This document shows, piece after piece, positions 1-64,000 of a stretch of DNA of 64,000 nt. How positions within the stretch are numbered: the stretch's first letter is position 1; each line of letters begins with the position of its first letter. Position numbers and translations under genes: made by a program. The notes under the pieces were generated by a model. It was not told the DNA's origin, made no database searches, and saw nothing but the letters and a program-made list of their open reading frames with translations. Location of the stretch: NCBI GenBank assembly GCA_030377895.1, contig JAUCGB010000008.1, positions 1 to 64,000 on the forward strand, in the 5' to 3' direction. The DNA comes from Anaerolineales bacterium HSG24. Its GTDB lineage: Bacteria > Chloroflexota > Anaerolineae > 4572-78 > J111.

Positions 1-18
1 CAGGAGACAAAAAGTATA

Positions 19-3000
19 ATGACACAGCAACAAGTAACAATTGATGGGAATGAAGCGGCTGCTTACGTAGCTCACAAAACTAACGAAGTCATCGCCATCT
101 ACCCTATCACTCCCTCATCCGCTATGGGTGAGTGGGCCGACCTATGGAGTACCAAAAAACAAAATAATATATGGGGAACTATACCTCTAGTTGCAGAAAT
201 GCAGGCAGAAGGGGGCGCGGCTGGAGCTATTCACGGTGCGCTCCAAACTGGGGCATTGACAACTACCTTCACTGCAAGTCAAGGGTTATTATTGATGATC
301 CCCAATATGTACAAGATTGCTGGCGAGTTAACTAGCACGGTTTTCCATATTGCAGCACGTTCTGTTGCCGCTCAAGGCTTGTCGATTTTCGGTGATCATA
401 GTGATGTAATGGGCGCGCGAGCAACTGGCTGGGGCATGTTGTTTGCCAACAACGTGCAAGAGGTGATGGACATGGCCTTGATTGCCCAAGCTAGTACTCT
501 CAAGGCTCGAGTGCCACTCCTCCACATTTTTGACGGATTCCGCACCTCGCACGAAATTATGAAGGTCAACAAGTTAAGCGATGATACAATCCGAAGTATG
601 ATTGATGATGACGCGGTGCGCGCCCATCGACAACGGGGCCTATCCCCTGACCGTCCGATGATGCGCGGTACGGCTCAAAACCCAGACGTGTTCTTCCAAG
701 CTCGCGAAACGGTCAACCCGTACTACCTTGCCACACCTAGCATCGTGCAAGAAATGATGAACCAATTCGCTGAACTGACCGGACGACAGTACAACCTGTT
801 CGATTACGTCGGCGCGCCCGATGCAGAACGAGTCGTCATTTTGATGGGGTCGGGTAGTGAAACGGTTGAGGAAACGGTTAACTATTTGGTCGCTCAAGGT
901 GAAAAAGTTGGTATGCTTAAAGTCCGACTTTATCGCCCCTTCTCGGCTAAAGATTTTGTCAGCTCGTTACCCACCACAGTCAAAGTAATTGCTACCCTAG
1001 ACCGCACCAAAGAACCGGGCAGTAGTGGTGAGCCACTCTATTTGGACGTGATGACCACCCTCACTGAGCAGTTTACTAACGATGAACTCCCCATGGCGAC
1101 CTTGCCGAAAGTGGTGGGCGGACGATATGGCCTCTCATCCAAAGAATTCACTCCGGCTATGGTCAAAGCTGTTTTTGACAACCTAAGCCAAGATAAACCC
1201 AAGAATCATTTCACCATCGGAATTATCGACGATGTGACCAACAGCCATCTTGACTATGACAGCGCATTTGACATTGAAGCTGATGATGTCGTCCGAGCCA
1301 TGTTCTGGGGGCTGGGTGCTGATGGAACCGTCGGAGCGAATAAAAACTCCATTAAAATTATCGGTGAAGAAACGCCCAACTATGCCCAAGGTTACTTTGT
1401 CTTCGACTCCAAAAAATCAGGCGCACGTACTGTTTCTCACCTGCGGTTTGGGCCACGTCCAATTCAAAGTACCTATCTCATCAACCAAGCCAACTTTATC
1501 GCAGTACATCAGTTCGGCTTTTTGACCAAATATGATGTTCTCGGCAATACTGCCCAAGGTGCGACCTTCCTTCTAAACAGTCCGTATGCACATGACGAAG
1601 TTTGGGAACATCTACCCCGTACCATCCAACAAACCATCATCGACAAGCAACTGAATTTTTATGTGATTGATGCCTATGCTGTCGCTAAAAAGATTAAACT
1701 TGGCGTTCGTATTAACACGATTATGCAGACTTGTTTCTTTGCCATTAGCGGTGTCTTACCCCAAGATGAAGCAATTGTGAAGATTAAGGAAGCCATCGAG
1801 AAAACCTACGGCAAACGAGGCAAGACGATTGTTCAGCAAAACTATGACGCAGTTGATGCTAGTTTAGCCCACATGTTTCAGGTTGATGTTCCGACACAAA
1901 TCAATAGCACCATCGAGCTAACCGCTCCGGTTCCTGAAAAAGCACCTGCCTTTGTCAAACAGATTACAGCAGAGATGATTGCCGGACGGGGTGATATGAT
2001 ACCTGTTAGCGCATTGCCGATTGATGGCACCTATCCAACCGGAACGACTCAATGGGAAAAACGAAATCTGGCCCTTGAAGTTCCTGTTTGGGATGAAGAC
2101 CTTTGCATCCAATGTGGTAAATGTGTGATGGTTTGCCCGCACGCAGTTATTCGTAGCAAAGTTTATGACGAAGCCAAACTCGCTGATGCTCCAGAGACTT
2201 TCAAATCGACCGCAGCCCGCTGGAAAGGACTGAATGACCAAAAATATACCCTCCAAGTAGCGGTAGAAGATTGCACTGCCTGTCAATTGTGTATTGAAGT
2301 TTGTCCGGTTAAAGACAAACAAGACCCCAACCGCAGAGCTATTAACATGGAGGCACAACCACCGTTGCTAGAACAAGAACGAGCCAACTGGGACTTCTTC
2401 TTGGATCTGCCCGACACACCGACCGTTGACGACCCATTAAAGTTCAACAACGTCAAGAATGTTCAACTGCTACAGCCTCTGTTCGAGTTTTCTGGGGCGT
2501 GTGCCGGATGTGGTGAAACCCCGTACCTCAAACTGATGACCCAACTGTTTGGCGACCGCACCATCATCGCCAATGCCACAGGTTGCTCAAGCATCTATGG
2601 CGGGAACTTACCAACCACCCCTTGGACTAAAAACAAGGAAGGTCGCGGCCCGGTTTGGAGCAACTCTCTATTTGAGGATAACGCTGAATTTGGCATGGGC
2701 ATGCGCTTGACGATTGATAAACAGCTCGAGTATGCTCGTGAACTGTTGACCCAAGTAGACGGTAAGATAGATGCTGAACTACGAGAAAGCATCCTCAATG
2801 CTGACCAGTCTAGTCAAGAAGCGATTGATGCCCAACGGGAACGGATCGAGCAGTTAAAAGCTCAAACCGCCGATTCGGATGATCCGGCTATGAAAGATCT
2901 GCATGATTTAGCCGACATACTGGCCAAGAAAACCGTTTGGATTGTTGGTGGAGATGGTTGGGCTTATGACATCGGCTATGGTGGACTTGACCATGTGTTA

Positions 3001-3576
3001 GCCAGTGGACGTAACGTTAATGTGCTGGTGTTGGATACAGAAGTCTACTCTAACACGGGCGGACAAGCCTCTAAATCTACACCATTGGGCGCGGTGGCTA
3101 AGTTTGCCATGGGTGGTAAACCTTTGCCGAAGAAAGATTTAGGTATGATTGCCATGAGCTACGAATATATCTACGTGGCCCAAGTAGCGATGGGTGCGAA
3201 TGATGCCCAAACAATCAAAGCCTTCTTAGAAGCTGAAGCATACGATGGCCCATCGTTGATTATCGCCTACAGTCAATGTATCGCGCACGGAATTGACATG
3301 GCAAAAGGTATGGAACAACAAAAACTGGCTGTCCAATCGGGGCACTGGCCGTTGTACCGCTTTAACCCAACATTGTTTGAAACGGACAAGAGTCCGTTCA
3401 GCCTTGATTGTCGTAAACCCAATGTACCACTGTCTGAATATCACAACAACGAAAACCGCTTCCGCATGTTGAAGCGAACCGACTCTGCCTCCGCTGAAAA
3501 ATTCCTAAAACAAGCGCAAAAGATTGCTCTCTCTCGATGGGATAGATACCTGCGTCTCTCGAAGCAATGGGGTTAG
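19..3576 (+). CDS. nifJ: Pyruvate:ferredoxin (flavodoxin) oxidoreductase
   Basis: Oxidative decarboxylation of pyruvate to acetyl-CoA with reduction of ferredoxin or flavodoxin in the cytoplasm. The 1185-residue single chain has the full length and domain order of the family: N-terminal pyruvate-binding domain (YPITPSSAMGEWADLW near residue 30), transketolase-like domain II, the gamma domain, two 4Fe-4S motifs (CIQCGKC near residue 696 and CTACQLC near 752), and the C-terminal TPP domain with ACAGCGETPYLK near 827, GGDGWAYDIGYGG near 977 and NTGGQASKSTP near 1012. AGGAG lies 12 bases before the ATG, so the start is secure although the upstream region is outside the window. A strong hairpin terminator follows, so the gene ends its transcript here. 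The extra Cys motifs of the C-terminal domain are present, so the enzyme should be functional. The direction of the reaction in vivo cannot be told from sequence. Confidence 0.97.
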   Translation: MTQQQVTIDGNEAAAYVAHKTNEVIAIYPITPSSAMGEWADLWSTKKQNNIWGTIPLVAEMQAEGGAAGAIHGALQTGALTTTFTASQGLLLMIPNMYKIAGELTSTVFHIAARSVAAQGLSIFGDHSDVMGARATGWGMLFANNVQEVMDMALIAQASTLKARVPLLHIFDGFRTSHEIMKVNKLSDDTIRSMIDDDAVRAHRQRGLSPDRPMMRGTAQNPDVFFQARETVNPYYLATPSIVQEMMNQFAELTGRQYNLFDYVGAPDAERVVILMGSGSETVEETVNYLVAQGEKVGMLKVRLYRPFSAKDFVSSLPTTVKVIATLDRTKEPGSSGEPLYLDVMTTLTEQFTNDELPMATLPKVVGGRYGLSSKEFTPAMVKAVFDNLSQDKPKNHFTIGIIDDVTNSHLDYDSAFDIEADDVVRAMFWGLGADGTVGANKNSIKIIGEETPNYAQGYFVFDSKKSGARTVSHLRFGPRPIQSTYLINQANFIAVHQFGFLTKYDVLGNTAQGATFLLNSPYAHDEVWEHLPRTIQQTIIDKQLNFYVIDAYAVAKKIKLGVRINTIMQTCFFAISGVLPQDEAIVKIKEAIEKTYGKRGKTIVQQNYDAVDASLAHMFQVDVPTQINSTIELTAPVPEKAPAFVKQITAEMIAGRGDMIPVSALPIDGTYPTGTTQWEKRNLALEVPVWDEDLCIQCGKCVMVCPHAVIRSKVYDEAKLADAPETFKSTAARWKGLNDQKYTLQVAVEDCTACQLCIEVCPVKDKQDPNRRAINMEAQPPLLEQERANWDFFLDLPDTPTVDDPLKFNNVKNVQLLQPLFEFSGACAGCGETPYLKLMTQLFGDRTIIANATGCSSIYGGNLPTTPWTKNKEGRGPVWSNSLFEDNAEFGMGMRLTIDKQLEYARELLTQVDGKIDAELRESILNADQSSQEAIDAQRERIEQLKAQTADSDDPAMKDLHDLADILAKKTVWIVGGDGWAYDIGYGGLDHVLASGRNVNVLVLDTEVYSNTGGQASKSTPLGAVAKFAMGGKPLPKKDLGMIAMSYEYIYVAQVAMGANDAQTIKAFLEAEAYDGPSLIIAYSQCIAHGIDMAKGMEQQKLAVQSGHWPLYRFNPTLFETDKSPFSLDCRKPNVPLSEYHNNENRFRMLKRTDSASAEKFLKQAQKIALSRWDRYLRLSKQWG

Positions 3577-3614
3577 TATCAGATAGACAAACCAATAAAT
3601 AGTAATCCTGCAAT

Positions 3615-3653
3615 AAAAAAACAGGCGTGGTTATTAGACTACGCCTGTTTTTG
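3615..3653 (+). terminator. Rho-independent terminator after nifJ
   Basis: The stem AACAGGCGT / ACGCCTGTT is flanked by an A-run on the left and a T-run on the right. It lies 40 bases after the nifJ stop and could act in both directions. Confidence 0.85.
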
Positions 3654-3660
3654 ATTTTTC

Positions 3661-3889
3661 GATAAGGAGTGCAAAGCTCGCTTTGCCTGCAAGGCAAGCC
3701 TGTAGAGTCACCCCACATTTGGGTATTATGGCTACGAGAAGATTAGCCCTCCCCCTAGCCCCCTCCCAAAGGGAGGAGGAACTGGCTTCCCCCCCTTTGG
3801 GGGGGACTGAGGGGGGGCGAGACTCCTCAAACAAGTAAGCCTGAACCCGCCACTCCGGATTCTGCCATTCCTACGTGTGCAGGACCACC
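3661..3889 (-). repeat. R2 element, interrupted
   Basis: Left part 3661-3701 (GATAAGGAGTGCAAAGCTCG...) and right part 3851-3889 (CACTCCGGATTCTGCC...GGACCACC) together make one reverse-oriented R2 copy. About 150 bases are inserted between them, including a GC-rich imperfect palindrome (CCCTCCCCC/GGGGGGG tracts) at 3746-3827. Confidence 0.7.
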
Positions 3890-3915
3890 GATTTTCCGAT
3901 GGATGATTCAACCGT

Positions 3916-4140
3916 AGGAATGAGTCCTAAATAAGTTGCGCGTTTGGCAATCGTAGGGGCTAGGCAAGGCGGTGTAGCGTTAGTTTGAAATCAGAACTCC
4001 AATCCGCCTTGCCTCGCCCTGAATCCACGGAATGACGGGCGAGGCAGGGGCGGAGCGAAGATGGTCGCACATTCCAAGTCTAGACCGCCCTGCCTAGCCC
4101 CTACCATAATCTCCGACTCAAATGCACATGTTAGTAACGT
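3916..4140 (+). repeat. R1 element (about 230 bp, MITE-like), right end eroded
   Basis: Begins with AGGAATGAGTCCTAAATAAG and contains the long inverted repeat TAGGGGCTAGGCAAGGCGG ... CCGCCCTGCCTAGCCCCTA. It is nearly identical in the body to the elements at 7902-8134 (opposite orientation) and 59399-59632. The terminal CATTCCT of the other copies is missing here. No coding capacity. It ends just upstream of the ilv promoter. Confidence 0.85.
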
Positions 4141-4154
4141 CCCATCTGTTCTAT

Positions 4155-4183
4155 TTGACAGATAAATTAAACTGTGATACCAT
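4155..4183 (+). promoter_or_regulatory. Probable sigma70-type promoter of the ilv operon
   Basis: A perfect -35 TTGACA at 4155-4160, a 17-base spacer and -10 TACCAT at 4178-4183 sit about 40 bases before the leader-peptide ATG. The expected transcript start is near 4190. Confidence 0.65.
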
Positions 4184-4225
4184 AGCCAACGTTTGAGCAA
4201 AATATACTTAATCAAAGGTTTTTTG

Positions 4226-4327
4226 ATGTTTTCTAAATTGGCAGTTCCAAACGTAGTCGTAGTCGTCAATGTAGTACTCCTTATTGCTAGTCATAGGGGG
4301 GCATTTGTGCTTGGGGATACGGCTTAA
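4226..4327 (+). CDS. ilv operon leader peptide (attenuation sensor)
   Basis: A 33-codon reading frame lies between the promoter and a rho-independent terminator upstream of ilvB. Translation gives MFSKLAVPN, five consecutive Val, Asn, Val-Val-Leu-Leu-Ile-Ala and then SHRGAFVLGDTA. Ten of its residues 10-20 are branched-chain amino acids, which are the end products of the pathway. AAAGG precedes the ATG by about 7 bases. This is the classical design of a ribosome-stalling leader: shortage of charged Val/Leu/Ile tRNA should stall translation in the Val-rich stretch and favour read-through into ilvB. A G6 run at 4296-4301 just after the control codons can pair with CCTCCC of the terminator stem, giving a possible antiterminator. 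Leader function is inferred from architecture; the peptide has no other recognisable role. Confidence 0.8.
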   Translation: MFSKLAVPNVVVVVNVVLLIASHRGAFVLGDTA

Positions 4328-4360
4328 GAAAACAGTTAAAAAACTATCCACGTTGCAGAT

Positions 4361-4391
4361 ACCTCCCACTACGGGAGGTTTTTTTTTATCC
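4361..4391 (+). terminator. Attenuator terminator upstream of ilvB
   Basis: The stem ACCTCCC / GGGAGGT with a 5-base loop is followed by nine T. It lies 35 bases after the leader-peptide stop and about 225 bases before ilvB, which is the position of a transcription attenuator. Confidence 0.8.
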
Positions 4392-4490
4392 ATAGCTGTT
4401 CAGATAGAACATTCCATTTAGTCATCGGATGACTTGAACGCATCCAATGTGTAGTGGCAAAAACTCTTCTAACAGACTATATCAAAAATC

Positions 4491-4592
4491 GGTAGTCCTG
4501 CACAAGTAGTGATGGCAGAATCCGGAGTGCAAGGCTTGCCTTGCAGGCAAAGCGAGCTTTGCACTCCTTATCACTACCTTTGTACCACTACC
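4491..4592 (+). repeat. R2 element (full length, 102 bp; type copy)
   Basis: Starts GGTAGTCCTGCACAAG and ends TACCACTACC. The ends form imperfect terminal inverted repeats, and the core is the palindrome GGAGTGCAAGG...GCTTTGCACTCC. It sits in the ilv leader between the attenuator and the ilvB ribosome-binding site, and reading through it adds a spurious in-frame N-terminal extension to ilvB. Confidence 0.9.
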
Positions 4593-4616
4593 ATCAAAAA
4601 TCATAAGGAGAACACG

Positions 4617-6335
4617 ATGGGAAAAACATTAACAGGCGCAGACATTATATGGGAATGTCTTGTACAAGAAGGGGTTGAGGTTGTTTTTGGCTACCCCGGT
4701 GGTGCGATTTTACGGGCATACGATGCCTTAAACAACTATTACGACCAACTCCACCATGTTTTGGTACGTCACGAACAAGGAGCCACTCACATGGCCGATG
4801 GGTATGCTCGGGCCAGTGGGAAAGTAGGGGTGGCGATTGCGACATCTGGGCCGGGGGCGACTAATATGGTCACCGGATTGGCTACGGCCATGATGGATTC
4901 ATCGCCAATTGTCTGTATCACGGGACAAGTAGCATCCACCGCCATTGGTGGGGACGCTTTTCAAGAATGTGATGTGACTGGGGTAACGATGCCTGTCACC
5001 AAGCACAACTATTTGGTGACAGATGTTAACGAGTTGGCCCAAATTATTCGCGAGGCGTTTTACATTGCTCGAACTGGGCGACCTGGCCCCGTGTTGATTG
5101 ATGTTCCAAAAAATGTGCAGTTTGCCGAGATAGAAAATTTTGTCTATCCCACTGAGCCGATTAACCTACCGGGGTATCAACCACCAAAAAATTTACCTCA
5201 GGAACAGGTAGATAAAGCTCTAGAATTGATTAATAATGCCAAAAAACCAGTGATTCTGGCTGGACATGGGGTATTACTTGCTAATGCCATGCCGGAGTTG
5301 TTGGAATTGTCCCAAAAAGGGAACATTCCTGTTACGCCCACACTACTGGGGATAGGTGGTCTACCGGCCAGCAACCCCCTCAACATTGGCATGATGGGCA
5401 TGCATGGCGAAGCCTGTGCCAACCATGCCATTCAAGAATCCGATTTGTTGATAGCCTGTGGCATGCGCTTTGATGACCGCGTGACAGGTAAGCTAAATAC
5501 ATATTCCCCTAACTCAAAAAAGATTCATATCGACATCGATGCCTCTGAGATTAACAAGAATATTCGGGTTGATCTGGGTCTTGTAACCGATTTAGGTATA
5601 GCCTTACGACAAATTAATCCTAAAATTGAACAAAAAGACCGGAGCGCGTGGCTTCATCAAATTCGAGATTGGCAAGAGGAATCGAATCAGCGTGATGTAT
5701 TAAATATCGAAAGCCCTACCCTTTTGGCTGCCCAAGCAATTCGCAAAGTTTGGGAAGGCACAGCGGGTAACGCCGTAATTGTGTCCGATGTTGGGCAACA
5801 CCAGATGCTCGAAAGCCAATATTATCCGCATGAAGAGCCAAACACGTTATTGACCTCTGGTGGGCTTGGCACGATGGGTTTTAGCGTCCCAGCAAGTATT
5901 GGAGCCAGTTTCCATGTTAAAGACCGCGAGGTATGGGTCATTGTGGGCGATGGTTGTATACAAATGACGATTATGGAGTTAGCCACCGCAGTCCAAGAAA
6001 ATGCGAATATCAACATCTGTATTATCAACAACGGCCACTTGGGCATGGTGCGCCAATGGCAACAAATGTTTTATGATGCCCGTTACGCTGAAACTCCGAT
6101 TTCTAGCCCCAACTACGTCAAATTGGCTGAGGCTTATGGCATGCCCGGTTATAGAGTTGATAAATTAGAAGATATTATCCCGATTATGCGTAAAGCGCAA
6201 GCTCATGACGGCCCAGTGTTAATCGAGATGGTCGTAGAACAGTACGACATGGTCTACCCCATGGTGCCTGCCGGAGCGGATTTAGATGCGATGATTCGCC
6301 GTCCGCACCCACAATTTGAAGATATGGAGATATAA
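4617..6335 (+). CDS. ilvB: Acetolactate synthase, large catalytic subunit
   Basis: TPP/FAD enzyme that condenses two pyruvates to acetolactate (or pyruvate with 2-ketobutyrate), the first common step of branched-chain amino acid synthesis. The start at 4617 is chosen because AAGGAG lies 6 bases before this ATG and the family N-terminus (MGKTLTGADIIWECLVQEGV) begins here; the frame is open upstream only because an R2 repeat is translatable. 572 residues, the usual length. Visible motifs: GYPGGAILRAYDAL and the catalytic Glu in HEQGATHMADGYAR near residue 50, the FAD-binding middle domain, and the TPP/Mg motif GDGCIQMTIMELATA with NNGHLGMVRQWQ near 460-480. It forms an operon with ilvN, but a 327-base gap filled with repeats separates the two. 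Expression is probably controlled by the leader peptide and attenuator upstream. Confidence 0.96.
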   Translation: MGKTLTGADIIWECLVQEGVEVVFGYPGGAILRAYDALNNYYDQLHHVLVRHEQGATHMADGYARASGKVGVAIATSGPGATNMVTGLATAMMDSSPIVCITGQVASTAIGGDAFQECDVTGVTMPVTKHNYLVTDVNELAQIIREAFYIARTGRPGPVLIDVPKNVQFAEIENFVYPTEPINLPGYQPPKNLPQEQVDKALELINNAKKPVILAGHGVLLANAMPELLELSQKGNIPVTPTLLGIGGLPASNPLNIGMMGMHGEACANHAIQESDLLIACGMRFDDRVTGKLNTYSPNSKKIHIDIDASEINKNIRVDLGLVTDLGIALRQINPKIEQKDRSAWLHQIRDWQEESNQRDVLNIESPTLLAAQAIRKVWEGTAGNAVIVSDVGQHQMLESQYYPHEEPNTLLTSGGLGTMGFSVPASIGASFHVKDREVWVIVGDGCIQMTIMELATAVQENANINICIINNGHLGMVRQWQQMFYDARYAETPISSPNYVKLAEAYGMPGYRVDKLEDIIPIMRKAQAHDGPVLIEMVVEQYDMVYPMVPAGADLDAMIRRPHPQFEDMEI

Positions 6336-6344
6336 TTATCAATT

Positions 6345-6396
6345 AAGGAAGTTCCAAGAAAATAAATCTCCCACGATCAAAAGTTGGAACTGCCTA
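6345..6396 (+). repeat. R6 element (GTTCCAA palindrome)
   Basis: AAGTTCCAAGAAAATAAATC ... AAAGTTGGAACTGCC forms a short inverted repeat that also occurs at 38206-38243, 43988-44022 and, in a diverged form, around 29300-29541. It lies right after the ilvB stop. Confidence 0.65.
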
Positions 6397-6466
6397 AGAC
6401 ACTGAACTTTTATTGGTCATACATCATTAGAAATAAGTAAAAATGAGTAGGATTGAGTAGGAATGA

Positions 6467-6541
6467 GTAGTGATGGCAGAATCCGGAGTGCCTTGCCTGC
6501 AAAGCGAGCTTTGCACTCCTTACTACCTTTGCACCACTACC
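6467..6541 (+). repeat. R2 element (75 bp, core deletion)
   Basis: GTAGTGATGGCAGAATCC ... TTTGCACCACTACC with a shortened core; it lies in the ilvB-ilvN gap, back to back with another copy. Confidence 0.85.
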
Positions 6542-6542
6542 C

Positions 6543-6620
6543 TACACAAGTAGTGATGGCAGAATCCGGAGTACAAGGCTTGCCTGCAAAGCGAGCTTTG
6601 CACTCCTTATCACCACTACC
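6543..6620 (+). repeat. R2 element (78 bp)
   Basis: TACACAAGTAGTGATGGC ... TTATCACCACTACC. Second of two tandem R2 copies between ilvB and ilvN, ending 42 bases before the ilvN ATG. Confidence 0.85.
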
Positions 6621-6662
6621 CATAAAATCTAATGATGCATGACTAATAATTAATAAATAATC

Positions 6663-7178
6663 ATGAAACAGACATTAGTAGCCTTAGTGGAAGATAAACC
6701 CGGTGTCCTGAATCGGGTAGCAAATTTATTTCGGCGACGAAATTTTAACATTGAAAGTTTGGCCGTCGGGCATAGTGAAACTCCCGGCGTGAGTCGAATG
6801 ACGATTGTGACGGATGAAGAGGAGTATCTACGTCGTAACATTGTCCGTACCAATCTACTCAAAATGGTCAACGTGATTACCGTTGAGGATGTGACCGACA
6901 TTCCCTCAGTGATTCGGGAAACCGCCCTGATTAAGGTTCGCATCGACGCGACCAAACGGCGAGAGGTCATGGATTTAGCCGAGATGTATCGAGGCCGCAT
7001 CGTTGATGTAGCCAACCACTCCTTAATTGTTGAAGTCACCGGCGAGAGTACCAAAATCGACTCCATGTTGGAAGTGTTGGAGCCGATTGGCATTGTCGAG
7101 GTCATGCGTACCGGAAAAATCGCTATGCGTCGAGGCTCAGTCACGGCCCGTGAGAAAAATGGAACATCGGGAACATAG
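6663..7178 (+). CDS. ilvN: Acetolactate synthase, small regulatory subunit
   Basis: Regulatory subunit of acetolactate synthase that activates the large subunit and confers feedback inhibition, usually by valine. 171 residues, typical length. The N-terminal ACT domain is clear (TLVALVEDKPGVLNRVANLF then RRRNFNIESLAVGHSETPGVSRMTIV), followed by the C-terminal ALS_ss domain (ALIKVRIDATKRREVMDLAEMYRGRIVDV ... GIVEVMRTGKIAMRRG). The start has only a weak ribosome-binding site; translation may depend on readthrough from ilvB. The gap from ilvB (327 bases) is unusual because ilvB and ilvN normally abut. It is occupied by one R6 and two R2 elements, so the operon was probably compact before these insertions. 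Confidence 0.95.
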   Translation: MKQTLVALVEDKPGVLNRVANLFRRRNFNIESLAVGHSETPGVSRMTIVTDEEEYLRRNIVRTNLLKMVNVITVEDVTDIPSVIRETALIKVRIDATKRREVMDLAEMYRGRIVDVANHSLIVEVTGESTKIDSMLEVLEPIGIVEVMRTGKIAMRRGSVTAREKNGTSGT

Positions 7179-7190
7179 GTAAGTTAGTCA

Positions 7191-7221
7191 CCGTCCTTGG
7201 AGCTTAAAGCTTCAAGGACGG
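7191..7221 (+). terminator. Hairpin after ilvN
   Basis: CCGTCCTTG / CAAGGACGG with the inner AGCTT/AAGCT pairing makes a near-perfect 31-base palindrome 12 bases after the ilvN stop. There is no T-run, so it may be a terminator of another kind or an mRNA-stabilising hairpin. Confidence 0.5.
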
Positions 7222-7403
7222 TTGGCGCAAAATCAGAATCTACCTCACCACTCACACTTAACCTTCTGATGCGCTAACGTATCGAATGGTTAAGTGACTA
7301 AAACAGCTTGAATTGGTAAATAACCAAAAATACACAAAATTAATCCTATTTGAGCCATATACCCTCAAGTAGGGGAGTTTATAGCCTGATTCCGTCGATT
7401 CCG

Positions 7404-7433
7404 TTAATGCAATTTTAACAGGTTGGGTATAAT
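7404..7433 (+). promoter_or_regulatory. Possible promoter for the small gene at 7484
   Basis: A perfect -10 TATAAT at 7428-7433 is preceded at 18 bases by a weak -35 (TTAATG). It lies 50 bases before the small ATG. Confidence 0.4.
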
Positions 7434-7483
7434 ATTGTTTAGGTAGGTCTAATCTATTATCCAATGGCAAGGATATATTTATC

Positions 7484-7645
7484 ATGACAAAGCAAAAGAG
7501 ACACCAACCTCTCCACGAAAAAATCGAAGAAATTTTAGAGAAGTTAGGCCGAAGTTTAGGCCAGTGGCTCAATCCTCAAAAATTAAATCCTCAACCTATT
7601 CCGATTCCAACGAATAGACGAAATCGACGCAGAAAAAACTATTAG
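7484..7645 (+). CDS. Small basic protein of unknown function (53 aa)
   Basis: MTKQKRHQPLHEKIEEILEK then a Gly/Trp-containing stretch (LGRSLGQWLNPQK), a Pro-rich segment (NPQPIPIPTN) and a very basic tail (RRNRRRKNY). AAGGA lies about 10 bases before the ATG, a TATAAT box lies 50 bases upstream and a strong rho-independent terminator follows 90 bases after the stop, so it looks like a complete single-gene transcription unit in a gap otherwise full of repeats. The amphipathic helix plus basic tail could bind nucleic acid or a membrane surface, but I do not recognise a family. Confidence 0.5.
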   Translation: MTKQKRHQPLHEKIEEILEKLGRSLGQWLNPQKLNPQPIPIPTNRRNRRRKNY

Positions 7646-7732
7646 TTTGATTTGCATGCTCATAATATTGCACGATATTTGAATAATATCTCCATATTTA
7701 GGCTATATATTTGACCGCGTCTAGCGTTTTAC

Positions 7733-7762
7733 AGGGCAAGTACCAACTTGCCCTTTTTTTTG
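7733..7762 (+). terminator. Rho-independent terminator
   Basis: GGGCAAG / CTTGCCC stem with a 6-base loop followed by eight T, downstream of the small gene at 7484. Confidence 0.85.
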
Positions 7763-7850
7763 TTTTGAAGGTTTTTTGGATAAGATTGGTAAAATTTACT
7801 GATAGTTAATCCTGTCAACGACTTAAGAATGTGTATTAATCATAAGTGTC

Positions 7851-7901
7851 AACGTTTGTAGTAGGCGATTTATCGCCCTCAAAGGCACTGAAGTGCCTAC
7901 T
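7851..7901 (-). repeat. Palindromic repeat (GTAGTAGGCGATTTATCGCC type)
   Basis: Two adjacent hairpins, GGCGAtttATCGCC and AGGCACtgaaGTGCCT. The same unit occurs in the opposite orientation at 24003-24057. It abuts the R1 element exactly. Confidence 0.7.
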
Positions 7902-8134
7902 AGGAATGAGCATTAATTAACATGTGCATTTGCGTCGGAAATTATGGTAGGGGCTAGGCAGGGCGGTCTAGACTTGGAATGTGCGACCTCTCCGCTCCGC
8001 CCCTGCCTCGCCCGTCATTCCATAGATTCAGGGCGAGGCAAGGCGGATTGGAGTTCTGATTTCAAACCAACGCTACACCGCCTTGCCTAGCCCCTACGAT
8101 TGCCAAACGCGCAACTTATTTAGGACTCATTCCT
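7902..8134 (-). repeat. R1 element (233 bp, complete, MITE-like)
   Basis: Perfect 9-bp terminal inverted repeats AGGAATGAG ... CTCATTCCT. The interior carries the long inverted repeat TAGGGGCTAGGCAGGGCGG / CCGCCTTGCCTAGCCCCTA. No reading frame of note. Same element as at 3916 and 59399. Confidence 0.9.
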
Positions 8135-8229
8135 ACGAACTTTTTAAGTTGACAGTCATGGTGTTTTAATTAAGTACAGGACTACCGTTTTGTCCGGTAC
8201 ACAGGTCACCAACAGAGGTTGAATCAGTT

Positions 8230-9909
8230 ATGACAATTGCGAAAAATTCTAATCAATCAAATAATTTCAGGAAAATAGCCTTCGTTGTTGCAGGCATCGG
8301 CTGTTTAACTTTGTTTTGTTTAATCCTCACTGTGGGGGGCATGGCTTATTGGTTTGTCGAACAAAACCAGCAACTGACTATCAGTTTTGAGGCCACGTCT
8401 ACGCTTCAAGCGACTCCACTATCGACCACACCGTCAAGCACATCTACTGGAAGCGCACAAACAACGCCGACCGTAACTCCATCCCCGACTGTTATGGCGA
8501 CTAGCACCACGATCACAACTCAGTTGAAAGAGAAAATCACAATTTTAGAGCCGTTTTTTGATGAGATTATCTTTGCCCTTGATGCCTCGGAGGATGATTT
8601 TACACCGATAAAACCGAACACCCAGTTTGATGAAGGCATCACCGAAATCCATGCTATTTTTGACTATGAGGGCATGTCAGCAGATAAAATATGGGAGCGC
8701 GTGTGGTATCGGAATGAAATCGAGATGCTCCGTAATACGGCCAACTGGTCGGGGCAAGAGGCTGGTCGGTTTGACTATTTTCTGGATGCTTCGGGTAACC
8801 CACTCCCCAACGGGCAATGGCTGTTGGAACTTTATATCGAAAACAAACTGATGGTTACGGGCAGTTTTACGATTGGGCAGGTGGTCGAGGTTATTGAGGT
8901 TATCGAGATGGAACCAACCGTCACCCCAACTCGCCCACGCCCCACCCGCCGCGTCACTCGCACCGCCACGCCCAAAAATGGCAAGCCCACTGCCACGCCC
9001 CAGAGTGTCAAACCTACCGCCACGCCAGCACCCTCAACCTCGCTCAGTAGCAACATTTATCAGCTTGTCTACCCGAAATGGGATGGGGTACAACACAGTC
9101 TGTATGTGGCCGATACGAATGGTCAAAACGAGACCCTGCTCATAACCCGTGCCGCAGGCCCATCATGGAGTTCGGACGGAAAACAGCTTTTCTTCTTTGG
9201 CGAGGAAGGGGTAGACCGCCAGTTTTTAGGGGATGGGCGCGAGTTTATTTTTGATGGCATCAGCAACGGTCTGGTGGTCCTGACCAACGCCTCACCCCAA
9301 CCGGACATGGCCGACATGGTTTTGGTTCAAGAGATTAAATGGAAGCAAGGCACGGCCCGCACCACCAACGTCTCCCCCAACGGGAAAATAGTCGCTTTTG
9401 ATGCTGAATTTGGTAGTAGTTATCGCATATTCTTTGTTGATTTGGGATACGTGGAGCAGTTTCTACCTTATGAGATTCAAGGCGAACAGGCTGACTGGGC
9501 TCCCAACAGTCAAGAGTTGGCCTATCGCTCTGGACGGGATGGCGTAACAGGTGTATGGATATCCAATGCGAATGATACTGGACATAAACTCCTAACCAAT
9601 AATAGTTCCGATTCGTTTCCGAGTTGGTCACCCAATGGACAAACCGTGGCCTTTAGTCGCGAAATCGAGGGTAATATCGATATCTACACCGTCGATATTG
9701 ACGGTGGCAATCTGCGCCGTTTGACCAATTCGCCTGGGCCGGATACATTACCAATTTATACGCCTAGCGGAGACATTATCTATCGTAGTACGGGCAGTGG
9801 CTACTGGGCTATCTGGAAAATGACCGCCAACGGTAACGAACAAACCGAAATTATCCCCAACGCCGCAGTCGGCCCCGACTGGTCTTACAGCCGCATGGAT
9901 GTTCATTGA
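8230..9909 (+). CDS. Membrane-anchored PD40/TolB-type beta-propeller protein
   Basis: 559 residues. A short cytoplasmic N-terminus is followed by one membrane segment (IAFVVAGIGCLTLFCLILTV, about residues 16-43), a Thr/Pro-rich linker (about 57-95), a small beta domain with the motif KIWERVWYRNEIEMLRN-like region, a second Pro/Thr linker (about 228-270), and a C-terminal domain with WD40-like PD40 repeats such as SWSPNGQTVAFSREIEGNID and PIYTPSGDIIYRSTG. The domain should be extracytoplasmic, where such propellers bind proteins or polysaccharides; no catalytic motif is visible. AGAGG is 12 bases before the ATG. The gene stands alone between repeat-filled DNA and a hairpin terminator. Fold assignment is solid, function unknown. 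Confidence 0.8.
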   Translation: MTIAKNSNQSNNFRKIAFVVAGIGCLTLFCLILTVGGMAYWFVEQNQQLTISFEATSTLQATPLSTTPSSTSTGSAQTTPTVTPSPTVMATSTTITTQLKEKITILEPFFDEIIFALDASEDDFTPIKPNTQFDEGITEIHAIFDYEGMSADKIWERVWYRNEIEMLRNTANWSGQEAGRFDYFLDASGNPLPNGQWLLELYIENKLMVTGSFTIGQVVEVIEVIEMEPTVTPTRPRPTRRVTRTATPKNGKPTATPQSVKPTATPAPSTSLSSNIYQLVYPKWDGVQHSLYVADTNGQNETLLITRAAGPSWSSDGKQLFFFGEEGVDRQFLGDGREFIFDGISNGLVVLTNASPQPDMADMVLVQEIKWKQGTARTTNVSPNGKIVAFDAEFGSSYRIFFVDLGYVEQFLPYEIQGEQADWAPNSQELAYRSGRDGVTGVWISNANDTGHKLLTNNSSDSFPSWSPNGQTVAFSREIEGNIDIYTVDIDGGNLRRLTNSPGPDTLPIYTPSGDIIYRSTGSGYWAIWKMTANGNEQTEIIPNAAVGPDWSYSRMDVH

Positions 9910-9917
9910 CCAATTCT

Positions 9918-9947
9918 CCTGCGAGGTATGTTTTTTTTCCTCGCAGG
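9918..9947 (+). terminator. Hairpin terminator after the PD40 gene
   Basis: CCTGCGAGG / CCTCGCAGG stem; the T-run lies inside the loop rather than after the stem, so termination strength is uncertain. Confidence 0.5.
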
Positions 9948-10025
9948 TGTTGTACGTAAGGCGTGTTTATCCTAATCGAGAATATTTTTCATTCATAATT
10001 CATAATTTATAATTCATAATTAAAC

Positions 10026-11348
10026 ATGCGTATTCGAGTTGATTCAATAGGCTGTCGCCTAAATATTAGCGAAGTAGAAGAGATGGCGCGGAGTTTTGTC
10101 GCGAGCGGACATCGGCTGGTTGGACCGGGTGAGGTGGCCGATTTATGTGTCTTTAACACCTGCACCGTGACCAACATGGCCGCTCGAAAGTCGCGCAAAA
10201 TCATTCGGCAGATGCGCCGAGCCAACCCTCATGCCACCCTCGTCGTCACCGGCTGTTATGCCGACCTCTCCCCGCAAGAAATGACAACGGTCGGGGCTGA
10301 CTTTATTGTCGATAATCAGGACAAAGACCGCCTCCCCGAAATCTTAGCCGAACAGAATATTTTGCGAGATGCTGACCCCATCCCCGCGGTTGATACGGCC
10401 TCGTTTATTAATCCCGTCATCAACTCGATTGAAGGAGGACATACTCGCGCCTTCATTAAAGTGCAGGACGGCTGTGACAATCGTTGTACCTTCTGCATCG
10501 TCACCGTCGCTCGTGGAGCCGGGCGAAGTCGCAGTTTGGCCGATGTACTGGCCGAAGTCAATCGGCTGACCATGTTGGGCTATCAAGAAGCAGTCTTGAG
10601 CGGGGTGCATCTTGGCTCTTACGGACATGATCAGGGTCAGACTGACGGATTGTACCAGTTGATTAAGACGATTCTGGCCGAGACTGACTTGCCTCGCCTG
10701 CGTCTCTCCTCGCTAGAACCGTGGGATTTAACGCCCGATTTTTTTGAGTTGTGGGACAATCAACGCCTGCTCCCCCATCTGCACCTGCCGCTCCAAAGTG
10801 GCTGTGATGCCACTCTGCGCCGCATGGCCCGTCGCACTAGCCAAGTTGAATTTGCCGCGCTACTCAAAAAAGCCCGCACCGTCATTCCTGATGTGGGAAT
10901 CAGCACCGATATAATTGTTGGTTTTCCGGGCGAGACCGAGGCTGAGTTTGCCGATTCAATTAGCTTTGTTGAGGCGATGGGTTTTAGTAAACTGCACATT
11001 TTTCGCTACTCTCGCCGAGAGGGAACCGCCGCCGCCAAGATGCGGGGTCAGGTGCATGGCAAAACCGTGCAGGAGCGCAGTCAGCAGATGCACATTTTGG
11101 GGGCTAGGCTTGAGGAACAGTTCCGGCAAAAGTTTGTGGGGCGTACCATGCCGGTTTTGTGGGAGGGGAACGAACCATTTGGATTTGGCCTCAATCTCAC
11201 CTTACGATGGAGCGGCTTGACCGGCAACTATCTGCGCGTCGTCACCCAAACCGCCTCCGAGACCAACCTGCGAAATCAGGTTACACCCACGCAGTTGGTT
11301 GACGTGGCCCTAGGCGCGCTACAGGGTCAGATTGATAGCATTAAATAA
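10026..11348 (+). CDS. mtaB: tRNA t6A37 methylthiotransferase MtaB
   Basis: Radical-SAM enzyme that methylthiolates N6-threonylcarbamoyladenosine at position 37 of tRNAs. 440 residues with the three family domains: UPF0004 (GCRLNISEVEE at 9, FNTCTVTNMAARKSRK near 45, VVTGCYAD near 80) supplying three Cys for one 4Fe-4S cluster, radical SAM core (GCDNRCTFCIV near 150) for the second, then LHLPLQSGCDATLRRMARR and a C-terminal TRAM-like region. The CTVTNMAARKSR and QSGCDATLRRM signatures separate MtaB from MiaB and RimO. There is no clear ribosome-binding site; the start is preceded by an AT-rich stretch of repeated TTCATAATT units. Confidence 0.92.
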   Translation: MRIRVDSIGCRLNISEVEEMARSFVASGHRLVGPGEVADLCVFNTCTVTNMAARKSRKIIRQMRRANPHATLVVTGCYADLSPQEMTTVGADFIVDNQDKDRLPEILAEQNILRDADPIPAVDTASFINPVINSIEGGHTRAFIKVQDGCDNRCTFCIVTVARGAGRSRSLADVLAEVNRLTMLGYQEAVLSGVHLGSYGHDQGQTDGLYQLIKTILAETDLPRLRLSSLEPWDLTPDFFELWDNQRLLPHLHLPLQSGCDATLRRMARRTSQVEFAALLKKARTVIPDVGISTDIIVGFPGETEAEFADSISFVEAMGFSKLHIFRYSRREGTAAAKMRGQVHGKTVQERSQQMHILGARLEEQFRQKFVGRTMPVLWEGNEPFGFGLNLTLRWSGLTGNYLRVVTQTASETNLRNQVTPTQLVDVALGALQGQIDSIK

Positions 11349-11404
11349 TTTCAAAAATCAGGTAAATCCAGTTTGGAAACAAGTGAGCTGAATGATTACA
11401 TTTT

Positions 11405-11433
11405 TTGACTCCCCTTCCTTAAACAAGTAAGAT
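11405..11433 (+). promoter_or_regulatory. Probable promoter of the TPR-kinase operon
   Basis: TTGACT at 11405-11410, a 17-base spacer and TAAGAT at 11428-11433. It precedes the three-gene signalling operon. Confidence 0.55.
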
Positions 11434-11577
11434 ACAAGAATCCTGCTAACGAATGGTGAGATTGAAACACTGAGTTGATTGAAAATTTCTGAAATCGCTG
11501 CCCAATATTTGGGTGTACAGAAAAAACAGCGATTATCATTGCTTTTTCAGTTGCTTCAGCGGTTCAAAATATCCTCA

Positions 11578-13926
11578 ATGGCAAAACGTAAAAACCGCCG
11601 CATTACCCCCGAACAAAAAAGCCACAATTTCCAAACCAAGATTATCGAAGCCTTCCGCGCTATCGACCTGTCCCGCGCCTTTACCATGCTTGACCAGATG
11701 AACATGGAATTGGCTAACCGCCCGGCCATACGAGAGCAGGCGTTACAAAAGATTGCCCTTGGTTTTATTGATGAAGGGAGTGAGGAGCAACGTCTGGTCG
11801 CGTTTGCGGGGATGCAGAAAGAGTATGATGGGCGTTATCCTTTGTGGGCTAATCTGAATGATTGTGGGGGAACTTTATATAACGAAAAGCTATATGAAAC
11901 AGCGTTAAAATATTATAAACAATCATTAAAAACCAACTCAGATAACCATGTGGCTTGGAAGAACTATGGCTCTGCTCTTGATAAGTTAGGCCGCTATGAG
12001 GAAGCGATTGAAAAATATCAACAGGCTATGAAGCTTGACCCTAAATCCACACAGGCATGGTATAACTATGGCAATGCTCTTAATGATTTAGGTCTCTATG
12101 AGGAAGCGATTGAAAAATATCAGCAGGCTATCAACCTTGACTCTAAATCCACGGATGCTTGGAATAACTATGGCAATGTACTTAGTGATTTAGGACGCTA
12201 TGAGGAAGCGATTGAAAAATATCAACAGACTATCAACCTTGACCCTAAATCCACGGATGCTTGGAATGGCTACGGCAGTGCGCTTGGTGGGTTAGGCCGC
12301 TATGAGGAGGCGATTGAAAAATATCAGCAGGCTATCAAACTTGACCCTAAATCCACGGATGCTTGGAATGGTTACGGTAGTGCACTTAGTAATTTAGGTC
12401 ATCCAGAAAAAGCGATTGAAAAATATCAGCAAACTATAAAATTTGAACCACAAAATATCGTGGCGTTAAGTAACTATGCCACAAATTTAATATATTGCGG
12501 TCAATATAACGCCGCCGCTGAAAAACTGAAACAGGTACGAGCCATTGCCCCAGATGATTATGCGACATTATGGATTCAAGCCATGCTGTTACAAAAAGAG
12601 GGAAAATACAAGGAAGCGATTGAAACCTTAGATGCTATTGAAATTGATAGATTAACGCCTGATAACAAAAATATTCTTTACCTCAGTTTAGGACGACTCC
12701 ATTATCTAAACCAGTCGATTGAACGGGGGCGAGAATTTTTCAATTTAGCCATTCAGCAGGCCAGAGACGAAGACGCGGCTCGAATTCGGGTGGCCGACTA
12801 TATCTTTGCCGATAACCCCTACAGCGAAGAAGGAGTGAAGATATTACAAGAAGTCGCGCCAGATTTGCCTCATCATGCTACTGTCTCTCGCCTGCGAGCC
12901 ATTAATTTGATATTCAAGGCTCATTATGAGCTATTTAATCCTCCCCAAGAAGAGGCGGAGTTATGGAATACTGCCACGTTAAATCGGGCTTTTTACCACA
13001 AAATTGGCAATGAGGTGGGGGTCTTAAAAAGCATGGCTCAACGGATTGCCTATCAACAACGGGACACCAACGGCTCGTTGGCTGAGATTATCGACAGTAT
13101 CGAAGATATTCCGGATGGAATTAGCACTAAACGCTCACAAAGGGATGCGGAAGCGCAAGATTTGTCAAAACAGGCATACAAGCAATTGACGCAGATTATC
13201 TCAGAAACGGCGCAGGATGTGTCTGATTTTGTAAACAATGAGTTAGCGGTGATTGAGTCGAAGGTGCGCCGAGCCATGTGGAACCTGTCCACAGAGGATG
13301 GGGTTTATCAACAGTTTACGCAATTGTTGACTCAACTCGAACATACCCAAACCGCCTTAAATGATTTGAAATCAATCAATGAGGGAATTGTAATTCGACA
13401 CAATGATGTTGCTGTATCTGAATTGTTTACCAAATGGAGAGAGACCCATACTTTAGAAAATGCCACAATTACAGTAGAGATACGCAATCCAAATTCGGTG
13501 TTCTATGGGGATGCAGAAAAAATCAAGAGCGCTTTGAATGAGTTGGTAGAAAATTCCATCAAACATAATGTTACCCAAGCCGATTTACAGATTAAAATTC
13601 AGGCTGATGATACTATCAACCCGCAGGGGATTCGAGGCCAACGTTTATCAACTAGTCAGAAATTTTTATTGATTATTTTTAGTGATAACGGCAAAGGTAT
13701 TCCTCATGATAAAAAGGATTGGGTATTTTTACCCTTAAAAACCACCTCACTTCAAGGAACAGGAAGTGGTTTAGGATTGTTTATTATTAAACGAACCATC
13801 AATAAAATGAATGGTTACATCTTAGAAACTGGAACGCAAGGAACCACATTCAAGATTTATATACCCTACTTACAAGGAGAATACAACAATGGAGAAGAAC
13901 AAACAGATCCGCTTGCTAATCGTTGA
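11578..13926 (+). CDS. TPR protein with C-terminal histidine-kinase-like ATPase domain
   Basis: First gene of a signalling operon. 782 residues from the ATG at 11578; the frame stays open to a TTG at 11479, and neither start has a clear ribosome-binding site. Residues about 95-290 hold at least six TPR units with the repeated core YEEAIEKYQQAIKLDPKSTDAW, followed by further helical repeats. The C-terminus is a GHKL ATPase: N-box ALNELVENSIKHN near 652, G1 DNGKGIP near 703 and G2 GTGSGLGLFIIKRTI near 727. The preceding helical segment (about 550-610) could dimerise, but I see no canonical H-box with a phospho-accepting His, so autophosphorylation is unproven. The stop overlaps the next gene by 38 bases, implying translational coupling. 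Probably a cytoplasmic sensor using TPRs to bind a partner; it has no membrane segment. Confidence 0.85.
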   Translation: MAKRKNRRITPEQKSHNFQTKIIEAFRAIDLSRAFTMLDQMNMELANRPAIREQALQKIALGFIDEGSEEQRLVAFAGMQKEYDGRYPLWANLNDCGGTLYNEKLYETALKYYKQSLKTNSDNHVAWKNYGSALDKLGRYEEAIEKYQQAMKLDPKSTQAWYNYGNALNDLGLYEEAIEKYQQAINLDSKSTDAWNNYGNVLSDLGRYEEAIEKYQQTINLDPKSTDAWNGYGSALGGLGRYEEAIEKYQQAIKLDPKSTDAWNGYGSALSNLGHPEKAIEKYQQTIKFEPQNIVALSNYATNLIYCGQYNAAAEKLKQVRAIAPDDYATLWIQAMLLQKEGKYKEAIETLDAIEIDRLTPDNKNILYLSLGRLHYLNQSIERGREFFNLAIQQARDEDAARIRVADYIFADNPYSEEGVKILQEVAPDLPHHATVSRLRAINLIFKAHYELFNPPQEEAELWNTATLNRAFYHKIGNEVGVLKSMAQRIAYQQRDTNGSLAEIIDSIEDIPDGISTKRSQRDAEAQDLSKQAYKQLTQIISETAQDVSDFVNNELAVIESKVRRAMWNLSTEDGVYQQFTQLLTQLEHTQTALNDLKSINEGIVIRHNDVAVSELFTKWRETHTLENATITVEIRNPNSVFYGDAEKIKSALNELVENSIKHNVTQADLQIKIQADDTINPQGIRGQRLSTSQKFLLIIFSDNGKGIPHDKKDWVFLPLKTTSLQGTGSGLGLFIIKRTINKMNGYILETGTQGTTFKIYIPYLQGEYNNGEEQTDPLANR

Positions 13927-15118
13927 AGATTCGCCTAATTATTTGCATGAGTTAAAAGAGTGGTTGACCATATTTGGCTACCAACATATTGACGAAGCAG
14001 GTAGCGCGGCAGAGGCTAAAACTAAACTTCAACAAAATTCTTACGATATCATCATTACAGACATGGTAATGGAAGAAAAAGACAGTGGTTTTTCTGTTAT
14101 TCAGACTGTAAAACAACAAAGAGCGACAGGGTTAGTCATTGTTTTGACAGCAAACGAGGATATACAAGATTGTCGCGCCGCAATAAAAAACCCTTACACA
14201 TGGGATTATATATCCAAAAATTTGAAAGGAAACGTATTTGAAAAAATTCATCAGTCAATACAAGAGGCAATTGTTTATTTGCAACATTGGGGAGATCCTT
14301 ATGGCGAGACATGGATAAATCAGAATATATACGAATTAAAGAGAAATTATCCTAATAAATACGTTGCGGTATTGAATAAGACAGTTATAGCCTCTTCTGA
14401 TACTCAAGAAAAATTAGATGCAATATTAACCGAGCGTCACTTGCCTATATTTTTTACTGTTACCAAAAAACTAGGTCTACCTGACTTAGAATCAACAAAT
14501 TTAACTTTTCCTGTTGATGGGTCGATTATTGATTTACCAATTACAGGTCCATTATCTAGTAGACTTACTGTATTTGTTGAAGGCCCAACAGATGTTGAAT
14601 ATATACGAAAAGCAGGAACAATGTTAGATAAAAAAGATGTTTTAGAGCAAGTACATTTGGACACTATTGGTGATTCAACAGGCGGGGAAGGTGGAGGATA
14701 TAAGAACTTAACACATGGATTCAATTTTTTAAGAGACAACCCTGGACTTAGGCCAAACAAAGTACTATTTTTATACGATCAAGATGTACAAGATAAGCAT
14801 TTGCCAAAAAAAGGACATAATATAGAAAATTTATTTTTTCGCAGAATTGGTGAAACCTATTCACCTCAACAAAAAGGTATAGAATGGTTATTTGATGATC
14901 TAATTTTTGAAGAAGGTTTCGATCAAGGTTTTGTGGTAAAAGATTTGGGAAGAGTTTCAGTTAATGAACCCCCACCTATTCCCTCATATATCGTAAAAGA
15001 TAAGATGGCATTTTGTAAGTGGGTATGTAATACGCGGCCTAATGTACCCAATGATTTTGAGAATTTTCGGAAAGTTTTTAATATTTTTTCGGAAATTTTA
15101 TCACTTCATCTTTTATAA
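13889..15118 (+). CDS. Response regulator receiver fused to a TOPRIM-like domain
   Basis: 409 residues. Residues 1-130 are a receiver domain with acidic pair E13-D14, phospho-acceptor D58 (IIITDMVM), T87 and K110. Residues about 133-185 (NQNIYELKRNYPNKYVAVLNKTVIASSDTQEKL split over two lines here) resemble the small DUF5678-type domain. Residues about 224-330 look like TOPRIM: strand-Glu motif TVFVEGPTDVEYI with E231, and strand-DxD motif VLFLYDQDV with D297 and D299, spaced as in OLD-type and DnaG-like TOPRIM folds. Such domains cut or join nucleic acid using divalent metal. The ATG has AAGGAG 8 bases upstream inside the preceding gene. The fusion implies a nuclease or related effector gated by phosphorylation, which is inference; the TOPRIM call rests on two motifs only. 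Confidence 0.75.
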   Translation: MEKNKQIRLLIVEDSPNYLHELKEWLTIFGYQHIDEAGSAAEAKTKLQQNSYDIIITDMVMEEKDSGFSVIQTVKQQRATGLVIVLTANEDIQDCRAAIKNPYTWDYISKNLKGNVFEKIHQSIQEAIVYLQHWGDPYGETWINQNIYELKRNYPNKYVAVLNKTVIASSDTQEKLDAILTERHLPIFFTVTKKLGLPDLESTNLTFPVDGSIIDLPITGPLSSRLTVFVEGPTDVEYIRKAGTMLDKKDVLEQVHLDTIGDSTGGEGGGYKNLTHGFNFLRDNPGLRPNKVLFLYDQDVQDKHLPKKGHNIENLFFRRIGETYSPQQKGIEWLFDDLIFEEGFDQGFVVKDLGRVSVNEPPPIPSYIVKDKMAFCKWVCNTRPNVPNDFENFRKVFNIFSEILSLHLL

Positions 15119-15171
15119 AACAACTTATTCGCCATCTGAACGCGTAAATAATATAGGAAAATAGTTATCCA

Positions 15172-15570
15172 ATGGAGAAGAACAAAGAGATTTCCACCAT
15201 ACGTTTGTTATTAGTTGAGGATTTGCCTAGTTATTCGCATGAGTTAAAAGAATGGCTGACCATATTCGGATACCAACATATTGAGGAAGCGGTTAGCGCG
15301 GCAGAGGCCGAAGAAAAACTGGATACACCTTATGATGTGATCATCTCCGATATGCGGATGGAGGAGAACACCAGTGGCTTTACGGTGTTGGAAGAGATTA
15401 AACGGCGCAATATCTCCTCTATTGTCATCATCTTGACCGCCAATGATAATGTTCGACATTGTCGGGATGCGTTTAAATTGGGGGTTACTGATTATATCTC
15501 CAAAAATTGGCGCGACAATATATTCGCGATGGTAGATAAATCTTTTCAAACAAATACTTTGCACTTTTAG
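15172..15570 (+). CDS. Single-domain response regulator (receiver only)
   Basis: 132 residues with acidic residues E16-D17, phospho-acceptor D60 (VIISDMRM), T89 and K111 (YISKNW). No output domain. Its first 50 residues are almost the same as those of the receiver in the preceding gene (MEKNK ... SHELKEWLTIFGYQHIEEA), so the two arose by tandem duplication. It is 53 bases downstream of the TOPRIM fusion. It may be a phosphate sink or shuttle for the TPR-kinase, or bind it directly. Confidence 0.88.
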   Translation: MEKNKEISTIRLLLVEDLPSYSHELKEWLTIFGYQHIEEAVSAAEAEEKLDTPYDVIISDMRMEENTSGFTVLEEIKRRNISSIVIILTANDNVRHCRDAFKLGVTDYISKNWRDNIFAMVDKSFQTNTLHF

Positions 15571-15582
15571 GGTAAACTATAT

Positions 15583-15993
15583 TTATGCGTTGTCCCATGC
15601 TTCGACAACCATGCGAAAAATATCGGCTTCAGTGATGATGCCTATGATGCGACCTTGTTCAGTAACTACTGGCAAACCGCTGATTTTACGTTTCAACATC
15701 AGGTTTGCCGCTTCCCCAATTGTGGCGGTGGGGGATATGGTCACGGGGTCGGGAGTCATAATCTCCTCGGCATTGAGTTTGAGCGTTCCTACCTGCTCAT
15801 CCGACAAACTCCACGACACTGCACTCCGCATGTCACCCTTGCTAACAATTCCAATCAGCTTATTATCCACCATTACTGGTAAATGGCGAATATGCTCATG
15901 TAACATGAGGGCATGAATTGTGGTTAACGGAGTTTGCGGAGGAATCACCGTAATATCTTGGCTCATCCAGTTTTTTGCCAATTCTTGTTTCAT
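15583..15993 (-). CDS. Protein with paired CBS domains
   Basis: 136 residues made of two CBS domains (DITVIPPQTPLTTIHALML ... LPVMVDNKLIGIVSKGDM and DPVTISPTATIGEAANLML ... GLPVVTEQGRIIGIITEADI). CBS pairs bind adenosyl ligands and sense energy state; a stand-alone pair can regulate a partner enzyme. The start at 15993 is set by AGGAG 8 bases upstream; the longer open frame beyond it runs through an R2 repeat. A close paralogue follows upstream at 16328. The gene is convergent with the receiver gene at 15570, with only 12 bases between stops. Confidence 0.9.
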   Translation of the reverse strand: MKQELAKNWMSQDITVIPPQTPLTTIHALMLHEHIRHLPVMVDNKLIGIVSKGDMRSAVSWSLSDEQVGTLKLNAEEIMTPDPVTISPTATIGEAANLMLKRKISGLPVVTEQGRIIGIITEADIFRMVVEAWDNA

Positions 15994-16092
15994 CGCTAAA
16001 GCTCCTAATTGTTTCGTAACTCGTGGAGCAATTGCGTTCCCAAACTCAGTTTGGGAACAAGGGGGTTGGAACTGCGATAAGGTTGATTTTAT

Positions 16093-16301
16093 GGTAGTCC
16101 TGCACAAGTAGTGATGATCCGGAGTGCAAGGCTTGCCTTGCATGCAAAGCAAGCTTTGCACTCCGGATTTCAACTTAACGTGCGACAGATAATATCGTAG
16201 CACAGTCTTTAGACTGTGTGCGGCACAGGCTGAAGCATGTGCTACATGTCTCGGCTTACGCTGATAGCCTGCACTCCTATCACTACATCTGCATCACTAC
16301 C
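16093..16301 (+). repeat. R2 element interrupted by another palindromic repeat
   Basis: GGTAGTCCTGCACAAGTAGT at 16093 and CACTCC...GCATCACTACC ending at 16301 are the two ends. The insert 16169-16270 (AACTTAACGTGCGACAG ... GCTTACGCTGATAGC) carries its own hairpins (CACAGTCTTTAGACTGTG) and resembles inserts at 62277 and 47283. This separates the two CBS genes. Confidence 0.7.
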
Positions 16302-16327
16302 GATTTTATTATTGAAGAAGTATCCGA

Positions 16328-16750
16328 TTATTGATGCCAATCATTAACAATCATACGGAAAATATCTGATTCAGTGATTATGCCAACGATATCACCGGTT
16401 TCGTTTACAACGGGTAAACCGCTAATCTTGTGGTCGAGCATTACTTTCGCCGCGTTAGCGATAGTTGCATCTTCGGAAATGGTGATAGGGTTGGGAGACA
16501 TGGTTTGGTTGATTTTCATCTTTGCCAGCAGGTAGTTCACTTCCCAAATACTCAATGATGTCGCTTCCGACGGTTCTGCCCCTCTTACATCACCCAAGGT
16601 TAACATACCAACCAGTTGATTGTTCTTGAGTACAGGTAATCGACGAATGTTATGGTCTGACATTAAACGATGGGCTTCAGGTAACGCCGTTTTCGGTGAA
16701 ATGATAATTACTTTTTTACTCATCCAATCACGAACTAGTTTTTGTTTCAT
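16328..16750 (-). CDS. Protein with paired CBS domains (paralogue)
   Basis: 140 residues, two CBS domains (VIIISPKTALPEAHRLMSDH ... LPVLKNNQLVGMLTLGDV and NPITISEDATIANAAKVMLD ... GLPVVNETGDIVGIITESDI). About half identical to the 15583 protein, same MKQ.L...WMS N-terminus, so a local duplication. GAGG lies 7 bases before the ATG. Role probably ligand sensing as for its neighbour; partner unknown. Confidence 0.9.
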   Translation of the reverse strand: MKQKLVRDWMSKKVIIISPKTALPEAHRLMSDHNIRRLPVLKNNQLVGMLTLGDVRGAEPSEATSLSIWEVNYLLAKMKINQTMSPNPITISEDATIANAAKVMLDHKISGLPVVNETGDIVGIITESDIFRMIVNDWHQ

Positions 16751-16792
16751 GCTAAATACCTCATTGTATTATAATATTATATTATTTTGCTT

Positions 16793-16915
16793 AGGAATGA
16801 GCATTAATTAACATGTGCATGCTGATAGTTCGCCTTCGATAAGACTTCGGCGCGACGTAGCCTGAGCTTGTCGAAGGCGATGTCGAAACGCGCAATTTAT
16901 TTAATTCCGATTCCT
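16793..16915 (+). repeat. Short R1 derivative with a different interior (123 bp)
   Basis: Left end AGGAATGAGCATTAATTAAC and right end ACGCGCAATTTATTTAAT...GATTCCT match the R1 ends, but the GC-rich R1 body is replaced by a different palindrome (GCCTTCGATAAG ... CTTGTCGAAGGC). Confidence 0.75.
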
Positions 16916-16967
16916 TAGGCACACAGCTTTTCTCGGCAAAACATCCCGCCGATACCTTAAACTCTAT

Positions 16968-17068
16968 GTAGTCCTGCACAAGTAGTGATGGGGAAATCCG
17001 GAGTGCAAGGCTTGCCTTGCATGCAAAGCAAGCTTTGCACTCCGGATCACTACATCTGCACCACTACC
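16968..17068 (+). repeat. R2 element (101 bp)
   Basis: GTAGTCCTGCACAAGTAGTG ... CATCTGCACCACTACC with the core GGAGTGCAAGGCTTGC / GCAAGCTTTGCACTCC. Near full length. Confidence 0.9.
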
Positions 17069-17167
17069 AAACTCTATTCAGATAATAGCACAAGATGGAT
17101 GAATAGGCGAATAGTTCATCCCATGTCATGCTGAGCCGAAGGCAAAGTATCCACTCAAATTTCCAGC

Positions 17168-20095
17168 TTACCGCACTTTAGTAATCGTCAGCCACTCGCC
17201 GCCTTGGGTTTCGTTGACCGCCTGTATCGCATCAGCAGAGCCAAGTAGAGCCACCAGACCAACTTTGTTGGCCTCGGCTAACACCTCGGCAAGGGCATGG
17301 AAATGGTCAGTGGTGGTGGCTAAAATCTCTTCTCGGTACTGTTGATGTTCGGCTTCACTGTAGTTGAGCAGATGCCGAATCATCGACATGTACCCTTTTG
17401 CATCGGGCAGGCGATAGGTATCGATATTGCCAATCACCCCGATGATGCTTTTGGTCAGTTGGTCTTCGTTGAGGTTCAGGTGACGCAAAAACTGGTCGGC
17501 TTGGTCGTAAGTGGTCAAGGTTTCGAGCAGATTCGGGTCTCGATATGAGAGATAGCTAAACACACCCGAATTTTTGTCGAAACTAGAGAACGCCCCATAC
17601 GCGCCGCCCTGTATTCGCACTTTTTCCCACAAATAGGTCGTTTGCAGATAGTTGTTGATGACCGACATGGAGCCGTGGAACTGATAGCCAAGGTCATACA
17701 GATTGACCGCTTTGCCGACATAGTTAATCTGCGCTCCGGCGGCGGTTAAGCCCTCTGCCGCCACGATGGGGTACTCACTGCGATCCCACTTGGCAGGCTG
17801 ATAGGGCTGGGCCGGTAGACTGTCCATAAAATCAGTCAGCTTCGGCTCAATCTGGTGCCAGTTGTCGGCATCAATGGTGATGTTACAGAGCGCAGCGTTA
17901 CGGTTGATGACAATTTGACGAATCCTCTCCAATTTTGCCACCACGCCGGGCCAATCATTCTCCACCTCATCAACCAGACGACGCAAGAAAAAGAGGTAGC
18001 TGACCCCGCCAATATGCTCGTTGAGCCAACCTGCCTCGCTAAATCTAGCCCGAATTCGAGTGTTGACAAAACTGTGTCCACCCGGTACAACGATTGATTC
18101 TCGATGGGCTTTTTCCTCCAGCACCATCTGCCGGAAACGGTCTTGGTTGTCTAGCTTGACCGTTAGCAGGACATCCCGAATAATCGCCAGCAGATCATCA
18201 ACCTGAGCCATCGTACATTTACCCCGCACAAACAGCCATGTCACACTTTCTGGCGAATCTTTTTGGTTAGAAATTAATTCTAAGTTTTGCACACCACCCG
18301 TCTTACGTCCAATCCGTTGCGACAGTTTCACGTAATCCTCAGTTTCAGTGCCAATATCAAACAAGGCATCGCTAAATAGAGGAAAATAGGGCAGGAGGTC
18401 TTGCGGGATACTGTGGAAATTAAAGCCCACCTCTAGGTAGACGATGCCACTGGTGAACAAGTCATGATGGAGTAGGTCATACCCCTTTTTCTCAAATAAC
18501 TCAACCGGCAGAGGTTTGTTCTTTTTATCAATGTCGCTCAGTTTGAGGCTAGGAATCATGGCTAACGCCTCAGCAGAATCGGGCGTTTCTTGGGCTAATT
18601 GTAACTGTTTAGTACTCTCTATCACCGCCTCTAACTCAGCATCACTGAAGTTAGCCTTAACCTGAGCCAAGGTTGCCTCTTCGTCCGCTTCTATCTGCTG
18701 TTTAAGTTCCATGGACGGTTCCAGAATCGTGGTCACGCGGTGCGAGTTGTTCAGCAGATGCTCGCTGATGAGGCCCTCCAGATAACGTGGGTTATCCTGC
18801 AACGCCTGTTTGACTGCGGACAGTGGCGTTTCAAAGGTAATTTGCTTCAACGGATCATACCCATGCAACCATGTGGTCAGGGCATCTAACATAATCGCTA
18901 GGCCACGCGGAAAACCGCCAGTGTTATACTCCCGCATGCGGAACTCGATGGTGTTCATGGCCGCTTCCAACATATCCGGCTCAATCCCCTGCTCGGCGAT
19001 TTGGGCTAAAGTGTCTATAATTAACTGTTCGACCTGCGGCACGTCGGCTCGTTTGACCCCTTTCATTCCGGTGGAGAAGGTCAACTGGCGATATGTGCTA
19101 CTCGCCCCACCACCCATGACATCCTCGCCTAAGCCAGAATCGAGCAACGCTTTACGCAACGGAGAGGCGTTGGTGCGTAACACGACATGGGATAGAATCG
19201 ACAGGGCCAAACTGAGTTGTGGGTTATTATTTTCGGGTAAAAGCCAGTTCAGCGTGACCATGCTTTTGGTCGCCTTGGTATCCTCTTCGCTGGCCGCGTA
19301 GGGATAGACAATCTCCTTTGGCTCGGTAAACGGTTGTTGGAGCGAAATGGCTGTGTCACTGACATCTTTGGCCTCAAAATCGTTCAGGTAGGCATCAAGA
19401 ATCTCCAGTCGTTTGGTCGGATCATCATCACCATAAAAATAGATAAAGGCGTTGGACGGATGGTAGAAAATATCATAAAAGGCTTTGAATTGCTCGTAGG
19501 TCAGGTTGGGGATGACCTGCGGATCGCCGCCCGAATCGACTCCGTAGGGCGTATCCGGCATAAGTGCCTCTTTGCTGTAGTTGTACATCAACCGCTCTGG
19601 AGCAGAGTACGCACCCTTCATTTCATTAAAGACAACGCCTTTGTAAATCAATGGTTCATCTTTATCAGTCAACTCGTAATGCCAGCCCTCCTGTTGCAAG
19701 GTTTCGGCGGATATGTTGGAGTAAAGAACCGAGTCGAGATAGACATCAATCAAGTTGTAAAAATCTTGTAGATTTTGACTGGCTACAGGATAACATGTCT
19801 TATCTGGATAGGTGAGGGCGTTTAGAAAGGTGTTGAGCGACCCTTTAGCCAACTCGATAAACGGCTCTTTGAGCGGGTATTTGCGTGAACCACACAGGAC
19901 AGAGTGTTCCATAATATGAGGTACACCCGTCGAATCTACGGGCGGGGTGCGGAAGGTGATACCGAACGATTTGTTTTCATCGTCGTTAATAACCGATAAC
20001 AGTTGTGCGCCAGTTTTTTTATGGCGGTATAACATAGCTTGAATATTTAATTCGGGAATAGTTGTTTCTTTGATCAGCTCAAATGATTTTGTCAT
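17168..20095 (-). CDS. M16C-family zinc metalloprotease (presequence-protease type)
   Basis: 975 residues, the usual length of PreP/falcilysin-like proteases that degrade peptides inside a closing two-half chamber. The inverted zinc motif HxxEH is HIMEH with H60, E63, H64; the distal Glu ligand lies in the GVVFNEMKGAYSAPE segment near 155. The CGSRKYPLKEPFIELAKGS and ALTYPDKTCYPVAS segments are typical, and an M16C-associated domain occupies the middle (about 470-720). The C-terminal half has the inactive M16 repeats. No signal peptide, so cytoplasmic. Single gene with repeats on both sides. Confidence 0.93.
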   Translation of the reverse strand: MTKSFELIKETTIPELNIQAMLYRHKKTGAQLLSVINDDENKSFGITFRTPPVDSTGVPHIMEHSVLCGSRKYPLKEPFIELAKGSLNTFLNALTYPDKTCYPVASQNLQDFYNLIDVYLDSVLYSNISAETLQQEGWHYELTDKDEPLIYKGVVFNEMKGAYSAPERLMYNYSKEALMPDTPYGVDSGGDPQVIPNLTYEQFKAFYDIFYHPSNAFIYFYGDDDPTKRLEILDAYLNDFEAKDVSDTAISLQQPFTEPKEIVYPYAASEEDTKATKSMVTLNWLLPENNNPQLSLALSILSHVVLRTNASPLRKALLDSGLGEDVMGGGASSTYRQLTFSTGMKGVKRADVPQVEQLIIDTLAQIAEQGIEPDMLEAAMNTIEFRMREYNTGGFPRGLAIMLDALTTWLHGYDPLKQITFETPLSAVKQALQDNPRYLEGLISEHLLNNSHRVTTILEPSMELKQQIEADEEATLAQVKANFSDAELEAVIESTKQLQLAQETPDSAEALAMIPSLKLSDIDKKNKPLPVELFEKKGYDLLHHDLFTSGIVYLEVGFNFHSIPQDLLPYFPLFSDALFDIGTETEDYVKLSQRIGRKTGGVQNLELISNQKDSPESVTWLFVRGKCTMAQVDDLLAIIRDVLLTVKLDNQDRFRQMVLEEKAHRESIVVPGGHSFVNTRIRARFSEAGWLNEHIGGVSYLFFLRRLVDEVENDWPGVVAKLERIRQIVINRNAALCNITIDADNWHQIEPKLTDFMDSLPAQPYQPAKWDRSEYPIVAAEGLTAAGAQINYVGKAVNLYDLGYQFHGSMSVINNYLQTTYLWEKVRIQGGAYGAFSSFDKNSGVFSYLSYRDPNLLETLTTYDQADQFLRHLNLNEDQLTKSIIGVIGNIDTYRLPDAKGYMSMIRHLLNYSEAEHQQYREEILATTTDHFHALAEVLAEANKVGLVALLGSADAIQAVNETQGGEWLTITKVR

Positions 20096-20112
20096 GTAAG
20101 AGATTTTATATT

Positions 20113-20172
20113 GGAGTGCAAAGCTTGCTTTGCTGGCAGGACTACCGCTGGTAAGGCAAGCCTGGCACTCCT
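20113..20172 (-). repeat. R2 fragment (rearranged)
   Basis: GGAGTGCAAAGCTTGCTTTG followed by GGCAGGACTACC and AAGGCAAGCCTGGCACTCC: pieces of R2 out of the normal order between the protease and radical-SAM genes. Confidence 0.6.
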
Positions 20173-20193
20173 TTCTTAAATGCTAACGTAATA

Positions 20194-21393
20194 TTATGTA
20201 TTTTGTAATTTTGCTTCTAACTCTTTTTGAAACGGGAATGAACCGGGCTTGTAGATACAGAACGGTTCAGCGGCCAAGGGGTTGCCAGTCATGGCGTAGG
20301 CTCGTGAGCGTGAGCCACCACATATCTGCGAAAATTCACATTGACCACAGATTCCCTCTAGCTTGGTTGCGTCGCGGAGGTCGTTGAACAAGGGGGCTTC
20401 TTGGTACAGCTCAACCAGCGATTTTTGTCGGACATTGCCCACGCTCAAGGGCATAAAACCACTAGGGAACACGTCGCCCCGCCGTGATATAAAGACAAAA
20501 CCGTTTCCGGCGTTGATGTGCATGGGCGTGCGGAAGATATGCTCCCGTTGGGGCAATCCCATTTCGCCTACAATCGCCAACATCTTATCTCGCAGTTGGA
20601 AATAGATGGGATGCAGGTCGAAATAATCTTCCATGTTAAGACCTTTCTCGTCTAAAATAGCCCGTTGTAAGACCACTCGTTTATAATGATGCCCCTCAGT
20701 GGTCTTTGCGCTGATATATTTGGAGCAGTCATACAAAAAGTGCATCACCGCCTCATACTCCGCCGGAGAGACCTCGTCTTCGGCCTTGCCCCGTCCAACC
20801 GGCACGAGGAAGAACGCGCTCCAGGTCATGGCTCCGTATTTCAAAACGAGGCTGAAAATATTAGGTAAATCTTCTAAATTATACCGTGTGACGGTAGTGT
20901 TCAATTGCAGTTTTAGGCCGATTTCGCGGGCCATTTTCCATCCGTTGGTGGTTAGCTCAAACGAGCCGGGGACTTGCCGAAAATCGTCATGCCGCTCAGA
21001 GGTAGAGCCATCAATACTCAGCGAGATGGCTTTGCCGCCATGAGTTTTAATCCGGCGTAGATTCTCCTCAGTCAACAAGGGCGTGCCGGAGGGAGAGACA
21101 GCCATCATCAAACCGAGTTCTTTACCATAGCTTAACAGGTCAAACAGGTCATCCCGCTTAAACGGATCACCGCCGGTAAAGATAAAAATGGGGCGAGGTT
21201 TGCCAAAACTTTCGACTTGCTCTAAGAGCTGTTTGGCCTCCTCAAACTTAAGAATAAGCGGATCATGTTCCGCAATCGCCTCGGCCCGACAATGGCGGCA
21301 GGCGAGGTCACAAGCATGGGTCGTCTCCCAAATAATCATAAATGGCCTATCATTTAAGTCGTATTTGGGTTGACGAATAAGTTTTCGAGACAT
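20194..21393 (-). CDS. Radical SAM/SPASM protein
   Basis: 399 residues. The radical-SAM cluster motif is ACDLACRHC with C28, C32 and C35 in the context PFMIIWETTHACDLACRHCR, followed by a partial TIM barrel (FTGGDPFKRDDLFDL, SLSIDGSTSERHDDFRQV). The C-terminus has a SPASM-type Cys set (GICGQCEFSQICGGSRSRAY ... EPFC, about 346-378) for an auxiliary 4Fe-4S cluster. The sequence resembles the TIGR04053-like group related to heme d1/AhbD and peptide-modifying enzymes; the substrate cannot be told. The start at 21393 is preferred over 21405 because GAGGAA lies 6 bases before it. No precursor-peptide gene is visible next to it. Confidence 0.85.
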   Translation of the reverse strand: MSRKLIRQPKYDLNDRPFMIIWETTHACDLACRHCRAEAIAEHDPLILKFEEAKQLLEQVESFGKPRPIFIFTGGDPFKRDDLFDLLSYGKELGLMMAVSPSGTPLLTEENLRRIKTHGGKAISLSIDGSTSERHDDFRQVPGSFELTTNGWKMAREIGLKLQLNTTVTRYNLEDLPNIFSLVLKYGAMTWSAFFLVPVGRGKAEDEVSPAEYEAVMHFLYDCSKYISAKTTEGHHYKRVVLQRAILDEKGLNMEDYFDLHPIYFQLRDKMLAIVGEMGLPQREHIFRTPMHINAGNGFVFISRRGDVFPSGFMPLSVGNVRQKSLVELYQEAPLFNDLRDATKLEGICGQCEFSQICGGSRSRAYAMTGNPLAAEPFCIYKPGSFPFQKELEAKLQNT

Positions 21394-21417
21394 AAATTTC
21401 CTCATCGTTGAGTTGTG

Positions 21418-21455
21418 ATTAGGGGGTGATTCAGGTTATCAGCCCTCTAATCGCA
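21418..21455. other. Hairpin in the divergent gap before SLC13
   Basis: GATTAGGGGGTGA ... TCAGCCCTCTAATC pairs imperfectly over about 12 bases just upstream of the radical-SAM gene. Role unknown. Confidence 0.35.
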
Positions 21456-21635
21456 GAATTTTTTAGACAGGCTATATTTTACAGCAATTTGATGAAGAAA
21501 CAAGTCAGGCTCATGTATGGTGGCTATATCGCGGCACTAGATTAAACTGAAATTGATGAGATATGTTTTCAAGAGGTTGTCTCTTTTAGAAAAAGGAGTA
21601 TACTCTATAAGGTTTTTTTAAAACTATCAGAAGAG

Positions 21636-21693
21636 GGTAGATAGCAGAATCCGGAGTGCCTGCAAAGCGAGCTTTGCACTCCTTATCACTACC
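21636..21693 (+). repeat. R2 fragment (58 bp)
   Basis: GGTAGATAGCAGAATCCGGA ... CTCCTTATCACTACC; the core is shortened. The rest of the gap 21406-21735 holds no gene. Confidence 0.75.
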
Positions 21694-21735
21694 CTATATC
21701 TTACTTAACGTGCGTATGTCACACAGGAGTTTTTT

Positions 21736-23643
21736 ATGAATCAAGATACGGTAATTGCCTTTCTTATCTTGGGAATTACGATTTTTGCCTTTGTTCTTGA
21801 CAAAATCCGCATGGATATTGTCGCTTTGTTGGCTTTACTCTCCCTGTACTTAACGGGATTGTTGAAGGTTAGTCAAGTTTTGGCTGGGTTTTCAAACTCA
21901 ACGGTAATTATGATTACTGGCCTGTTTGTTGTTGGCGCGGGGCTGTTTCGTACTGGCGTGGCTGATTGGATTAGCCAAAAACTACTTGGTTTGGCCGGAA
22001 CGGATCAAGTCAGCTTGATTATTGTGTTAATGGTCGGAACTGGCCTGTTGTCTGGGTTTTTGAGCAATACCGGCACCGTGGCCGTCCTGCTTCCGGCGGT
22101 GGTGGCCGCGTCGGTGCGAATTAAGGTGGCTCCCTCCAAACTGCTCGTCCCGTTGGCGGTAGCGGCCAACGTGGGCGGCTTGTTGACCCTCATCGGAACT
22201 CCACCGAATATCGTCGTCTCCGATGCCCTCGAAGCGGCAGGGGAAGGGCCTATGGGCTTTTTTGAGTTTGGTTTGATTGGCCTGCCATTGTTAGCCGTCG
22301 CGGTGGTGTATACTGTTTTTATTGGTCGCAGATTTTTACCTGAAAACAAAACCGAAGAACGACATGCCAGAGTCGCGGTTTCGGCAGAGGAGTTGGCGAA
22401 ATCTTATAAGCTTGAACAGAGTTTGTATCGAGTTCAAGTTCGTCCGCAGTCTAATTTGGTCGGAAAAACCTTGGCTGAGTCGGCGATTGGGCAGGATTTT
22501 GGGATCAGTGTCTTACTCATCGACCATCCTTCCGCAGAGGAGGAGGAAGAAGAAGATGCACACTCATCTAAGATTATCGGAGGAATTACTGACCGAATCC
22601 GTCAACAAACGAGCCGGATTTCGGCAGCCGAAACGGCTACGACTCCGACAGCCAAAACGGTGATTCAAGCCAATCAACGTCTACTACTGCGAGGCGAACT
22701 TGATGCCGTCAGCCGGTTAGCCTTGAAATATAATCTACGCATGGATCCGATGTCGGATGAGGAGCGATTGCAAACTGAACAGGATTTACTCTCCTTGGTT
22801 GAGGTGTTGATTACCCCTCGTTCTACATTGATTGGGCGCACCCTAGAGCGGACAAACTTTGCCCGTAAATATGGGGTTCAAGTATTGAGCGTGGTTCGAC
22901 GAGGTCAGCCATTAACTGATTATGCCACCCAAAAATTGACCTTTGGGGACGCGCTTTTAGTGACGGGCGTACAAAAACAGGTTCAACTGTTACAAAACGA
23001 AGCTCGCAACTTTGTGGTCGTTGGTGAATCAATCTCCAGCAAAGATGGAGTTCAGTTAGATACAAAATCGTTCATCGCCATTGGAGCTATGTTCATGATG
23101 ATGGGCCTCATGTTGACCAAACTGGTGCCAGCAGTGATTGCAGTGTTAATTACCGCATTGGTGATGGTGATTGCCAAATGTATCACTATGGAGCAAGCCT
23201 ACCGTTCGATTAGTTGGGAGAGTGTGGTGATGATTGCGGCCATGTTGCCGATGAGCACCGCCCTACAAGAGACCGGCGGCGCGGCGTTGATTGCCAACAC
23301 CATGGTCAGCATGGTGGGTGGAAATCTGATGTTACTGTTAGCGGCCATGTTTATCGTTACTGTAACCTTTACGCAGGTCATCAGCAACACCGCTACGAGC
23401 GTGCTACTTGCTCCCATCGCCATTAAAGCGGCCCAAGATATGGGTGTACCAGCTCGGGCTGTGATGATGATGGTCGCCGTTGGCGCGTCGACCGCCTTTA
23501 TCACCCCGATTGCCTCGCCAGTGAACATGCTGGTCTTGAACCCCGGCGGTTACAAGTTTGCCGACTTCTCGAAAAGTGGTCTACCGTTGGCGGTTATCTT
23601 TATGATACTCGCTATTATTTTTGTGCCGTTAATTTGGGGTTAG
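21736..23643 (+). CDS. SLC13/DASS-family transporter with TrkA-C domains
   Basis: 635-residue inner-membrane carrier. Membrane segments occur in two blocks (about 1-200 and 440-635) separated by a cytoplasmic region with two TrkA-C/RCK-C-like domains (about 225-330 and 350-425). The DASS hairpin signatures are clear in both halves: LLSGFLSNTGTVAVLLP with LIGTPPNIVVSDAL, and VISNTATSVLLAPIAI with FITPIASPVNMLVLNPGGY. The family moves dicarboxylates, sulfate or similar anions, often with Na+; the soluble insert is typical of the SAC1/sulfate-permease-like branch. GGAG lies 8 bases before the ATG. The substrate is not predictable here. Confidence 0.9.
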   Translation: MNQDTVIAFLILGITIFAFVLDKIRMDIVALLALLSLYLTGLLKVSQVLAGFSNSTVIMITGLFVVGAGLFRTGVADWISQKLLGLAGTDQVSLIIVLMVGTGLLSGFLSNTGTVAVLLPAVVAASVRIKVAPSKLLVPLAVAANVGGLLTLIGTPPNIVVSDALEAAGEGPMGFFEFGLIGLPLLAVAVVYTVFIGRRFLPENKTEERHARVAVSAEELAKSYKLEQSLYRVQVRPQSNLVGKTLAESAIGQDFGISVLLIDHPSAEEEEEEDAHSSKIIGGITDRIRQQTSRISAAETATTPTAKTVIQANQRLLLRGELDAVSRLALKYNLRMDPMSDEERLQTEQDLLSLVEVLITPRSTLIGRTLERTNFARKYGVQVLSVVRRGQPLTDYATQKLTFGDALLVTGVQKQVQLLQNEARNFVVVGESISSKDGVQLDTKSFIAIGAMFMMMGLMLTKLVPAVIAVLITALVMVIAKCITMEQAYRSISWESVVMIAAMLPMSTALQETGGAALIANTMVSMVGGNLMLLLAAMFIVTVTFTQVISNTATSVLLAPIAIKAAQDMGVPARAVMMMVAVGASTAFITPIASPVNMLVLNPGGYKFADFSKSGLPLAVIFMILAIIFVPLIWG

Positions 23644-23757
23644 CATCTAAGGGCACTGGTTTCGGCCATCACGTAGTTTGCGAAGAATCCCCCAAACCTG
23701 CATCATGAGGAGACTCTTCACTCCACTTCGTTCCTCTCAGAGTGACATGGCCCAATC

Positions 23758-23785
23758 TTCCCGCAAGTTCTAAACTTGCGGGAAG
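23758..23785. repeat. R3 core hairpin (solo)
   Basis: CTTCCCGCAAGTT / AACTTGCGGGAAG perfect hairpin without the outer parts of R3. May act as a terminator-like structure. Confidence 0.7.
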
Positions 23786-24002
23786 ATGCAGTCCCCCTTC
23801 CTCGAAGCCCAAAAAACTTCAAGGAAGGGTCAAATCCGCGTTTATATGATTACCCCAATGTAGCACAATCCCATATTTTGCAAAAGCAATCAGCGCAATA
23901 TTACCTTCCCCGTTTCTTAAGATGCAAACGGCAGTTAGTTAGCGGAACGCTTCCACCAAACAGCCACCACTTTGTAAATCATCAATAATTAGAACCAAGA
24001 GT

Positions 24003-24057
24003 TCGTAGTAGGCACTTTAGTGCCTCAGAAGGCGATGAATCGCCTACTACAAACGTT
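24003..24057 (+). repeat. Palindromic repeat, second copy of the 7851 unit
   Basis: GTAGTAGGCACTTTAGTGCC and GGCGATGAATCGCCTACTAC hairpins; inverted copy of 7851-7901. Confidence 0.7.
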
Positions 24058-24070
24058 AAATTGATACTTG

Positions 24071-24120
24071 TTACCCGACAAAGTGGTTTAGGGAATGTTA
24101 ATTAGTTCAGACTGTCGGAC
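24071..24120 (+). repeat. R4 element with deleted interior
   Basis: TTACCCGACAAAGTGGTTTA then GTTAATTAGTTCAG and a degenerate right end CTGTCGGA: only the outer parts of R4 remain. The gap 23644-24166 holds no gene that I can support. Confidence 0.55.
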
Positions 24121-24166
24121 ACTAAGTTGATGACCAGCACAATCAAGTTGATAGGTTAAAAATTTT

Positions 24167-25756
24167 ATGACACAAACATCATCTTTTGGGGTTTCAAAAC
24201 GAGAAAAACATGACTCCAGCCTATTTTATAACAGGAATTTATATTATAAATTTTTTCATAAATCAGCCACTAAAGAAGAGCTAAATATTGAAGTTCCTGA
24301 ACCAAGTGAGTGGGTTGATCAGATTTACGATCACGCTTCTACCAAAATGGAGATAATTCCTGCTAATAGTGTTGCCTTAGCTCTGGCCTCTCCGTCCTAT
24401 AATATTACGGATATTGATGAATATTTACACTTGATCCGGAAAGTTGGAAAGGAAGTATATCGAGTATTAAGGCCGGGGGGAAGATATGTTATTAATATTG
24501 CAAACTTAGGAAGTGAGCCTTATGTACCTCTTCACTCATTTTTTTATCAACTCCATGCCGAAAATTTAGGATTTTTGCCTATGGGGGAAATAATATGGCG
24601 AAAAAATGAGGCATCGCGAGACCGTCATGAGTATATTGTTGTGTTTGCCAAACAAGATTATTCTAGACCTGACAAAGGTAAATCATCCATCGAACGGGAC
24701 GAGTTTATGGCCGCGACGCTGTCTATATGGAATCCAGCGCAAAAAAAGGAAACTGTTTCGGTCTTGTCTTCCCAACAAATCATAAGCAGAATTATCGAAC
24801 TGTATTCTTATGTTAACGATGTTATTTTAGACCCATTTATGACCAATAAGTTCAAGGTATGTGATATGGCGCAGACGTTGAATAGATATTATGTGGGATT
24901 TACTAATTTTCCCTCGATTGAGCGTGAAGAGTCAGAACTGTCTAATGACTTTCTTTATAAACCGAGTATAAAAGAAGTAATAAATCCCACTAGTTTCAAA
25001 TCTGACAGTTGGGCTGATAAAATCTATAACGATTCTTCAACTGATATGAAGCAACTGCCTGATAATAGTGTTGCCTTAGCGTTTACCTCTCCACCTTATA
25101 ATGTGGGCAAAGATTATGATGATGACATGGGATTTGACGAGTATTTAGATTTAATTCGTGAGGTTGGTCAGGAGGTGTATCGGGTATTAAAACCCGGCGG
25201 GAAATATGTCATCAATATTGCTAATTTAGGGCGTAAACCATATATACCACTTCATTCATTTTTTTATCAACTCCATATAGAAAAATTAGGATTTTTGCCT
25301 AAGGAAGAAATAATATGGCAAAAAGGGGTAGGGGCTAATAGTAGCTGTGCCTGGGGCAGTTGGATGAGTGCAAAGTCACCTCGTTTACGTGACATTCACG
25401 AGTATTTGCTAGTATTTGAGAAACAAGAATATTCAAGACCAAGCAAAAATGGTTTATTTATTGGGAATGAGGAGATTTCGTCTATATGGAAAATTACACC
25501 GGAATCAGCACGAAAAATAGGACATCCAGCCCCGTTCCCTGTAAAATTGGCAGGTAAAGTTATTGAGCTTTATTCATACAAAAATGATGTTGTGTTAGAC
25601 CCATTTATGGGATCAGGGACGACAAATGTAGCCGCAAAAGGGCTTAATCGACGACATGTGGGGTATGATATATCTTCTGAGTACTGTGAATTGGCCGAGC
25701 AACGTATCAAACAAATGGTAAAGGGGAGTTTGTTGTCTCAGGCGGAGACTTCCTAG
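24167..25756 (+). CDS. Tandem-duplicated beta-type DNA methyltransferase (first half degenerate)
   Basis: 529 residues made of two homologous N4C/N6A-type methylase units (about 46-255 and 280-520) that share long stretches such as [18 protein letters not shown] and [10 protein letters not shown]. The second unit has intact motif IV SPPYN (308-312) and SAM-binding motif [10 protein letters not shown] (478-486). The first has SPSYN (75-79) and DPFMTNKF (222-229), so it has lost the glycines of the SAM site and is probably catalytically dead. Motif IV before motif I makes it beta class. AT content is higher than in neighbours, suggesting transfer. No restriction nuclease is recognisable; the next gene, 177 bases away, encodes a Ser/Thr kinase. 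The dead half may act in target recognition or mimic a dimer partner. Confidence 0.88.
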
Positions 25757-25811
25757 CTCAAACAATGAGTATTCCAACAAAAAAAGATTGAACTTGTTAC
25801 AGAAGAAAAAA

Positions 25812-25881
25812 GGGACACGGATTAACACGGATACACACAGATAAGCCTAAAAAATCCGTGTTTATCCGCGTTTATCCGTGT
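25812..25881. repeat. Inverted repeat (R10) between methylase and kinase
   Basis: GGGACACGGATTAACACGGA ... TCCGTGTTTATCCGCGTTTA...CGTGTCC forms a long palindrome. A second copy at 40701-40875 is split by nested elements. Confidence 0.75.
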
Positions 25882-25933
25882 CCTAACTGTTTTGTCCGGT
25901 ACTTAGAACGTTTTATTAAACGAGGCGTTAAAT

Positions 25934-27751
25934 ATGGCTAGTAAAAAAACTGAGTGTACCGAATTATCCGTCTGTTTTGGACTTTTACGGATAGACCCAT
26001 GTGGGCTTACACCGGATAATATAACTCAATATTTTAACGATACAGTTAGTATGAGTGAATATGAAAACTTTAAAACTGAATTTTACAGTAACGAAAAATT
26101 ATATATGAAATTTTACGATATAGGCATCAATTTGAGGACTTATCAACCATTTACTAGTCTGACTTCGGTAAGATGGGAGGGGAAAACTCAGCAAGCCTCT
26201 AGTATATCTATTGCCAGAGATATTGTGGCGGCTAACACCTCAATTAGTATTAAAGAAAGCAGTAATATTGTGTATAATAGATCGTTGTACGGTTTTTTTA
26301 AGAGTTTGCCAAAAGGCGAACATAAGCCACCTAAGTCCCCCAACTGGTATCAAGAATTATCTCCTAATCTTCATCAAAAATTATATACTTATGCACGACA
26401 AAGATATGACTGTAATTTACCTGAATTAGTAACTGAATATATCAAACCCAAAGTTGTTTCTAAATCTCAAAAGAAGCTATTTGCAAAAAAGGCAAAAGAG
26501 GTCTTGGAGAATGATGGTGAAGGTAATTGTTTATACCTTGCACTTTGCCACGATGTAGCTAAAAAATCCGCTAAAATATTTAACGATGCACTTCAAGAAA
26601 ACAAACATAGACACAATACAATTGGCGAATATATAATTCGGGAACTGTTTCGTATAGGTGATACTGAATATATACTTTGTGGATTAGATAAAGGGAAAAG
26701 TTTTGCCGTTACTATTCCCGATATGACGACCTGGAAACGGGGCTGGCGATTTATTGGGATAACAGCTGAACCCGATTTGGAGAGTGGGCAAAGCAGAGTT
26801 AACATTGAACTTATGGTTGAAGATGTAAAAAAACGTATGTCTTATACCTTAAAATACCATGTTGAGATACGTTGGTCACATGGTAAATTTGTAAGTAATC
26901 CAGAGGCTAAAATATATAAAGATTTTCCTTGGAAGCAGGTACCCTTTTTCAAAATAGTCTATGAATCGTCTATTATTCAAAAAAATAGAATAATAGGGAA
27001 GGGCGGGTTTGGAATTGTCTACGAAGGTGTTTATCAATCGAAGCAAAAAGTTGCTATAAAGGAATTGGATTTATTTGATCGGGTAGCAGGAAGGGAAAAG
27101 CGACAAAGATTTGAACGAGAAATTTCAATTTTATCGGAGTTAAACCATACTAATATTTTGTCGGTGATAGATTATGACATGTCTGTCACCCCACCTTGGT
27201 TTGCTATGCCGCTCGCAGACAAAACTTTAGACGATATTATTGATGACTTACCTAATAATTATGAACGAATAGAGAAGATTTATTTGCAACTTCTAAAGGG
27301 AATTAACCATGCTCATAATCATAATGTCATTCATCGAGATATAAAACCAGCAAACGTTTTTTTGTTTGATAATGAACAGGTACAGATCGGTGATTTTGGT
27401 TTAGGTAAGCATGAAGATACAGGACTAACAACGAGTGATGGTTTTAAGGGAACGCAATATTATGCCGCCCCAGAACAGTTCGAGTCATTCCGAGAGGTGG
27501 ATCATCGAGCAGATATCTATGCTTTGGGAAAAACGTTGTATCACATGACAACGGGTAAGAGACCGCCAGTTTTCTCTCCACCAAATTTAAGTGATATAGA
27601 TATTCGTTATCGTGAATTTGTAGAAAATTGCACGTATAGAAATCGAGAAGATAGAATTCAATCCGTAGCTGAAATGATCGGACATTTCTTGCAATTTTCA
27701 AACATAGCTCACCAGAGAAGTTTTGGATTCCTCCTTTTATGTGGAGGATAA
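25934..27751 (+). CDS. Ser/Thr protein kinase with an unrecognised N-terminal half
   Basis: 605 residues. The C-terminal kinase (about 350-600) has every catalytic motif: glycine loop IGKGGFGIVYEG, VAIKELD, HRDIKPANVFL near 466, DFG (IGDFGLGKHEDTG near 487) and the APE-like YYAAPEQF. The N-terminal 340 residues match nothing I know; they hold mixed alpha/beta sequence, with a stretch MTTWKRGWRFIGITAEPDLE and a beta-rich SYTLKYHVEIRWSHGKF, and no membrane segment. The gene is AT-rich like the methylase before it. A kinase next to a methylase recalls Pgl/BREX-like and other methylation-associated defence loci, but PglZ and the other partners are absent, so this link is inference. The start has a weak AGGCG ribosome-binding site. 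Confidence 0.85.
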   Translation: MASKKTECTELSVCFGLLRIDPCGLTPDNITQYFNDTVSMSEYENFKTEFYSNEKLYMKFYDIGINLRTYQPFTSLTSVRWEGKTQQASSISIARDIVAANTSISIKESSNIVYNRSLYGFFKSLPKGEHKPPKSPNWYQELSPNLHQKLYTYARQRYDCNLPELVTEYIKPKVVSKSQKKLFAKKAKEVLENDGEGNCLYLALCHDVAKKSAKIFNDALQENKHRHNTIGEYIIRELFRIGDTEYILCGLDKGKSFAVTIPDMTTWKRGWRFIGITAEPDLESGQSRVNIELMVEDVKKRMSYTLKYHVEIRWSHGKFVSNPEAKIYKDFPWKQVPFFKIVYESSIIQKNRIIGKGGFGIVYEGVYQSKQKVAIKELDLFDRVAGREKRQRFEREISILSELNHTNILSVIDYDMSVTPPWFAMPLADKTLDDIIDDLPNNYERIEKIYLQLLKGINHAHNHNVIHRDIKPANVFLFDNEQVQIGDFGLGKHEDTGLTTSDGFKGTQYYAAPEQFESFREVDHRADIYALGKTLYHMTTGKRPPVFSPPNLSDIDIRYREFVENCTYRNREDRIQSVAEMIGHFLQFSNIAHQRSFGFLLLCGG

Positions 27752-27759
27752 GAGGATTT

Positions 27760-27783
27760 GGTAGTTCGGCACAAGTAGTGATA
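27760..27783 (+). repeat. R2 left-end fragment
   Basis: GGTAGTTCGGCACAAGTAGT matches the R2 left end and stops after GATAAG; a full R2 follows at 27808. Confidence 0.6.
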
Positions 27784-27807
27784 AGATGATAAGATGCTCG
27801 TAGTATG

Positions 27808-27898
27808 GGTAGTCCTGCACAAGTAGTGATGGCAGAATCCGGAGTGCTTGCCTGCAAAGCGAGCTTTGCACTTCTTATCACTACCTTTGCATTACTAC
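27808..27898 (+). repeat. R2 element (91 bp)
   Basis: GGTAGTCCTGCACAAGTAGT ... CCTTTGCATTACTAC. It directly abuts an R3 element. Confidence 0.9.
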
Positions 27899-27998
27899 AG
27901 TCTTTCAGATAATGGTTTTCAATTCAAGACCAACCTTCCCGCAAGTTCTAAACTTGCGGGAAGGTAACGGCTGAAAATGTTTATCTGAACATCTATAC
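27899..27998 (+). repeat. R3 element (100 bp)
   Basis: AGTCTTTCAGATAATGG ... ATGTTTATCTGAACATCTAT with the central hairpin CTTCCCGCAAGTT / AACTTGCGGGAAG. Same element at 44101-44199 and, inverted, 56970-57066. Confidence 0.9.
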
Positions 27999-28019
27999 CA
28001 CACAATAGGAGATAAACTA

Positions 28020-29192
28020 ATGACACAAACGTATGACGTAATTATTATCGGGGCAGGTATTATAGGCTGTAGCACAGCCTTCCATCTGTCCAAACAGGGC
28101 CTAAAAGTGGCCTTGTTAGAGAAAGAGGATATCGGGGCTGGCTCAACGGGTCGCTCCTCTGCCATTGTTCGTCAGCATTATTCAAACACGCTAACGGCTC
28201 AGATGGCTCTACATAGCATGCGAATTTTTCATAATTTTGAGGAGGCGGTTGGCGGTGATTCTGGTTTCACTCAGACTGGCTTTTTGGTTTTTTCTGCGGC
28301 CGAGGATCAGGCTGGTTTGGAAGCCAATATTGCGCTCCAGCGTGGCGTGGGCATCAATACGGAGTTAGTTTCAACTGAGGGGCTGGCTGATATTTTCCCT
28401 AACATTAAACGGGATGATCTGATGATGGCCGCTTATGAGTCGGAGGGCGGCTATGCTGACCCACATCTAACCACAACGGCTTATGCCAATGCGGCTCGGC
28501 GACATGGGACGCAGGTGTTCTTGGATACGCATGTAACAAATATCCGCTTTGAGAAGGACAAAGTGGTTGGTGTAGAGACAACAAAGGAGAATTTTGACGC
28601 ACCTCAGGTGCTAAATTGTGCGGGGCCTTGGGGAGCGAGAGTGGCAAAAATGGCCGGTATCGAGGTGCCAATCAAATCCTGTCGAGTGCAGGTGACGCTC
28701 TTCCGTCGCCCGCCTACTCTGACTGCTCATCCGGTGGTGGTTGATTTTATCCACGCTTCCTACTTCCGCTCAGAAACGGGAAATCTGACCCTGTGCGGCT
28801 TGGTTGATCCCGAAGAGGCCAACGCGGTGGTTGACCCTGATAATTATGATGAAAATGTCGAGTTAGCCTTTGTGGCTGATGTAGGTGAGCGGGTGATTGA
28901 GCGGTATCCGATGATGGAACAGTGTGAGAATATCGGCGGATATGCCGGACTTTATGCCATTACGCCGGACTGGCATCCGATTGTAGATGAACTACCGGCG
29001 GGCAGTGGCTGTTTTATCTGCACCGGATTCAGTGGACATGGCTTTAAACTTGCCCCGGCGGTGGGGGTGATGGCCGCAGACATGTTGACCGGAGCCAGCG
29101 CGCCGGAGTTTGATGCCCACCTATTCCGCTTTAGCCGATACGCCGAGGATGATCTGGTTAGGGGACAGTACGCCTATAGCATCGCTGGGTAG
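28020..29192 (+). CDS. FAD-dependent oxidoreductase, DAO family
   Basis: 390 residues. The Rossmann FAD motif VIIIGAGIIGCSTAFHLSKQ is at residues 7-26, followed by LLEKEDIGAGSTGRSSAIVRQHYSN typical of sarcosine oxidase beta, glycine oxidase and dimethylglycine dehydrogenase relatives, and a C-terminal GFSGHGFKLAPAVGVMAADM motif closing the FAD site. It probably oxidises an amino or N-methyl amino acid; the substrate is unknown. AGGAG is 9 bases before the ATG. It stands alone with repeats on both sides. Confidence 0.88.
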   Translation: MTQTYDVIIIGAGIIGCSTAFHLSKQGLKVALLEKEDIGAGSTGRSSAIVRQHYSNTLTAQMALHSMRIFHNFEEAVGGDSGFTQTGFLVFSAAEDQAGLEANIALQRGVGINTELVSTEGLADIFPNIKRDDLMMAAYESEGGYADPHLTTTAYANAARRHGTQVFLDTHVTNIRFEKDKVVGVETTKENFDAPQVLNCAGPWGARVAKMAGIEVPIKSCRVQVTLFRRPPTLTAHPVVVDFIHASYFRSETGNLTLCGLVDPEEANAVVDPDNYDENVELAFVADVGERVIERYPMMEQCENIGGYAGLYAITPDWHPIVDELPAGSGCFICTGFSGHGFKLAPAVGVMAADMLTGASAPEFDAHLFRFSRYAEDDLVRGQYAYSIAG

Positions 29193-29223
29193 TGAATGAC
29201 GATATTCACCATATTCGCCCAGA

Positions 29224-29277
29224 TAGTCCTGCACATGTAATGACCACTACCCGCAAGTTCTAAACTTGCGGGTAGGT
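29224..29277 (+). repeat. R2 fragment, core b variant
   Basis: TAGTCCTGCACATGTAATGA followed by the hairpin CTACCCGCAAGTT / AACTTGCGGGTAG. The right end is lost; an R4 right-end fragment (TTTTGTCGGGTAG) follows at 29284-29297. Confidence 0.65.
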
Positions 29278-29297
29278 AAGCCATTTTGTCGGGTAGC

Positions 29298-29388
29298 AAT
29301 TTCCAATTTCCAATTCTTATAGTTCTCCCAAATATCGTTGACTGAGCGTTGTGAGATTTATTTTTCTCGAATTGCGAATTGCCTTACT
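29298..29388 (+). repeat. Diverged R6 element
   Basis: CAATTTCCAATTTCC ... TCTCCCAAATATCGTTGACT ... GAGATTTATTTTTCTCGAAT. The middle matches the next copy at 29468 closely. Confidence 0.55.
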
Positions 29389-29394
29389 ATATAC

Positions 29395-29423
29395 TTGACA
29401 CTTTTTAGTCTATGGGTTAGACT
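29395..29423 (+). promoter_or_regulatory. Promoter of the metalloregulator gene with overlapping dyad operator
   Basis: TTGACA at 29395-29400, a 17-base spacer and TAGACT at 29418-29423. The spacer/-10 contains a perfect inverted repeat AGTCTA-TGGGT-TAGACT (29407-29423) within a wider dyad TTAGTCTA...TAGACTTA, in the style of DtxR/MntR boxes. A repressor bound here would block the -10, so autoregulation is likely. Confidence 0.6.
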
Positions 29424-29467
29424 TACCTAGCCTTTTGGTAATAACACTATACAACTATTGTCCTTTT

Positions 29468-29541
29468 GGCAGTTCCAAATTTTTAAATTCTCCCAAATAT
29501 CGTTGGTTGAGCATTGGGAGATTTATTTTTCTGGAATTGCC
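29468..29541 (+). repeat. Diverged R6 element
   Basis: GGCAGTTCCAAATTT ... GAGATTTATTTTTCTGGAAT; ends are inverted (GGCAGTTCC / GGAATTGCC). Lies between the regulator promoter and its ATG. Confidence 0.6.
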
Positions 29542-29585
29542 TTATATTATAGAGTTCTAACGAATAAACGAGGAGTTAACCCCTG

Positions 29586-30260
29586 ATGATTAGCCAAGCA
29601 ATGGAAGATTATCTGAAAGCGATTTACAAATTACAACAAACAATGAAACCCGTTCCAACTTCTGCCTTAGCTGAACATATGAATTTTTCGCCAGCGTCAA
29701 TCACCAACATGTGTAAAAAACTGGCCGAGTTGAATCTCCTCCATTATGAGCCGTATCAAGGTGTAGTATTTACTGAGGCTGGGTTACAAGTCGCCTTAGA
29801 AATCATTCGACACCATCGCTTGATTGAACTTTACCTAGCTAAGGCCCTCAATGTTCCTTGGGATCAGGTGCATGCAGAGGCTGAAAAAATGGAGCATGTC
29901 ATTAGCGAAGATTTAGAAGATCGCATGGCAGAAGCATTAGGTGACCCTCAATTTGACCCACATGGCGCGCCCATCCCTTCCCGAAGCGGAAAAATTTTTC
30001 GGGTAGAAAGCGAAACTCTCACCGACATGGATGCCGGAAATACGTTTGTGGTGGTTGAAGTGAATGACGAAGACTCAGAATTATTGCGATATTTGGGTAC
30101 GATTGGCCTTTACCCCGGCACCGAGTTGTTATTGGTCGAGTGCGCCCCCTTTGATGGCCCGCTTACCTTACAAATCGGCGAGGAACAGCATAATTTAGGT
30201 TATCAAGCCGCCAAATCAGTTCTGGTTGCCCCCAAAGATACATCCCAGGAACAATTATGA
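29586..30260 (+). CDS. DtxR/MntR-family metal-dependent repressor
   Basis: 224 residues. N-terminal winged helix (MEDYLKAIYKLQQTMKPVPT, then SALAEHMNFSPASITNMCKKLAELNLLHYEPYQGV), metal-binding/dimerisation domain (GLQVALEIIRHHRLIELYL ... AEAEKMEHVISEDLEDRMAEALGDP) with the Glu/His ligands, and a C-terminal FeoA/SH3-like domain (about 140-224). It should repress metal-uptake genes when Fe or Mn is sufficient. GAGGAG is 10 bases upstream. It overlaps the DUF4139 gene by 4 bases. A metal ABC transporter lies 10 kb downstream and may be a target. Confidence 0.93.
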   Translation: MISQAMEDYLKAIYKLQQTMKPVPTSALAEHMNFSPASITNMCKKLAELNLLHYEPYQGVVFTEAGLQVALEIIRHHRLIELYLAKALNVPWDQVHAEAEKMEHVISEDLEDRMAEALGDPQFDPHGAPIPSRSGKIFRVESETLTDMDAGNTFVVVEVNDEDSELLRYLGTIGLYPGTELLLVECAPFDGPLTLQIGEEQHNLGYQAAKSVLVAPKDTSQEQL

Positions 30261-32197
30261 CCATAACCAACTTACCAGTTGTTCACATGACCCTCTATAA
30301 GCATGGTGTGGGCTTTTTTCGCCGTCGTGGACTAGTCAATGGCGAAGGGCTAAAACTGAGCTTTCGTCGCGAAGAGATGGACGATATGCTCAAAAGCCTG
30401 ACCGTTATCGACCATACGGAGGGGCAAGTACAAGGCATCGACTATGACACCCCACAATCCCAAGCCGAGCGTCTCGCAGGCTGTTCGGTGATTTTGGATG
30501 ACCAACGTAGTTTGCGTGATTTGTTGATTGCCCTGCGCGGGCGACAGGTCAAACTCTTCATTAAGAATGACGAACCGATTGAGGGTCTGCTCCTTGGCTT
30601 GGATGAGGCGGATGAGAATCCGCTTGAAAACTCGTCGGTTTCTATTTTGCAACAACGCACCGCTTCCGTTTCGGTGTTGACGATTAAACGATTAACGGGA
30701 ATTGAACTGCAAGATGAGACCGCCACCTCGGACTTGCGATTTTTCCTACAAACTGCGCTTGGGCAAGAGACCCATCGCTCCATCACTATTCGGCTCAGTT
30801 CTGGTGAGCATGACTTGGAGGTCAGCTACATCGCTCCGGCCCCAACATGGCGAGTCAGCTACCGACTGGTTACATATCAACAGACAGACGGCGAGCAACC
30901 CGAAGCATTGTTGCAGGGTTGGGGCATCTTCGACAATCGGCTCGAAGAGGATTTGAACGAGATTTCTTTATCCCTGACTGCGGGCATGCCCATCTCGTTT
31001 GTGTATGATTTATACACCCCCCACACTCCTGAACGTCCCGTGGTTGAAGATGAAGATCGCACCGCCGCGGCCCCGATTATGTTTGAAAGTGCGGCGGAAC
31101 TGGACGATGCTGTTTCCTTTGGAATGATGGCTAGCGCGCCGCCTCCGTCACCCAAAGCCTACCGCGCCAGGCCTGTATCGCGATCACACATCGCCTCTGG
31201 CATGGAGAAATCCGTTCAAACCGCGGCCACTGGCAAAGCGATGGGCGAACTGTTCCAATATAACGTCAGCGCACCCGTCACCGTTGGGCGAGGTCAATCG
31301 GCTATGGTGCCGATTGTCGGCAATAAGTTGGGCTTTAAAAAGGATTTAATCTATAACGGTAACAAAATGCCGACTCATCCGGTGGCAACCATCCGCTTTA
31401 AAAATTTGACAGGCTTAACCTTAGAACGCGGCCCCGTAACTGTTATGGAGCAGGACGAATACGTCGGCGAGGCGGTGCTACCGTTTAGTACTAATGAGGC
31501 TGAAACGGTGATTTCTTATGCGGTTGAGTTGGGCGTACATATCAATGAAACGCTCAAAACCGAAAGCCACCTAAACTCGCTGGAGGTCAAAGGTCGCTTC
31601 CTGCATCAAAACTTTTACGATGTCCGGCGCATGATTTATCAGGTTGATAATCGAACCGCCACTGATAAAACGGTTCTGCTTGAGCATAATCGGGTGAACA
31701 ATTACACGATTTTTGATACTCCAGAACCAACCGAAAAAACGCTGGAAACCGTGCGATATGAGGTCAAGGCCATGGCTGGTAAAATTACCGAATTCACGGT
31801 GCAAGAACGATATTTGCGAGCTAGTCGGCAAGAGATTCGTAAACTCTCTTACAAGGGACTACAGCATTACTTAAAAGATAAATTTTTAGACGAAACCACC
31901 TTCCAAGCTCTCAAATCTCTGCTGGATTTATGGGCCAAAATCTCCCAACTTGAGCAAGAGATTGCCAATCAAGAAGGGCGACGGAAAAAGATATACCAGA
32001 TTCAGGAGCAGGCCCAGAAAAACATGGCGGTGTTGTCTCAGGATGGGGAAGAGGGCCGCTTACGCAGTCGCTACGTCAAGCAACTGACCGAGAGCGAAGA
32101 AGAGTTGACTCAAATCGACCAAACTGTAATGCAGATGCAACATGAAATCAAAACGATTGCTCACCGACTTGAACAAAAAATTATCGCTTTTGGTTAA
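30257..32197 (+). CDS. DUF4139 domain protein
   Basis: 646 residues. The N-terminal part (VVHMTLYKHGVGFFRRRGLV ... EEMDDMLKSLTVID) and the middle immunoglobulin-like beta region are typical of DUF4139 proteins, with a variable Pro/Ala-rich spacer near 275-320 and a C-terminal coiled coil (about 550-640). No signal peptide. Function of the family is not established; relatives include mucoidy inhibitor A-like proteins. The ATGA overlap with the DtxR-type gene means translational coupling and a shared promoter, so its level probably follows metal supply. Confidence 0.85.
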   Translation: MTITNLPVVHMTLYKHGVGFFRRRGLVNGEGLKLSFRREEMDDMLKSLTVIDHTEGQVQGIDYDTPQSQAERLAGCSVILDDQRSLRDLLIALRGRQVKLFIKNDEPIEGLLLGLDEADENPLENSSVSILQQRTASVSVLTIKRLTGIELQDETATSDLRFFLQTALGQETHRSITIRLSSGEHDLEVSYIAPAPTWRVSYRLVTYQQTDGEQPEALLQGWGIFDNRLEEDLNEISLSLTAGMPISFVYDLYTPHTPERPVVEDEDRTAAAPIMFESAAELDDAVSFGMMASAPPPSPKAYRARPVSRSHIASGMEKSVQTAATGKAMGELFQYNVSAPVTVGRGQSAMVPIVGNKLGFKKDLIYNGNKMPTHPVATIRFKNLTGLTLERGPVTVMEQDEYVGEAVLPFSTNEAETVISYAVELGVHINETLKTESHLNSLEVKGRFLHQNFYDVRRMIYQVDNRTATDKTVLLEHNRVNNYTIFDTPEPTEKTLETVRYEVKAMAGKITEFTVQERYLRASRQEIRKLSYKGLQHYLKDKFLDETTFQALKSLLDLWAKISQLEQEIANQEGRRKKIYQIQEQAQKNMAVLSQDGEEGRLRSRYVKQLTESEEELTQIDQTVMQMQHEIKTIAHRLEQKIIAFG

Positions 32198-32236
32198 TTT
32201 TCTGTAGCTAGTTGCCGAATAATTGAAGTTTTACAA

Positions 32237-32279
32237 TTAAACCCGAATCAGTTGATGAAATTGATTCGGGTTTAATTTT
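32237..32279 (+). terminator. Rho-independent terminator after DUF4139
   Basis: TTAAACCCGAATCA / TGATTCGGGTTTAA, a 14-bp perfect stem, followed by TTTTA. Confidence 0.85.
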
Positions 32280-32280
32280 A

Positions 32281-32373
32281 GGTAGTCCTGCACAAGTAGT
32301 GATGGCAGAATCCGGAGTGGCTTGCAGGCAAAGCGAGCTTTGCACTCCTTATCACTACCTTTGCACCATTACC
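32281..32373 (+). repeat. R2 element (93 bp)
   Basis: GGTAGTCCTGCACAAGTAGT ... TTTGCACCATTACC, placed directly between the terminator and the ribosome-binding site of the LysE gene. Confidence 0.9.
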
Positions 32374-32394
32374 TAATTTTACGAGAGGTTCTAT

Positions 32395-33006
32395 CTGTTT
32401 TTTTATCTACTACAAGGCATAGCCTTGGGATTTTCAGCCTCAGTTACGCCCGGCCCATTTTTAGCCTTTTTACTATCTCAAACATTACAAAATGGCTGGC
32501 GACGAACCCTACCGGCCACCTCTGCTCCCTTAATTAGCGATGGGCCGATTATCTTTCTGGTCATGGTGGTGCTGACCCAAACACCGGATATTTTTCTAGA
32601 TATTATTCAGCTTTTGGGCGGATTTTTCCTGCTCTATTTAGCAAAAGGGGCTTGGCAAGCGGCTCAACAAGAGCTACAACTGACCAAGACCGTCACCGAT
32701 TCGATTTTCCGCACGATGCTAAAAGGAGCGATGATGAACGCCCTAAGCCCCGGCCCCTACCTCTTCTGGAGCATCTTAGCCGGGCCAATCGTCTTAGAGG
32801 GTTGGCGACAAGCACCATCCTTGGGGCTGAGTTTTGTGGTCGGTTTTTATGTGACCATCATCTCTGGATTTATGGCATTTGTGTTTCTGATTGCCGTCAC
32901 TAGTCAGGTCAACCCGAATCTCAACAAACGGCTCAGTCAAGTGGCCGCCATTGCGCTGTTGCTGTTTGGTATAATCCAAATCACTACTGGTTTGATGGCG
33001 TTGTGA
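32395..33006 (+). CDS. LysE-family exporter
   Basis: About 203 residues, six membrane segments. The family N-terminus is readable as FFYLLQGIALGFSASVTPGP, which requires a start upstream of the first TTG at 32425. The only candidate with a Shine-Dalgarno (GAGAGG, 32383-32388) is CTG at 32395, so a rare CTG start is proposed. ASVTPGPFLAFLLSQ and ALSPGPYLFWSILAGP are the duplicated PGP motifs of LysE/RhtB transporters, which export amino acids or related small molecules. The stop overlaps the GTG start of the next gene by 4 bases. The end of an R2 element is 22 bases before the proposed start and may have replaced the original upstream region. Confidence 0.85.
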   Translation: MFFYLLQGIALGFSASVTPGPFLAFLLSQTLQNGWRRTLPATSAPLISDGPIIFLVMVVLTQTPDIFLDIIQLLGGFFLLYLAKGAWQAAQQELQLTKTVTDSIFRTMLKGAMMNALSPGPYLFWSILAGPIVLEGWRQAPSLGLSFVVGFYVTIISGFMAFVFLIAVTSQVNPNLNKRLSQVAAIALLLFGIIQITTGLMAL

Positions 33007-35375
33007 CAAAAACAACGATTATAACATCTATTCGCCCCCATATTTTGGCCCTGCTGATACTACTCGCCTTCATTGGATTGGGGATTATTTATAGTATCGC
33101 TACTCCGCCCTTTGAAGCCGGTGACGAATCTCGCCATTACGCGGTGGTCAAATACATGGCTGATACCGCTCGCCTGCCGGTACAAGATGGGAGCGAACCA
33201 GCCCACCATTGGGAACATGAGGGTAGTCAGCCTCCACTTTATTATGCCCTTGCCGCCCTCGCCACCGTATGGATTGAGACCAGCAGTTGGCATGAGGTAT
33301 TCTGGTACAACCCCCACACCTCGATTGGCGACCCGCTTCGCCCCGACAACAAACATATCACCATCCACCCGCCAAATGAAACATGGTCGGGCCATGTGTT
33401 GGCCGTCCATCTAATTCGCTTCATGTCGCTCATGTTCGCCTCGGTGACGGTGACGGCCTGCTACCTGATTGCTCTGACGCTGTTTCAGGGAAATCGCTGG
33501 CTTGCCACAGGTGCTATGGCCGTGACTGCCTTTAACCCCATGTTTATCTTCATTTCTAGCGCAGTTAATAACGATAATGCGGTGATTATGTTTGTCACCT
33601 TGGCCTTGTGGGTGATGATTGACATGGGGCGGCAACACTTTCAAGGAGCTTCGCACCTTGAAGGAGGGGTTTCGATATCCTCCATCGTCGGCTTAGGCGT
33701 TTTGATAGGCTTGGGCGCGTTGAGCAAACTGTACGCGCTCGGTCTGCTTCCGTTAGCGGGATTGTGGTTTATCTGGCTGGCGTATCAAACTGAAATCGCT
33801 ACCCAGAAAACGGGGCAAATCTTGTGGATTGCCATCCTCAAAAAAGCGATTGGGTGGGGGCTGATACTAGGCGGAACCGTGTTTGTGGTGGCTGGCTGGT
33901 TCTATCTGCGGAACGCGTGGGTATACAATGGAGACTTGCTCGGCCTCGAATCGATGCGAAAAACCGCGCCACCTCGCCCGACGGCCCTGTCACTGTCGGT
34001 TTTGTGGGCTGAGTTCGAGGGGTTACGCATCGCTTATTGGGCTTTATTTGGCGGAGTCAACATTCTGGTCTCAAATTGGATTTATCGCCTGCTCGATTTC
34101 ATGTCGTTACTGGCCTTTGTGGGATTGGTCGGATTTACGATTTATGATTTTAGATTGGCGATAGGCCCACAGGTGGATAAAAATAAGACCGTCCACCGCC
34201 CAACCTTTTATTTGCTGTTGGGCTGGTGTTTGATTATGGTAGCAGGCTTCATCGTCTGGAACTTGACTCAACCAGCCACGCAGGGGAGATTGTTCTATCC
34301 AGCCATCTCGGCGATTTCGGCCTTGATGATTCTGGGGCTGACTTGGTTGGTCGGAAATTTCTCGCAAAGACGCGTTTCCGCGCCTCTTCTTTATATGCCT
34401 AAAACAATCGTCATCATTTGTGCCACCGCGTTATTCATCTTTGCTTTGAGCGTACCGTTTATTTACCTAGCTCCTGTCTATGCAAAATCAGATATTTTGA
34501 CCAAAAACGATCTGCCCGCAGAGATACAGCTGCTTGATTATATCTACGATGACACAATGCGTCTGATTGGATACACACTGCTGATGAACACGATTCGTCC
34601 GGCGGAGAAGTTACATCTAACCCTCTATTGGCAACTGCTCAAACCGACGGCGCAGAACTACAGTCAATTTATCCATCTGCTAGGCCGGCAACGGGATAAG
34701 GTGGCTCAACGAGACACCTACCCGGGTAGTGGACATTGGCCGACCTCGTATCTCAAACCGGGTGATATTTTGGCCGATGAGTATGAGATTATCATCCCTC
34801 CCCACACCGAAACAACGCACGCCCCTACTCGGCTGACGATTATCGTCGGAATCTACGATTATCATGAAGCGGGACGGCCCGGCAAACCAGTGGTCAATAG
34901 TGACGGTCAGCCCATCGAGCCGATTATCGCCACGCTCAAGCTGATTCCGTGGCAATGGCCGACTGCCCCATCCACCCATGAGCCGATTAACTTTCTGAAT
35001 CAAGTGACTCTGCAAGCGTATCAACTCGACATGGCGAATCAGACTCTGACTCTGGTGTGGCAGGTTCAGCAACCGATAGCCAATGATTACACAATCTTTA
35101 TTCAGGCATGGCCGCAACAGCCAGATGGCTCGGTTGATCCGACCAACTCAACCATGCTGGCCGGATTTGACGGCCCGCCGGTCAACGGAGACTATCCCAC
35201 TTCGCTTTGGAGTACCGACGAGGTGATTGTGGACCAGCATGGGCTTGATTTAGACAGTTTGGGAACCAAGCAGTTTACGTTATTGGTGGGGTTGTATAAT
35301 CCGGTGACGGGGGAACGGCTACCGGCCTTCGATTCGCAGGGAATGCTGAATCATTACGCGGTGGGGATTGATTGA
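33003..35375 (+). CDS. Polytopic membrane protein, GT-C glycosyltransferase/DUF2142-like
   Basis: 790 residues with about eleven membrane segments in the first 520. The first periplasmic loop has the GT-C style motif PPFEAGDESRHYAVVKYM followed by GSQPPLYYALAAL, typical of ArnT/PMT-like and DUF2142 proteins, where the acidic residues bind a lipid-linked sugar donor. The last 270 residues are a soluble extracytoplasmic region of two similar beta domains (HLTLYWQLLKPTAQNYSQFI and TLTLVWQVQQPIANDYTIFI), a design I associate with Chloroflexota. GTG start overlapping the LysE stop. The acceptor is unknown. Confidence 0.8.
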   Translation: MTKTTIITSIRPHILALLILLAFIGLGIIYSIATPPFEAGDESRHYAVVKYMADTARLPVQDGSEPAHHWEHEGSQPPLYYALAALATVWIETSSWHEVFWYNPHTSIGDPLRPDNKHITIHPPNETWSGHVLAVHLIRFMSLMFASVTVTACYLIALTLFQGNRWLATGAMAVTAFNPMFIFISSAVNNDNAVIMFVTLALWVMIDMGRQHFQGASHLEGGVSISSIVGLGVLIGLGALSKLYALGLLPLAGLWFIWLAYQTEIATQKTGQILWIAILKKAIGWGLILGGTVFVVAGWFYLRNAWVYNGDLLGLESMRKTAPPRPTALSLSVLWAEFEGLRIAYWALFGGVNILVSNWIYRLLDFMSLLAFVGLVGFTIYDFRLAIGPQVDKNKTVHRPTFYLLLGWCLIMVAGFIVWNLTQPATQGRLFYPAISAISALMILGLTWLVGNFSQRRVSAPLLYMPKTIVIICATALFIFALSVPFIYLAPVYAKSDILTKNDLPAEIQLLDYIYDDTMRLIGYTLLMNTIRPAEKLHLTLYWQLLKPTAQNYSQFIHLLGRQRDKVAQRDTYPGSGHWPTSYLKPGDILADEYEIIIPPHTETTHAPTRLTIIVGIYDYHEAGRPGKPVVNSDGQPIEPIIATLKLIPWQWPTAPSTHEPINFLNQVTLQAYQLDMANQTLTLVWQVQQPIANDYTIFIQAWPQQPDGSVDPTNSTMLAGFDGPPVNGDYPTSLWSTDEVIVDQHGLDLDSLGTKQFTLLVGLYNPVTGERLPAFDSQGMLNHYAVGID

Positions 35376-35459
35376 TTGGTTGCCATGTTGACTGCTGACC
35401 ATGTCATTCTGAGGGCATGGTTCATTCTCCGTTAAGTTTGCTTTACAAATAAAACCATT

Positions 35460-35551
35460 GTAGGTGACGCTTGTAGCGTCACTAAACACCGTAATACCCC
35501 CAAGCAATACAGGCGAACGGTCATTGTCACGCTACAAGCGTGACCTACATC
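35460..35551. repeat. Palindromic element (GTAGGTGACGCTTGTAGCG type)
   Basis: TGTAGGTGACGCTTGTAGCG at one end and CGCTACAAGCGTGACCTACA at the other are near-perfect inverted repeats, each itself a hairpin. Only copy in the window. The rest of the gap 35376-35698 shows nothing. Confidence 0.7.
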
Positions 35552-35698
35552 GTCAAGAAATTTATAAAGATGATTTGGTCTATTTTGAACCATGCCCGAT
35601 TATTCAATACTTTCCTCATTCGCTGTTATGTTGTATAATAAAGACCGATATTTTTACTAGTAGTATTATCTTTTTACTAATCAACAAGGAGCAATTCC

Positions 35699-36676
35699 AT
35701 GACCGACCGAGCAACCGTAGACCAATCTATTCAAGCCATGCAGGATAACTTTCAACCGAACCGAGCCGACGGGTTAAATGTGACCTATCGGCTGCTACTG
35801 ACCGGCGACGGGGGTGGTTCTTGGGGCATTTACATTAAGGACAAGCAATGTAAAGTTCGAGAGGGCGCACCCCGCCGAACCGATACGACCATCACCATGA
35901 GTGTTGAGCGATATTTCCAATTGAGCCGTGCCCAACTGAATGTCGGCAACGCCTATCAACGGGGCGAAATCAATGTGTCTGGGAATCTGCAACTGGCTCT
36001 CAAATTTGTAGAATTATTCTCCCCTTGGGGGAATGAAACACCACCACCACCTCCTCCACCACCACCTCCTACAACTTCTGGCCTTGTCAACGGTAGCTTT
36101 GAGGAGTATCAGCCTTTTGCCTACAAGGGTGATGTGAAAGTTTGGAAGGAGAACCAATATCCTGAGATGTATGGCAAATATTGGGACTTGGATATTCTCA
36201 AGGTCGGTAATAGTCGTCCGCATCTGATGGATAGTAAAACTTTTGGCCTGTTTACCCAAAAATATTTCTCAGGCAAAGGCTTAAATTACAAGGCGCATGG
36301 TGGCTATTCACAGGTAATCACCTCTCGTTACAAGTTTGATTTGGCGTTCCGGCAAACCATCTCCGCCCAAGCCGGACGAAGCTACACCTTCAAAGGACGC
36401 TGGGTTTCCTATTATAAAGGCTCTGAGCCACCCTACATCGACGACATCATCTTTCTGACCATTGGCATCGACCCCACCGGCGGCACTGACCCTCGCAGTG
36501 GGAGCGTGGTTTGGGGGACGCGGGACGGCAAAAACAATAAATGGCGCGATCCAAGCGTGAGCGCAACAGCGAAAGGGGATAGAATCACCGTGTTTATTCG
36601 GATTGAAAATACGGAGAAGGATGTGGGTAAAACGGAATTGAACACGATCCATCTTGATCAGTTTGAGTTGAGGTAA
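35699..36676 (+). CDS. SCP2 sterol-carrier-like domain fused to a beta-sandwich domain
   Basis: 325 residues. Residues 1-110 resemble an SCP2 lipid-carrier domain (YRLLLTGDGGGSWGIYIKDK ... TTITMSVERYFQLSRAQLN, then GEINVSGNLQLALKFVELF). A run of ten prolines near 115-125 links it to a C-terminal beta-sandwich (about 130-325) that begins LVNGSFEEYQPF and ends HLDQFELR, the layout of carbohydrate-binding or DUF642-like jelly rolls. There is no signal peptide, so the sandwich is cytoplasmic unless exported by another route. AAGGAG is 8 bases before the ATG. Ligand unknown. Confidence 0.75.
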   Translation: MTDRATVDQSIQAMQDNFQPNRADGLNVTYRLLLTGDGGGSWGIYIKDKQCKVREGAPRRTDTTITMSVERYFQLSRAQLNVGNAYQRGEINVSGNLQLALKFVELFSPWGNETPPPPPPPPPPTTSGLVNGSFEEYQPFAYKGDVKVWKENQYPEMYGKYWDLDILKVGNSRPHLMDSKTFGLFTQKYFSGKGLNYKAHGGYSQVITSRYKFDLAFRQTISAQAGRSYTFKGRWVSYYKGSEPPYIDDIIFLTIGIDPTGGTDPRSGSVVWGTRDGKNNKWRDPSVSATAKGDRITVFIRIENTEKDVGKTELNTIHLDQFELR

Positions 36677-36713
36677 GGAATCGGGATTAAATTTGCTGAT
36701 ACTAACTTTTTTT

Positions 36714-36784
36714 GGTAGTGGTGCAAAAGTAGTGATACGGATCCGTTAGCTACCCGCAAGTTCTAAACTTGCGGGTAGCTGACC
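36714..36784 (+). repeat. R2 element, core b variant
   Basis: GGTAGTGGTGCAAAAGTAGT followed by the hairpin GCTACCCGCAAGTT / AACTTGCGGGTAGC. Confidence 0.75.
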
Positions 36785-36821
36785 TTTTTCTTTGGTTTAG
36801 CCGGAATCAACACTAAACTTG

Positions 36822-36995
36822 CTACCCGACAAAGTGGTTTAGGGAAGGCTAAAACAGGAACACAGAGTTTCACAGAGACGCACAGAGGGGCACAGAGGAA
36901 AAATAAATCTCTTTTTTAAAAAACTCTGTGAAACTCTGTGTTCCTCTGTGAAACTCTGTGTTAATTAGTCTAGGCTAAGAATTTTTGTCGGGTAG
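36822..36995 (+). repeat. R4 element (174 bp, complete)
   Basis: Terminal inverted repeats CTACCCGACAAA ... TTTTTGTCGGGTAG. The interior has ACACAGAGTTTCACAGAG repeats on one arm and CTCTGTGAAACTCTGTGTT on the other, making one long palindrome. A longer, nested copy is at 62243-62582. Confidence 0.85.
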
Positions 36996-37002
36996 TAAGT
37001 CC

Positions 37003-38259
37003 TTAATCGAAGTTATGAAATGTCACGCGCCATGAATAATGGCCTCGGCAAACCTGATTATGGTTGCGTGCCCATTCACATTTATCAATACGACCCTCGC
37101 AATAGCCAGCCGCGGCGAGGGCTTCAGCCGGAATCAACTCATCAAGGGTAGTGAAGTTAAAACTTTCCTCGCTGGTGTAGGGCGTGCCGTCCATGTTGCG
37201 CTTCACGTATAGGGTCATGCTGTTGCTCCACAGCGTAATCTCCGTCCGGCCCGGCCCATGACTACCGGAGCCAACCTCAACATTGTTGAAGGTATCCCCA
37301 ATCACCACTCCGTCCATGGGAATGCCGGGCGGCGGGCCTTGCAACACCGTAATGTAGATGCTGTGGTTGCCGAGACAACCGCCATTCTCACCGATTGTCA
37401 TGAGGGTCTGATAGGTTACACAAAAATCTTTGCCGCATCGGAGTTGGTCAGCCAACTCTTCGCTCGTGGAAGGCGTTTCATCGCTCCTAGATTCGGCCTC
37501 CGGCTCGGTGTTTGGTTCAGGCTCGGTTGAATCAATCGCCGGTTCGAGGAGAGAGACAAACTCAGGCGTTGGGGTGGGCGGTGGAAGCGGCGTTTCGACG
37601 ACAGGAATATCGTCAAGATTGCCCGTGACCATGACTAGATCAGCAAAAACCCACTCCAACTGTCCATCTGAATTGAGGTCGATTTGTAGCCAATCTTTCG
37701 TCTCATTTTGACCAAGCAACTCGGTCATGTCGGCTCGGTTGAACTGCCCCAAAATAGAATAGTCGGTGCTAGGCCCACTCCGTATATTGATGTTTTCAAA
37801 GTCGGCCTCTTTCAGCCCAACCATTGGAACCGGAATTTCGGTAGCAGTGGGGCTAGGGGTGATGGTTGGTACGAGCGTATTCGTAGCGGTTGGTTCGGAT
37901 GTAGCGGTTGGTTCTGGCTTATCGGTTGGTTCGGATGTAGCGGTTGGTTCTGGCTTATCGGTTGGCTCAGATGTAGCGGTTGGTTCTGGCTTATCTGTTG
38001 GCTCTGGCGTGGGTTCGGATGTAGCCGTGTCTGTGGAAACGGGGGTGTCGGTGGGTGCAACCTCTGGCATGTCAGTCGGAACCTCAGCCGCAACTTCGGT
38101 GGCCTCAACTGTCTCTCCAGCCGAATCAAGCGACGGATTCGAGTTACAGGCAGTCAATATCAACCCGATGAGCATGAGCAACAAGATTAGATTCTGGACT
38201 TGGATAAGGGAGTTCCAAGAAAATAAAAGTTGGAACTGCCTAAATGGATTTTTTTGCAT
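37003..38259 (-). CDS. Lipoprotein with SH3b domain
   Basis: About 418 residues from the ATG at 38259. The signal peptide ends in a lipobox LILTAC, so the protein is lipid-anchored outside the membrane. Then a Thr/Pro/Glu linker with three EPTDKPEPTATS repeats, an SH3b-like domain (ADFENINIRSGPSTDYSILG ... WLQIDLNSDGQLEWVFADLV), a second linker, and a Cys-containing C-terminal domain (LRCGKDFCVTYQTLMTIGEN ... CEGRIDKCEWARNHNQVC) with six or more Cys that probably form disulfides. SH3b modules usually bind peptidoglycan. The start is uncertain: residues about 6-20 are the translation of an R6 repeat, and no good ribosome-binding site is visible. It follows tex on the same strand, 31 bases from its stop. 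Confidence 0.75.
   Translation of the reverse strand: MQKNPFRQFQLLFSWNSLIQVQNLILLLMLIGLILTACNSNPSLDSAGETVEATEVAAEVPTDMPEVAPTDTPVSTDTATSEPTPEPTDKPEPTATSEPTDKPEPTATSEPTDKPEPTATSEPTATNTLVPTITPSPTATEIPVPMVGLKEADFENINIRSGPSTDYSILGQFNRADMTELLGQNETKDWLQIDLNSDGQLEWVFADLVMVTGNLDDIPVVETPLPPPTPTPEFVSLLEPAIDSTEPEPNTEPEAESRSDETPSTSEELADQLRCGKDFCVTYQTLMTIGENGGCLGNHSIYITVLQGPPPGIPMDGVVIGDTFNNVEVGSGSHGPGRTEITLWSNSMTLYVKRNMDGTPYTSEESFNFTTLDELIPAEALAAAGYCEGRIDKCEWARNHNQVCRGHYSWRVTFHNFD
38206..38243 (+). repeat. R6 element inside the lipoprotein gene
   Basis: AAGGGAGTTCCAAGAAAATA ... AAGTTGGAACTGCC. The inverted repeat GTTCCAA/TTGGAAC encodes residues FRQFQLLFSWNSLIQ of the signal peptide region. Confidence 0.75.
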
Positions 38260-38290
38260 TGTCTTTCGTATTCTTCTGTGTCCCATTATT

Positions 38291-40432
38291 TTACTTCACC
38301 CACCCCAAACTGATGCGACCTCGCTCCACCTCAATATTCAAAATCTCCACCTCTAACACATCGCCCACGCCAAGAACAGTGCCAAACGGGATTTTGCTCC
38401 GATGCAACAACCCATCCTGCTTAACCCCAATGTCGATAAAAGCCCCAAAATCGACCACATTCCGCACTGTGCCATTCAGGGTCATGCCGACCAGCAAATC
38501 TTCCATAGAGAGGACATCGCTCCGCAGAATCGGGGGCGGCAAATCTTCGCGCGGGTCTCGGCCGGGGCGCATCAGTTGGTTGATTATGTCGGTCAAGGTC
38601 GGCAGGCCAGTATTTAGCTCTTGAGCCAGTTTATCCAACGACTGCTCGGCCTGCCACTTTTTCAACACTTTAGCCTGTTTTTCTAACGGCGTTTTAACGG
38701 TCAAACCAGCCAGTTTTAGAACCGTTTTCGCCACACTGTAACTTTCCGGATGGATTGCGCTGGCATCCAATGGATTGCTCCCCTTCTGAATCCGCAAAAA
38801 TCCGGCTGATTGCTCAAACGCCTTTGGCCCTAAACCAGACACTTTTTTGATGGCCGTCCGCGTCTTAAAAGGGCCATGTTTATCCCGATGGGTCACGATG
38901 CGCTCGGCCAACTTCGGCCCAATACCGGCCACATGGGTCAACAAAGCGGGTGAGGCGGTGTTCACATCGACCCCGACATGATTGACCACGCTCTCGACCA
39001 CGCCATCAAGAGTACTGTTCAACGCCTTCTGATTTACATCATGCTGATACATGCCCACCCCAATCGACTTGGGATCGATTTTGACCAATTCGGCCAATGG
39101 GTCTTGTACTCTGCGAGCAATCGAAACCGCCCCACGCATGCTCACATCAAGATTGGGCAGTTCGGCTCGAGCCAACTTGCTGGCACTGTAAACACTCGCT
39201 CCGGCCTCGTTGACCATGAGATATTTGGTGTTCGGCCCTTTTCGCCGATCTTTAAGTTCGGTGGTCAACTCGGCCACCAACTGCTCCGCCTCACGAGAAC
39301 CTGTTCCATTGCCCACCGCAACCAGAGTCACGCCATGTCGATTGACCATCTCGGCCAGCATAGCCAGAACCTTCGTTTTCTGGTGGAGGTAGAACGTACC
39401 TGTATCGACCAACTTGCCAGTCGGATCGAGGACGGTCACTTTACAGCCGGTGCGAAAACCTGGGTCGATTCCTAGCACAGTATGCCCGACTAATGGCGGC
39501 TGGGTTAATAAGTTGCGAAGATTATCAGCAAAAACCCGAATGGCATGGTTTTCTGCTTTTTCGGTCAAAGTACGGCGCACATCCCGCTCAATGGCCGGGA
39601 GCAGAAGCCGATTAGCCCCGTCCTCCATCGCTATCTCCAACTGCTCGGCGAGGGGAGAGCGTGGCTCAGGCCGAAACACGTCGGTCACGGCTCGTTGCCA
39701 ATCCTGCTCAGAAACCGGCACTTTAACCCGCAAAACCTTTTCGGTTTCACCCCGATTCAAAGCCAAAATCTGGTGTGGGCGCAGGCGGTTGACTCGAAAA
39801 TCAAACTCATAATAGGTCTCGTACACCCCTTTGGGGTCTTCGGCTTTTTTGATTTTCGCACACGCCAGATTGCTCCATTTCATGGCTCGTTCCCGAGTGG
39901 CGCGCCGCACTTGGGGATGGTCGCTAATCGTCTCGGCCACAATGTCTCGCGCTCCAGCAAAGGCTTCCTCAATCGTCGGCACCTCCTCGCTGATAAAGTT
40001 GGCGGCCAACTCCTCAAATGATTTGTCGGTGAGCGGCTGTTTGAGCAGGATGTCGGCCAAATCAGCCAACCCTTTTTCGCGAGCGACGCTGGCTCGGGTG
40101 CGCCGTTTCGGTTTGTAAGGCTGATACAGATCCTCCAACTCGGTCATGGTCTCAGCGGCTAAAAACTGTTGCTGTAGTTCCGGAGTCATCAACCCCTGAC
40201 TATCGACACTGGTGATAATCGTCTCCCGCCGCGCGTCGAGTGTCGTCCATTTTTCAAGCAAAGTCTGAATCTGGCGTAACTGCTCTTCATCTAGTTGCTC
40301 GGTCACTTCCTTCCGATACCGAGCGATAAAGGGCATGGTGTTTCCTTCATTAAATAGATCAATCGCCGCCGCCACCTGACGAGGAGTCAGGTTCAGTTCG
40401 GTGGCAATTTTTTGAGCGTAATTTGTATTCAT
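38291..40432 (-). CDS. tex: RNA-binding transcription accessory protein Tex
   Basis: 713 residues. Order of domains is standard: Tex N-terminal helical domain (NLTPRQVAAAIDLFNEGNTM, ...FIARYRKEVTEQLDEEQLRQ), YqgF/RuvC-like domain near 315-440 (VLGIDPGFRTGCKVTVLD), two helix-hairpin-helix motifs near 490-560 (LLTHVAGIGPKLAERIV and IKKVSGLGPKAFEQSAGFLR), and a C-terminal S1 RNA-binding domain near 640-713 (GTVRNVVDFGAFIDIGVKQD). Binds nucleic acid and interacts with transcription machinery. The lipoprotein gene follows closely, so they may share a transcript. Confidence 0.96.
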   Translation of the reverse strand: MNTNYAQKIATELNLTPRQVAAAIDLFNEGNTMPFIARYRKEVTEQLDEEQLRQIQTLLEKWTTLDARRETIITSVDSQGLMTPELQQQFLAAETMTELEDLYQPYKPKRRTRASVAREKGLADLADILLKQPLTDKSFEELAANFISEEVPTIEEAFAGARDIVAETISDHPQVRRATRERAMKWSNLACAKIKKAEDPKGVYETYYEFDFRVNRLRPHQILALNRGETEKVLRVKVPVSEQDWQRAVTDVFRPEPRSPLAEQLEIAMEDGANRLLLPAIERDVRRTLTEKAENHAIRVFADNLRNLLTQPPLVGHTVLGIDPGFRTGCKVTVLDPTGKLVDTGTFYLHQKTKVLAMLAEMVNRHGVTLVAVGNGTGSREAEQLVAELTTELKDRRKGPNTKYLMVNEAGASVYSASKLARAELPNLDVSMRGAVSIARRVQDPLAELVKIDPKSIGVGMYQHDVNQKALNSTLDGVVESVVNHVGVDVNTASPALLTHVAGIGPKLAERIVTHRDKHGPFKTRTAIKKVSGLGPKAFEQSAGFLRIQKGSNPLDASAIHPESYSVAKTVLKLAGLTVKTPLEKQAKVLKKWQAEQSLDKLAQELNTGLPTLTDIINQLMRPGRDPREDLPPPILRSDVLSMEDLLVGMTLNGTVRNVVDFGAFIDIGVKQDGLLHRSKIPFGTVLGVGDVLEVEILNIEVERGRISLGWVK

Positions 40433-40658
40433 TAGTTATCATTATGAATGAGCCATCAAAAAACGTTTCACGTTTTCTGGTGGTTCATTGTTAGGGTCGT
40501 TAGAGTCTAATTTTTCTGTCCAAATTATAACCACATGCCGATTATCAGACAATATCGGCTGTGAGCAACGACAATCAGTCACACGTCTGTTTTGCAAATC
40601 GGATCCATTGACCTTATGATTTGACAGCAGAAAAAATCGTGCTAAGGTTATATTATCT

Positions 40659-40699
40659 TAAATGAGAACTTGTCTCAATTAGATATTACTGTTTATAAT
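40659..40699 (+). promoter_or_regulatory. Candidate promoter and dyad of the metal ABC transporter
   Basis: TTGTCT at 40670-40675 and a perfect TATAAT at 40694-40699 with an 18-base spacer. An inverted repeat TAAATGAGA-ACTTG-TCTCAATTA (one mismatch, 40659-40681) covers the -35, a plausible operator for a metal-responsive repressor. It does not match the dyad upstream of the DtxR-type gene. Confidence 0.45.
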
Positions 40700-40700
40700 T

Positions 40701-40875
40701 GGACACGGATAAACACGAATTTTTTGTAGTGGTGCAAAAGTAGTGATGAGGAGTGCAAAGCTCGCTTTGCAGGCAAGGCAAGCCTTGCACTCCGGATTTT
40801 GCCATCACATGTCATCGGGATTAAATAAGTTGCGCGTTTTCCGTTTGGCAAAAAATCCGTGTTTATCCGTGTTCC
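40701..40875. repeat. R10 palindrome split by nested R2 and R1 pieces
   Basis: Arms GGACACGGATAAACACGA (40701-40725) and AAAATCCGTGTTTATCCGTG (40850-40875) form one palindrome like 25812-25881. Between them lie a reversed R2 copy (40726-40810) and an R1 end fragment (40814-40848). Confidence 0.75.
40726..40810 (-). repeat. R2 element nested in R10
   Basis: GTAGTGGTGCAAAAGTAGTG ... GCACTCCGGATTTTGCCATC in reverse orientation, with one end degraded. Confidence 0.8.
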
Positions 40876-40888
40876 AATGTTATCAACT

Positions 40889-41662
40889 ATGGAACTAATT
40901 CAACCTTTGGCCACCATATCGGCTGGCCCAGCGACCAATAAATATGATGCCCGTCAGCCAATTTTGAGGCTGGACAACATCTCTGTTCGTTTTCAGGATA
41001 CGCCGGCCCTGAACAACATCTCGTTTGAGCTACAACCGGGGGAGCGGGTGGCTGTTATCGGGCCAAACGGCGCGGGCAAAAGCACTCTGTTTAACGCTAT
41101 TTCCGGCCTAAAACGTCCTACACAAGGACAAATTTATATACATGGCCGCGCCGGTGAGCAAGTTTGCATCGCCTACGTTCCCCAACGAAATCGGGTTGAT
41201 TGGCAGTTTCCGGTCAATGTGAGCGATGTGGTGATGATGGGGCGAGTGGGGCGTTTAGGGTTATTCCGTCGCCCAAAACGGAAAGACCGTCAGATTGTTG
41301 AGGAGGCTCTGGCCTTGGTCGACATGGCAGACCTCTCTAAACGGCAGATTGGCGAACTTTCTGGGGGGCAACAACAGCGAGTTTTTATCGCTCGGGCCTT
41401 GGCTCAAGAGGCAGAGTTGATGTTGATGGATGAACCTTTGACTGGCCTCGATGTGAAATCACAAGAAAGTATTTTTGCTATTTTGGATAAACTGCGCCAT
41501 CGACAGGTGACGACCATGATTGCCACGCACGACCTCAACGTTGCCGCCGAGCGATTTGACCGCATCCTGCTCTTGAACCAGCGAGTCGTTGGCTTTGGTC
41601 GGGCCAAGGAGGTCTTCACCTCTGACCTGCTCAGTCGCACTTATAATGGAAGCCTGCGGTAG
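40889..41662 (+). CDS. Metal ABC transporter, ATP-binding protein (ZnuC/MntB-like)
   Basis: 257 residues from the ATG at 40889; two in-frame starts upstream lie inside or at the edge of the R10 repeat. Walker A GPNGAGKSTLF, the Q-loop YVPQRNRVDWQFPVNVSDVV (the RNRVDWQFP pattern is typical of the Mn/Zn/Fe group), signature LSGGQQQRVFIARAL, Walker B LMLMDEPLTGLD and the H-loop ATHDL. It energises uptake of Zn, Mn or Fe. The stop codon TAG lies within the first bases of an R2 element, so the insertion defines the C-terminus. The permease gene follows; no substrate-binding protein gene is in the window. Confidence 0.93.
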   Translation: MELIQPLATISAGPATNKYDARQPILRLDNISVRFQDTPALNNISFELQPGERVAVIGPNGAGKSTLFNAISGLKRPTQGQIYIHGRAGEQVCIAYVPQRNRVDWQFPVNVSDVVMMGRVGRLGLFRRPKRKDRQIVEEALALVDMADLSKRQIGELSGGQQQRVFIARALAQEAELMLMDEPLTGLDVKSQESIFAILDKLRHRQVTTMIATHDLNVAAERFDRILLLNQRVVGFGRAKEVFTSDLLSRTYNGSLR

Positions 41663-41748
41663 TGGTGCAGAAGTAGTGATATATGTCAGTTACCTACCCG
41701 CAAGTTCCAAACTTGCGGGTAGGTGATCACTACATGTGCAGGACTACC
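41658..41748 (+). repeat. R2 element, core b variant (91 bp)
   Basis: GGTAGTGGTGCAGAAGTAGT ... ACATGTGCAGGACTACC with the hairpin CTACCCGCAAGTT / AACTTGCGGGTAG. It overlaps the stop of the ABC ATPase gene and fills the gap to the permease. Confidence 0.9.
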
Positions 41749-41767
41749 AAGGCAAAAAGGGGGATTG

Positions 41768-42646
41768 ATGGCTGATATATTGAATTGGCTGACCGAGCCG
41801 CTCGGCTACGCTTTTATGGTGCGCGGGCTGACGGCAGCGGTCATAGTGGGGGTGGTCTGCTCGGTATTGGGAACTTATATTGTTTTGCGAGGCATGGCTT
41901 TTTTGGGCGATGCGCTGGCCCATGCCATTCTGCCCGGTGTGGCGATGGGGTATCTGTGGGGCGGGGGCAGTCAGTTTTGGGTCTCGATGGGGGCGTTGGT
42001 GGCCGGAATATTCACCGCCTTTGCTGTGGGAACCATCAGCAAAAGCGGCCTAAAAGAGGATACCGCGATTGGGGTGATGTTTGCCGGAATGTTCGCTCTC
42101 GGCATTGCCATGATTTCGAGCGTGCGGAGCTACACCGTAGACCTGACCCATTTTTTGTTTGGCAATGTATTGGGCGTGTCCAACAGCGACTTGTGGCTGA
42201 TTGGTATTTCTGGTGGATTGGTTTTGTTGACGGTGCTGGTATTTTACAAAGAGTTTATGGTGATGTCATTCGATCCACTATTGGCGACCACCATGCGCCT
42301 GCCGACCACTTTTCTGCACTATCTGCTGTTACTGCTGATTGCGGTGACGATTGTTCTGTCCCTGCAAACGGTCGGCATTGCCCTGATGAGTGCCATGCTG
42401 GTCACGCCCGCGGCTACGGCCTATCTGCTCACCCATCGTCTGCCGGTCATGATGGCTCTCGCGGCCACTATCGGCGCGCTGAGTGGTGTGCTAGGGCTGT
42501 ACCTTTCCTTTTATATGAACATCGCCTCCGGGCCGGCCATTGTGCTGGTCTGCACCACTGCCTTTTTACTGGCTTTTATCTTCTCGCCGAGTCAAGGAGT
42601 GGTTAGGCGGCTTATCGTCAATAACAGGACAGACCCTACTTGCTAG
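41768..42646 (+). CDS. Metal ABC transporter, permease (ZnuB/MntC-like)
   Basis: 292 residues, about eight membrane segments, ABC-3 family: VGVVCSVLGTYIVLRGMAFL, then GDALAHAILPGVAMGYL, which contains the conserved DALAHAILPG motif that contacts the ATPase, and LLVTP-like SAMLVTPAATAYLL. The start at 41768 follows AAAAAGGGGG; the upstream extension of the frame is R2-derived. It pairs with the ATPase gene 105 bases upstream. The C-terminal residues DPTC and the stop fall in an R4 end fragment (GCTAGCCAACAAAG). Confidence 0.93.
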   Translation: MADILNWLTEPLGYAFMVRGLTAAVIVGVVCSVLGTYIVLRGMAFLGDALAHAILPGVAMGYLWGGGSQFWVSMGALVAGIFTAFAVGTISKSGLKEDTAIGVMFAGMFALGIAMISSVRSYTVDLTHFLFGNVLGVSNSDLWLIGISGGLVLLTVLVFYKEFMVMSFDPLLATTMRLPTTFLHYLLLLLIAVTIVLSLQTVGIALMSAMLVTPAATAYLLTHRLPVMMALAATIGALSGVLGLYLSFYMNIASGPAIVLVCTTAFLLAFIFSPSQGVVRRLIVNNRTDPTC

Positions 42647-42667
42647 CCAACAAAGTAGTTTAGGAAT

Positions 42668-42737
42668 GATCACCTACCCGCAAGTTCCAAACTTGCGGGT
42701 AGGTAACTGACTATATCACTACTTCTGCACCACTACC
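42668..42737 (-). repeat. R2 element, core b variant, truncated
   Basis: Reverse complement of the 41658 copy (CACCTACCCGCAAGTT ... ACTTCTGCACCACTACC) lacking its outer left end, which meets an R4 fragment at 42644-42667. The two near-identical copies flank the permease gene in inverted orientation. Confidence 0.8.
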
Positions 42738-42811
42738 TGATCTTTACAGACATCTATAGCCAGAAAAGCACTCGCCAATACCCGAAAGGTTTTTCGGGTA
42801 TCTGATCAACA

Positions 42812-42890
42812 TAAAAGTTCAGTAAAGCCACCCCAGAAACCCGATTTCTCTGAGAAATCGGGTTTCTGACGTTCTTTCTGGCGAGTTCAC
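42812..42890 (+). repeat. R7 element (79 bp)
   Basis: TAAAAGTTCAGTAAAG ... AACCCGATTTCTCTGAGAAA...GGGTTT ... TCTGGCGAGTTCAC. The same 79 bases recur at 61992-62070 with few changes; the core AAACCCGATTTC/GAAATCGGGTTT is a perfect hairpin. Confidence 0.85.
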
Positions 42891-42943
42891 CTCAGCGGCT
42901 ATGATCTTCGTTTCGGCCATCACCCAGCATGGTCAGCCATACA

Positions 42944-42988
42944 AGAACGAAAAATTGCTCCGATTCAATCGGAGCAATTTTTTCGTTC
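42944..42988. terminator. Bidirectional rho-independent terminator
   Basis: GAAAAATTGCTCCGATT / AATCGGAGCAATTTTTTC is a near-perfect stem with A-run and T-run on the two sides, between the convergent permease and CDP-alcohol transferase genes. Confidence 0.9.
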
Positions 42989-43165
42989 TTCGTTCTTCAT
43001 TCTTCGTTCTTCATTCTTCGTTCTTCATTCTTCATTCTTCGTTCTTCGTTCTTCATTCTTCGTTCTTCGTTCTTCATTCTTCATTCCTCATTCCTCGTTC
43101 TTCGTTCTTCATTCCTCATTCCTCGTTCTTCGTTCTTCATTCTTCATTCCTCATTCTTCATTCTC
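42989..43165. repeat. Tandem microsatellite TTC(A/G)TTC(T/C)
   Basis: About 25 units of a 7-base motif alternating TTCGTTC and TTCATTC with some TTCATTCC variants. It begins at the end of the terminator stem and stops just before the stop codon of the gene on the other strand. Confidence 0.9.
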
Positions 43166-43167
43166 AA

Positions 43168-43962
43168 TTACACATCATCATCATCGTCAATCGTCATGGG
43201 AACAAAGGTACGATAGAGGCTAATCGCAATGTAGAGGGCGGCGTAACCGAGGGAGACTATGACAAAAATCGGGCTGACGACGGCAAACGCTGCCGGAGGA
43301 GTCCAGATTTCATTAGGATGGAAGAGGAGCAGGCCCATAGTGGAAAAGGCCCACATCACAGAGGCGATTAACATCAAAATGCGTAAGCCACGTCGTTTGG
43401 TCAAATAATCCATGCGAGAGGGATAGACATATTTTATCGGCACAAAAATCATGATCACCAAAAAAAGCATGATAATCAAATTGATTTGGGAAGATAGTTC
43501 CCAAAAATAGAGGTAAAACACGACGATATTCCAATAACTAGGAAATCCTTTGAAGTAATGGTCGTCGGTTTTTGCATCGTCTTGTGAAAATTGATAGGCC
43601 GAAGCGAGAACAATCAAACTAGATGCGCCCAAACGCCAGCCGTCGGGCAATAGATTGGGGCTAACCATGATAAAAAATGCCGGAACCATGACATAGTTTA
43701 CATAGTCGAGAATATTATCCAGCAAGGCCCCATCAACCTTGGCCGCGGCCACTTTGGTATTGGCCTTGCGAGCCAACGTCCCGTCCACTCCATCGACAAA
43801 AATTGCCGCGCCCATAAACCAAAAGGCTAACCAGAAATGGCCTAAATGGATGGCATATAATGTGACCAGCCCTAACACCGCACCAGTAGCGGTAAATAGA
43901 TGGACCATCCAAGCGGCCACTCGTTGTCGTTTACTAATTATTAAAGCAGAGTCGTTAACCAT
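43168..43962 (-). CDS. CDP-alcohol phosphatidyltransferase, probably phosphatidylcholine synthase
   Basis: 264 residues, about eight membrane segments. The catalytic motif is FVDGVDGTLARKANTKVAAA then KVDGALLDNILDYVNY: D57, D60, A64-R65, G78, D82 and D86 match DG-x2-AR-x8-G-x3-D-x3-D. The segment DDHYFKGFPSYWNIVVFYLY is typical of Pcs, which makes phosphatidylcholine directly from CDP-diacylglycerol and choline. The C-terminus TIDDDDDV is acidic and ends at a microsatellite, so the last residues may vary between strains. The upstream ribosome-binding site is weak (AAAAAGGGC). Confidence 0.8.
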   Translation of the reverse strand: MVNDSALIISKRQRVAAWMVHLFTATGAVLGLVTLYAIHLGHFWLAFWFMGAAIFVDGVDGTLARKANTKVAAAKVDGALLDNILDYVNYVMVPAFFIMVSPNLLPDGWRLGASSLIVLASAYQFSQDDAKTDDHYFKGFPSYWNIVVFYLYFWELSSQINLIIMLFLVIMIFVPIKYVYPSRMDYLTKRRGLRILMLIASVMWAFSTMGLLLFHPNEIWTPPAAFAVVSPIFVIVSLGYAALYIAISLYRTFVPMTIDDDDDV

Positions 43963-43987
43963 GATTTTGCCCTTTTTGAGTTAGATT

Positions 43988-44022
43988 AGGGAGTTCCAAG
44001 AAAATAAATCTCCCACGATCAA
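43988..44022 (+). repeat. R6 left half
   Basis: GGGAGTTCCAAGAAAATAAA then TCTCCCACGATCAA matches 6345-6385; the right arm is replaced by another hairpin. Confidence 0.6.
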
Positions 44023-44100
44023 TGGAGGGTCGGTTTCTAGCCGACATGTTGACTGGAAGCCAACTCTCCGTTTGGGCCAACACATACAACACCCACCTAC

Positions 44101-44199
44101 AGTCTTTCAGATAATGGTTTTCAATTCAAGACCAACCTTCCCGCAAGTTTAGAACTTGCGGGAAGGTGACGGCTGAAAATGTTTATCTGAACATCTATA
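44101..44199 (+). repeat. R3 element (99 bp)
   Basis: AGTCTTTCAGATAATGG ... GTTTATCTGAACATCTAT with the hairpin CTTCCCGCAAGTT / AACTTGCGGGAAG. No gene is seen in the rest of 43963-44440. Confidence 0.9.
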
Positions 44200-44440
44200 C
44201 AAGGAATTTCGTACCTCGTAGGAGATTACTAGCGTCCTTCAAGGTACAAAGTTCTTACGTGCCCGAATGGGTATTGAAAGTCTTTGTGGCCGAAACGAAA
44301 ACCATAACATCCTAACGTTTATTATAGACTATATTAAGCATTGTGTCTATCATCGGCTTAATCAGCCTATTTGACGATGTGAACTGATTGGCGCATAATG
44401 GTTCTATTCTTCTTCTTCAACTATAGCGCGAGGATTCACA

Positions 44441-47044
44441 ATGCTCAATCTTACTGGTCGAATGCTCGGCCCATATCAACTTATGGAACTGACTGGACAA
44501 GGTCGTTTAGCCACAGTTTATCAAGCCTATCAACCCGGCCTCAATCGGCGTTATGTGGCCTTAAAATGGTTTTCGCCACAATTTGAAAAAACGTTAGGGT
44601 TTGGCACGAATCTACATCAAAAGCTAGGACTGCTGATGACGGTCAACCAGCCTCATGTTGTGCCTTTGCTCGATTTTGGACAGGATGCGGGCTATACCTA
44701 TCTGGTCCAACCGTGGCAGACTGGGCCGACGTTGGCAACGTTGCTAACCGAGCAACCGTGGTCGGTTGAAGAACTCGACCTACTGTTGAGCCAACTTGGC
44801 CCAGCATTGAGCCATGTCCATTCCTTGGGACTGGTTCATGGCGACATCCAACCTCGTAATATTTTTGTGACCGAAGAGGCTGATACACCCCATTATCTGC
44901 TGGCCGATTTTGCCATCTCCACCTTGTTGACCGACGCGGGTCAGCAAGCCAGCGCAATCTCACCCGAACAACAGGCCGGACAATCGGCGGACATTCAGAG
45001 CGACATCTACGCTTTGGGGGTGTTGCTCTATCGACTGGCAACAGGTAAATCGTTGGAGGTAACGAGCCAGACTGTGGCACTCCCTAGTCAACACAACCCA
45101 GCCTTATCGCCCGATTTGGAACTGATTATTTTGACCGCACTGGCTTGGTCGCCAAAAAATCGGTATAGCACAATGGACGAGATGATTCAAGCATGGCAAC
45201 AGGCAGTCAGTGCTTTGTCGTATCAAGTTCCGAATATATCCTTACAAAAGCCATTATCAGTCCCGTCAGTCCCCAATCAGGCCCCAAAGTTGCCTCAACA
45301 ACGCCCTCTTTCTGCCTCTTTTCCCTCAGTCAAACAGAAGGCGAGCGGGGCGGGCAGTTCTATCGTCGTGCCTCGTGGCTCGTTTATCGGCCCGTTATTG
45401 ATTGCAGGCGGATTAGCTTTGGTTGCTTGTTTGATGGTCTTTCTGATTACGGCTGGCCTATGGGGCGGGGCTACTGCTTCACCGACCGCGACATTAGTTG
45501 CGGTACAGGTTAATGAGGCTGTACAACCCAATTCGACGGACACACCGACTTCGATACCAATGGACACACCGACTTCGATACCGACGGACACACCCATCGT
45601 CAAACCAACCGAGAGAGAGAATCGATCTGATCAAAAAACTCTCTTAGAATCGGACAAAAAAATCGCACCGCAAAAAGAAAGTAACTTGCCAGATTCGGAT
45701 ACGCCGACTCCGACCCGAACATCCTCTCCAACGCCAAGTCCTATACCAACCGAAGCAGTTGCCTTGAACGCCCCAAATTTGCCAGCCACCAATAATGGCC
45801 TGGCCTGCATCGGCTCGTTTGGCTTTGGAGTCAGTTGTTTGAACGAGTACGGTTGGCAGAGCTATCGTGAAACCAACTCTCCCTTAGATGGCAATTTAAT
45901 CAGCGATATTGCCATCTGTCCTGATGGTCGAATCTTGATGATGCACAGTTCTGGAATCAGTAGTTTTGACGGGCAGAACTGGCAAGAGCATGCTCCCGAT
46001 ATCATAGCTAGTTTTGATGCGGTGGCATGTGATGATCGGGGCGGCATTTGGCTCGCTTATTTTGGCGGAGTGAGTTATTTTAACGGTCAAGATTGGACAA
46101 ATTATCCGATGGAGGTATTGACCAACGATCCTACGAAAAAACTGTTAGAGACTGTCGAAGTCGCGCCCAATGGTGAGGTGTGGGTCTTAACCTCTCGGAC
46201 GGTGGCTCGTTTTGATGGGCAAACATGGACGGTTTATGATCAAAACAATGGTTTTCAAGAGGAATATTTCGTAAAAGGATTAGCTATTGGGCCAAACAGT
46301 CAACCGTGGATTGTAGCTAATAAAAAACTGTTAACCTATAAAAATGGCAAATGGTTGGTTTACGAGGGCCCGAGCTGGTTTGTCTCCGAATCTATGCTTG
46401 TTGATGACGAGGGAAATGTATGGATTGGCATGTTTAGTGATGGATTATATCGCTTTACCGACGGGCAATGGTTTTCCTACACCATTGAAAATAGCCCTCT
46501 CTCGACCAATCAAGTTAAATCATTAGCCAAGGATGACCGCGGTCGAATCTGGATTGGCACCGATTGGGGTTTGCAGGTGCTAGATGGTGAAATATGGCAG
46601 AACTACTTTATGTACAACGCAGATATGGTCGATAATGAGATTAACGCCTTAGCCGTTTCGGGGGCTGGGCCACAGATGCCTCCGCCACAAGAGAAACCGA
46701 CTGGCTCGTTGACCGGACGCATCTTGCGCTTGGAGGAAAAAACCCCGATTGCCTCTGCCCCGGTTGAACTCTGTGTTCGTCGAATCTCCAGTAGTTTTGA
46801 TGGCCCAACGCCTTGCGCCGAGCAACCGTTCGTGCATAAAACTCAAACCAACGCGGACGGCTATTTTACCATTTCTGATTTACCTCCCGGCCATTACCGA
46901 GTTGTGGTACAGGTTCCCGGTGAAAAATGGTATATGTTAACCAAAAAAGAGGATGGGTATTCCTTTTCCTCCGACGAACGATTGACGATACAGGCGGGAG
47001 AGGAAACTCGTTTGGAGCGGTTGTTTATTACCGATTTGGAGTGA
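44441..47044 (+). CDS. Ser/Thr kinase-like receptor with extracytoplasmic propeller
   Basis: 867 residues. N-terminal kinase fold (about 10-265): YVALKWFSPQ keeps the Lys, but the catalytic loop is HGDIQPRN instead of HRDIKPxN and DFG is DFA, so activity is doubtful. One membrane segment near 316-343 (FIGPLLIAGGLALVACLMVF), Thr/Pro-rich stalk with repeated DTPTSIP, then a beta-propeller (about 445-735) with two-component-type units (GGIWLAYFGGVSYFNGQDW, GNVWIGMFSDGLYRFTDGQW, GRIWIGTDWGLQVLDGEIW) and a C-terminal carboxypeptidase-regulatory-like domain (TNADGYFTISDLPPGHYRVV). It may transmit an outside signal to the cytoplasm as a pseudokinase. GAGGA is 8 bases upstream. A small membrane protein gene follows after 7 bases. 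Confidence 0.85.
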   Translation: MLNLTGRMLGPYQLMELTGQGRLATVYQAYQPGLNRRYVALKWFSPQFEKTLGFGTNLHQKLGLLMTVNQPHVVPLLDFGQDAGYTYLVQPWQTGPTLATLLTEQPWSVEELDLLLSQLGPALSHVHSLGLVHGDIQPRNIFVTEEADTPHYLLADFAISTLLTDAGQQASAISPEQQAGQSADIQSDIYALGVLLYRLATGKSLEVTSQTVALPSQHNPALSPDLELIILTALAWSPKNRYSTMDEMIQAWQQAVSALSYQVPNISLQKPLSVPSVPNQAPKLPQQRPLSASFPSVKQKASGAGSSIVVPRGSFIGPLLIAGGLALVACLMVFLITAGLWGGATASPTATLVAVQVNEAVQPNSTDTPTSIPMDTPTSIPTDTPIVKPTERENRSDQKTLLESDKKIAPQKESNLPDSDTPTPTRTSSPTPSPIPTEAVALNAPNLPATNNGLACIGSFGFGVSCLNEYGWQSYRETNSPLDGNLISDIAICPDGRILMMHSSGISSFDGQNWQEHAPDIIASFDAVACDDRGGIWLAYFGGVSYFNGQDWTNYPMEVLTNDPTKKLLETVEVAPNGEVWVLTSRTVARFDGQTWTVYDQNNGFQEEYFVKGLAIGPNSQPWIVANKKLLTYKNGKWLVYEGPSWFVSESMLVDDEGNVWIGMFSDGLYRFTDGQWFSYTIENSPLSTNQVKSLAKDDRGRIWIGTDWGLQVLDGEIWQNYFMYNADMVDNEINALAVSGAGPQMPPPQEKPTGSLTGRILRLEEKTPIASAPVELCVRRISSSFDGPTPCAEQPFVHKTQTNADGYFTISDLPPGHYRVVVQVPGEKWYMLTKKEDGYSFSSDERLTIQAGEETRLERLFITDLE

Positions 47045-47051
47045 TAACGAT

Positions 47052-47495
47052 ATGATTGACGAATTTTATGATGATGATTACGATTATGAAGAAGATTTCT
47101 TTGATGAAAGGCAATTCTCATATCGTCCCTCGCCATTAGTGATATTAATCTTACTGTTGCTAATTCTAGCTATGTTACTTCCGTTTTTAAATCCGATGGT
47201 ATCGACATGGATATATCACCAATCTCCCACGCCCACCCCAGAGCCATCATTTTGGGAGGAAAAGGAGGTTGCTAAGGCAATTAACTTAAGGAGCGACAAC
47301 TCGCTCCGTCATGTCATGCTGAGTCAAAGGCGAAGCATCCACTCGAATATCCGTTTTGAAATTCCGAGTAAAAGACTCGGTAGTGCAAAGCTCGCTTTGC
47401 CTGCAAGGCAAGCCTTGCACTCCGGATTCTGCCATCACTACATGTCTCGGCTGACGTTGATAGTTGGTTGCGAAGATAGAAATTCCCCTGTATAA
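47052..47495 (+). CDS. Small acidic membrane protein with repeat-derived C-terminus
   Basis: 147 residues as read. A very acidic N-terminus (MIDEFYDDDYDYEEDFFDE) and one strong membrane segment (PLVILILLLLILAMLLPFL, residues 28-46), then a Pro/Thr stalk (SPTPTPEPSFWEEKE). From about residue 80 on the frame runs through repeat DNA: a 44-base unit also found at 17118-17162, and an R2 copy that encodes SAKLALPARQALHSGFCHH. The original C-terminus has therefore been replaced. It follows the receptor gene by 7 bases and probably is its partner. No family recognised. Confidence 0.55.
   Translation: MIDEFYDDDYDYEEDFFDERQFSYRPSPLVILILLLLILAMLLPFLNPMVSTWIYHQSPTPTPEPSFWEEKEVAKAINLRSDNSLRHVMLSQRRSIHSNIRFEIPSKRLGSAKLALPARQALHSGFCHHYMSRLTLIVGCEDRNSPV
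47379..47445 (-). repeat. R2 fragment inside the small membrane protein gene
   Basis: GGTAGTGCAAAGCTCGCTTT ... CACTCCGGATTCTGCCATCA in reverse orientation, translated as the tail of the 47052 protein. Confidence 0.85.
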
Positions 47496-47531
47496 TTCAG
47501 GGATTAATCTACCAAAGGAGTTTTTATCTTG

Positions 47532-48215
47532 ATGCAACAGATATTATATGACACCTGCCCTAGTTGTCGGCAAGGGGCAGTGAGTTTGCATGACACCCTT
47601 TATCAATGTGCTGATTGTGGGCTGACTTTGAGAAAAAGCAAGCGATTTATCTTCCTAAATGCCGGCAAGTACGAAGTGGTCAAGCTAGGGACGGGTAGTT
47701 TTGGCATGGACGAACAGGCTATGCAGGGTAAAATCTTTACGCCAGAACTACTAAAAATCACCCTCAATAACGCCTACAGTGACGAACAGCTAGACCAACT
47801 GGCCTCCGGTGATCAATCCATCCTACGCCCAGTGACCACAGTGTTGGCCGTAATTATATTAGAACAATTACAGGAAAAATGCTTTGTTGAGGTACGGGGT
47901 GTCCGACGAGGACATGGCCCAGTCCTCGTCGGCGAACATGGTTATCAGCCCATCGTTGAAATACCGACCAAAGAACTTACATGGCAGGATAAGGGCAATT
48001 TGTTTTGTAGCTCCAACCGACTGGTCATGCCAAGCGATAAATTCACCTTTATCCGCTTGGGCCGAAAAGTATCTGTGGTGCGGGCCTTTCGTAATGGAAT
48101 CGCGATTCAACTCAAAAAAGAAGATTTCGCCACCTACTTTGTCGGCGGTTTGCCGCATGAGTCCGCGGTCATGGCTGCCTATATCATCGGAAAGTTACCC
48201 AAATCCAAAAAATAA
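47532..48215 (+). CDS. Zinc-ribbon protein of unknown function
   Basis: 227 residues. An N-terminal zinc ribbon (CPSC ... CADC, residues 9-12 and 27-30) is followed by about 190 residues that I do not recognise, with a beta-rich middle (FVEVRGVRRGHGPVLVGEHG) and the segment VVRAFRNGIAIQLKKEDF. No membrane segment. AAAGGAG lies 11 bases before this ATG and 8 before the adjacent TTG at 47529, which is an equally good start. It stands alone. Confidence 0.7.
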   Translation: MQQILYDTCPSCRQGAVSLHDTLYQCADCGLTLRKSKRFIFLNAGKYEVVKLGTGSFGMDEQAMQGKIFTPELLKITLNNAYSDEQLDQLASGDQSILRPVTTVLAVIILEQLQEKCFVEVRGVRRGHGPVLVGEHGYQPIVEIPTKELTWQDKGNLFCSSNRLVMPSDKFTFIRLGRKVSVVRAFRNGIAIQLKKEDFATYFVGGLPHESAVMAAYIIGKLPKSKK

Positions 48216-48266
48216 GGATTTGTAGCAGGTAGCGTTACCTCTTAAATACAAACCCGAAGGGGTGGA

Positions 48267-48349
48267 TATGACCGCCGATCAAAAAACTCGCGAATTATCA
48301 GCTTTGAGCCAGAGATGATTCATTCGCGTTAACTGGATTAGCGGTCATA
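48267..48349. repeat. R5 element (83 bp, complete)
   Basis: Terminal inverted repeats TATGACCGC ... GCGGTCATA with inner arms CGCGAATTAT / ATTCGCGTTAAC. The second copy at 59211-59662 is split by two nested elements. Confidence 0.85.
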
Positions 48350-48353
48350 TTTT

Positions 48354-48405
48354 GGTAGTGTTGCCATGTTGACTGATACCTATCAGTCAATAGGTCAGCA
48401 CTACC
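48354..48405. repeat. R2-ended short palindrome
   Basis: GGTAGTGTTG ... CAGCACTACC with a different core (GACTGATACCTATCAGTC). R2-like tips on an unrelated interior. Confidence 0.5.
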
Positions 48406-48444
48406 CATATTTTACGCCACCTTGTTCGGTTTGATTATTATTCT

Positions 48445-49182
48445 TTACTTTAGCCCTGAAACCACCCGTTCAGTCAACACCTGCGCCATCTCCTTCCGAT
48501 ATTCAGTCGAACCCCGAAAATCGGCTGGTGGATTGAGAGTGGACAACGCCTCTTGGCTGACCAGAATCGGCGTGTCGGCCACGCCACACAAAGCGATATG
48601 TTGCGTCTCCGATTCTAGGCGAACCAACGCGGCCACAATCGGCGTGTCGGCGGGAGTGCGGGCCACTCGCTCTGAGGCGGTCTCGCCATGCGTGGGAAAG
48701 GTGACGCTTGTCAGCAGTCGCCCTTTCAACGCCGAGTCGGAATCGGCCAGAAAATCGGTCAAAGGTATGCTCTGCCCTCCATCCGCCCCCTCAAGGATGA
48801 TTGTCGCCTCAAAGACCAGCAAAGCGGCCAACAGTTCGCTCTCCCAATCCCCACCGACGATGACTCCGCCGATAGTCGCCATGTTTCGCATGGTGTTCGG
48901 CCCCTCTCGATGTGCCATCTCCTGCACCAAGGGTGGCATGTCAGCCTGATCGACCAAACTCTGTAGCCGAGTCATAGCTCCAATCGTGACCTGCCCGTTG
49001 TTGCGATCAATCGAATCCAGCCCCACATCTTGTAAATCAACCAACTCCTCAACCTCAGGCGGCATATTGGGGGTTAAATATGTACCTCCGGCAATCAGGG
49101 CGGTGTTGATGCCAGAGCGGTTTAGCAGGCTCAATGCCTCAGCGATAGATTCTGGACGGTGACTATTTTTTATTTGTGACAT
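48445..49182 (-). CDS. FAD-binding subunit of a molybdenum hydroxylase (CoxM/XdhB-like), orphan
   Basis: 245 residues. FAD-binding motifs of the CoxM family are present: LIAGGTYLTPNM near 30 (AGGT type) and NMATIGGVIVGGDWESELLA near 103 (the second FAD motif TIGG), followed by the CO-dehydrogenase flavoprotein C-terminal domain. The start at 49182 has GAGGAG 9 bases upstream and beats the in-frame ATG at 49197. The usual partners, a molybdopterin large subunit and a 2Fe-2S small subunit, are not in the window: upstream there is only a short frame and then an IscB element. It may be the remnant of a broken operon. Confidence 0.85.
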   Translation of the reverse strand: MSQIKNSHRPESIAEALSLLNRSGINTALIAGGTYLTPNMPPEVEELVDLQDVGLDSIDRNNGQVTIGAMTRLQSLVDQADMPPLVQEMAHREGPNTMRNMATIGGVIVGGDWESELLAALLVFEATIILEGADGGQSIPLTDFLADSDSALKGRLLTSVTFPTHGETASERVARTPADTPIVAALVRLESETQHIALCGVADTPILVSQEALSTLNPPADFRGSTEYRKEMAQVLTERVVSGLK

Positions 49183-49186
49183 AATA

Positions 49187-49354
49187 TTACTCCTCATGTA
49201 AAGTAAACAGTATCAATTGATCTGTTTCTATATCTAAAGCCACACTTAATTGGACTACTTGAGCTTCATTTACCGTCACCATGCCGGTGGTGGCTCTACC
49301 CGGCATACTGATGGTGTTGCGACAAGTCGCTTGAAACATAGTTTGGTTTATCAT
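49187..49354 (-). CDS. Short frame coupled to the CoxM-like gene, possible 3' remnant
   Basis: 55 codons from an ATG at 49354. Its stop TAA lies inside the Shine-Dalgarno region of the CoxM-like gene, 4 bases before that ATG, as in a coupled operon. The protein (TISMPGRATTGMVTVNEAQV ... ILFTLHEE) matches no family I know. The frame also stays open a little further into the iscB 3' end, so it may be the tail of a gene truncated when the IscB element inserted. Confidence 0.4.
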   Translation of the reverse strand: MINQTMFQATCRNTISMPGRATTGMVTVNEAQVVQLSVALDIETDQLILFTLHEE

Positions 49355-49355
49355 T

Positions 49356-50576
49356 TTATACTGTTTTGTTCCATACAACCGTTTGACCACGTTGTAATAA
49401 CTGACAGTCTTTAGGTCTTATTGATGCAGGCTCACCCTTCACTCGCCTAAAGGCCAATCTACCAGCAGTATAAATTGAGTTAATTTGTTTGACCCATTTG
49501 TCCTTAACTCTGACAATATCGCCCTTTCGGAAACCCTCTAGTTCTGTGTTGACCTGATAACGAACTCGTCCTTGCCCTTTGCGAGATAGGTCATAATATT
49601 GCCGTCTGGTTTGTCTCGGTCTAAATCGTATGGAGTAAAAATTGTCACGATGGTAAGGGACTGGTTGGTCAGCATCTAGTGTTGCGATGCACATCCCATC
49701 GACATCATGGGTTTTGGGCAAATCAAGGTGCTTTCGATAGGCCGATGTTTGATAACCAAAAACGGTTGTTACCTTGCCCAACGACTCGTACAAGTAGCTT
49801 TTCCCTTGCATTGTTCGTTGGGCTATTTTGTCTTGAAACCCGCTTACGCCACTAGTATTAAGCGTGATTTTGTTCTGATGTACCTTCTTGTGGCATTTAT
49901 CGCAAAGGGTTATCAGGTTTTTGATGGTGTCTTTCCCACCGTTTCGCCGGTAGACAATGTGGTGAGCCTCTAATTGGCAATCACCCTTCCCGCAATGTTG
50001 GCAACTGAACCCGTCACGTATCAATGTTGCTAGTCTCAGGTTCTCGTCAAGCCGGTTAGATTGCTGATATTCTCTTCCCGTCAGTTCTGGATTGTTCAAT
50101 CTGGCAATGTCAACCTGCACATCCTCAATGATTATCTGACTGATGGGCAAGGAGATTTTGTTTACCATCCGAATGACCTCATCAGCATTAGCCTTGACCG
50201 AGGGAGGTATACGCCCACTTCGCTTGCTTGATGAGCGATTTTTAAACCGCTTGGGTCTGTACCATTTTCGATTCCGCCTATTGCGACGATTCTCACGTCT
50301 ACCATCCATCTTCTTCTTAATGTCAGTTCTGTGGTTAATCTCCCCTGACATTATGATTTGACCATTACCTACACAACTGAATCCGGTTGTATGACTACCT
50401 TTATCAATTCCAATGGTCACATCTTGTACATTTTCTTCACAGTCCCACGTTAGTTGGATTGTGAACGGGTCTCGATTGATTACTGTGGCCTTCCCGTCTC
50501 TGAGTAGCTTTCTTGCCTTTGCTGGCTTGCATGGCATTAACGGGTTGCCATTTTTGTTGATTACATAAACTAACAT
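49356..50576 (-). CDS. iscB: IscB RNA-guided nuclease (IS200/IS605-associated)
   Basis: 406 residues with the whole IscB plan: PLMP domain (NGNPLMPCKPAKARKLLRDG, PLMP at 12-15), RuvC-I (TIGIDKGSHTTGFS, D58), arginine-rich bridge helix (about 92-112, RRENRRNRRNRKWYRPKR), RuvC-II (IIIEDVQ, E151), HNH domain with two CxxC zinc pairs (CQHC 192-195, CDKC 225-228), H205-H206, N220 and H229, then RuvC-III (THDVDG, H290-D291 and D293) and a C-terminal PI-like domain. All catalytic residues are intact. IscB proteins cut DNA guided by an omega-RNA encoded upstream; the leader region here is consistent. No tnpA is present, so the element is non-autonomous. AGGAGG lies 13 bases before the ATG. Confidence 0.93.
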   Translation of the reverse strand: MLVYVINKNGNPLMPCKPAKARKLLRDGKATVINRDPFTIQLTWDCEENVQDVTIGIDKGSHTTGFSCVGNGQIIMSGEINHRTDIKKKMDGRRENRRNRRNRKWYRPKRFKNRSSSKRSGRIPPSVKANADEVIRMVNKISLPISQIIIEDVQVDIARLNNPELTGREYQQSNRLDENLRLATLIRDGFSCQHCGKGDCQLEAHHIVYRRNGGKDTIKNLITLCDKCHKKVHQNKITLNTSGVSGFQDKIAQRTMQGKSYLYESLGKVTTVFGYQTSAYRKHLDLPKTHDVDGMCIATLDADQPVPYHRDNFYSIRFRPRQTRRQYYDLSRKGQGRVRYQVNTELEGFRKGDIVRVKDKWVKQINSIYTAGRLAFRRVKGEPASIRPKDCQLLQRGQTVVWNKTV

Positions 50577-50582
50577 AATGTC

Positions 50583-50830
50583 TTTATGACCTCCTGTTAG
50601 GAGAGTGATATACTCCTCGCGATTGTTAAATGGGCTTTTTATGCCTAGTACACTTTCACGTTTCCGCTACCCTTAATACTAGACCACAGAGCTACCGACT
50701 GGAATAACATCTGTAGGTGTGATGACCTATCTAACTGCTACTATCTTTGATAGTCCGCTGTCAATCCCGTGTCTATCGAATAAAACGCTATAGATTTAGG
50801 AACTGTAGCTATATTCTCCTGATGATAGGG
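50583..50830 (-). ncRNA. HEARO/omega-RNA candidate upstream of iscB
   Basis: The 250 bases before iscB have no gene but dense pairing when read on the minus strand. Visible helices: CTATC-aaa-GATAG (50741-50753), AGGT...ACCT around 50720-50733, CTAGTA ... TACTAG enclosing a CG-GAAA-CG tetraloop (about 50650-50690), GGC-ataaaa-GCC, and AGGAG ... CTCCT just before the iscB ribosome-binding site. Position, length and structure match HEARO RNA, the omega-RNA of IscB. The 5' end, which would hold the guide, is not fixed; it should lie near 50830-50870. Confidence 0.7.
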
Positions 50831-50874
50831 ACAACGGTTGCTCACTGTTTGGGGCAATTGGAACGGCATTGTTG

Positions 50875-51816
50875 TTAATAGTCATAAAGCAATGTCTCAG
50901 CCGTAAAGTTGACCACCGTCAGCCCTTTGGCAATCGTTATTGTCTCATCCGTTGAGAACAATTCCCCCGTCACTGGCAGGAAACTAGGCGCGCCATCGAG
51001 TGCGGGTAGGATTTCGGCGGTCAGGTAGCTCTGGGCGGTCAAATCCTCCGTAATGACCTGAACGGTTGCTGGGGGTAAGGGTTCAAAATCATCACCCACA
51101 TCATATTCAATCGGGTCACGCTGAATCGCAATATTTAGTCCGATAATTTGACCGTTTCCTAGCTCGATCTCGCCATTAGTCGCGCCTTTGGGTATGGATA
51201 CCGAATATCGATATAACCCCGGCGACAGGTCGAGTTGCAACCGTCCGGGAATGGTATCGGTTTGGGGCGGAACATTATAAACCTGTCCATTGAGATCGAG
51301 GGTTAATTCATCATTGCCCCAATAGTTCACCCATACCAAACTTGCCTGTCCCATTGTTGGAAGATTCGGTTGCCATGTATCAACAATTGGTAAAGGCTCT
51401 GTTGGTGTAGCAAATGGATCAGCCTCAAACAGATAAACATAATCTTTCGGTTTCTCAATTAAAATACCATTTTCCGTTTTCGGAGCCGTCTTCTCGATAC
51501 GCGCTCCCTTGATAAAACGGTTACTACCATCTAAGGTAAACTCTCCTCCATTGCCAATCGGCACACCGGGGATATGCACCGTGTAACGATATTCTCCGAG
51601 AGGCAAATCTAATGTTAAGATTCCGCCATCGGGCATGGCATCCGTGCCTTGAATGACGTACTCTTGGTCGTTCAAGGTGAGGTACATGGAATGACCGATA
51701 TAGTTAATGAAATAGAAATTGTCGCCACTCCCCGCGTAACCAGAGGGCGGGAGTATTATCATCAAAATTGAGATAATAACAATATAACGACTGAAAATTA
51801 AGGTTTTTTTGAACAT
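50875..51816 (-). CDS. Secreted protein with two homologous beta domains
   Basis: 313 residues. The start at 51816 has GGAGGAA 7 bases before it. A signal peptide (FSRYIVIISILMIILPPSGY then AGSG) is followed by two similar units, about 25-110 and 145-225: FINYIGHSMYLTLNDQEYVI ... LPLGEYRYTVHIPG and VWVNYWGNDELTLDLNGQVY ... LSPGLYRYSVSIPKG. Each looks like a small beta-sandwich with a PEGA-like ending. The last 80 residues are unlike them. No known family; probably an extracytoplasmic binding or structural protein. Confidence 0.75.
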   Translation of the reverse strand: MFKKTLIFSRYIVIISILMIILPPSGYAGSGDNFYFINYIGHSMYLTLNDQEYVIQGTDAMPDGGILTLDLPLGEYRYTVHIPGVPIGNGGEFTLDGSNRFIKGARIEKTAPKTENGILIEKPKDYVYLFEADPFATPTEPLPIVDTWQPNLPTMGQASLVWVNYWGNDELTLDLNGQVYNVPPQTDTIPGRLQLDLSPGLYRYSVSIPKGATNGEIELGNGQIIGLNIAIQRDPIEYDVGDDFEPLPPATVQVITEDLTAQSYLTAEILPALDGAPSFLPVTGELFSTDETITIAKGLTVVNFTAETLLYDY

Positions 51817-51880
51817 GATAAGTTCCTCCATTTTGGATTGTCTACGGTAAAATCACGCCTTCTGTAACTGAAACTAATGA

Positions 51881-51979
51881 TAGTGGTGCAGAAGTAGTGA
51901 TCCGGAGTGCAAGGCTTGCCTTGCATGCAAAGCAAGCTTTGCACTCCGGAATTTCCTTCACTACTTGTGCAGGACTACC
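51881..51979 (+). repeat. R2 element (99 bp)
   Basis: TAGTGGTGCAGAAGTAGTGA ... ACTTGTGCAGGACTACC with the core GGAGTGCAAGGCTTGC / GCAAGCTTTGCACTCC. Confidence 0.9.
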
Positions 51980-52000
51980 AAACTAATTTGCTGAAAAACA

Positions 52001-52867
52001 TTAAATGCCAAGTAACCAATTTGGGTCAACGGTAATCTGTTCAACCTGAACAATTTTTGTTTTTACCCCCAAACCTAACTCTTTCAATTTGTCTATCAAC
52101 TGGTCGCCATCTATCAAATCTATTGCTGGCGCGCCGTCTCTGGTTGCCTCGCGTATTGCATCTTTGGTGAAATTGCCAGTTGTGATGAGCAATCCCTTAT
52201 CCGCTCGCCCAACCATTGCTCCTCTAAAATCTCTCACTTGGCTGACATTTACAGAGCCTTTATACCGTTTGCATTGAAAAATGACATGAAAACTGAGTAA
52301 TCCACCTAAACGCATAATACCTTTGCCATCAATGCCACCGTCTCCGCTTTGTCCCGTAACTTCAACTTGAATGAAACCCGACTCACGCAGTAATCGTTGG
52401 ACAAGCCGTTCAAAGGCAGACGGGTGCATTTTTAGTAGAGTTGCTAATAGTTCATCACGCCAAGTGGCCTCTACATCTGGCTCATCCGTTACTTCGCTAA
52501 CGTTCACCTCTTTCGCTTGTTTCAACTTATCCTGAACATGCCGCCTGACCGTTTTTCCATTGACTTTATCAGTTTTTCTGACTTTTAGTGTTAATGCCCA
52601 TACCCCTCGGCTGGAGTTTTCAAGGATACCATACTTTTTGAGGTAAGTTCTTGCCCAAGCAAGTCTATACTCCACTTCAGTTTGTGAGCCTTTTTCGGAA
52701 TCGTGGAGAATTTCAAGTTGTTCATTCGGCAAGTTTGCGATTTCAGAGGCTTTATTATCAATTTCTTCAATTGTACCGGACCCGCCAAGCATTTTGAGTG
52801 CCTGAATAACTGGGGTCATAAGCATTTCAAATGTGGGAAGAGTTACGTTTGTCAATTTTAATCTCAC
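52001..52867 (-). CDS. Mrr-family restriction endonuclease
   Basis: 288 residues from a GTG start. N-terminal winged-helix domain (about 10-95: MLMTPVIQALKMLGGSGTIE ... YRLAWARTYLKKYGILENSS) as in Mrr_N, and a C-terminal PD-(D/E)xK nuclease (about 140-265) with DGGIDGKGIM, the catalytic FQCKRYKG (Q-x-K) and ITTGNFTKDAIREATRDGAP. Mrr enzymes usually cleave DNA carrying foreign methylation. It is the last gene of a four-gene defence operon, 95 bases after the methylase stop. Its role next to a methylase may be to attack DNA with other modification patterns, which is inference. Confidence 0.92.
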   Translation of the reverse strand: MRLKLTNVTLPTFEMLMTPVIQALKMLGGSGTIEEIDNKASEIANLPNEQLEILHDSEKGSQTEVEYRLAWARTYLKKYGILENSSRGVWALTLKVRKTDKVNGKTVRRHVQDKLKQAKEVNVSEVTDEPDVEATWRDELLATLLKMHPSAFERLVQRLLRESGFIQVEVTGQSGDGGIDGKGIMRLGGLLSFHVIFQCKRYKGSVNVSQVRDFRGAMVGRADKGLLITTGNFTKDAIREATRDGAPAIDLIDGDQLIDKLKELGLGVKTKIVQVEQITVDPNWLLGI

Positions 52868-52962
52868 GAGGGGATTTTACCACTTAATGACGAGTAATAT
52901 ACGATATTTATGTAAAATACGCAAGTTTTCAAGGTTGAAACGTTTAATCTTACGGAAATGGC

Positions 52963-54978
52963 CTACCTATCCATATTCCTTATAATTTCAACTTGCCTTG
53001 TAGACAATCTACAAATTTTCATGATTAGCTTATCAAGCTCGGTTTCTACATGATGACCATTAAGAGCTTGATTAACAAGTTGAATTATAGCATGTTGGGC
53101 CGAATTAGACATCAAAGGTAACGGCAACATCTCTAAATCGCCACGTAAGACCTTGTGAGTGTTAAATTTTTTCCGAAAAACAAACTGGTACAGCCTCGAA
53201 TTGAGCAACCCCAGTATCAGTTTAAGGGGGTAGTTCTCGATTTGGGGGATGAGAATATTTGCGCTATTCAAGGTCAACGATTGCTGATTATCATAAGCAA
53301 AAACAAGCCGATTGGAGATAAAGCGGTAAATCAATTTCTCTTTGGCTCGATATTTGGCTTCGGGTGCGACCTGTTGAAACCGTTCTGGCCTGTATCTAAT
53401 GAAGGTACTCGGCTGTTTTAAGCGATAGGCATCCACATCCCGGCCCCGATAAATCGGCTCTAGGCCATCGTGCCATGTATCATCCAGATATTTCTGATTG
53501 TCGCCGGTCACAATCCCCAAAGCCCAATTAGACGTGCCTTGCAGAGTGACATGGGGTAAAGCGTACAACTGCTCAATGATTTGGTTTTCTTCGTCGGTTA
53601 GATAAACATCAAAAATACAATAAGGATTGCTAACAAATCGTGCCTGCGGAACATGGTACGTGCGCCCCTCAGTGGTTTTGATTTCAACTCGCCAATCATC
53701 AGTCACACATTTTAACAAATCCAGTCGAATGACCGGTGTGAACACCCCCTTGAATTTTCGGCCAAAACAGGTAATTTTTTCGATAGTAGCCAGATGCAGA
53801 ATATGGCTTCGAATATCGACATGAGCGCGGATATTTAGGATTGATTCCGGCAAAACAAAGGAGATATACCCTCCTTCGCTGACTAGTTCCAAACTTTTGG
53901 CTAAGAAGTATGAAAACGACTCACCCGAATCGAGCATGGGATACAAACGCTTAAACCGCTTAATCTCATCCTTTTGATAGGACGCGCCCCACGGCGGATT
54001 GGTGGCAATCAGGTCAAAGCGGTGTTGAATTTGATGGGGCTTGTCCGGTGACGAGGCATGATAATCTACATCTCGCAAACTGTCGGCCTGATAAATGTTG
54101 GGGCTAAATTCATCATCTCGATAAAACAACAGTAAATTTAAGCGAGCAATTCTGACTGCAAGCGGGTCGAGGTCGAAGCCATATAAGGCTGATGGATCAT
54201 GATAACCGACTTGGGCGGCACAAAGTAGGAACTGTCCGGTTCCACAACATGGGTCAAGAAAAAGGCCATGCTTGTTTTGATGATCATTCAATATCCCTTC
54301 AATTAACGTTTTAGGAGTGTAATACGACCCTTTTCGCGCCTTATTTCCGACCGACATTAAGGATTGATAGATAATGCCAATTGTGTCAGCATGGGAAACA
54401 TCGGTCAACAGGTCAAACAGTCCCCAATAGACATGGTTATCTCGTCGTCCAGATTGATTATCGTTCGTAGTACCTAACTCGACACGCCATGCCTCAATCT
54501 CAGCCTTGACACAATCTCGTCGCCAATCCGAAAATATACGATAATCAAATGGGCTTGGTTTTAATTCGGCAAAGCAAGCTTTGCACTCCTGTACCGAACT
54601 ACTCAACTGCACTTCACCACTCAGGACAAGTTGTTTGAGGCTCAAGACAAATATCGCTACCGCCAAATCAAGAGACTTGTCCGAGAAATAGGCCCGTATT
54701 CGTTCAATCTCATCAACAAAGGAGTTATCAATTAGGTACTCATCAGGAATAAAACTATTATTAGCCTTCTTCTTATTAGCTCGTTTTCTGAGCCGGTCTA
54801 TCTCCCCACGCTCTATCCGATTCTGTAATTCGATGACTGCATCATGATAAAATTTGGCTTTACTGTTCGTAGCCACGGACAGATAACCATGTTTAACCCA
54901 GTTCCGCACCGTCGCATCCGACACGTCGAGCAAGGCTGCGGTTTGTTGGAGCGAGATGAGATGTCCGTTACTGTCCAC
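52963..54978 (-). CDS. N6-adenine DNA methyltransferase with MerR-like HTH and TaqI-C-type region
   Basis: 671 residues. N-terminal helix-turn-helix (SLQQTAALLDVSDATVRNWV, residues 8-28) of excisionase/MerR type; a helical linker; then the N6 methylase: KGSYYTPKTLIEGIL near 220, SAM motif I FLDPCCGTGQFLLCAAQ near 240, motif IV LIATNPPWGASYQKDEI near 328; and a C-terminal target-recognition region like TaqI_C (YRGRDVDAYRLKQPSTFIRY ... GLLNSRLYQFVFRKKFNTHK). No nuclease motif in the chain, so modification only or a type IIG relative without nuclease. Overlaps the HNH gene upstream by 11 bases. Bases 54571-54592 are an R2-like piece, translated as part of SSVQECKACFAE. Confidence 0.9.
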   Translation of the reverse strand: MDSNGHLISLQQTAALLDVSDATVRNWVKHGYLSVATNSKAKFYHDAVIELQNRIERGEIDRLRKRANKKKANNSFIPDEYLIDNSFVDEIERIRAYFSDKSLDLAVAIFVLSLKQLVLSGEVQLSSSVQECKACFAELKPSPFDYRIFSDWRRDCVKAEIEAWRVELGTTNDNQSGRRDNHVYWGLFDLLTDVSHADTIGIIYQSLMSVGNKARKGSYYTPKTLIEGILNDHQNKHGLFLDPCCGTGQFLLCAAQVGYHDPSALYGFDLDPLAVRIARLNLLLFYRDDEFSPNIYQADSLRDVDYHASSPDKPHQIQHRFDLIATNPPWGASYQKDEIKRFKRLYPMLDSGESFSYFLAKSLELVSEGGYISFVLPESILNIRAHVDIRSHILHLATIEKITCFGRKFKGVFTPVIRLDLLKCVTDDWRVEIKTTEGRTYHVPQARFVSNPYCIFDVYLTDEENQIIEQLYALPHVTLQGTSNWALGIVTGDNQKYLDDTWHDGLEPIYRGRDVDAYRLKQPSTFIRYRPERFQQVAPEAKYRAKEKLIYRFISNRLVFAYDNQQSLTLNSANILIPQIENYPLKLILGLLNSRLYQFVFRKKFNTHKVLRGDLEMLPLPLMSNSAQHAIIQLVNQALNGHHVETELDKLIMKICRLSTRQVEIIRNMDR
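54571..54592 (+). repeat. R2 core fragment inside the methylase gene
   Basis: GGCAAAGCAAGCTTTGCACT plus CC matches the R2 core over 22 bases and keeps the methylase frame open. Confidence 0.6.
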
Positions 54979-55564
54979 GCAACAACCCTTGGCGTTCTAA
55001 TTCATGGGCGATAAACGGTGCTCGTTTCCTTACATAAGAAAAAGACATCTCACCGATACGATATTCATAAACCCAAGCCTCTCGTTCAGCGACCAGATCA
55101 TCATCCTCGTTGAGTTTTAGGCAGGCTATCGTGTCAGCAACAGCTTGTTTTTGCTCAGGTAATAGGTCGGGATTTGGCTTGATGTATAGGGAAGTAAAAT
55201 CAAGAATAAACCAGTTTGGGGCCAGAGTAAACGGGTCTAAAATCGAGCGAGTACCTTTACGGCTGTTGAAGCGTGTTGCCACATATCGAAAATTAGACCA
55301 CTCATAAGCCAACTGAGGAGCTTGTACCTTGGGGACAAAATGGTCTACCGAATGATTGCCCGTACTGTGCGGTATCCAATGGGCAGAATAGGCACAAATA
55401 CCTTTGTAGCCTCGCCTCATCTCAGGCAATACCCGTCGCCAATAATCTTTTCCTTTCCATTGATTGGATGTTGGGGCAGGGGTTTCGGTCAAAAATCGGT
55501 TTCCCGGTGTTCTGACTCGTTTGTTAAATTCTTCGGGTTCTGGTTGAGGTTGCACCGAGATCAT
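54968..55564 (-). CDS. HNH endonuclease, PtuB-like (Septu-type)
   Basis: 198 residues. The HNH core is about 55-105: GICAYSAHWIPHSTGNHSVD with HF after it (D74, H75), WSNFRYVATRFN (N91, N100) and SRKGTRSILDPF, the pattern of PtuB and retron/TIGR02646-type HNH proteins. The ATG at 55564 overlaps the ATPase stop by 4 bases (ATGA), so the two are translationally coupled as in Septu. The longer frame upstream is inside the ATPase gene. It should nick or cut nucleic acid on infection when licensed by the ATPase. Only one of the CxxC-type Cys seen in many relatives is obvious. Confidence 0.82.
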   Translation of the reverse strand: MISVQPQPEPEEFNKRVRTPGNRFLTETPAPTSNQWKGKDYWRRVLPEMRRGYKGICAYSAHWIPHSTGNHSVDHFVPKVQAPQLAYEWSNFRYVATRFNSRKGTRSILDPFTLAPNWFILDFTSLYIKPNPDLLPEQKQAVADTIACLKLNEDDDLVAEREAWVYEYRIGEMSFSYVRKRAPFIAHELERQGLLRGQ

Positions 55565-56889
55565 AATTCGACTCCATGTTGTTCCGCAAAATAGGTCCAG
55601 CGAGGCCAAAACCGATCGCCATGCGTGGGTAGGTATTTCATGAGACGTTCAGAAAGTTCCCGCACCTCTTCGGTGGTCACATCGTCACGGGCTTGAAGTT
55701 TTTTGGCATCTTCAATTGCCTGCTCCGCTTCTTCCGAACGAGGCTGATCAAGCTCAAACAATTCAGACCGAAGCCAAGAATCGGCGGTACCACGAATTGA
55801 AAACTCGATTTCATGTAACTCAACTCTGCTTCCAAAAAGATCATGTTTGACCAAATCTAAATGAAACACCTTATCTTTCTGATAATCAAATAGTGGTTCG
55901 ATGGAAGCCATGACCAACGGTGAATGAGTCGCCACGAGAAGTTGAAGGCTCAGTTCTGAGGCCAAATCTTTCGACACCTCCAACAAAGTCGGCACAATGC
56001 GACGTTGCCATTTCGGGTGCAGATGCGCCTCAATCTCATCGACCAAAATCACCGTGCGTTTTTGGGGGGCTTTACGAATCTGTTTAGACTGCTCTTGATG
56101 CTCTGTCCAAGCCCAGACAATTAAATAGGCCAAAGCCACAATTCGCCGCACCCCCGCCGAGGCATAGACAAGCGGAATGTCGCCATAAGAATGTTTAATC
56201 GTGGGCATCCAACGACTATCACCGGGTACACGAGTCGGCTTGCCCGGCTCTAAGTGACCCAAATCACCATGCTCTAAACCGGGTGGAGAAAGGCGTTTGA
56301 GGACTCGCTTGAGTGTCTCAAAGGTCTCTTTTTCCGGGCTGTTTTGCCAGAAAATCCAGTCATTAATCAATCCATTCGAAATATAGGTTGTTTTGCCGTC
56401 AACCTGATTTTGAATCCCCTGCCAAAGCTCTTCTCTGGAGAAGGTCAAGGATTTAGTCTTACGATTTATCCCATTATCTCTGGCGGAATCCCAAACCGCA
56501 AACGCACCATCGACGCGGGCATAGATCAATAAACTCGGTATGTTTGGGCGTTCGTTTGGCAAAACCCATTGTTGGCGATCCCAATCATAGCTCGCCTGAC
56601 CCTGCTTGATTTGGCCCGCCGCGTCAAGAATCTCAAAGCCGATGCTTGGCTCATCCCGTTTGGCATCCTCTCTCGGATATGCTTGAAATCCGGGCCATTC
56701 TCCGCTTAAAGCCCAATAGACACACTCCAATAAAAAACTCTTGCCCAGTCCATTATCGCCGGTGAAGAGATTGATTCGGGCGGCCAGATTCAGGTGTAGG
56801 TTTCGAGTTGGGCCTACTCCGGTTATGGTTAGGGCGGATAGGATAGTAGTTTTGCAAGGGGAAACAGTTAGATTAAAATTTTCAGTCAT
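55561..56889 (-). CDS. AAA/ABC-type ATPase, PtuA-like (Septu-type)
   Basis: 442 residues. Walker A GDNGLGKS at 44-51 after ITGVGPTRNLHLNLAARINL; ABC-signature-like region PLVYASAGVRRIVALAYLIV near 250; Walker B VILVDEIEAHLHPKWQRRIV near 280; the H-switch ATHSPLVMAS near 320; and a C-terminal helical tail. The layout is the AAA_15/AAA_23 group of defence ATPases, without a TOPRIM domain. It heads the operon ATPase-HNH-methylase-Mrr. No ribosome-binding site is obvious. PtuA with PtuB normally forms a complex that kills phage; assignment rests on gene pairing and motifs. Confidence 0.85.
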   Translation of the reverse strand: MTENFNLTVSPCKTTILSALTITGVGPTRNLHLNLAARINLFTGDNGLGKSFLLECVYWALSGEWPGFQAYPREDAKRDEPSIGFEILDAAGQIKQGQASYDWDRQQWVLPNERPNIPSLLIYARVDGAFAVWDSARDNGINRKTKSLTFSREELWQGIQNQVDGKTTYISNGLINDWIFWQNSPEKETFETLKRVLKRLSPPGLEHGDLGHLEPGKPTRVPGDSRWMPTIKHSYGDIPLVYASAGVRRIVALAYLIVWAWTEHQEQSKQIRKAPQKRTVILVDEIEAHLHPKWQRRIVPTLLEVSKDLASELSLQLLVATHSPLVMASIEPLFDYQKDKVFHLDLVKHDLFGSRVELHEIEFSIRGTADSWLRSELFELDQPRSEEAEQAIEDAKKLQARDDVTTEEVRELSERLMKYLPTHGDRFWPRWTYFAEQHGVEL

Positions 56890-56969
56890 TAGAAAAATCC
56901 AACTTTACGATGAAATGTAATTCAAGAAAAAAGGTAGCCGCAATCATAATGTCTTTGAGTATCCTGCAA

Positions 56970-57066
56970 TAGATGTTCAGATAAATATTTTCAGCCGTTA
57001 CCTTCCCGCAAGTTTAGAACTTGCGGGAAGGTTGGTCTTGAATTGAAAACCATTATCTGAAAGACT
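56970..57066 (-). repeat. R3 element (97 bp)
   Basis: Inverted copy of the 27899 and 44101 elements: TAGATGTTCAGATAAATATT ... AACCATTATCTGAAAGACT with the CCCGCAAGTT hairpin. It lies at the 3' end of the truncated frame 57089-57298. Confidence 0.9.
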
Positions 57067-57088
57067 GAATATACCTTGTTGTTGGGAA

Positions 57089-57298
57089 CTATATTTCTCT
57101 TTTGTCGAATTCACGATCAATGGAGTGTCTTTTTGGGAATATTTCACTTATAAAATCACACAATATCCGCTCTCTGTGATTACCTGTTAATCCACTATGG
57201 TCACTTAATGCTTGTTCCGAAAGAGCAAGAAGTTCCTTCGCCTTAGATTGAAAATATTGACGTATTTTCTGTTGAATGTTCATTTGTTTTTCACTCAC
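57089..57298 (-). pseudogene. Truncated N-terminus of a DUF6602-like protein
   Basis: 69 codons (an ATG lies at 57283). The sequence LSDHSGLTGNHRERILCDFI then SEIFPKRHSIDREF resembles the N-terminus of DUF6602 proteins, which continue into a PD-(D/E)xK-like nuclease fold and are common in defence regions. Everything after this start is missing: the frame stops 23 bases before an R3 element, and no continuation is found beyond it. It is next to the ATPase-HNH operon, so it may be a decayed defence gene. A short intact gene cannot be excluded. Confidence 0.4.
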
Positions 57299-57373
57299 GA
57301 TGACTTATTCACACTGGCTTCAGCTAACTATACCATAAACGATTCAAACTCACCAAAATCACCCCGTCTCCCT

Positions 57374-57402
57374 TTGCTTAGCCTGAACAAGTTGACTATA
57401 AT
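57374..57402 (+). promoter_or_regulatory. Probable promoter of the aldehyde dehydrogenase gene
   Basis: TTGCTT at 57374-57379, a 17-base spacer and a perfect TATAAT at 57397-57402, 100 bases before the ATG. Confidence 0.5.
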
Positions 57403-57501
57403 GGTCAGCATCAACGTACCTCTCATAAAAACAATACTCTATATTTAAACAATCTAAACAATCTGTCAAAATTAACCAATATGCAAGGAGGCATATTATC
57501 T

Positions 57502-59022
57502 ATGAAAACCATTTTAGAAAAACTTAACTTGACCGAAACCAACCCCGGAGCCTGTACTGGGCCGGATGGTTGGATAACTGACCCGAACGGTAGTCGCTTA
57601 GTCTCGTACAACCCGACCACCGGGCAGCCGATTGCCAGCGTGATTCAGGCTACCGGCGCAACCTACGAGCAGGTGATTACGGCATCTCAAAACTCGTTTG
57701 AGACTTGGCGCACGGTTCCTGCGCCTAAACGGGGCTTGCTGATTCGAGATTTGGGCAACGCCCTGCGAGAAGTGATTGAGCCGTTGGGTGAGTTGGTCAC
57801 GCTGGAGATGGGCAAAATTCGAGCCGAGGGTATCGGCGAGGTGCAGGAGATGATTGATGTATGCGACTTTGCTGTGGGACTGTCCCGACAGTTGTACGGC
57901 CTGAGCATGCACTCCGAGCGGCCCGGCCATCGCATGTATGAGCAGTGGCATCCACTAGGGCCGATGGGCATCATCACCGCCTTTAATTTTCCGGTAGCGG
58001 TCTGGGCTTGGAATGTCGCCCTAGCCGCAGTCTGTGGTGATACGATGGTCTGGAAACCATCGTCTAGTACGCCGTTGACGGCTGTTGCAATACAACATAT
58101 TACCAACAATATCATGGCTGATCATGGGCTGAGTGGCATCTTTAATCTGTTAATCGGTAGAGGCAGGGAGATTGGTGAACGACTCCTCAACGACCCGTTG
58201 TTGCCCCTGATTAGCTTTACCGGCTCGGTTAGCACCGGACGGCATGTGTCTCAAACCGTGGCCGGACGGTTGGCAAGAACAATTTTGGAGTTGGGTGGCA
58301 ATAACGGCATTATCGTAACCGAAGACGCTAATCTTGAGTTGGCGATGCGCGGCATCGTCTTTGGCGCGGTTGGCACAGCCGGACAGCGCTGTACCAGTAC
58401 CCGCCGCATCATCATGCAAAAACAGATTGCAGCTGAATTGACCGAGAAACTGGTCAAAGCCTATCAACAAGTGCCAGTTGGCGACCCGTTAGCCGAGGGT
58501 ACACTGATGGGGCCGTTAATCAACGAAGCCGCGGTGGAGACGATGATGACGGCCCTCGAAACCGCCAAAGCCGAGGGGGGCGAGGTGCTGACTGGCGGCA
58601 ACCGTCTGCCTGATAAAGGGGCAAACTTTGTCGAGCCGACCATTATCAAAATGCCGAGCCAGACTCCGTTAGTCTGTGAGGAGACCTTTGCTCCGATTCT
58701 TTATCTGATGGAATATGAGACATTGGATGAGGCGATTGCCATGCATAATGCCGTCCCACAAGGGTTGTCGAGTGCGATTTTCACCACCAACCTACTCCAA
58801 GCAGAGCAGTATTTGTCTGCCACAGGCTCCGATTGTGGGCTTGCCAACGTCAACATTGGCACGAGTGGAGCCGAGATTGGCGGGGCATTTGGGGGCGAAA
58901 AGGAAACCGGCGGCGGACGAGAATCCGGCTCGGATGCCTGGAGAGGCTACATGCGCCGTCAGACCAACACCATCAACTGGTCAACCGATTTGCCGTTGGC
59001 GCAGGGGATTGAGTTTGGGTAG
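57502..59022 (+). CDS. ALDH7-family dehydrogenase (aminoadipate-semialdehyde type, AmaB-like)
   Basis: 506 residues. The start at 57502 is set by AAGGAGG 11 bases upstream, which lies inside a longer open frame beginning at 57481. NAD-dependent aldehyde dehydrogenase: FNFPVAVWAWNVALA, the NAD loop FTGSVSTGRHVSQ, catalytic Glu in LELGGNNGII near 262 and catalytic Cys in GQRCTSTRR near 296. The C-terminal EIGGAFGGEKETGGGRESGS plus DAWRGYMRRQTNTINW is diagnostic of ALDH7/AmaB enzymes that oxidise alpha-aminoadipate semialdehyde in lysine degradation. A related ALDH7 role in aldehyde detoxification is possible. Single gene. Confidence 0.93.
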   Translation: MKTILEKLNLTETNPGACTGPDGWITDPNGSRLVSYNPTTGQPIASVIQATGATYEQVITASQNSFETWRTVPAPKRGLLIRDLGNALREVIEPLGELVTLEMGKIRAEGIGEVQEMIDVCDFAVGLSRQLYGLSMHSERPGHRMYEQWHPLGPMGIITAFNFPVAVWAWNVALAAVCGDTMVWKPSSSTPLTAVAIQHITNNIMADHGLSGIFNLLIGRGREIGERLLNDPLLPLISFTGSVSTGRHVSQTVAGRLARTILELGGNNGIIVTEDANLELAMRGIVFGAVGTAGQRCTSTRRIIMQKQIAAELTEKLVKAYQQVPVGDPLAEGTLMGPLINEAAVETMMTALETAKAEGGEVLTGGNRLPDKGANFVEPTIIKMPSQTPLVCEETFAPILYLMEYETLDEAIAMHNAVPQGLSSAIFTTNLLQAEQYLSATGSDCGLANVNIGTSGAEIGGAFGGEKETGGGRESGSDAWRGYMRRQTNTINWSTDLPLAQGIEFG

Positions 59023-59059
59023 GGTTACCTGTTTCCGATTGAGCGATTCAACGATTCAA

Positions 59060-59158
59060 TTGCGCTGAACTCACTGTCTTGGCTACGGGTTGGCGGGGGT
59101 TGGTTAAATATCTGCTGGTAACTCTGGGTCAGTTCGGTCAACAGTTGTTCAACGTTTG
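59060..59158 (-). pseudogene. Gene fragment duplicated from the kinase-TPR gene
   Basis: About 95 bases (CTGAACTCACTGTCTTGG ... CAACAGTTGTTCAACGTTTG) match 60823-60921 inside the kinase-TPR gene with a few substitutions. The matching part encodes the linker between kinase and TPRs (IYQQIFNQPPPTRSQDSEFS). It is a remnant of a second, lost paralogue or of a partial duplication. Confidence 0.75.
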
Positions 59159-59279
59159 TTCATAATTTTACTCCGTAAAATGTGATATGTGGTGCGTGGT
59201 GCGTGGTGCGTATGACCGCCAATCAAAAAGCCCGCGAATTGTCACTTGCAGAATGGATTTTGAGCTAAAAAGAGGTCTG

Positions 59280-59356
59280 GGTAGTGATATAGGTCAGTCA
59301 CCTACCCGCAAGTTTGGAACTTGCGGGTAGGTAATCACTACATGTGCCGGACTACC
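59280..59356 (+). repeat. R2 element, core b variant (nested)
   Basis: GGTAGTGATATAGGTCAGTC ... ACATGTGCCGGACTACC with the hairpin CTACCCGCAAGTTTGGAA / CTTGCGGGTAG. Confidence 0.85.
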
Positions 59357-59398
59357 GAGGCCGGTTGTCGGAGGTGACAAATTCGCGTCAACTGGATT

Positions 59399-59632
59399 AG
59401 GAATGAGTCCTAAATAAGTTGCGCGTTTGGTAATCGTAGGGGCTAGGCAAGGCGGTGTAGCGTTGGTTTGAAATCAGAACTCCAATCCGCCTTGCCTCGC
59501 CCTGAATCTACGGAATGACGGGCGAGGCAGGGGCGGAGAGAACATGGATATACGTTCCAAAATCAGACCGCCCTGCCTAGCCCCTACCATAATCTCCGAC
59601 GCAAATGCACATGTTAATTAATGCCGATTCCT
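59399..59632 (+). repeat. R1 element (234 bp, nested)
   Basis: AGGAATGAGTCCTAAATAAG ... ATGTTAATTAATGCCGATTC then CT. Third full copy of R1, inserted in R5. The gap 59023-59735 holds only these elements and the gene fragment. Confidence 0.9.
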
Positions 59633-59735
59633 TTATTCGCGCCAACTAGATTAGCGGTCATAGGTCACACTCACAAACCCGGCACTATCGGGGAGTTTTA
59701 TTCGTTGTATTCCAAATTCGTTGTTGTGTATTCGC

Positions 59736-61925
59736 TCATTCGCCCCCTGAGCCTGCCGAAGGAGACTGACCAAGTTCCTGCTGAATACGAGCCACAATCT
59801 GTACCGCTTGTTGATGACTCAGTTGGGCCGCCTGCTCAAAACAGGGCAAGGCCGTTTCCTTCTCCCCTCGATTATAATACAAAGCTCCCATATTAAAATA
59901 AGCGGACGCGTAATTCGGATTGAATTGAATAGCTTGTTTGTAGTCGGCTAATGCCTCCTCATACCGGCCCATCTTACGATAGGTTACGCCCCGATTGAGG
60001 AACGCTTTCGCGTCATTCGGATTGAGTTGAATAGCTTGTCTGTAGTCGGCTAATGCCTCCTCATACCGGCCCATGTTATCGTATGTTACGCCCCGATTGT
60101 TGAACGCGTCCGCTAAATTCGGATTGAGTTGAATAGCTTGGCTGTATTCGGCTAATGCCTCCTCATACCGGCCCATGTGATAGTATGTTAAGCCCCGATT
60201 GTTGAACGCGTTCGCGTCATTCGGATTGAGTTGAATCGCTTGGCTGTAGTCGGCTAATGCCTCCTCATACCGACCCATCTTCTCGTAGGTGTTGCCCCGA
60301 TTGAGGAACGCGTCCGCGTCATTCGGATTGAGTTGAATAGCTTGTCTGTAGTCGACTAATGCCTCCTCATACCGGCCCATCTTATCGTAGGTGTTGCCCC
60401 GATTGTTGAACGCGTCCGCGTAATTCGGATTGCGTTGAATAGCTTGGCTGTAGTCGGCTAATGCCTCCTCATACCGGCCCATCTTATCATAAGTTACGCC
60501 CCGATTGAGGAACGCGGTCGCGTAATTCGGATTGAGTTGAATAGCTTGGCTGTAGTCGGCTAATGCCTCCTCATACCGGCCCATGTTATCGTAGGTTACG
60601 CCCCGATTGTTGAACGCGGTCGCGTAATTCGGATTGAGTTGAATAGCTTGTCTGTAGTCGGCTAATGCCTCCTCATACCGGCCCATGTTCTGATAGGTGT
60701 TGCCCCGATTGTTGAACGCGGTCGCGTAATTCGGATTGAGTTGAATAGCTTGGCTGTAGTCGGCTAATGCCTCCTCATACCGACCCATGTGATAGTATGT
60801 TGCGCCCCGATTGTTGTAATCAATGGCACTGAACTCACTGTCCTGGCTACGGGTTGGCGGGGGTTGGTTAAATATCTGCTGGTAAATCTGGGTCAGTTCG
60901 GCCAGCAGTTGTTCAACGTTGGCAAACCGTTGGTCGAGCTGTTTCTGCATACATCGCTGAATCAGCCGGTTCAGGGATTCAGGAATTTCATCGGGCAGGG
61001 TAGGTGGGGGTTGGTTTTCATGGGCATGTTGCCAGTCCGATGCGCCCCCACCCCGGCCCTCCCCCTTTGGGGGAGGGGGAGTTATGGCTAACTGACCGGT
61101 CAGCAGTTCATACAGAATACAGCCGATGGCGTAGATGTCGGCTCGGCAGTCTAGTTGCCCCCCTTGCCACTGCTCCGGTGGCATGTAAGGCGGTGTGCCA
61201 ACGATTTTGATTGCCGATTTTTGATTGCCGATTTTAGATTGGATGCTGATGGTGTGGTGGTAAGAGTCATCTCCTCCCATCGGTATCGCAGGTGTCTGAC
61301 TCCCAACTCCTGACTCCTGTATCACTGTAGCCAGACCAAAATCGGTAATCTTGGCCGTGCCATCGGGAGTCATGAGGATATTCCCCGGCTTCAAGTCACG
61401 ATGAACAAAGCCGGGCCGTTTCTGCTCGGCATGAATCAACCCTTGGCACACATCAATAATAATCTCCACGGCTTGGCGCAGTTCCAACCGCCCATGTGCC
61501 AGCCACTCATGCAAACTAGTGCCTTTGGCCTTGTCTCCGGCAATCCATTCCAAAAACATAAACGGTAGATTATCAACCGTCTCAAGAAAGTAACACTGGA
61601 CGATGTTTGGGTGTTTTTCCAGCTTGACCCAATGGTTCACCTCCGCCTCAAACAGTTTCCGCGCCCTTGGATTGGTCAAATATTTTGCCTTGAAGGTTTT
61701 CAGGGCAATGGGTTCTTCCCACTCGGTGTCGTAACACAGGTAAACCTCCCCCATGCCACCGGACAAGGCTTGGTGAATCTCGTATCGCCCACCGATGGTC
61801 TCATCGGCTTTATAATGAGTCTCTTCCGCTTCTTCTGTTGCAACCTCTTCTATCGGCTCTGGTTCAGGTAGCTCGCTCTCCGGCGGCACGGTATCCATGT
61901 CGGCAAATTTATCTTGTTTGTTCAT
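59736..61925 (-). CDS. Ser/Thr protein kinase with C-terminal TPR array
   Basis: 729 residues, no membrane segment. Kinase about 47-330: loop ALSGGMGEVYL, IALKTF, HRDLKPGNIL near 176, DFG (ITDFGLATVIQ near 196) and PPEQW. The activation segment carries about 45 extra residues (SQTPAIPMGGDDSYHHTISI then QSKIGNQKSAIKIVG) before GTPPYMPPE, and the C-lobe carries a PPPPKGEGRGGG insert; both look like inserted repeat DNA. Ten TPRs (about 383-720), nine nearly identical (MGRYEEALADYSQAIQLNPN), encoded by 102-bp units that differ little, so the array is young and likely to vary. A fragment of the linker is duplicated at 59060. The kinase should be active; TPRs probably recruit substrates. Confidence 0.92.
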   Translation of the reverse strand: MNKQDKFADMDTVPPESELPEPEPIEEVATEEAEETHYKADETIGGRYEIHQALSGGMGEVYLCYDTEWEEPIALKTFKAKYLTNPRARKLFEAEVNHWVKLEKHPNIVQCYFLETVDNLPFMFLEWIAGDKAKGTSLHEWLAHGRLELRQAVEIIIDVCQGLIHAEQKRPGFVHRDLKPGNILMTPDGTAKITDFGLATVIQESGVGSQTPAIPMGGDDSYHHTISIQSKIGNQKSAIKIVGTPPYMPPEQWQGGQLDCRADIYAIGCILYELLTGQLAITPPPPKGEGRGGGASDWQHAHENQPPPTLPDEIPESLNRLIQRCMQKQLDQRFANVEQLLAELTQIYQQIFNQPPPTRSQDSEFSAIDYNNRGATYYHMGRYEEALADYSQAIQLNPNYATAFNNRGNTYQNMGRYEEALADYRQAIQLNPNYATAFNNRGVTYDNMGRYEEALADYSQAIQLNPNYATAFLNRGVTYDKMGRYEEALADYSQAIQRNPNYADAFNNRGNTYDKMGRYEEALVDYRQAIQLNPNDADAFLNRGNTYEKMGRYEEALADYSQAIQLNPNDANAFNNRGLTYYHMGRYEEALAEYSQAIQLNPNLADAFNNRGVTYDNMGRYEEALADYRQAIQLNPNDAKAFLNRGVTYRKMGRYEEALADYKQAIQFNPNYASAYFNMGALYYNRGEKETALPCFEQAAQLSHQQAVQIVARIQQELGQSPSAGSGGE

Positions 61926-61991
61926 GATTGTATGCGAATAGGCGAATGTGCGAATGTGCGAATAGCTTATCCCTCTACAGGGAGGCTACGG

Positions 61992-62070
61992 TAAAAGTTC
62001 AGTAAAACCGCCCTAGAAACCCGATTTCTTTGAGAAATCGGGTTTCTGACGTTCCTTCTGGCGAGTTCAC
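61992..62070 (+). repeat. R7 element (79 bp)
   Basis: Second copy of 42812-42890: TAAAAGTTCAGTAAAAC ... AAACCCGATTTC ttt GAAATCGGGTTT ... TCTGGCGAGTTCAC. Confidence 0.85.
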
Positions 62071-62125
62071 AGAATATTTACAGGCTACGCGCTGGGTAAA
62101 TTCGCCCATTCGCCTATTTTGATTA

Positions 62126-62230
62126 CTATTCAGTAAAATTTAGGCTCAGTTCTCGCAAATTGATAATTGCTCCGGTTCGCCTCAGAAAATCCATTCCCAA
62201 AATTCCATTGATTTTGAATCCGTAATCCAT
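62126..62230 (-). pseudogene. C-terminal remnant of a retropepsin-like aspartyl protease gene
   Basis: 34 codons: MDYGFKINGILGMDFLRRTG then AIINLRELSLNFTE. The motif GILGMDFLRRTGAIINL is the C-terminal hydrophobic-hydrophobic-Gly motif of clan AA aspartic proteases. The N-terminal part with the DTG active site is missing, replaced by an R4 element that begins 13 bases upstream. The neighbour at 62557 is the usual partner of such genes. Confidence 0.65.
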
Positions 62231-62242
62231 ACCACCGACTTG

Positions 62243-62582
62243 TTACCCGACAGATTGGTTTAGGAGGCTACCAACTTAAGGTGCGACAAACACATCGGAA
62301 TAAATCCCGATGCTGATAGCTAAAGCAGGCTAAAGCCAGCTATTTAGGCCGCTTCAGCGGTCTTCAGCTTTTAGCGTGGGGATTTATTCCCACGCTATCT
62401 GTTTCGCCTTATGTTTATAGCCGTTTAGGAAAGGCTAAAAACGGTAACACAGAGGCTCACGGAGACACACAGAGTTTCACAGAGAAAAAATAAATCTCTT
62501 TTTTAAAAAACTCCGTGAATCTCTGTGTTCCTCTGTGAACCTCTGTGTTAATTAGTTCAGGCTAAAAATTTTTGTCGGGTAG
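62243..62582 (-). repeat. R4 element (340 bp, with nested insert)
   Basis: Ends TTACCCGACAGATTGG and TTTTTGTCGGGTAG. The ACACAGAG/CTCTGTGT palindrome (62448-62548) is as in the 36822 copy. The nested part 62277-62440 has its own hairpins (GCGTGGGGATTTATTCCCACGC) and starts CTTAAGGTGCGACAAACA. Confidence 0.8.
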
Positions 62583-62817
62583 TAAGTTCTTGGATATTCA
62601 AATTGTCACGTTTGGTGTGAACAAAGTAAAATTCACGGTGAGGAAATTGTTGATGAAGCTGACGATAAACTTGCATCGCGGCCTGACCATCTGAACAGGT
62701 TTCAATCACTGCAATGCGGTCAAGCTGGCGTTGATTATCAATGGTTGTGTGCGCTTCTAATGCCTCTATAACCAACCATTGCACCGGATAACATTGACGT
62801 ACTTTTTGCCAAATCAT
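62557..62817 (-). CDS. Small protein, partner of retropepsin-like genes, C-terminus altered by R4
   Basis: 86 residues as read. AAGGAG lies 7 bases before the ATG at 62817. MIWQKVRQCYPVQWLVIEAL ... LDRIAVIETCSDGQAAMQVY ... REFYFVHTKRDNLNIQEL is typical of a small protein that precedes clan AA aspartyl protease genes in many bacteria; the pair's function is unknown to me. The last residues (TTRQKFLA) are translated from the R4 terminal repeat, so the natural C-terminus is lost. The protease gene that should follow is reduced to the remnant at 62126-62230. Confidence 0.65.
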   Translation of the reverse strand: MIWQKVRQCYPVQWLVIEALEAHTTIDNQRQLDRIAVIETCSDGQAAMQVYRQLHQQFPHREFYFVHTKRDNLNIQELTTRQKFLA

Positions 62818-62845
62818 TCTTAGTCTCCTTGCGTAGAACGTATTG

Positions 62846-62941
62846 CCCATTCACCCATTCGCCCATTCGCATATTCACCCATTCGCCCATTCACCCATTC
62901 ACCCATTCGCCCATTCGCCCATTCGCCCATTCGCCCATTCG
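62846..62941. repeat. Tandem microsatellite CATTCGCCC / CATTCACCC
   Basis: About ten 9-base units with G/A variation at one position. It ends exactly at the stop codon of the membrane protein gene on the minus strand. Confidence 0.9.
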
Positions 62942-64000
62942 CTACCCCGTAAACCACCAAGCCAGTCCGATGGAAACGACAAACATGGCTAGAGCGGTCA
63001 GCAGAAATTGGAGGCGATGTTGATCATCAACCTCACGGTAGCGTCTAATCGGTAGGCCGTATCCGACCAGCAAGATATACGCGCTCAATCCGGCCAGTCC
63101 AGCGATGGGCAGGCGTATCTCTGGTGGGGGCAGGGTTAAGGTCGGATGTCCATCGACGGCCAGACTCCAAACGTCGATAAAGCTATTAAAGACCGATACA
63201 ATCGCCAACACAGCCAAGGCAATACCGAGCAAAAAGTTAGCATGGTCAAGCCGCATGTTAACCACTTCTCGCTGGAGTTCCAAAATCGCCTGCACATTTT
63301 GGCGAGTGGTGGCGGCATAATGCAAATCCTTCTCAATCGCCTCCAACTGTCGTTGCAACTGCCGACTACGCTTCGTATAAATATCGTTGTCTAACCCGAC
63401 TCGGCTAACATGATCGTTAAAAGAGTGCAAGTTTCGCTCAAGGCTCTCCCGCAGATTATCGGCAGAATCGATGTCGGCCAGCAGAAGTTTCAGCCCTTTT
63501 GCCATGTTCTCCAGCTCGCGCCGTTCAAGAAAAATCTGGTCATCATCCGTTGTCCGCATGGCCTCACGAGTGGTTTGGCGCAGGGCAGGCCGACTCTCGT
63601 TTAAGTCTTTGCCAACCGCCTGATATTGGCGGCCATGATGTTCCGCCTTATGCAGATAAAGGGCAATCCGAGAGAACCCCTGCTCCAACGGTTGCAAAAA
63701 CTGCTCATCCGCCCATGTCGCCCGCTCCTTGGGAGTCAACATCGCCAGCGTATTGTGTGGAACGGCCTGACCTGTGGGCAGGTTAATTTTGCCCTCCTCT
63801 TTCCACCACAACCAGCCAAATTGGGTCAAGTCGTCTTGACCGGCCTGCTGCTCGGTCAAATTCAACCCCTCCGGAGCCGTGACCCACTGTTGACGATTGC
63901 GCGGCTCGCTCCGGTTGGGGATGGTGGCCTGATAGAGAAAGGTGATTGCTCTGGGCGGATGAGCGGGTTGATTATCGGATATTTCGGATGCTCCTAACGC
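62942..64000 (-). CDS. Membrane protein with long helical domain, partial
   Basis: The frame is open to the window edge: upstream of the TTG at 63865 it continues without a stop (ASEISDNQPAHPPRAITFLY ... RNRQQWVTAPEGL), so the 5' end lies outside. The visible 352 residues comprise an N-terminal part of unknown fold, a coiled-coil helical stretch (about 150 residues, RRELENMAKGLKLLLADIDS ... LQRQLEAIEKDLHYAATTRQ), and three C-terminal membrane segments (FLLGIALAVLAIVSVFNSFI, LPIAGLAGLSAYILLVGYGL, LQFLLTALAMFVVSIGLAWW). The helical-then-membrane order recalls CorA-type proteins, but no GMN motif is seen. Function unknown. Confidence 0.75.
   Translation of the reverse strand, partial: ALGASEISDNQPAHPPRAITFLYQATIPNRSEPRNRQQWVTAPEGLNLTEQQAGQDDLTQFGWLWWKEEGKINLPTGQAVPHNTLAMLTPKERATWADEQFLQPLEQGFSRIALYLHKAEHHGRQYQAVGKDLNESRPALRQTTREAMRTTDDDQIFLERRELENMAKGLKLLLADIDSADNLRESLERNLHSFNDHVSRVGLDNDIYTKRSRQLQRQLEAIEKDLHYAATTRQNVQAILELQREVVNMRLDHANFLLGIALAVLAIVSVFNSFIDVWSLAVDGHPTLTLPPPEIRLPIAGLAGLSAYILLVGYGLPIRRYREVDDQHRLQFLLTALAMFVVSIGLAWWFTG

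Follow-up and report, generated by a model that had tools for sequence, protein, structure and literature searches.

Four defense genes on one strand of the window (by which we mean the whole 64,000-nt stretch of Anaerolineales bacterium HSG24 DNA that was analyzed), the first three overlapping one another in turn, raise the question of whether they specify a single anti-phage system or are independent neighbors. The initial annotation had proposed the former: a Septu-like ATPase and HNH nuclease, an N6-adenine methylase and an Mrr nuclease acting together, with methylation as the mark that identifies self to either nuclease, or else a new hybrid of Septu and restriction. The explanation that we favor, and consider likely, is that the region is a small defense cluster built from three independent modules: a ptuAB pair that is the truncated remnant of a system composed of a TSPPY-type methylase, a long PtuA and PtuB; an orphan methylase; and a lone mrr gene.

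Gene content of the locus

The four genes, their order, the single strand and the overlaps were confirmed from the ORF coordinates (Table 1). The ptuA/ptuB overlap is 4 nt (ATGA) and the ptuB/methylase overlap 11 nt (GTGGACAGTAA), while the methylase and mrr genes do not overlap and are separated by an AT-rich spacer of 95 nt. Promoter-like sites (11 across the region versus 10.6 in shuffled DNA) and terminator-like sites (5 versus 5.5) were no more abundant than expected from shuffled DNA and thus give no guide to operon structure. Pfam and PADLOC family matches were strong in all four genes, with the exception of the helix-turn-helix (HTH) part of the methylase, and catalytic motifs are intact in all four products. 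These included the following: Walker A GDNGLGKS (residue 44) and Walker B ILVDEIEAH (residue 281) in PtuA; VDHF, WSNF and FNSRK in PtuB; DPCCGTGQ and NPPW in the methylase; and GDGGIDG and QCK in Mrr.

Table 1. Positions of the genes and of the two ptuA junctions in the window
Feature	Position	Strand	Evidence
ptuA, Septu ABC-type AAA ATPase, 442 aa	55561..56889	minus	PADLOC PDLC00270 E 3.5e-165, PDLC00307 1.1e-147
ptuB, Septu HNH nuclease, 198 aa	54968..55564	minus	PADLOC PDLC00348 E 2.2e-68
HTH, N6-adenine methylase and TaqI_C specificity domain, 671 aa	52963..54978	minus	N6_Mtase 3.4e-23, TaqI_C 3.5e-26, weak HTH_17 5e-4
mrr, Mrr_N and Mrr_cat, Type IV-like restriction nuclease	52001..52867	minus	Pfam Mrr_cat 4.9e-31, Mrr_N 9.7e-18
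End of homology to N-extended PtuA	56841..56889	minus	First ~16 codons and everything upstream unrelated to relatives
Approximate recombination breakpoint inside ptuA, near 56390	56370..56410	minus	Sliding nucleotide identity versus G400

The first two genes are a Septu pair, with a family-level PtuA match that includes both Walker motifs and an adjoining PtuB HNH nuclease. PtuA is short, however, at 442 aa versus 641–650 aa in its nearest relatives, and its match to PDLC00270 covers model positions 212–627 only. In PtuB the H, N and N motif residues are kept and the Cys pairs (CxxC) usual in HNH zinc sites are absent. Alignment of PtuB proteins identified this absence, with the H-N-N motif retained, as a trait of this PtuB subfamily.

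The four genes do not recur together

To classify the genes as one system or several, surveys were made from both ends of the locus. Starting from the methylase, 84,980 species genomes were searched and 80 relative loci obtained; PtuA, PtuB or a window-type Mrr was found by tblastn and phmmer near none of the 80 relatives, contig ends having cut many of these loci (flanks of 3 kb or more upstream and 2 kb or more downstream were available in 49 of 81 loci, counting the 80 and one plasmid). Starting from ptuAB, 17 other loci were read, two of which, from Azotobacter plasmids, are near-duplicates; no HTH methylase or window-type mrr was present in any, and the proposed downstream combination of the two was accordingly absent from all 17. 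On these counts a conserved four-gene system was rejected. The combination was confined to the genome of the window in both surveys, an outcome that had been named beforehand as the first half of what would speak against the proposal.

The separability of the modules is also apparent within the genus. In the sister species G400, contig C17 carries ptuAB (PtuA 85% identical to the window protein where the two align, PtuB 87%), mrr (85% identical) is alone on a separate contig, C115, and the closest relative of the HTH methylase is a different gene (38%) on contig C98. DNA homology between the window and G400 extends from inside ptuA to the stop codon of ptuB and, at mrr, is exactly gene-length, ending at the gene ends. 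In the empty-site comparison, the G400 contig stops 163 nt beyond the aldehyde dehydrogenase orthologue.

That PtuA, PtuB, the HTH methylase and Mrr form one combined system has in its favor the shared strand, the 4-nt and 11-nt overlaps and the integrity of every active-site motif, but with the combination in 0/80 methylase loci and 0/17 ptuAB loci, and the parts lying apart in G400, we regard it as highly improbable. The postulated self mark meets a further difficulty. Mrr-type enzymes attack modified DNA, so the Mrr must tolerate the mark of the neighboring methylase, and that mark is no usual protection against Mrr. The 11 nt shared by ptuB and the methylase gene form a junction that may provide translational coupling but do not in themselves speak for joint function. 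The locus serves as a warning against inferring a joint system from genes that overlap in a single genome, since such evidence is weak.

The methylase and the Mrr nuclease as separate modules

The window methylase matches the PADLOC model MTase_II (PDLC03348; 7.6e-119), and its relatives are normally found alone, among housekeeping genes, or beside a Type II restriction endonuclease (REase) of their own. The latter, REase_II (PDLC03414, ~245 aa), adjoins the methylase in about 23 of the 80 loci, downstream except for one case upstream, and is reduced to a C-terminal remnant in 2 further loci, which indicates that the methylase belongs to a Type II restriction–modification (R-M) family that often loses its REase. 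Neither REase_II nor a remnant of it occurs within the window, which leaves the methylase there without the cognate REase of a Type II R-M system. Mrr was considered for this role and rejected, as no Mrr homologue was identified in any of the 80 loci (phmmer to E = 1). We therefore classify the HTH-N6-TaqI_C gene as an orphan Type II-family adenine methylase without an REase.

Among the relatives, four Peptococcaceae loci adjoin purine genes, and in six Spirochaete loci (L067, L072, L073, L074, L086 and L089) the methylase follows a carbamoyltransferase/dihydroorotase-like pair, with a RadC-like gene close by. This conserved Spirochaete synteny suggests an orphan adenine methylase that has been conserved within the lineage, for which CamA or CcrM may be parallels.

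The product of mrr has the Mrr_N and Mrr_cat domains with the catalytic residues expected of a Type IV Mrr protein, and its homologues in other genomes are either lone genes or lie amid assorted restriction genes. We assign it as a lone Type IV-like nuclease module. In the explanation that we favor, the HTH methylase and Mrr would each act alone.

A proposed methylase-linked form of Septu in the relatives

A different picture emerged for ptuAB. PtuA on contig C17 of G400 is 641 aa long, with ~210 extra N-terminal residues relative to the window protein, and immediately upstream of its gene is that of an N6_N4 methylase of 281 aa bearing a TSPPY motif. The order TSPPY methylase, N-extended ptuA, ptuB was found in four genomes, all Chloroflexota: G400 and three others (G457, G499 and G686) that each belong to a different genus. 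Two viral contigs in IMG/VR (L161 and L162, the former cut at the end of ptuA) also carry the TSPPY methylase with a long ptuA, bringing the loci with this methylase directly upstream of ptuA to six. The gap between the two genes is 0–30 nt, and the four genomic methylases are 65–80% identical to that of G400. This linkage has exceptions, since four long PtuAs (L016–L018 and L201) have no neighboring methylase; at short PtuAs (those of plasmids and of G400 contig C31) no TSPPY methylase was found. The methylase-linked form is rare among the ~800 Chloroflexota genomes searched, a wider survey inside two Chloroflexota orders yielded no more copies, and a search of viral contigs for PtuA by peptide patterns copied exactly from the window protein gave no match. 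A relative of the TSPPY methylase adjoins an XcyI-family REase, a possible sign of a Type II-like target.

The suggestion of a Septu/restriction hybrid thus holds for the ptuAB clade to which the window pair belongs and fails as to the partners, which are another methylase, located upstream, and no Mrr. The clade-level methylase-linked Septu (methylase, PtuA and PtuB) apparently represents an undescribed anti-phage system, no description having been found in the open-access literature, with subscription papers and REBASE outside the scope of that search.

Two unusual arrangements were seen among the ptuAB loci. In Aeromonas caviae KAM479 (L011) a BREX-like locus contains an inserted short ptuAB pair, flanked on one side by an Eco57I-type methylase gene and on the other by a PglZ gene. 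In L019 (G265:C271, 5927–6433) a 168-aa ORF consists of ~40 residues from the start of the PtuA N-terminal domain fused to the C-terminal part of PtuB, which we read as the scar that a deletion left in a long ptuAB locus.

Probable loss of the N-terminal domain in the window and the mosaic ptuA

In a maximum-likelihood tree built from the ATPase region common to long and short PtuAs, the long proteins all belong to a single supported group (99/98). The window PtuA is inside this N-extended group, joined with G400 (100/99) and then with G499 (99/99). Given this nested position of a short protein in the N-extended clade, the loss in the window is secondary. When the N-extension was compared with the window by tblastn, only residues 212–225, the last 14 of the domain, were matched (56841–56800), and positions 56842–56960 had no significant match in the rest of the window or in the compared loci. 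The window has neither of the two features of the methylase-linked form, a TSPPY methylase upstream of ptuA and a ~210-aa N-terminal domain in PtuA. An orthologue of the TSPPY methylase was also not found elsewhere in the genome, a metagenome-assembled genome (MAG) of 75% completeness, so that the cognate methylase may be encoded in the portion not recovered.

The shortened ptuA is a mosaic in comparison with G400. Codons 17 to ~165 have 68% amino acid identity to the G400 protein and the remainder 95%, and sliding nucleotide identity is 0.70–0.74 before the breakpoint and 0.82–0.95 after it. There are 31 window-specific versus 10 G400-specific amino acid changes. Faster evolution of PtuA after loss of the N-terminal domain was considered as a cause and withdrawn, as the changes are mostly confined to codons 37–164, where nucleotide identity also drops, and recombination explains the excess.

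Because of the mosaic, some weight must be given to an assembly artefact, by which two strain variants were joined within ptuA and the true locus retains both the N-extension and the TSPPY methylase. The abrupt change in identity to G400 near 56390, the fragmented state of the MAG (206 contigs) and the presence of a dispersed ~99-bp repeat at 56969–57067 would all fit such a join. However, the loss junction (~56841) and the breakpoint are both outside the repeat, the sequence of 56842–56960 is unique, the shortened ORF is open and starts with ATG, and defense genes commonly undergo such recombination. On balance we judge an artefact unlikely.

Several other elements were noted in the window. 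The ~99-bp repeat has further copies at 27898–27996 and 44100–44198 (95–99% identical), as well as shorter, partial copies at other places in the window and one copy in G400. Just upstream of the short ptuA (57089..57298, minus strand) is a 69-aa remnant that looks like the N-terminal part of a PD-(D/E)xK nuclease of the NucC/DUF6602 type, matched over the first ~60 residues only (PADLOC PD_DExK 2.2e-7, NucC 4.6e-7). At 49356–50576 (minus strand) there is a gene for an IscB RNA-guided endonuclease with RRXRR and HNH domains (NCBIfam guided_IscB 3.1e-88, 296 bits versus a cut-off of 175); no Rfam match for an IscB guide RNA was obtained at the gathering threshold in 47000–59000.

As to whether the remaining pair is in use, dN/dS between the window and G400 is ~0.08 for both ptuA and ptuB. 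This value indicates purifying selection on ptuAB and would fit continued use or recent loss alike. With the putative recognition domain and the TSPPY methylase both lost, the remainder should act, if it is active at all, as a plain two-gene Septu, or else be on its way out. It could alternatively have been rewired to the HTH methylase after losing its own domain and methylase, whose TaqI_C domain would then provide both site specificity and protection, with translational coupling as an aid. Although the ancestor of the window ptuAB had a methylase and the HTH methylase gene now directly follows ptuB with the 11-nt overlap, the arrangement that would reflect such a swap of partners is seen in one genome only, no feature of PtuA or PtuB points to binding of the HTH methylase, and ordinary Septu loci hold short PtuAs without any methylase, all of which make it quite improbable.

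The PtuA N-terminal domain and a model for the ancestral system

The N-terminal domain (~210 aa) had no match in Pfam or among PDB sequences, none in a search of plasmids, and no Foldseek fold match with an AlphaFold model built from four sequences, which was poor (mean pLDDT 55.5). Its profile, however, matched an McrB-like AAA_5 protein in the viral contig L163 (E 2.6e-32), and the N-terminus of the PADLOC PtuA model matched the same stretch (5.7e-22). After one iteration the profile also matched the McrB-like AAA_5 protein of L164, and after a second there was a weak third match, in a Mycobacterium plasmid. Beside these McrB-like proteins there is in each case a methylase of the same family and a partner with a PD-(D/E)xK-like motif; DUF2357 was detected in L164 only, just under its Pfam cut-off. 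The two IMG/VR contigs, L163 and L164, appear to be LlaJI-like systems with a putative recognition domain in common with Septu. In LlaJI itself, the McrB-like subunit R1 alone gives site specificity and the other subunit is thought to cut (PMC1459862), and methylase neighbors were frequent in a census of McrBC systems (PMC11090510).

The occurrence of the N-terminal domain on McrB-like ATPases that also neighbor a methylase of this family, in a LlaJI-like layout, makes a recognition module the simplest inference. On this evidence of gene context and analogy, the domain is a candidate swappable DNA-recognition module that travels with a methylase and drives effectors of either the McrBC or the Septu type. 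The ancestral operon of the window pair probably encoded a TSPPY-type DNA methylase, a PtuA with the ~210-aa domain, and PtuB. The PtuA domain would read a DNA site, the methylase would shield host copies of that site, and an unmethylated site would trigger the PtuA ATPase, upon which PtuB would cut, much as in LlaJI with Septu effectors replacing McrBC. Whether the clade is a true R-M system of this kind, in which the TSPPY methylase guards the site read by the PtuA domain and the domain has been exchanged between PtuA–PtuB and McrB-like/PD-(D/E)xK effectors while the methylase family stayed constant, we consider an evenly balanced question. If it is, the window ptuAB is a natural cut-down version that would show Septu action without the recognition part.

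Comparison with known systems

Published accounts differ on the means by which Septu distinguishes phage from self, one describing sensing of phage SSB with DNA cleavage (PMC12904381) and another cleavage of tRNA (PMC13096335); in one characterized Septu, defense needs both the Walker and the HNH residues (PMC13096335). If confirmed, the possession of a methylase and a detachable recognition domain would tie one branch of Septu to classical restriction and make its trigger directly testable by methylation. Likewise, a recognition module common to Septu and McrB-like ATPases would mean that defense systems trade specificity domains across unrelated effectors.

The Septu types published for PADLOC are ptuAB and RT-ptuAB (PMC8565338). 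The window pair resembles Septu type I in both genes, their domain order, active-site motifs and tight overlap; it differs in belonging to a clade that ancestrally has the PtuA N-terminal domain and an upstream methylase, and in a PtuB that lacks the paired Cys residues typical of HNH zinc sites. As in Septu type II/retron I-A (reverse transcriptase, ptuA and ptuB; PMC8565338), the relatives have a third gene just upstream of ptuAB, but it encodes a methylase rather than a reverse transcriptase, and the window has none. With LlaJI-type R-M (PMC1459862) the relatives share the combination of a methylase, an NTPase subunit with a putative N-terminal recognition domain and a separate nuclease, and the N-extension is common to McrB-like proteins in a LlaJI-like layout. 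Unlike LlaJI, their effectors are an ABC-type ATPase and an HNH nuclease instead of an McrB GTPase and a PD-(D/E)xK nuclease, and site recognition by the N-terminal domain is in their case putative. The other two modules are ordinary: the HTH methylase is of the same family as that of Type II R-M systems (PDLC03348 with PDLC03414) and has no REase_II in the window, and mrr, a lone gene with Mrr_N, Mrr_cat and PD-(D/E)xK residues, is like the Mrr of Type IV restriction. What appears to be new is thus the methylase-linked Septu at the level of the clade, the window locus being probably a rearranged member of that clade beside ordinary modules.
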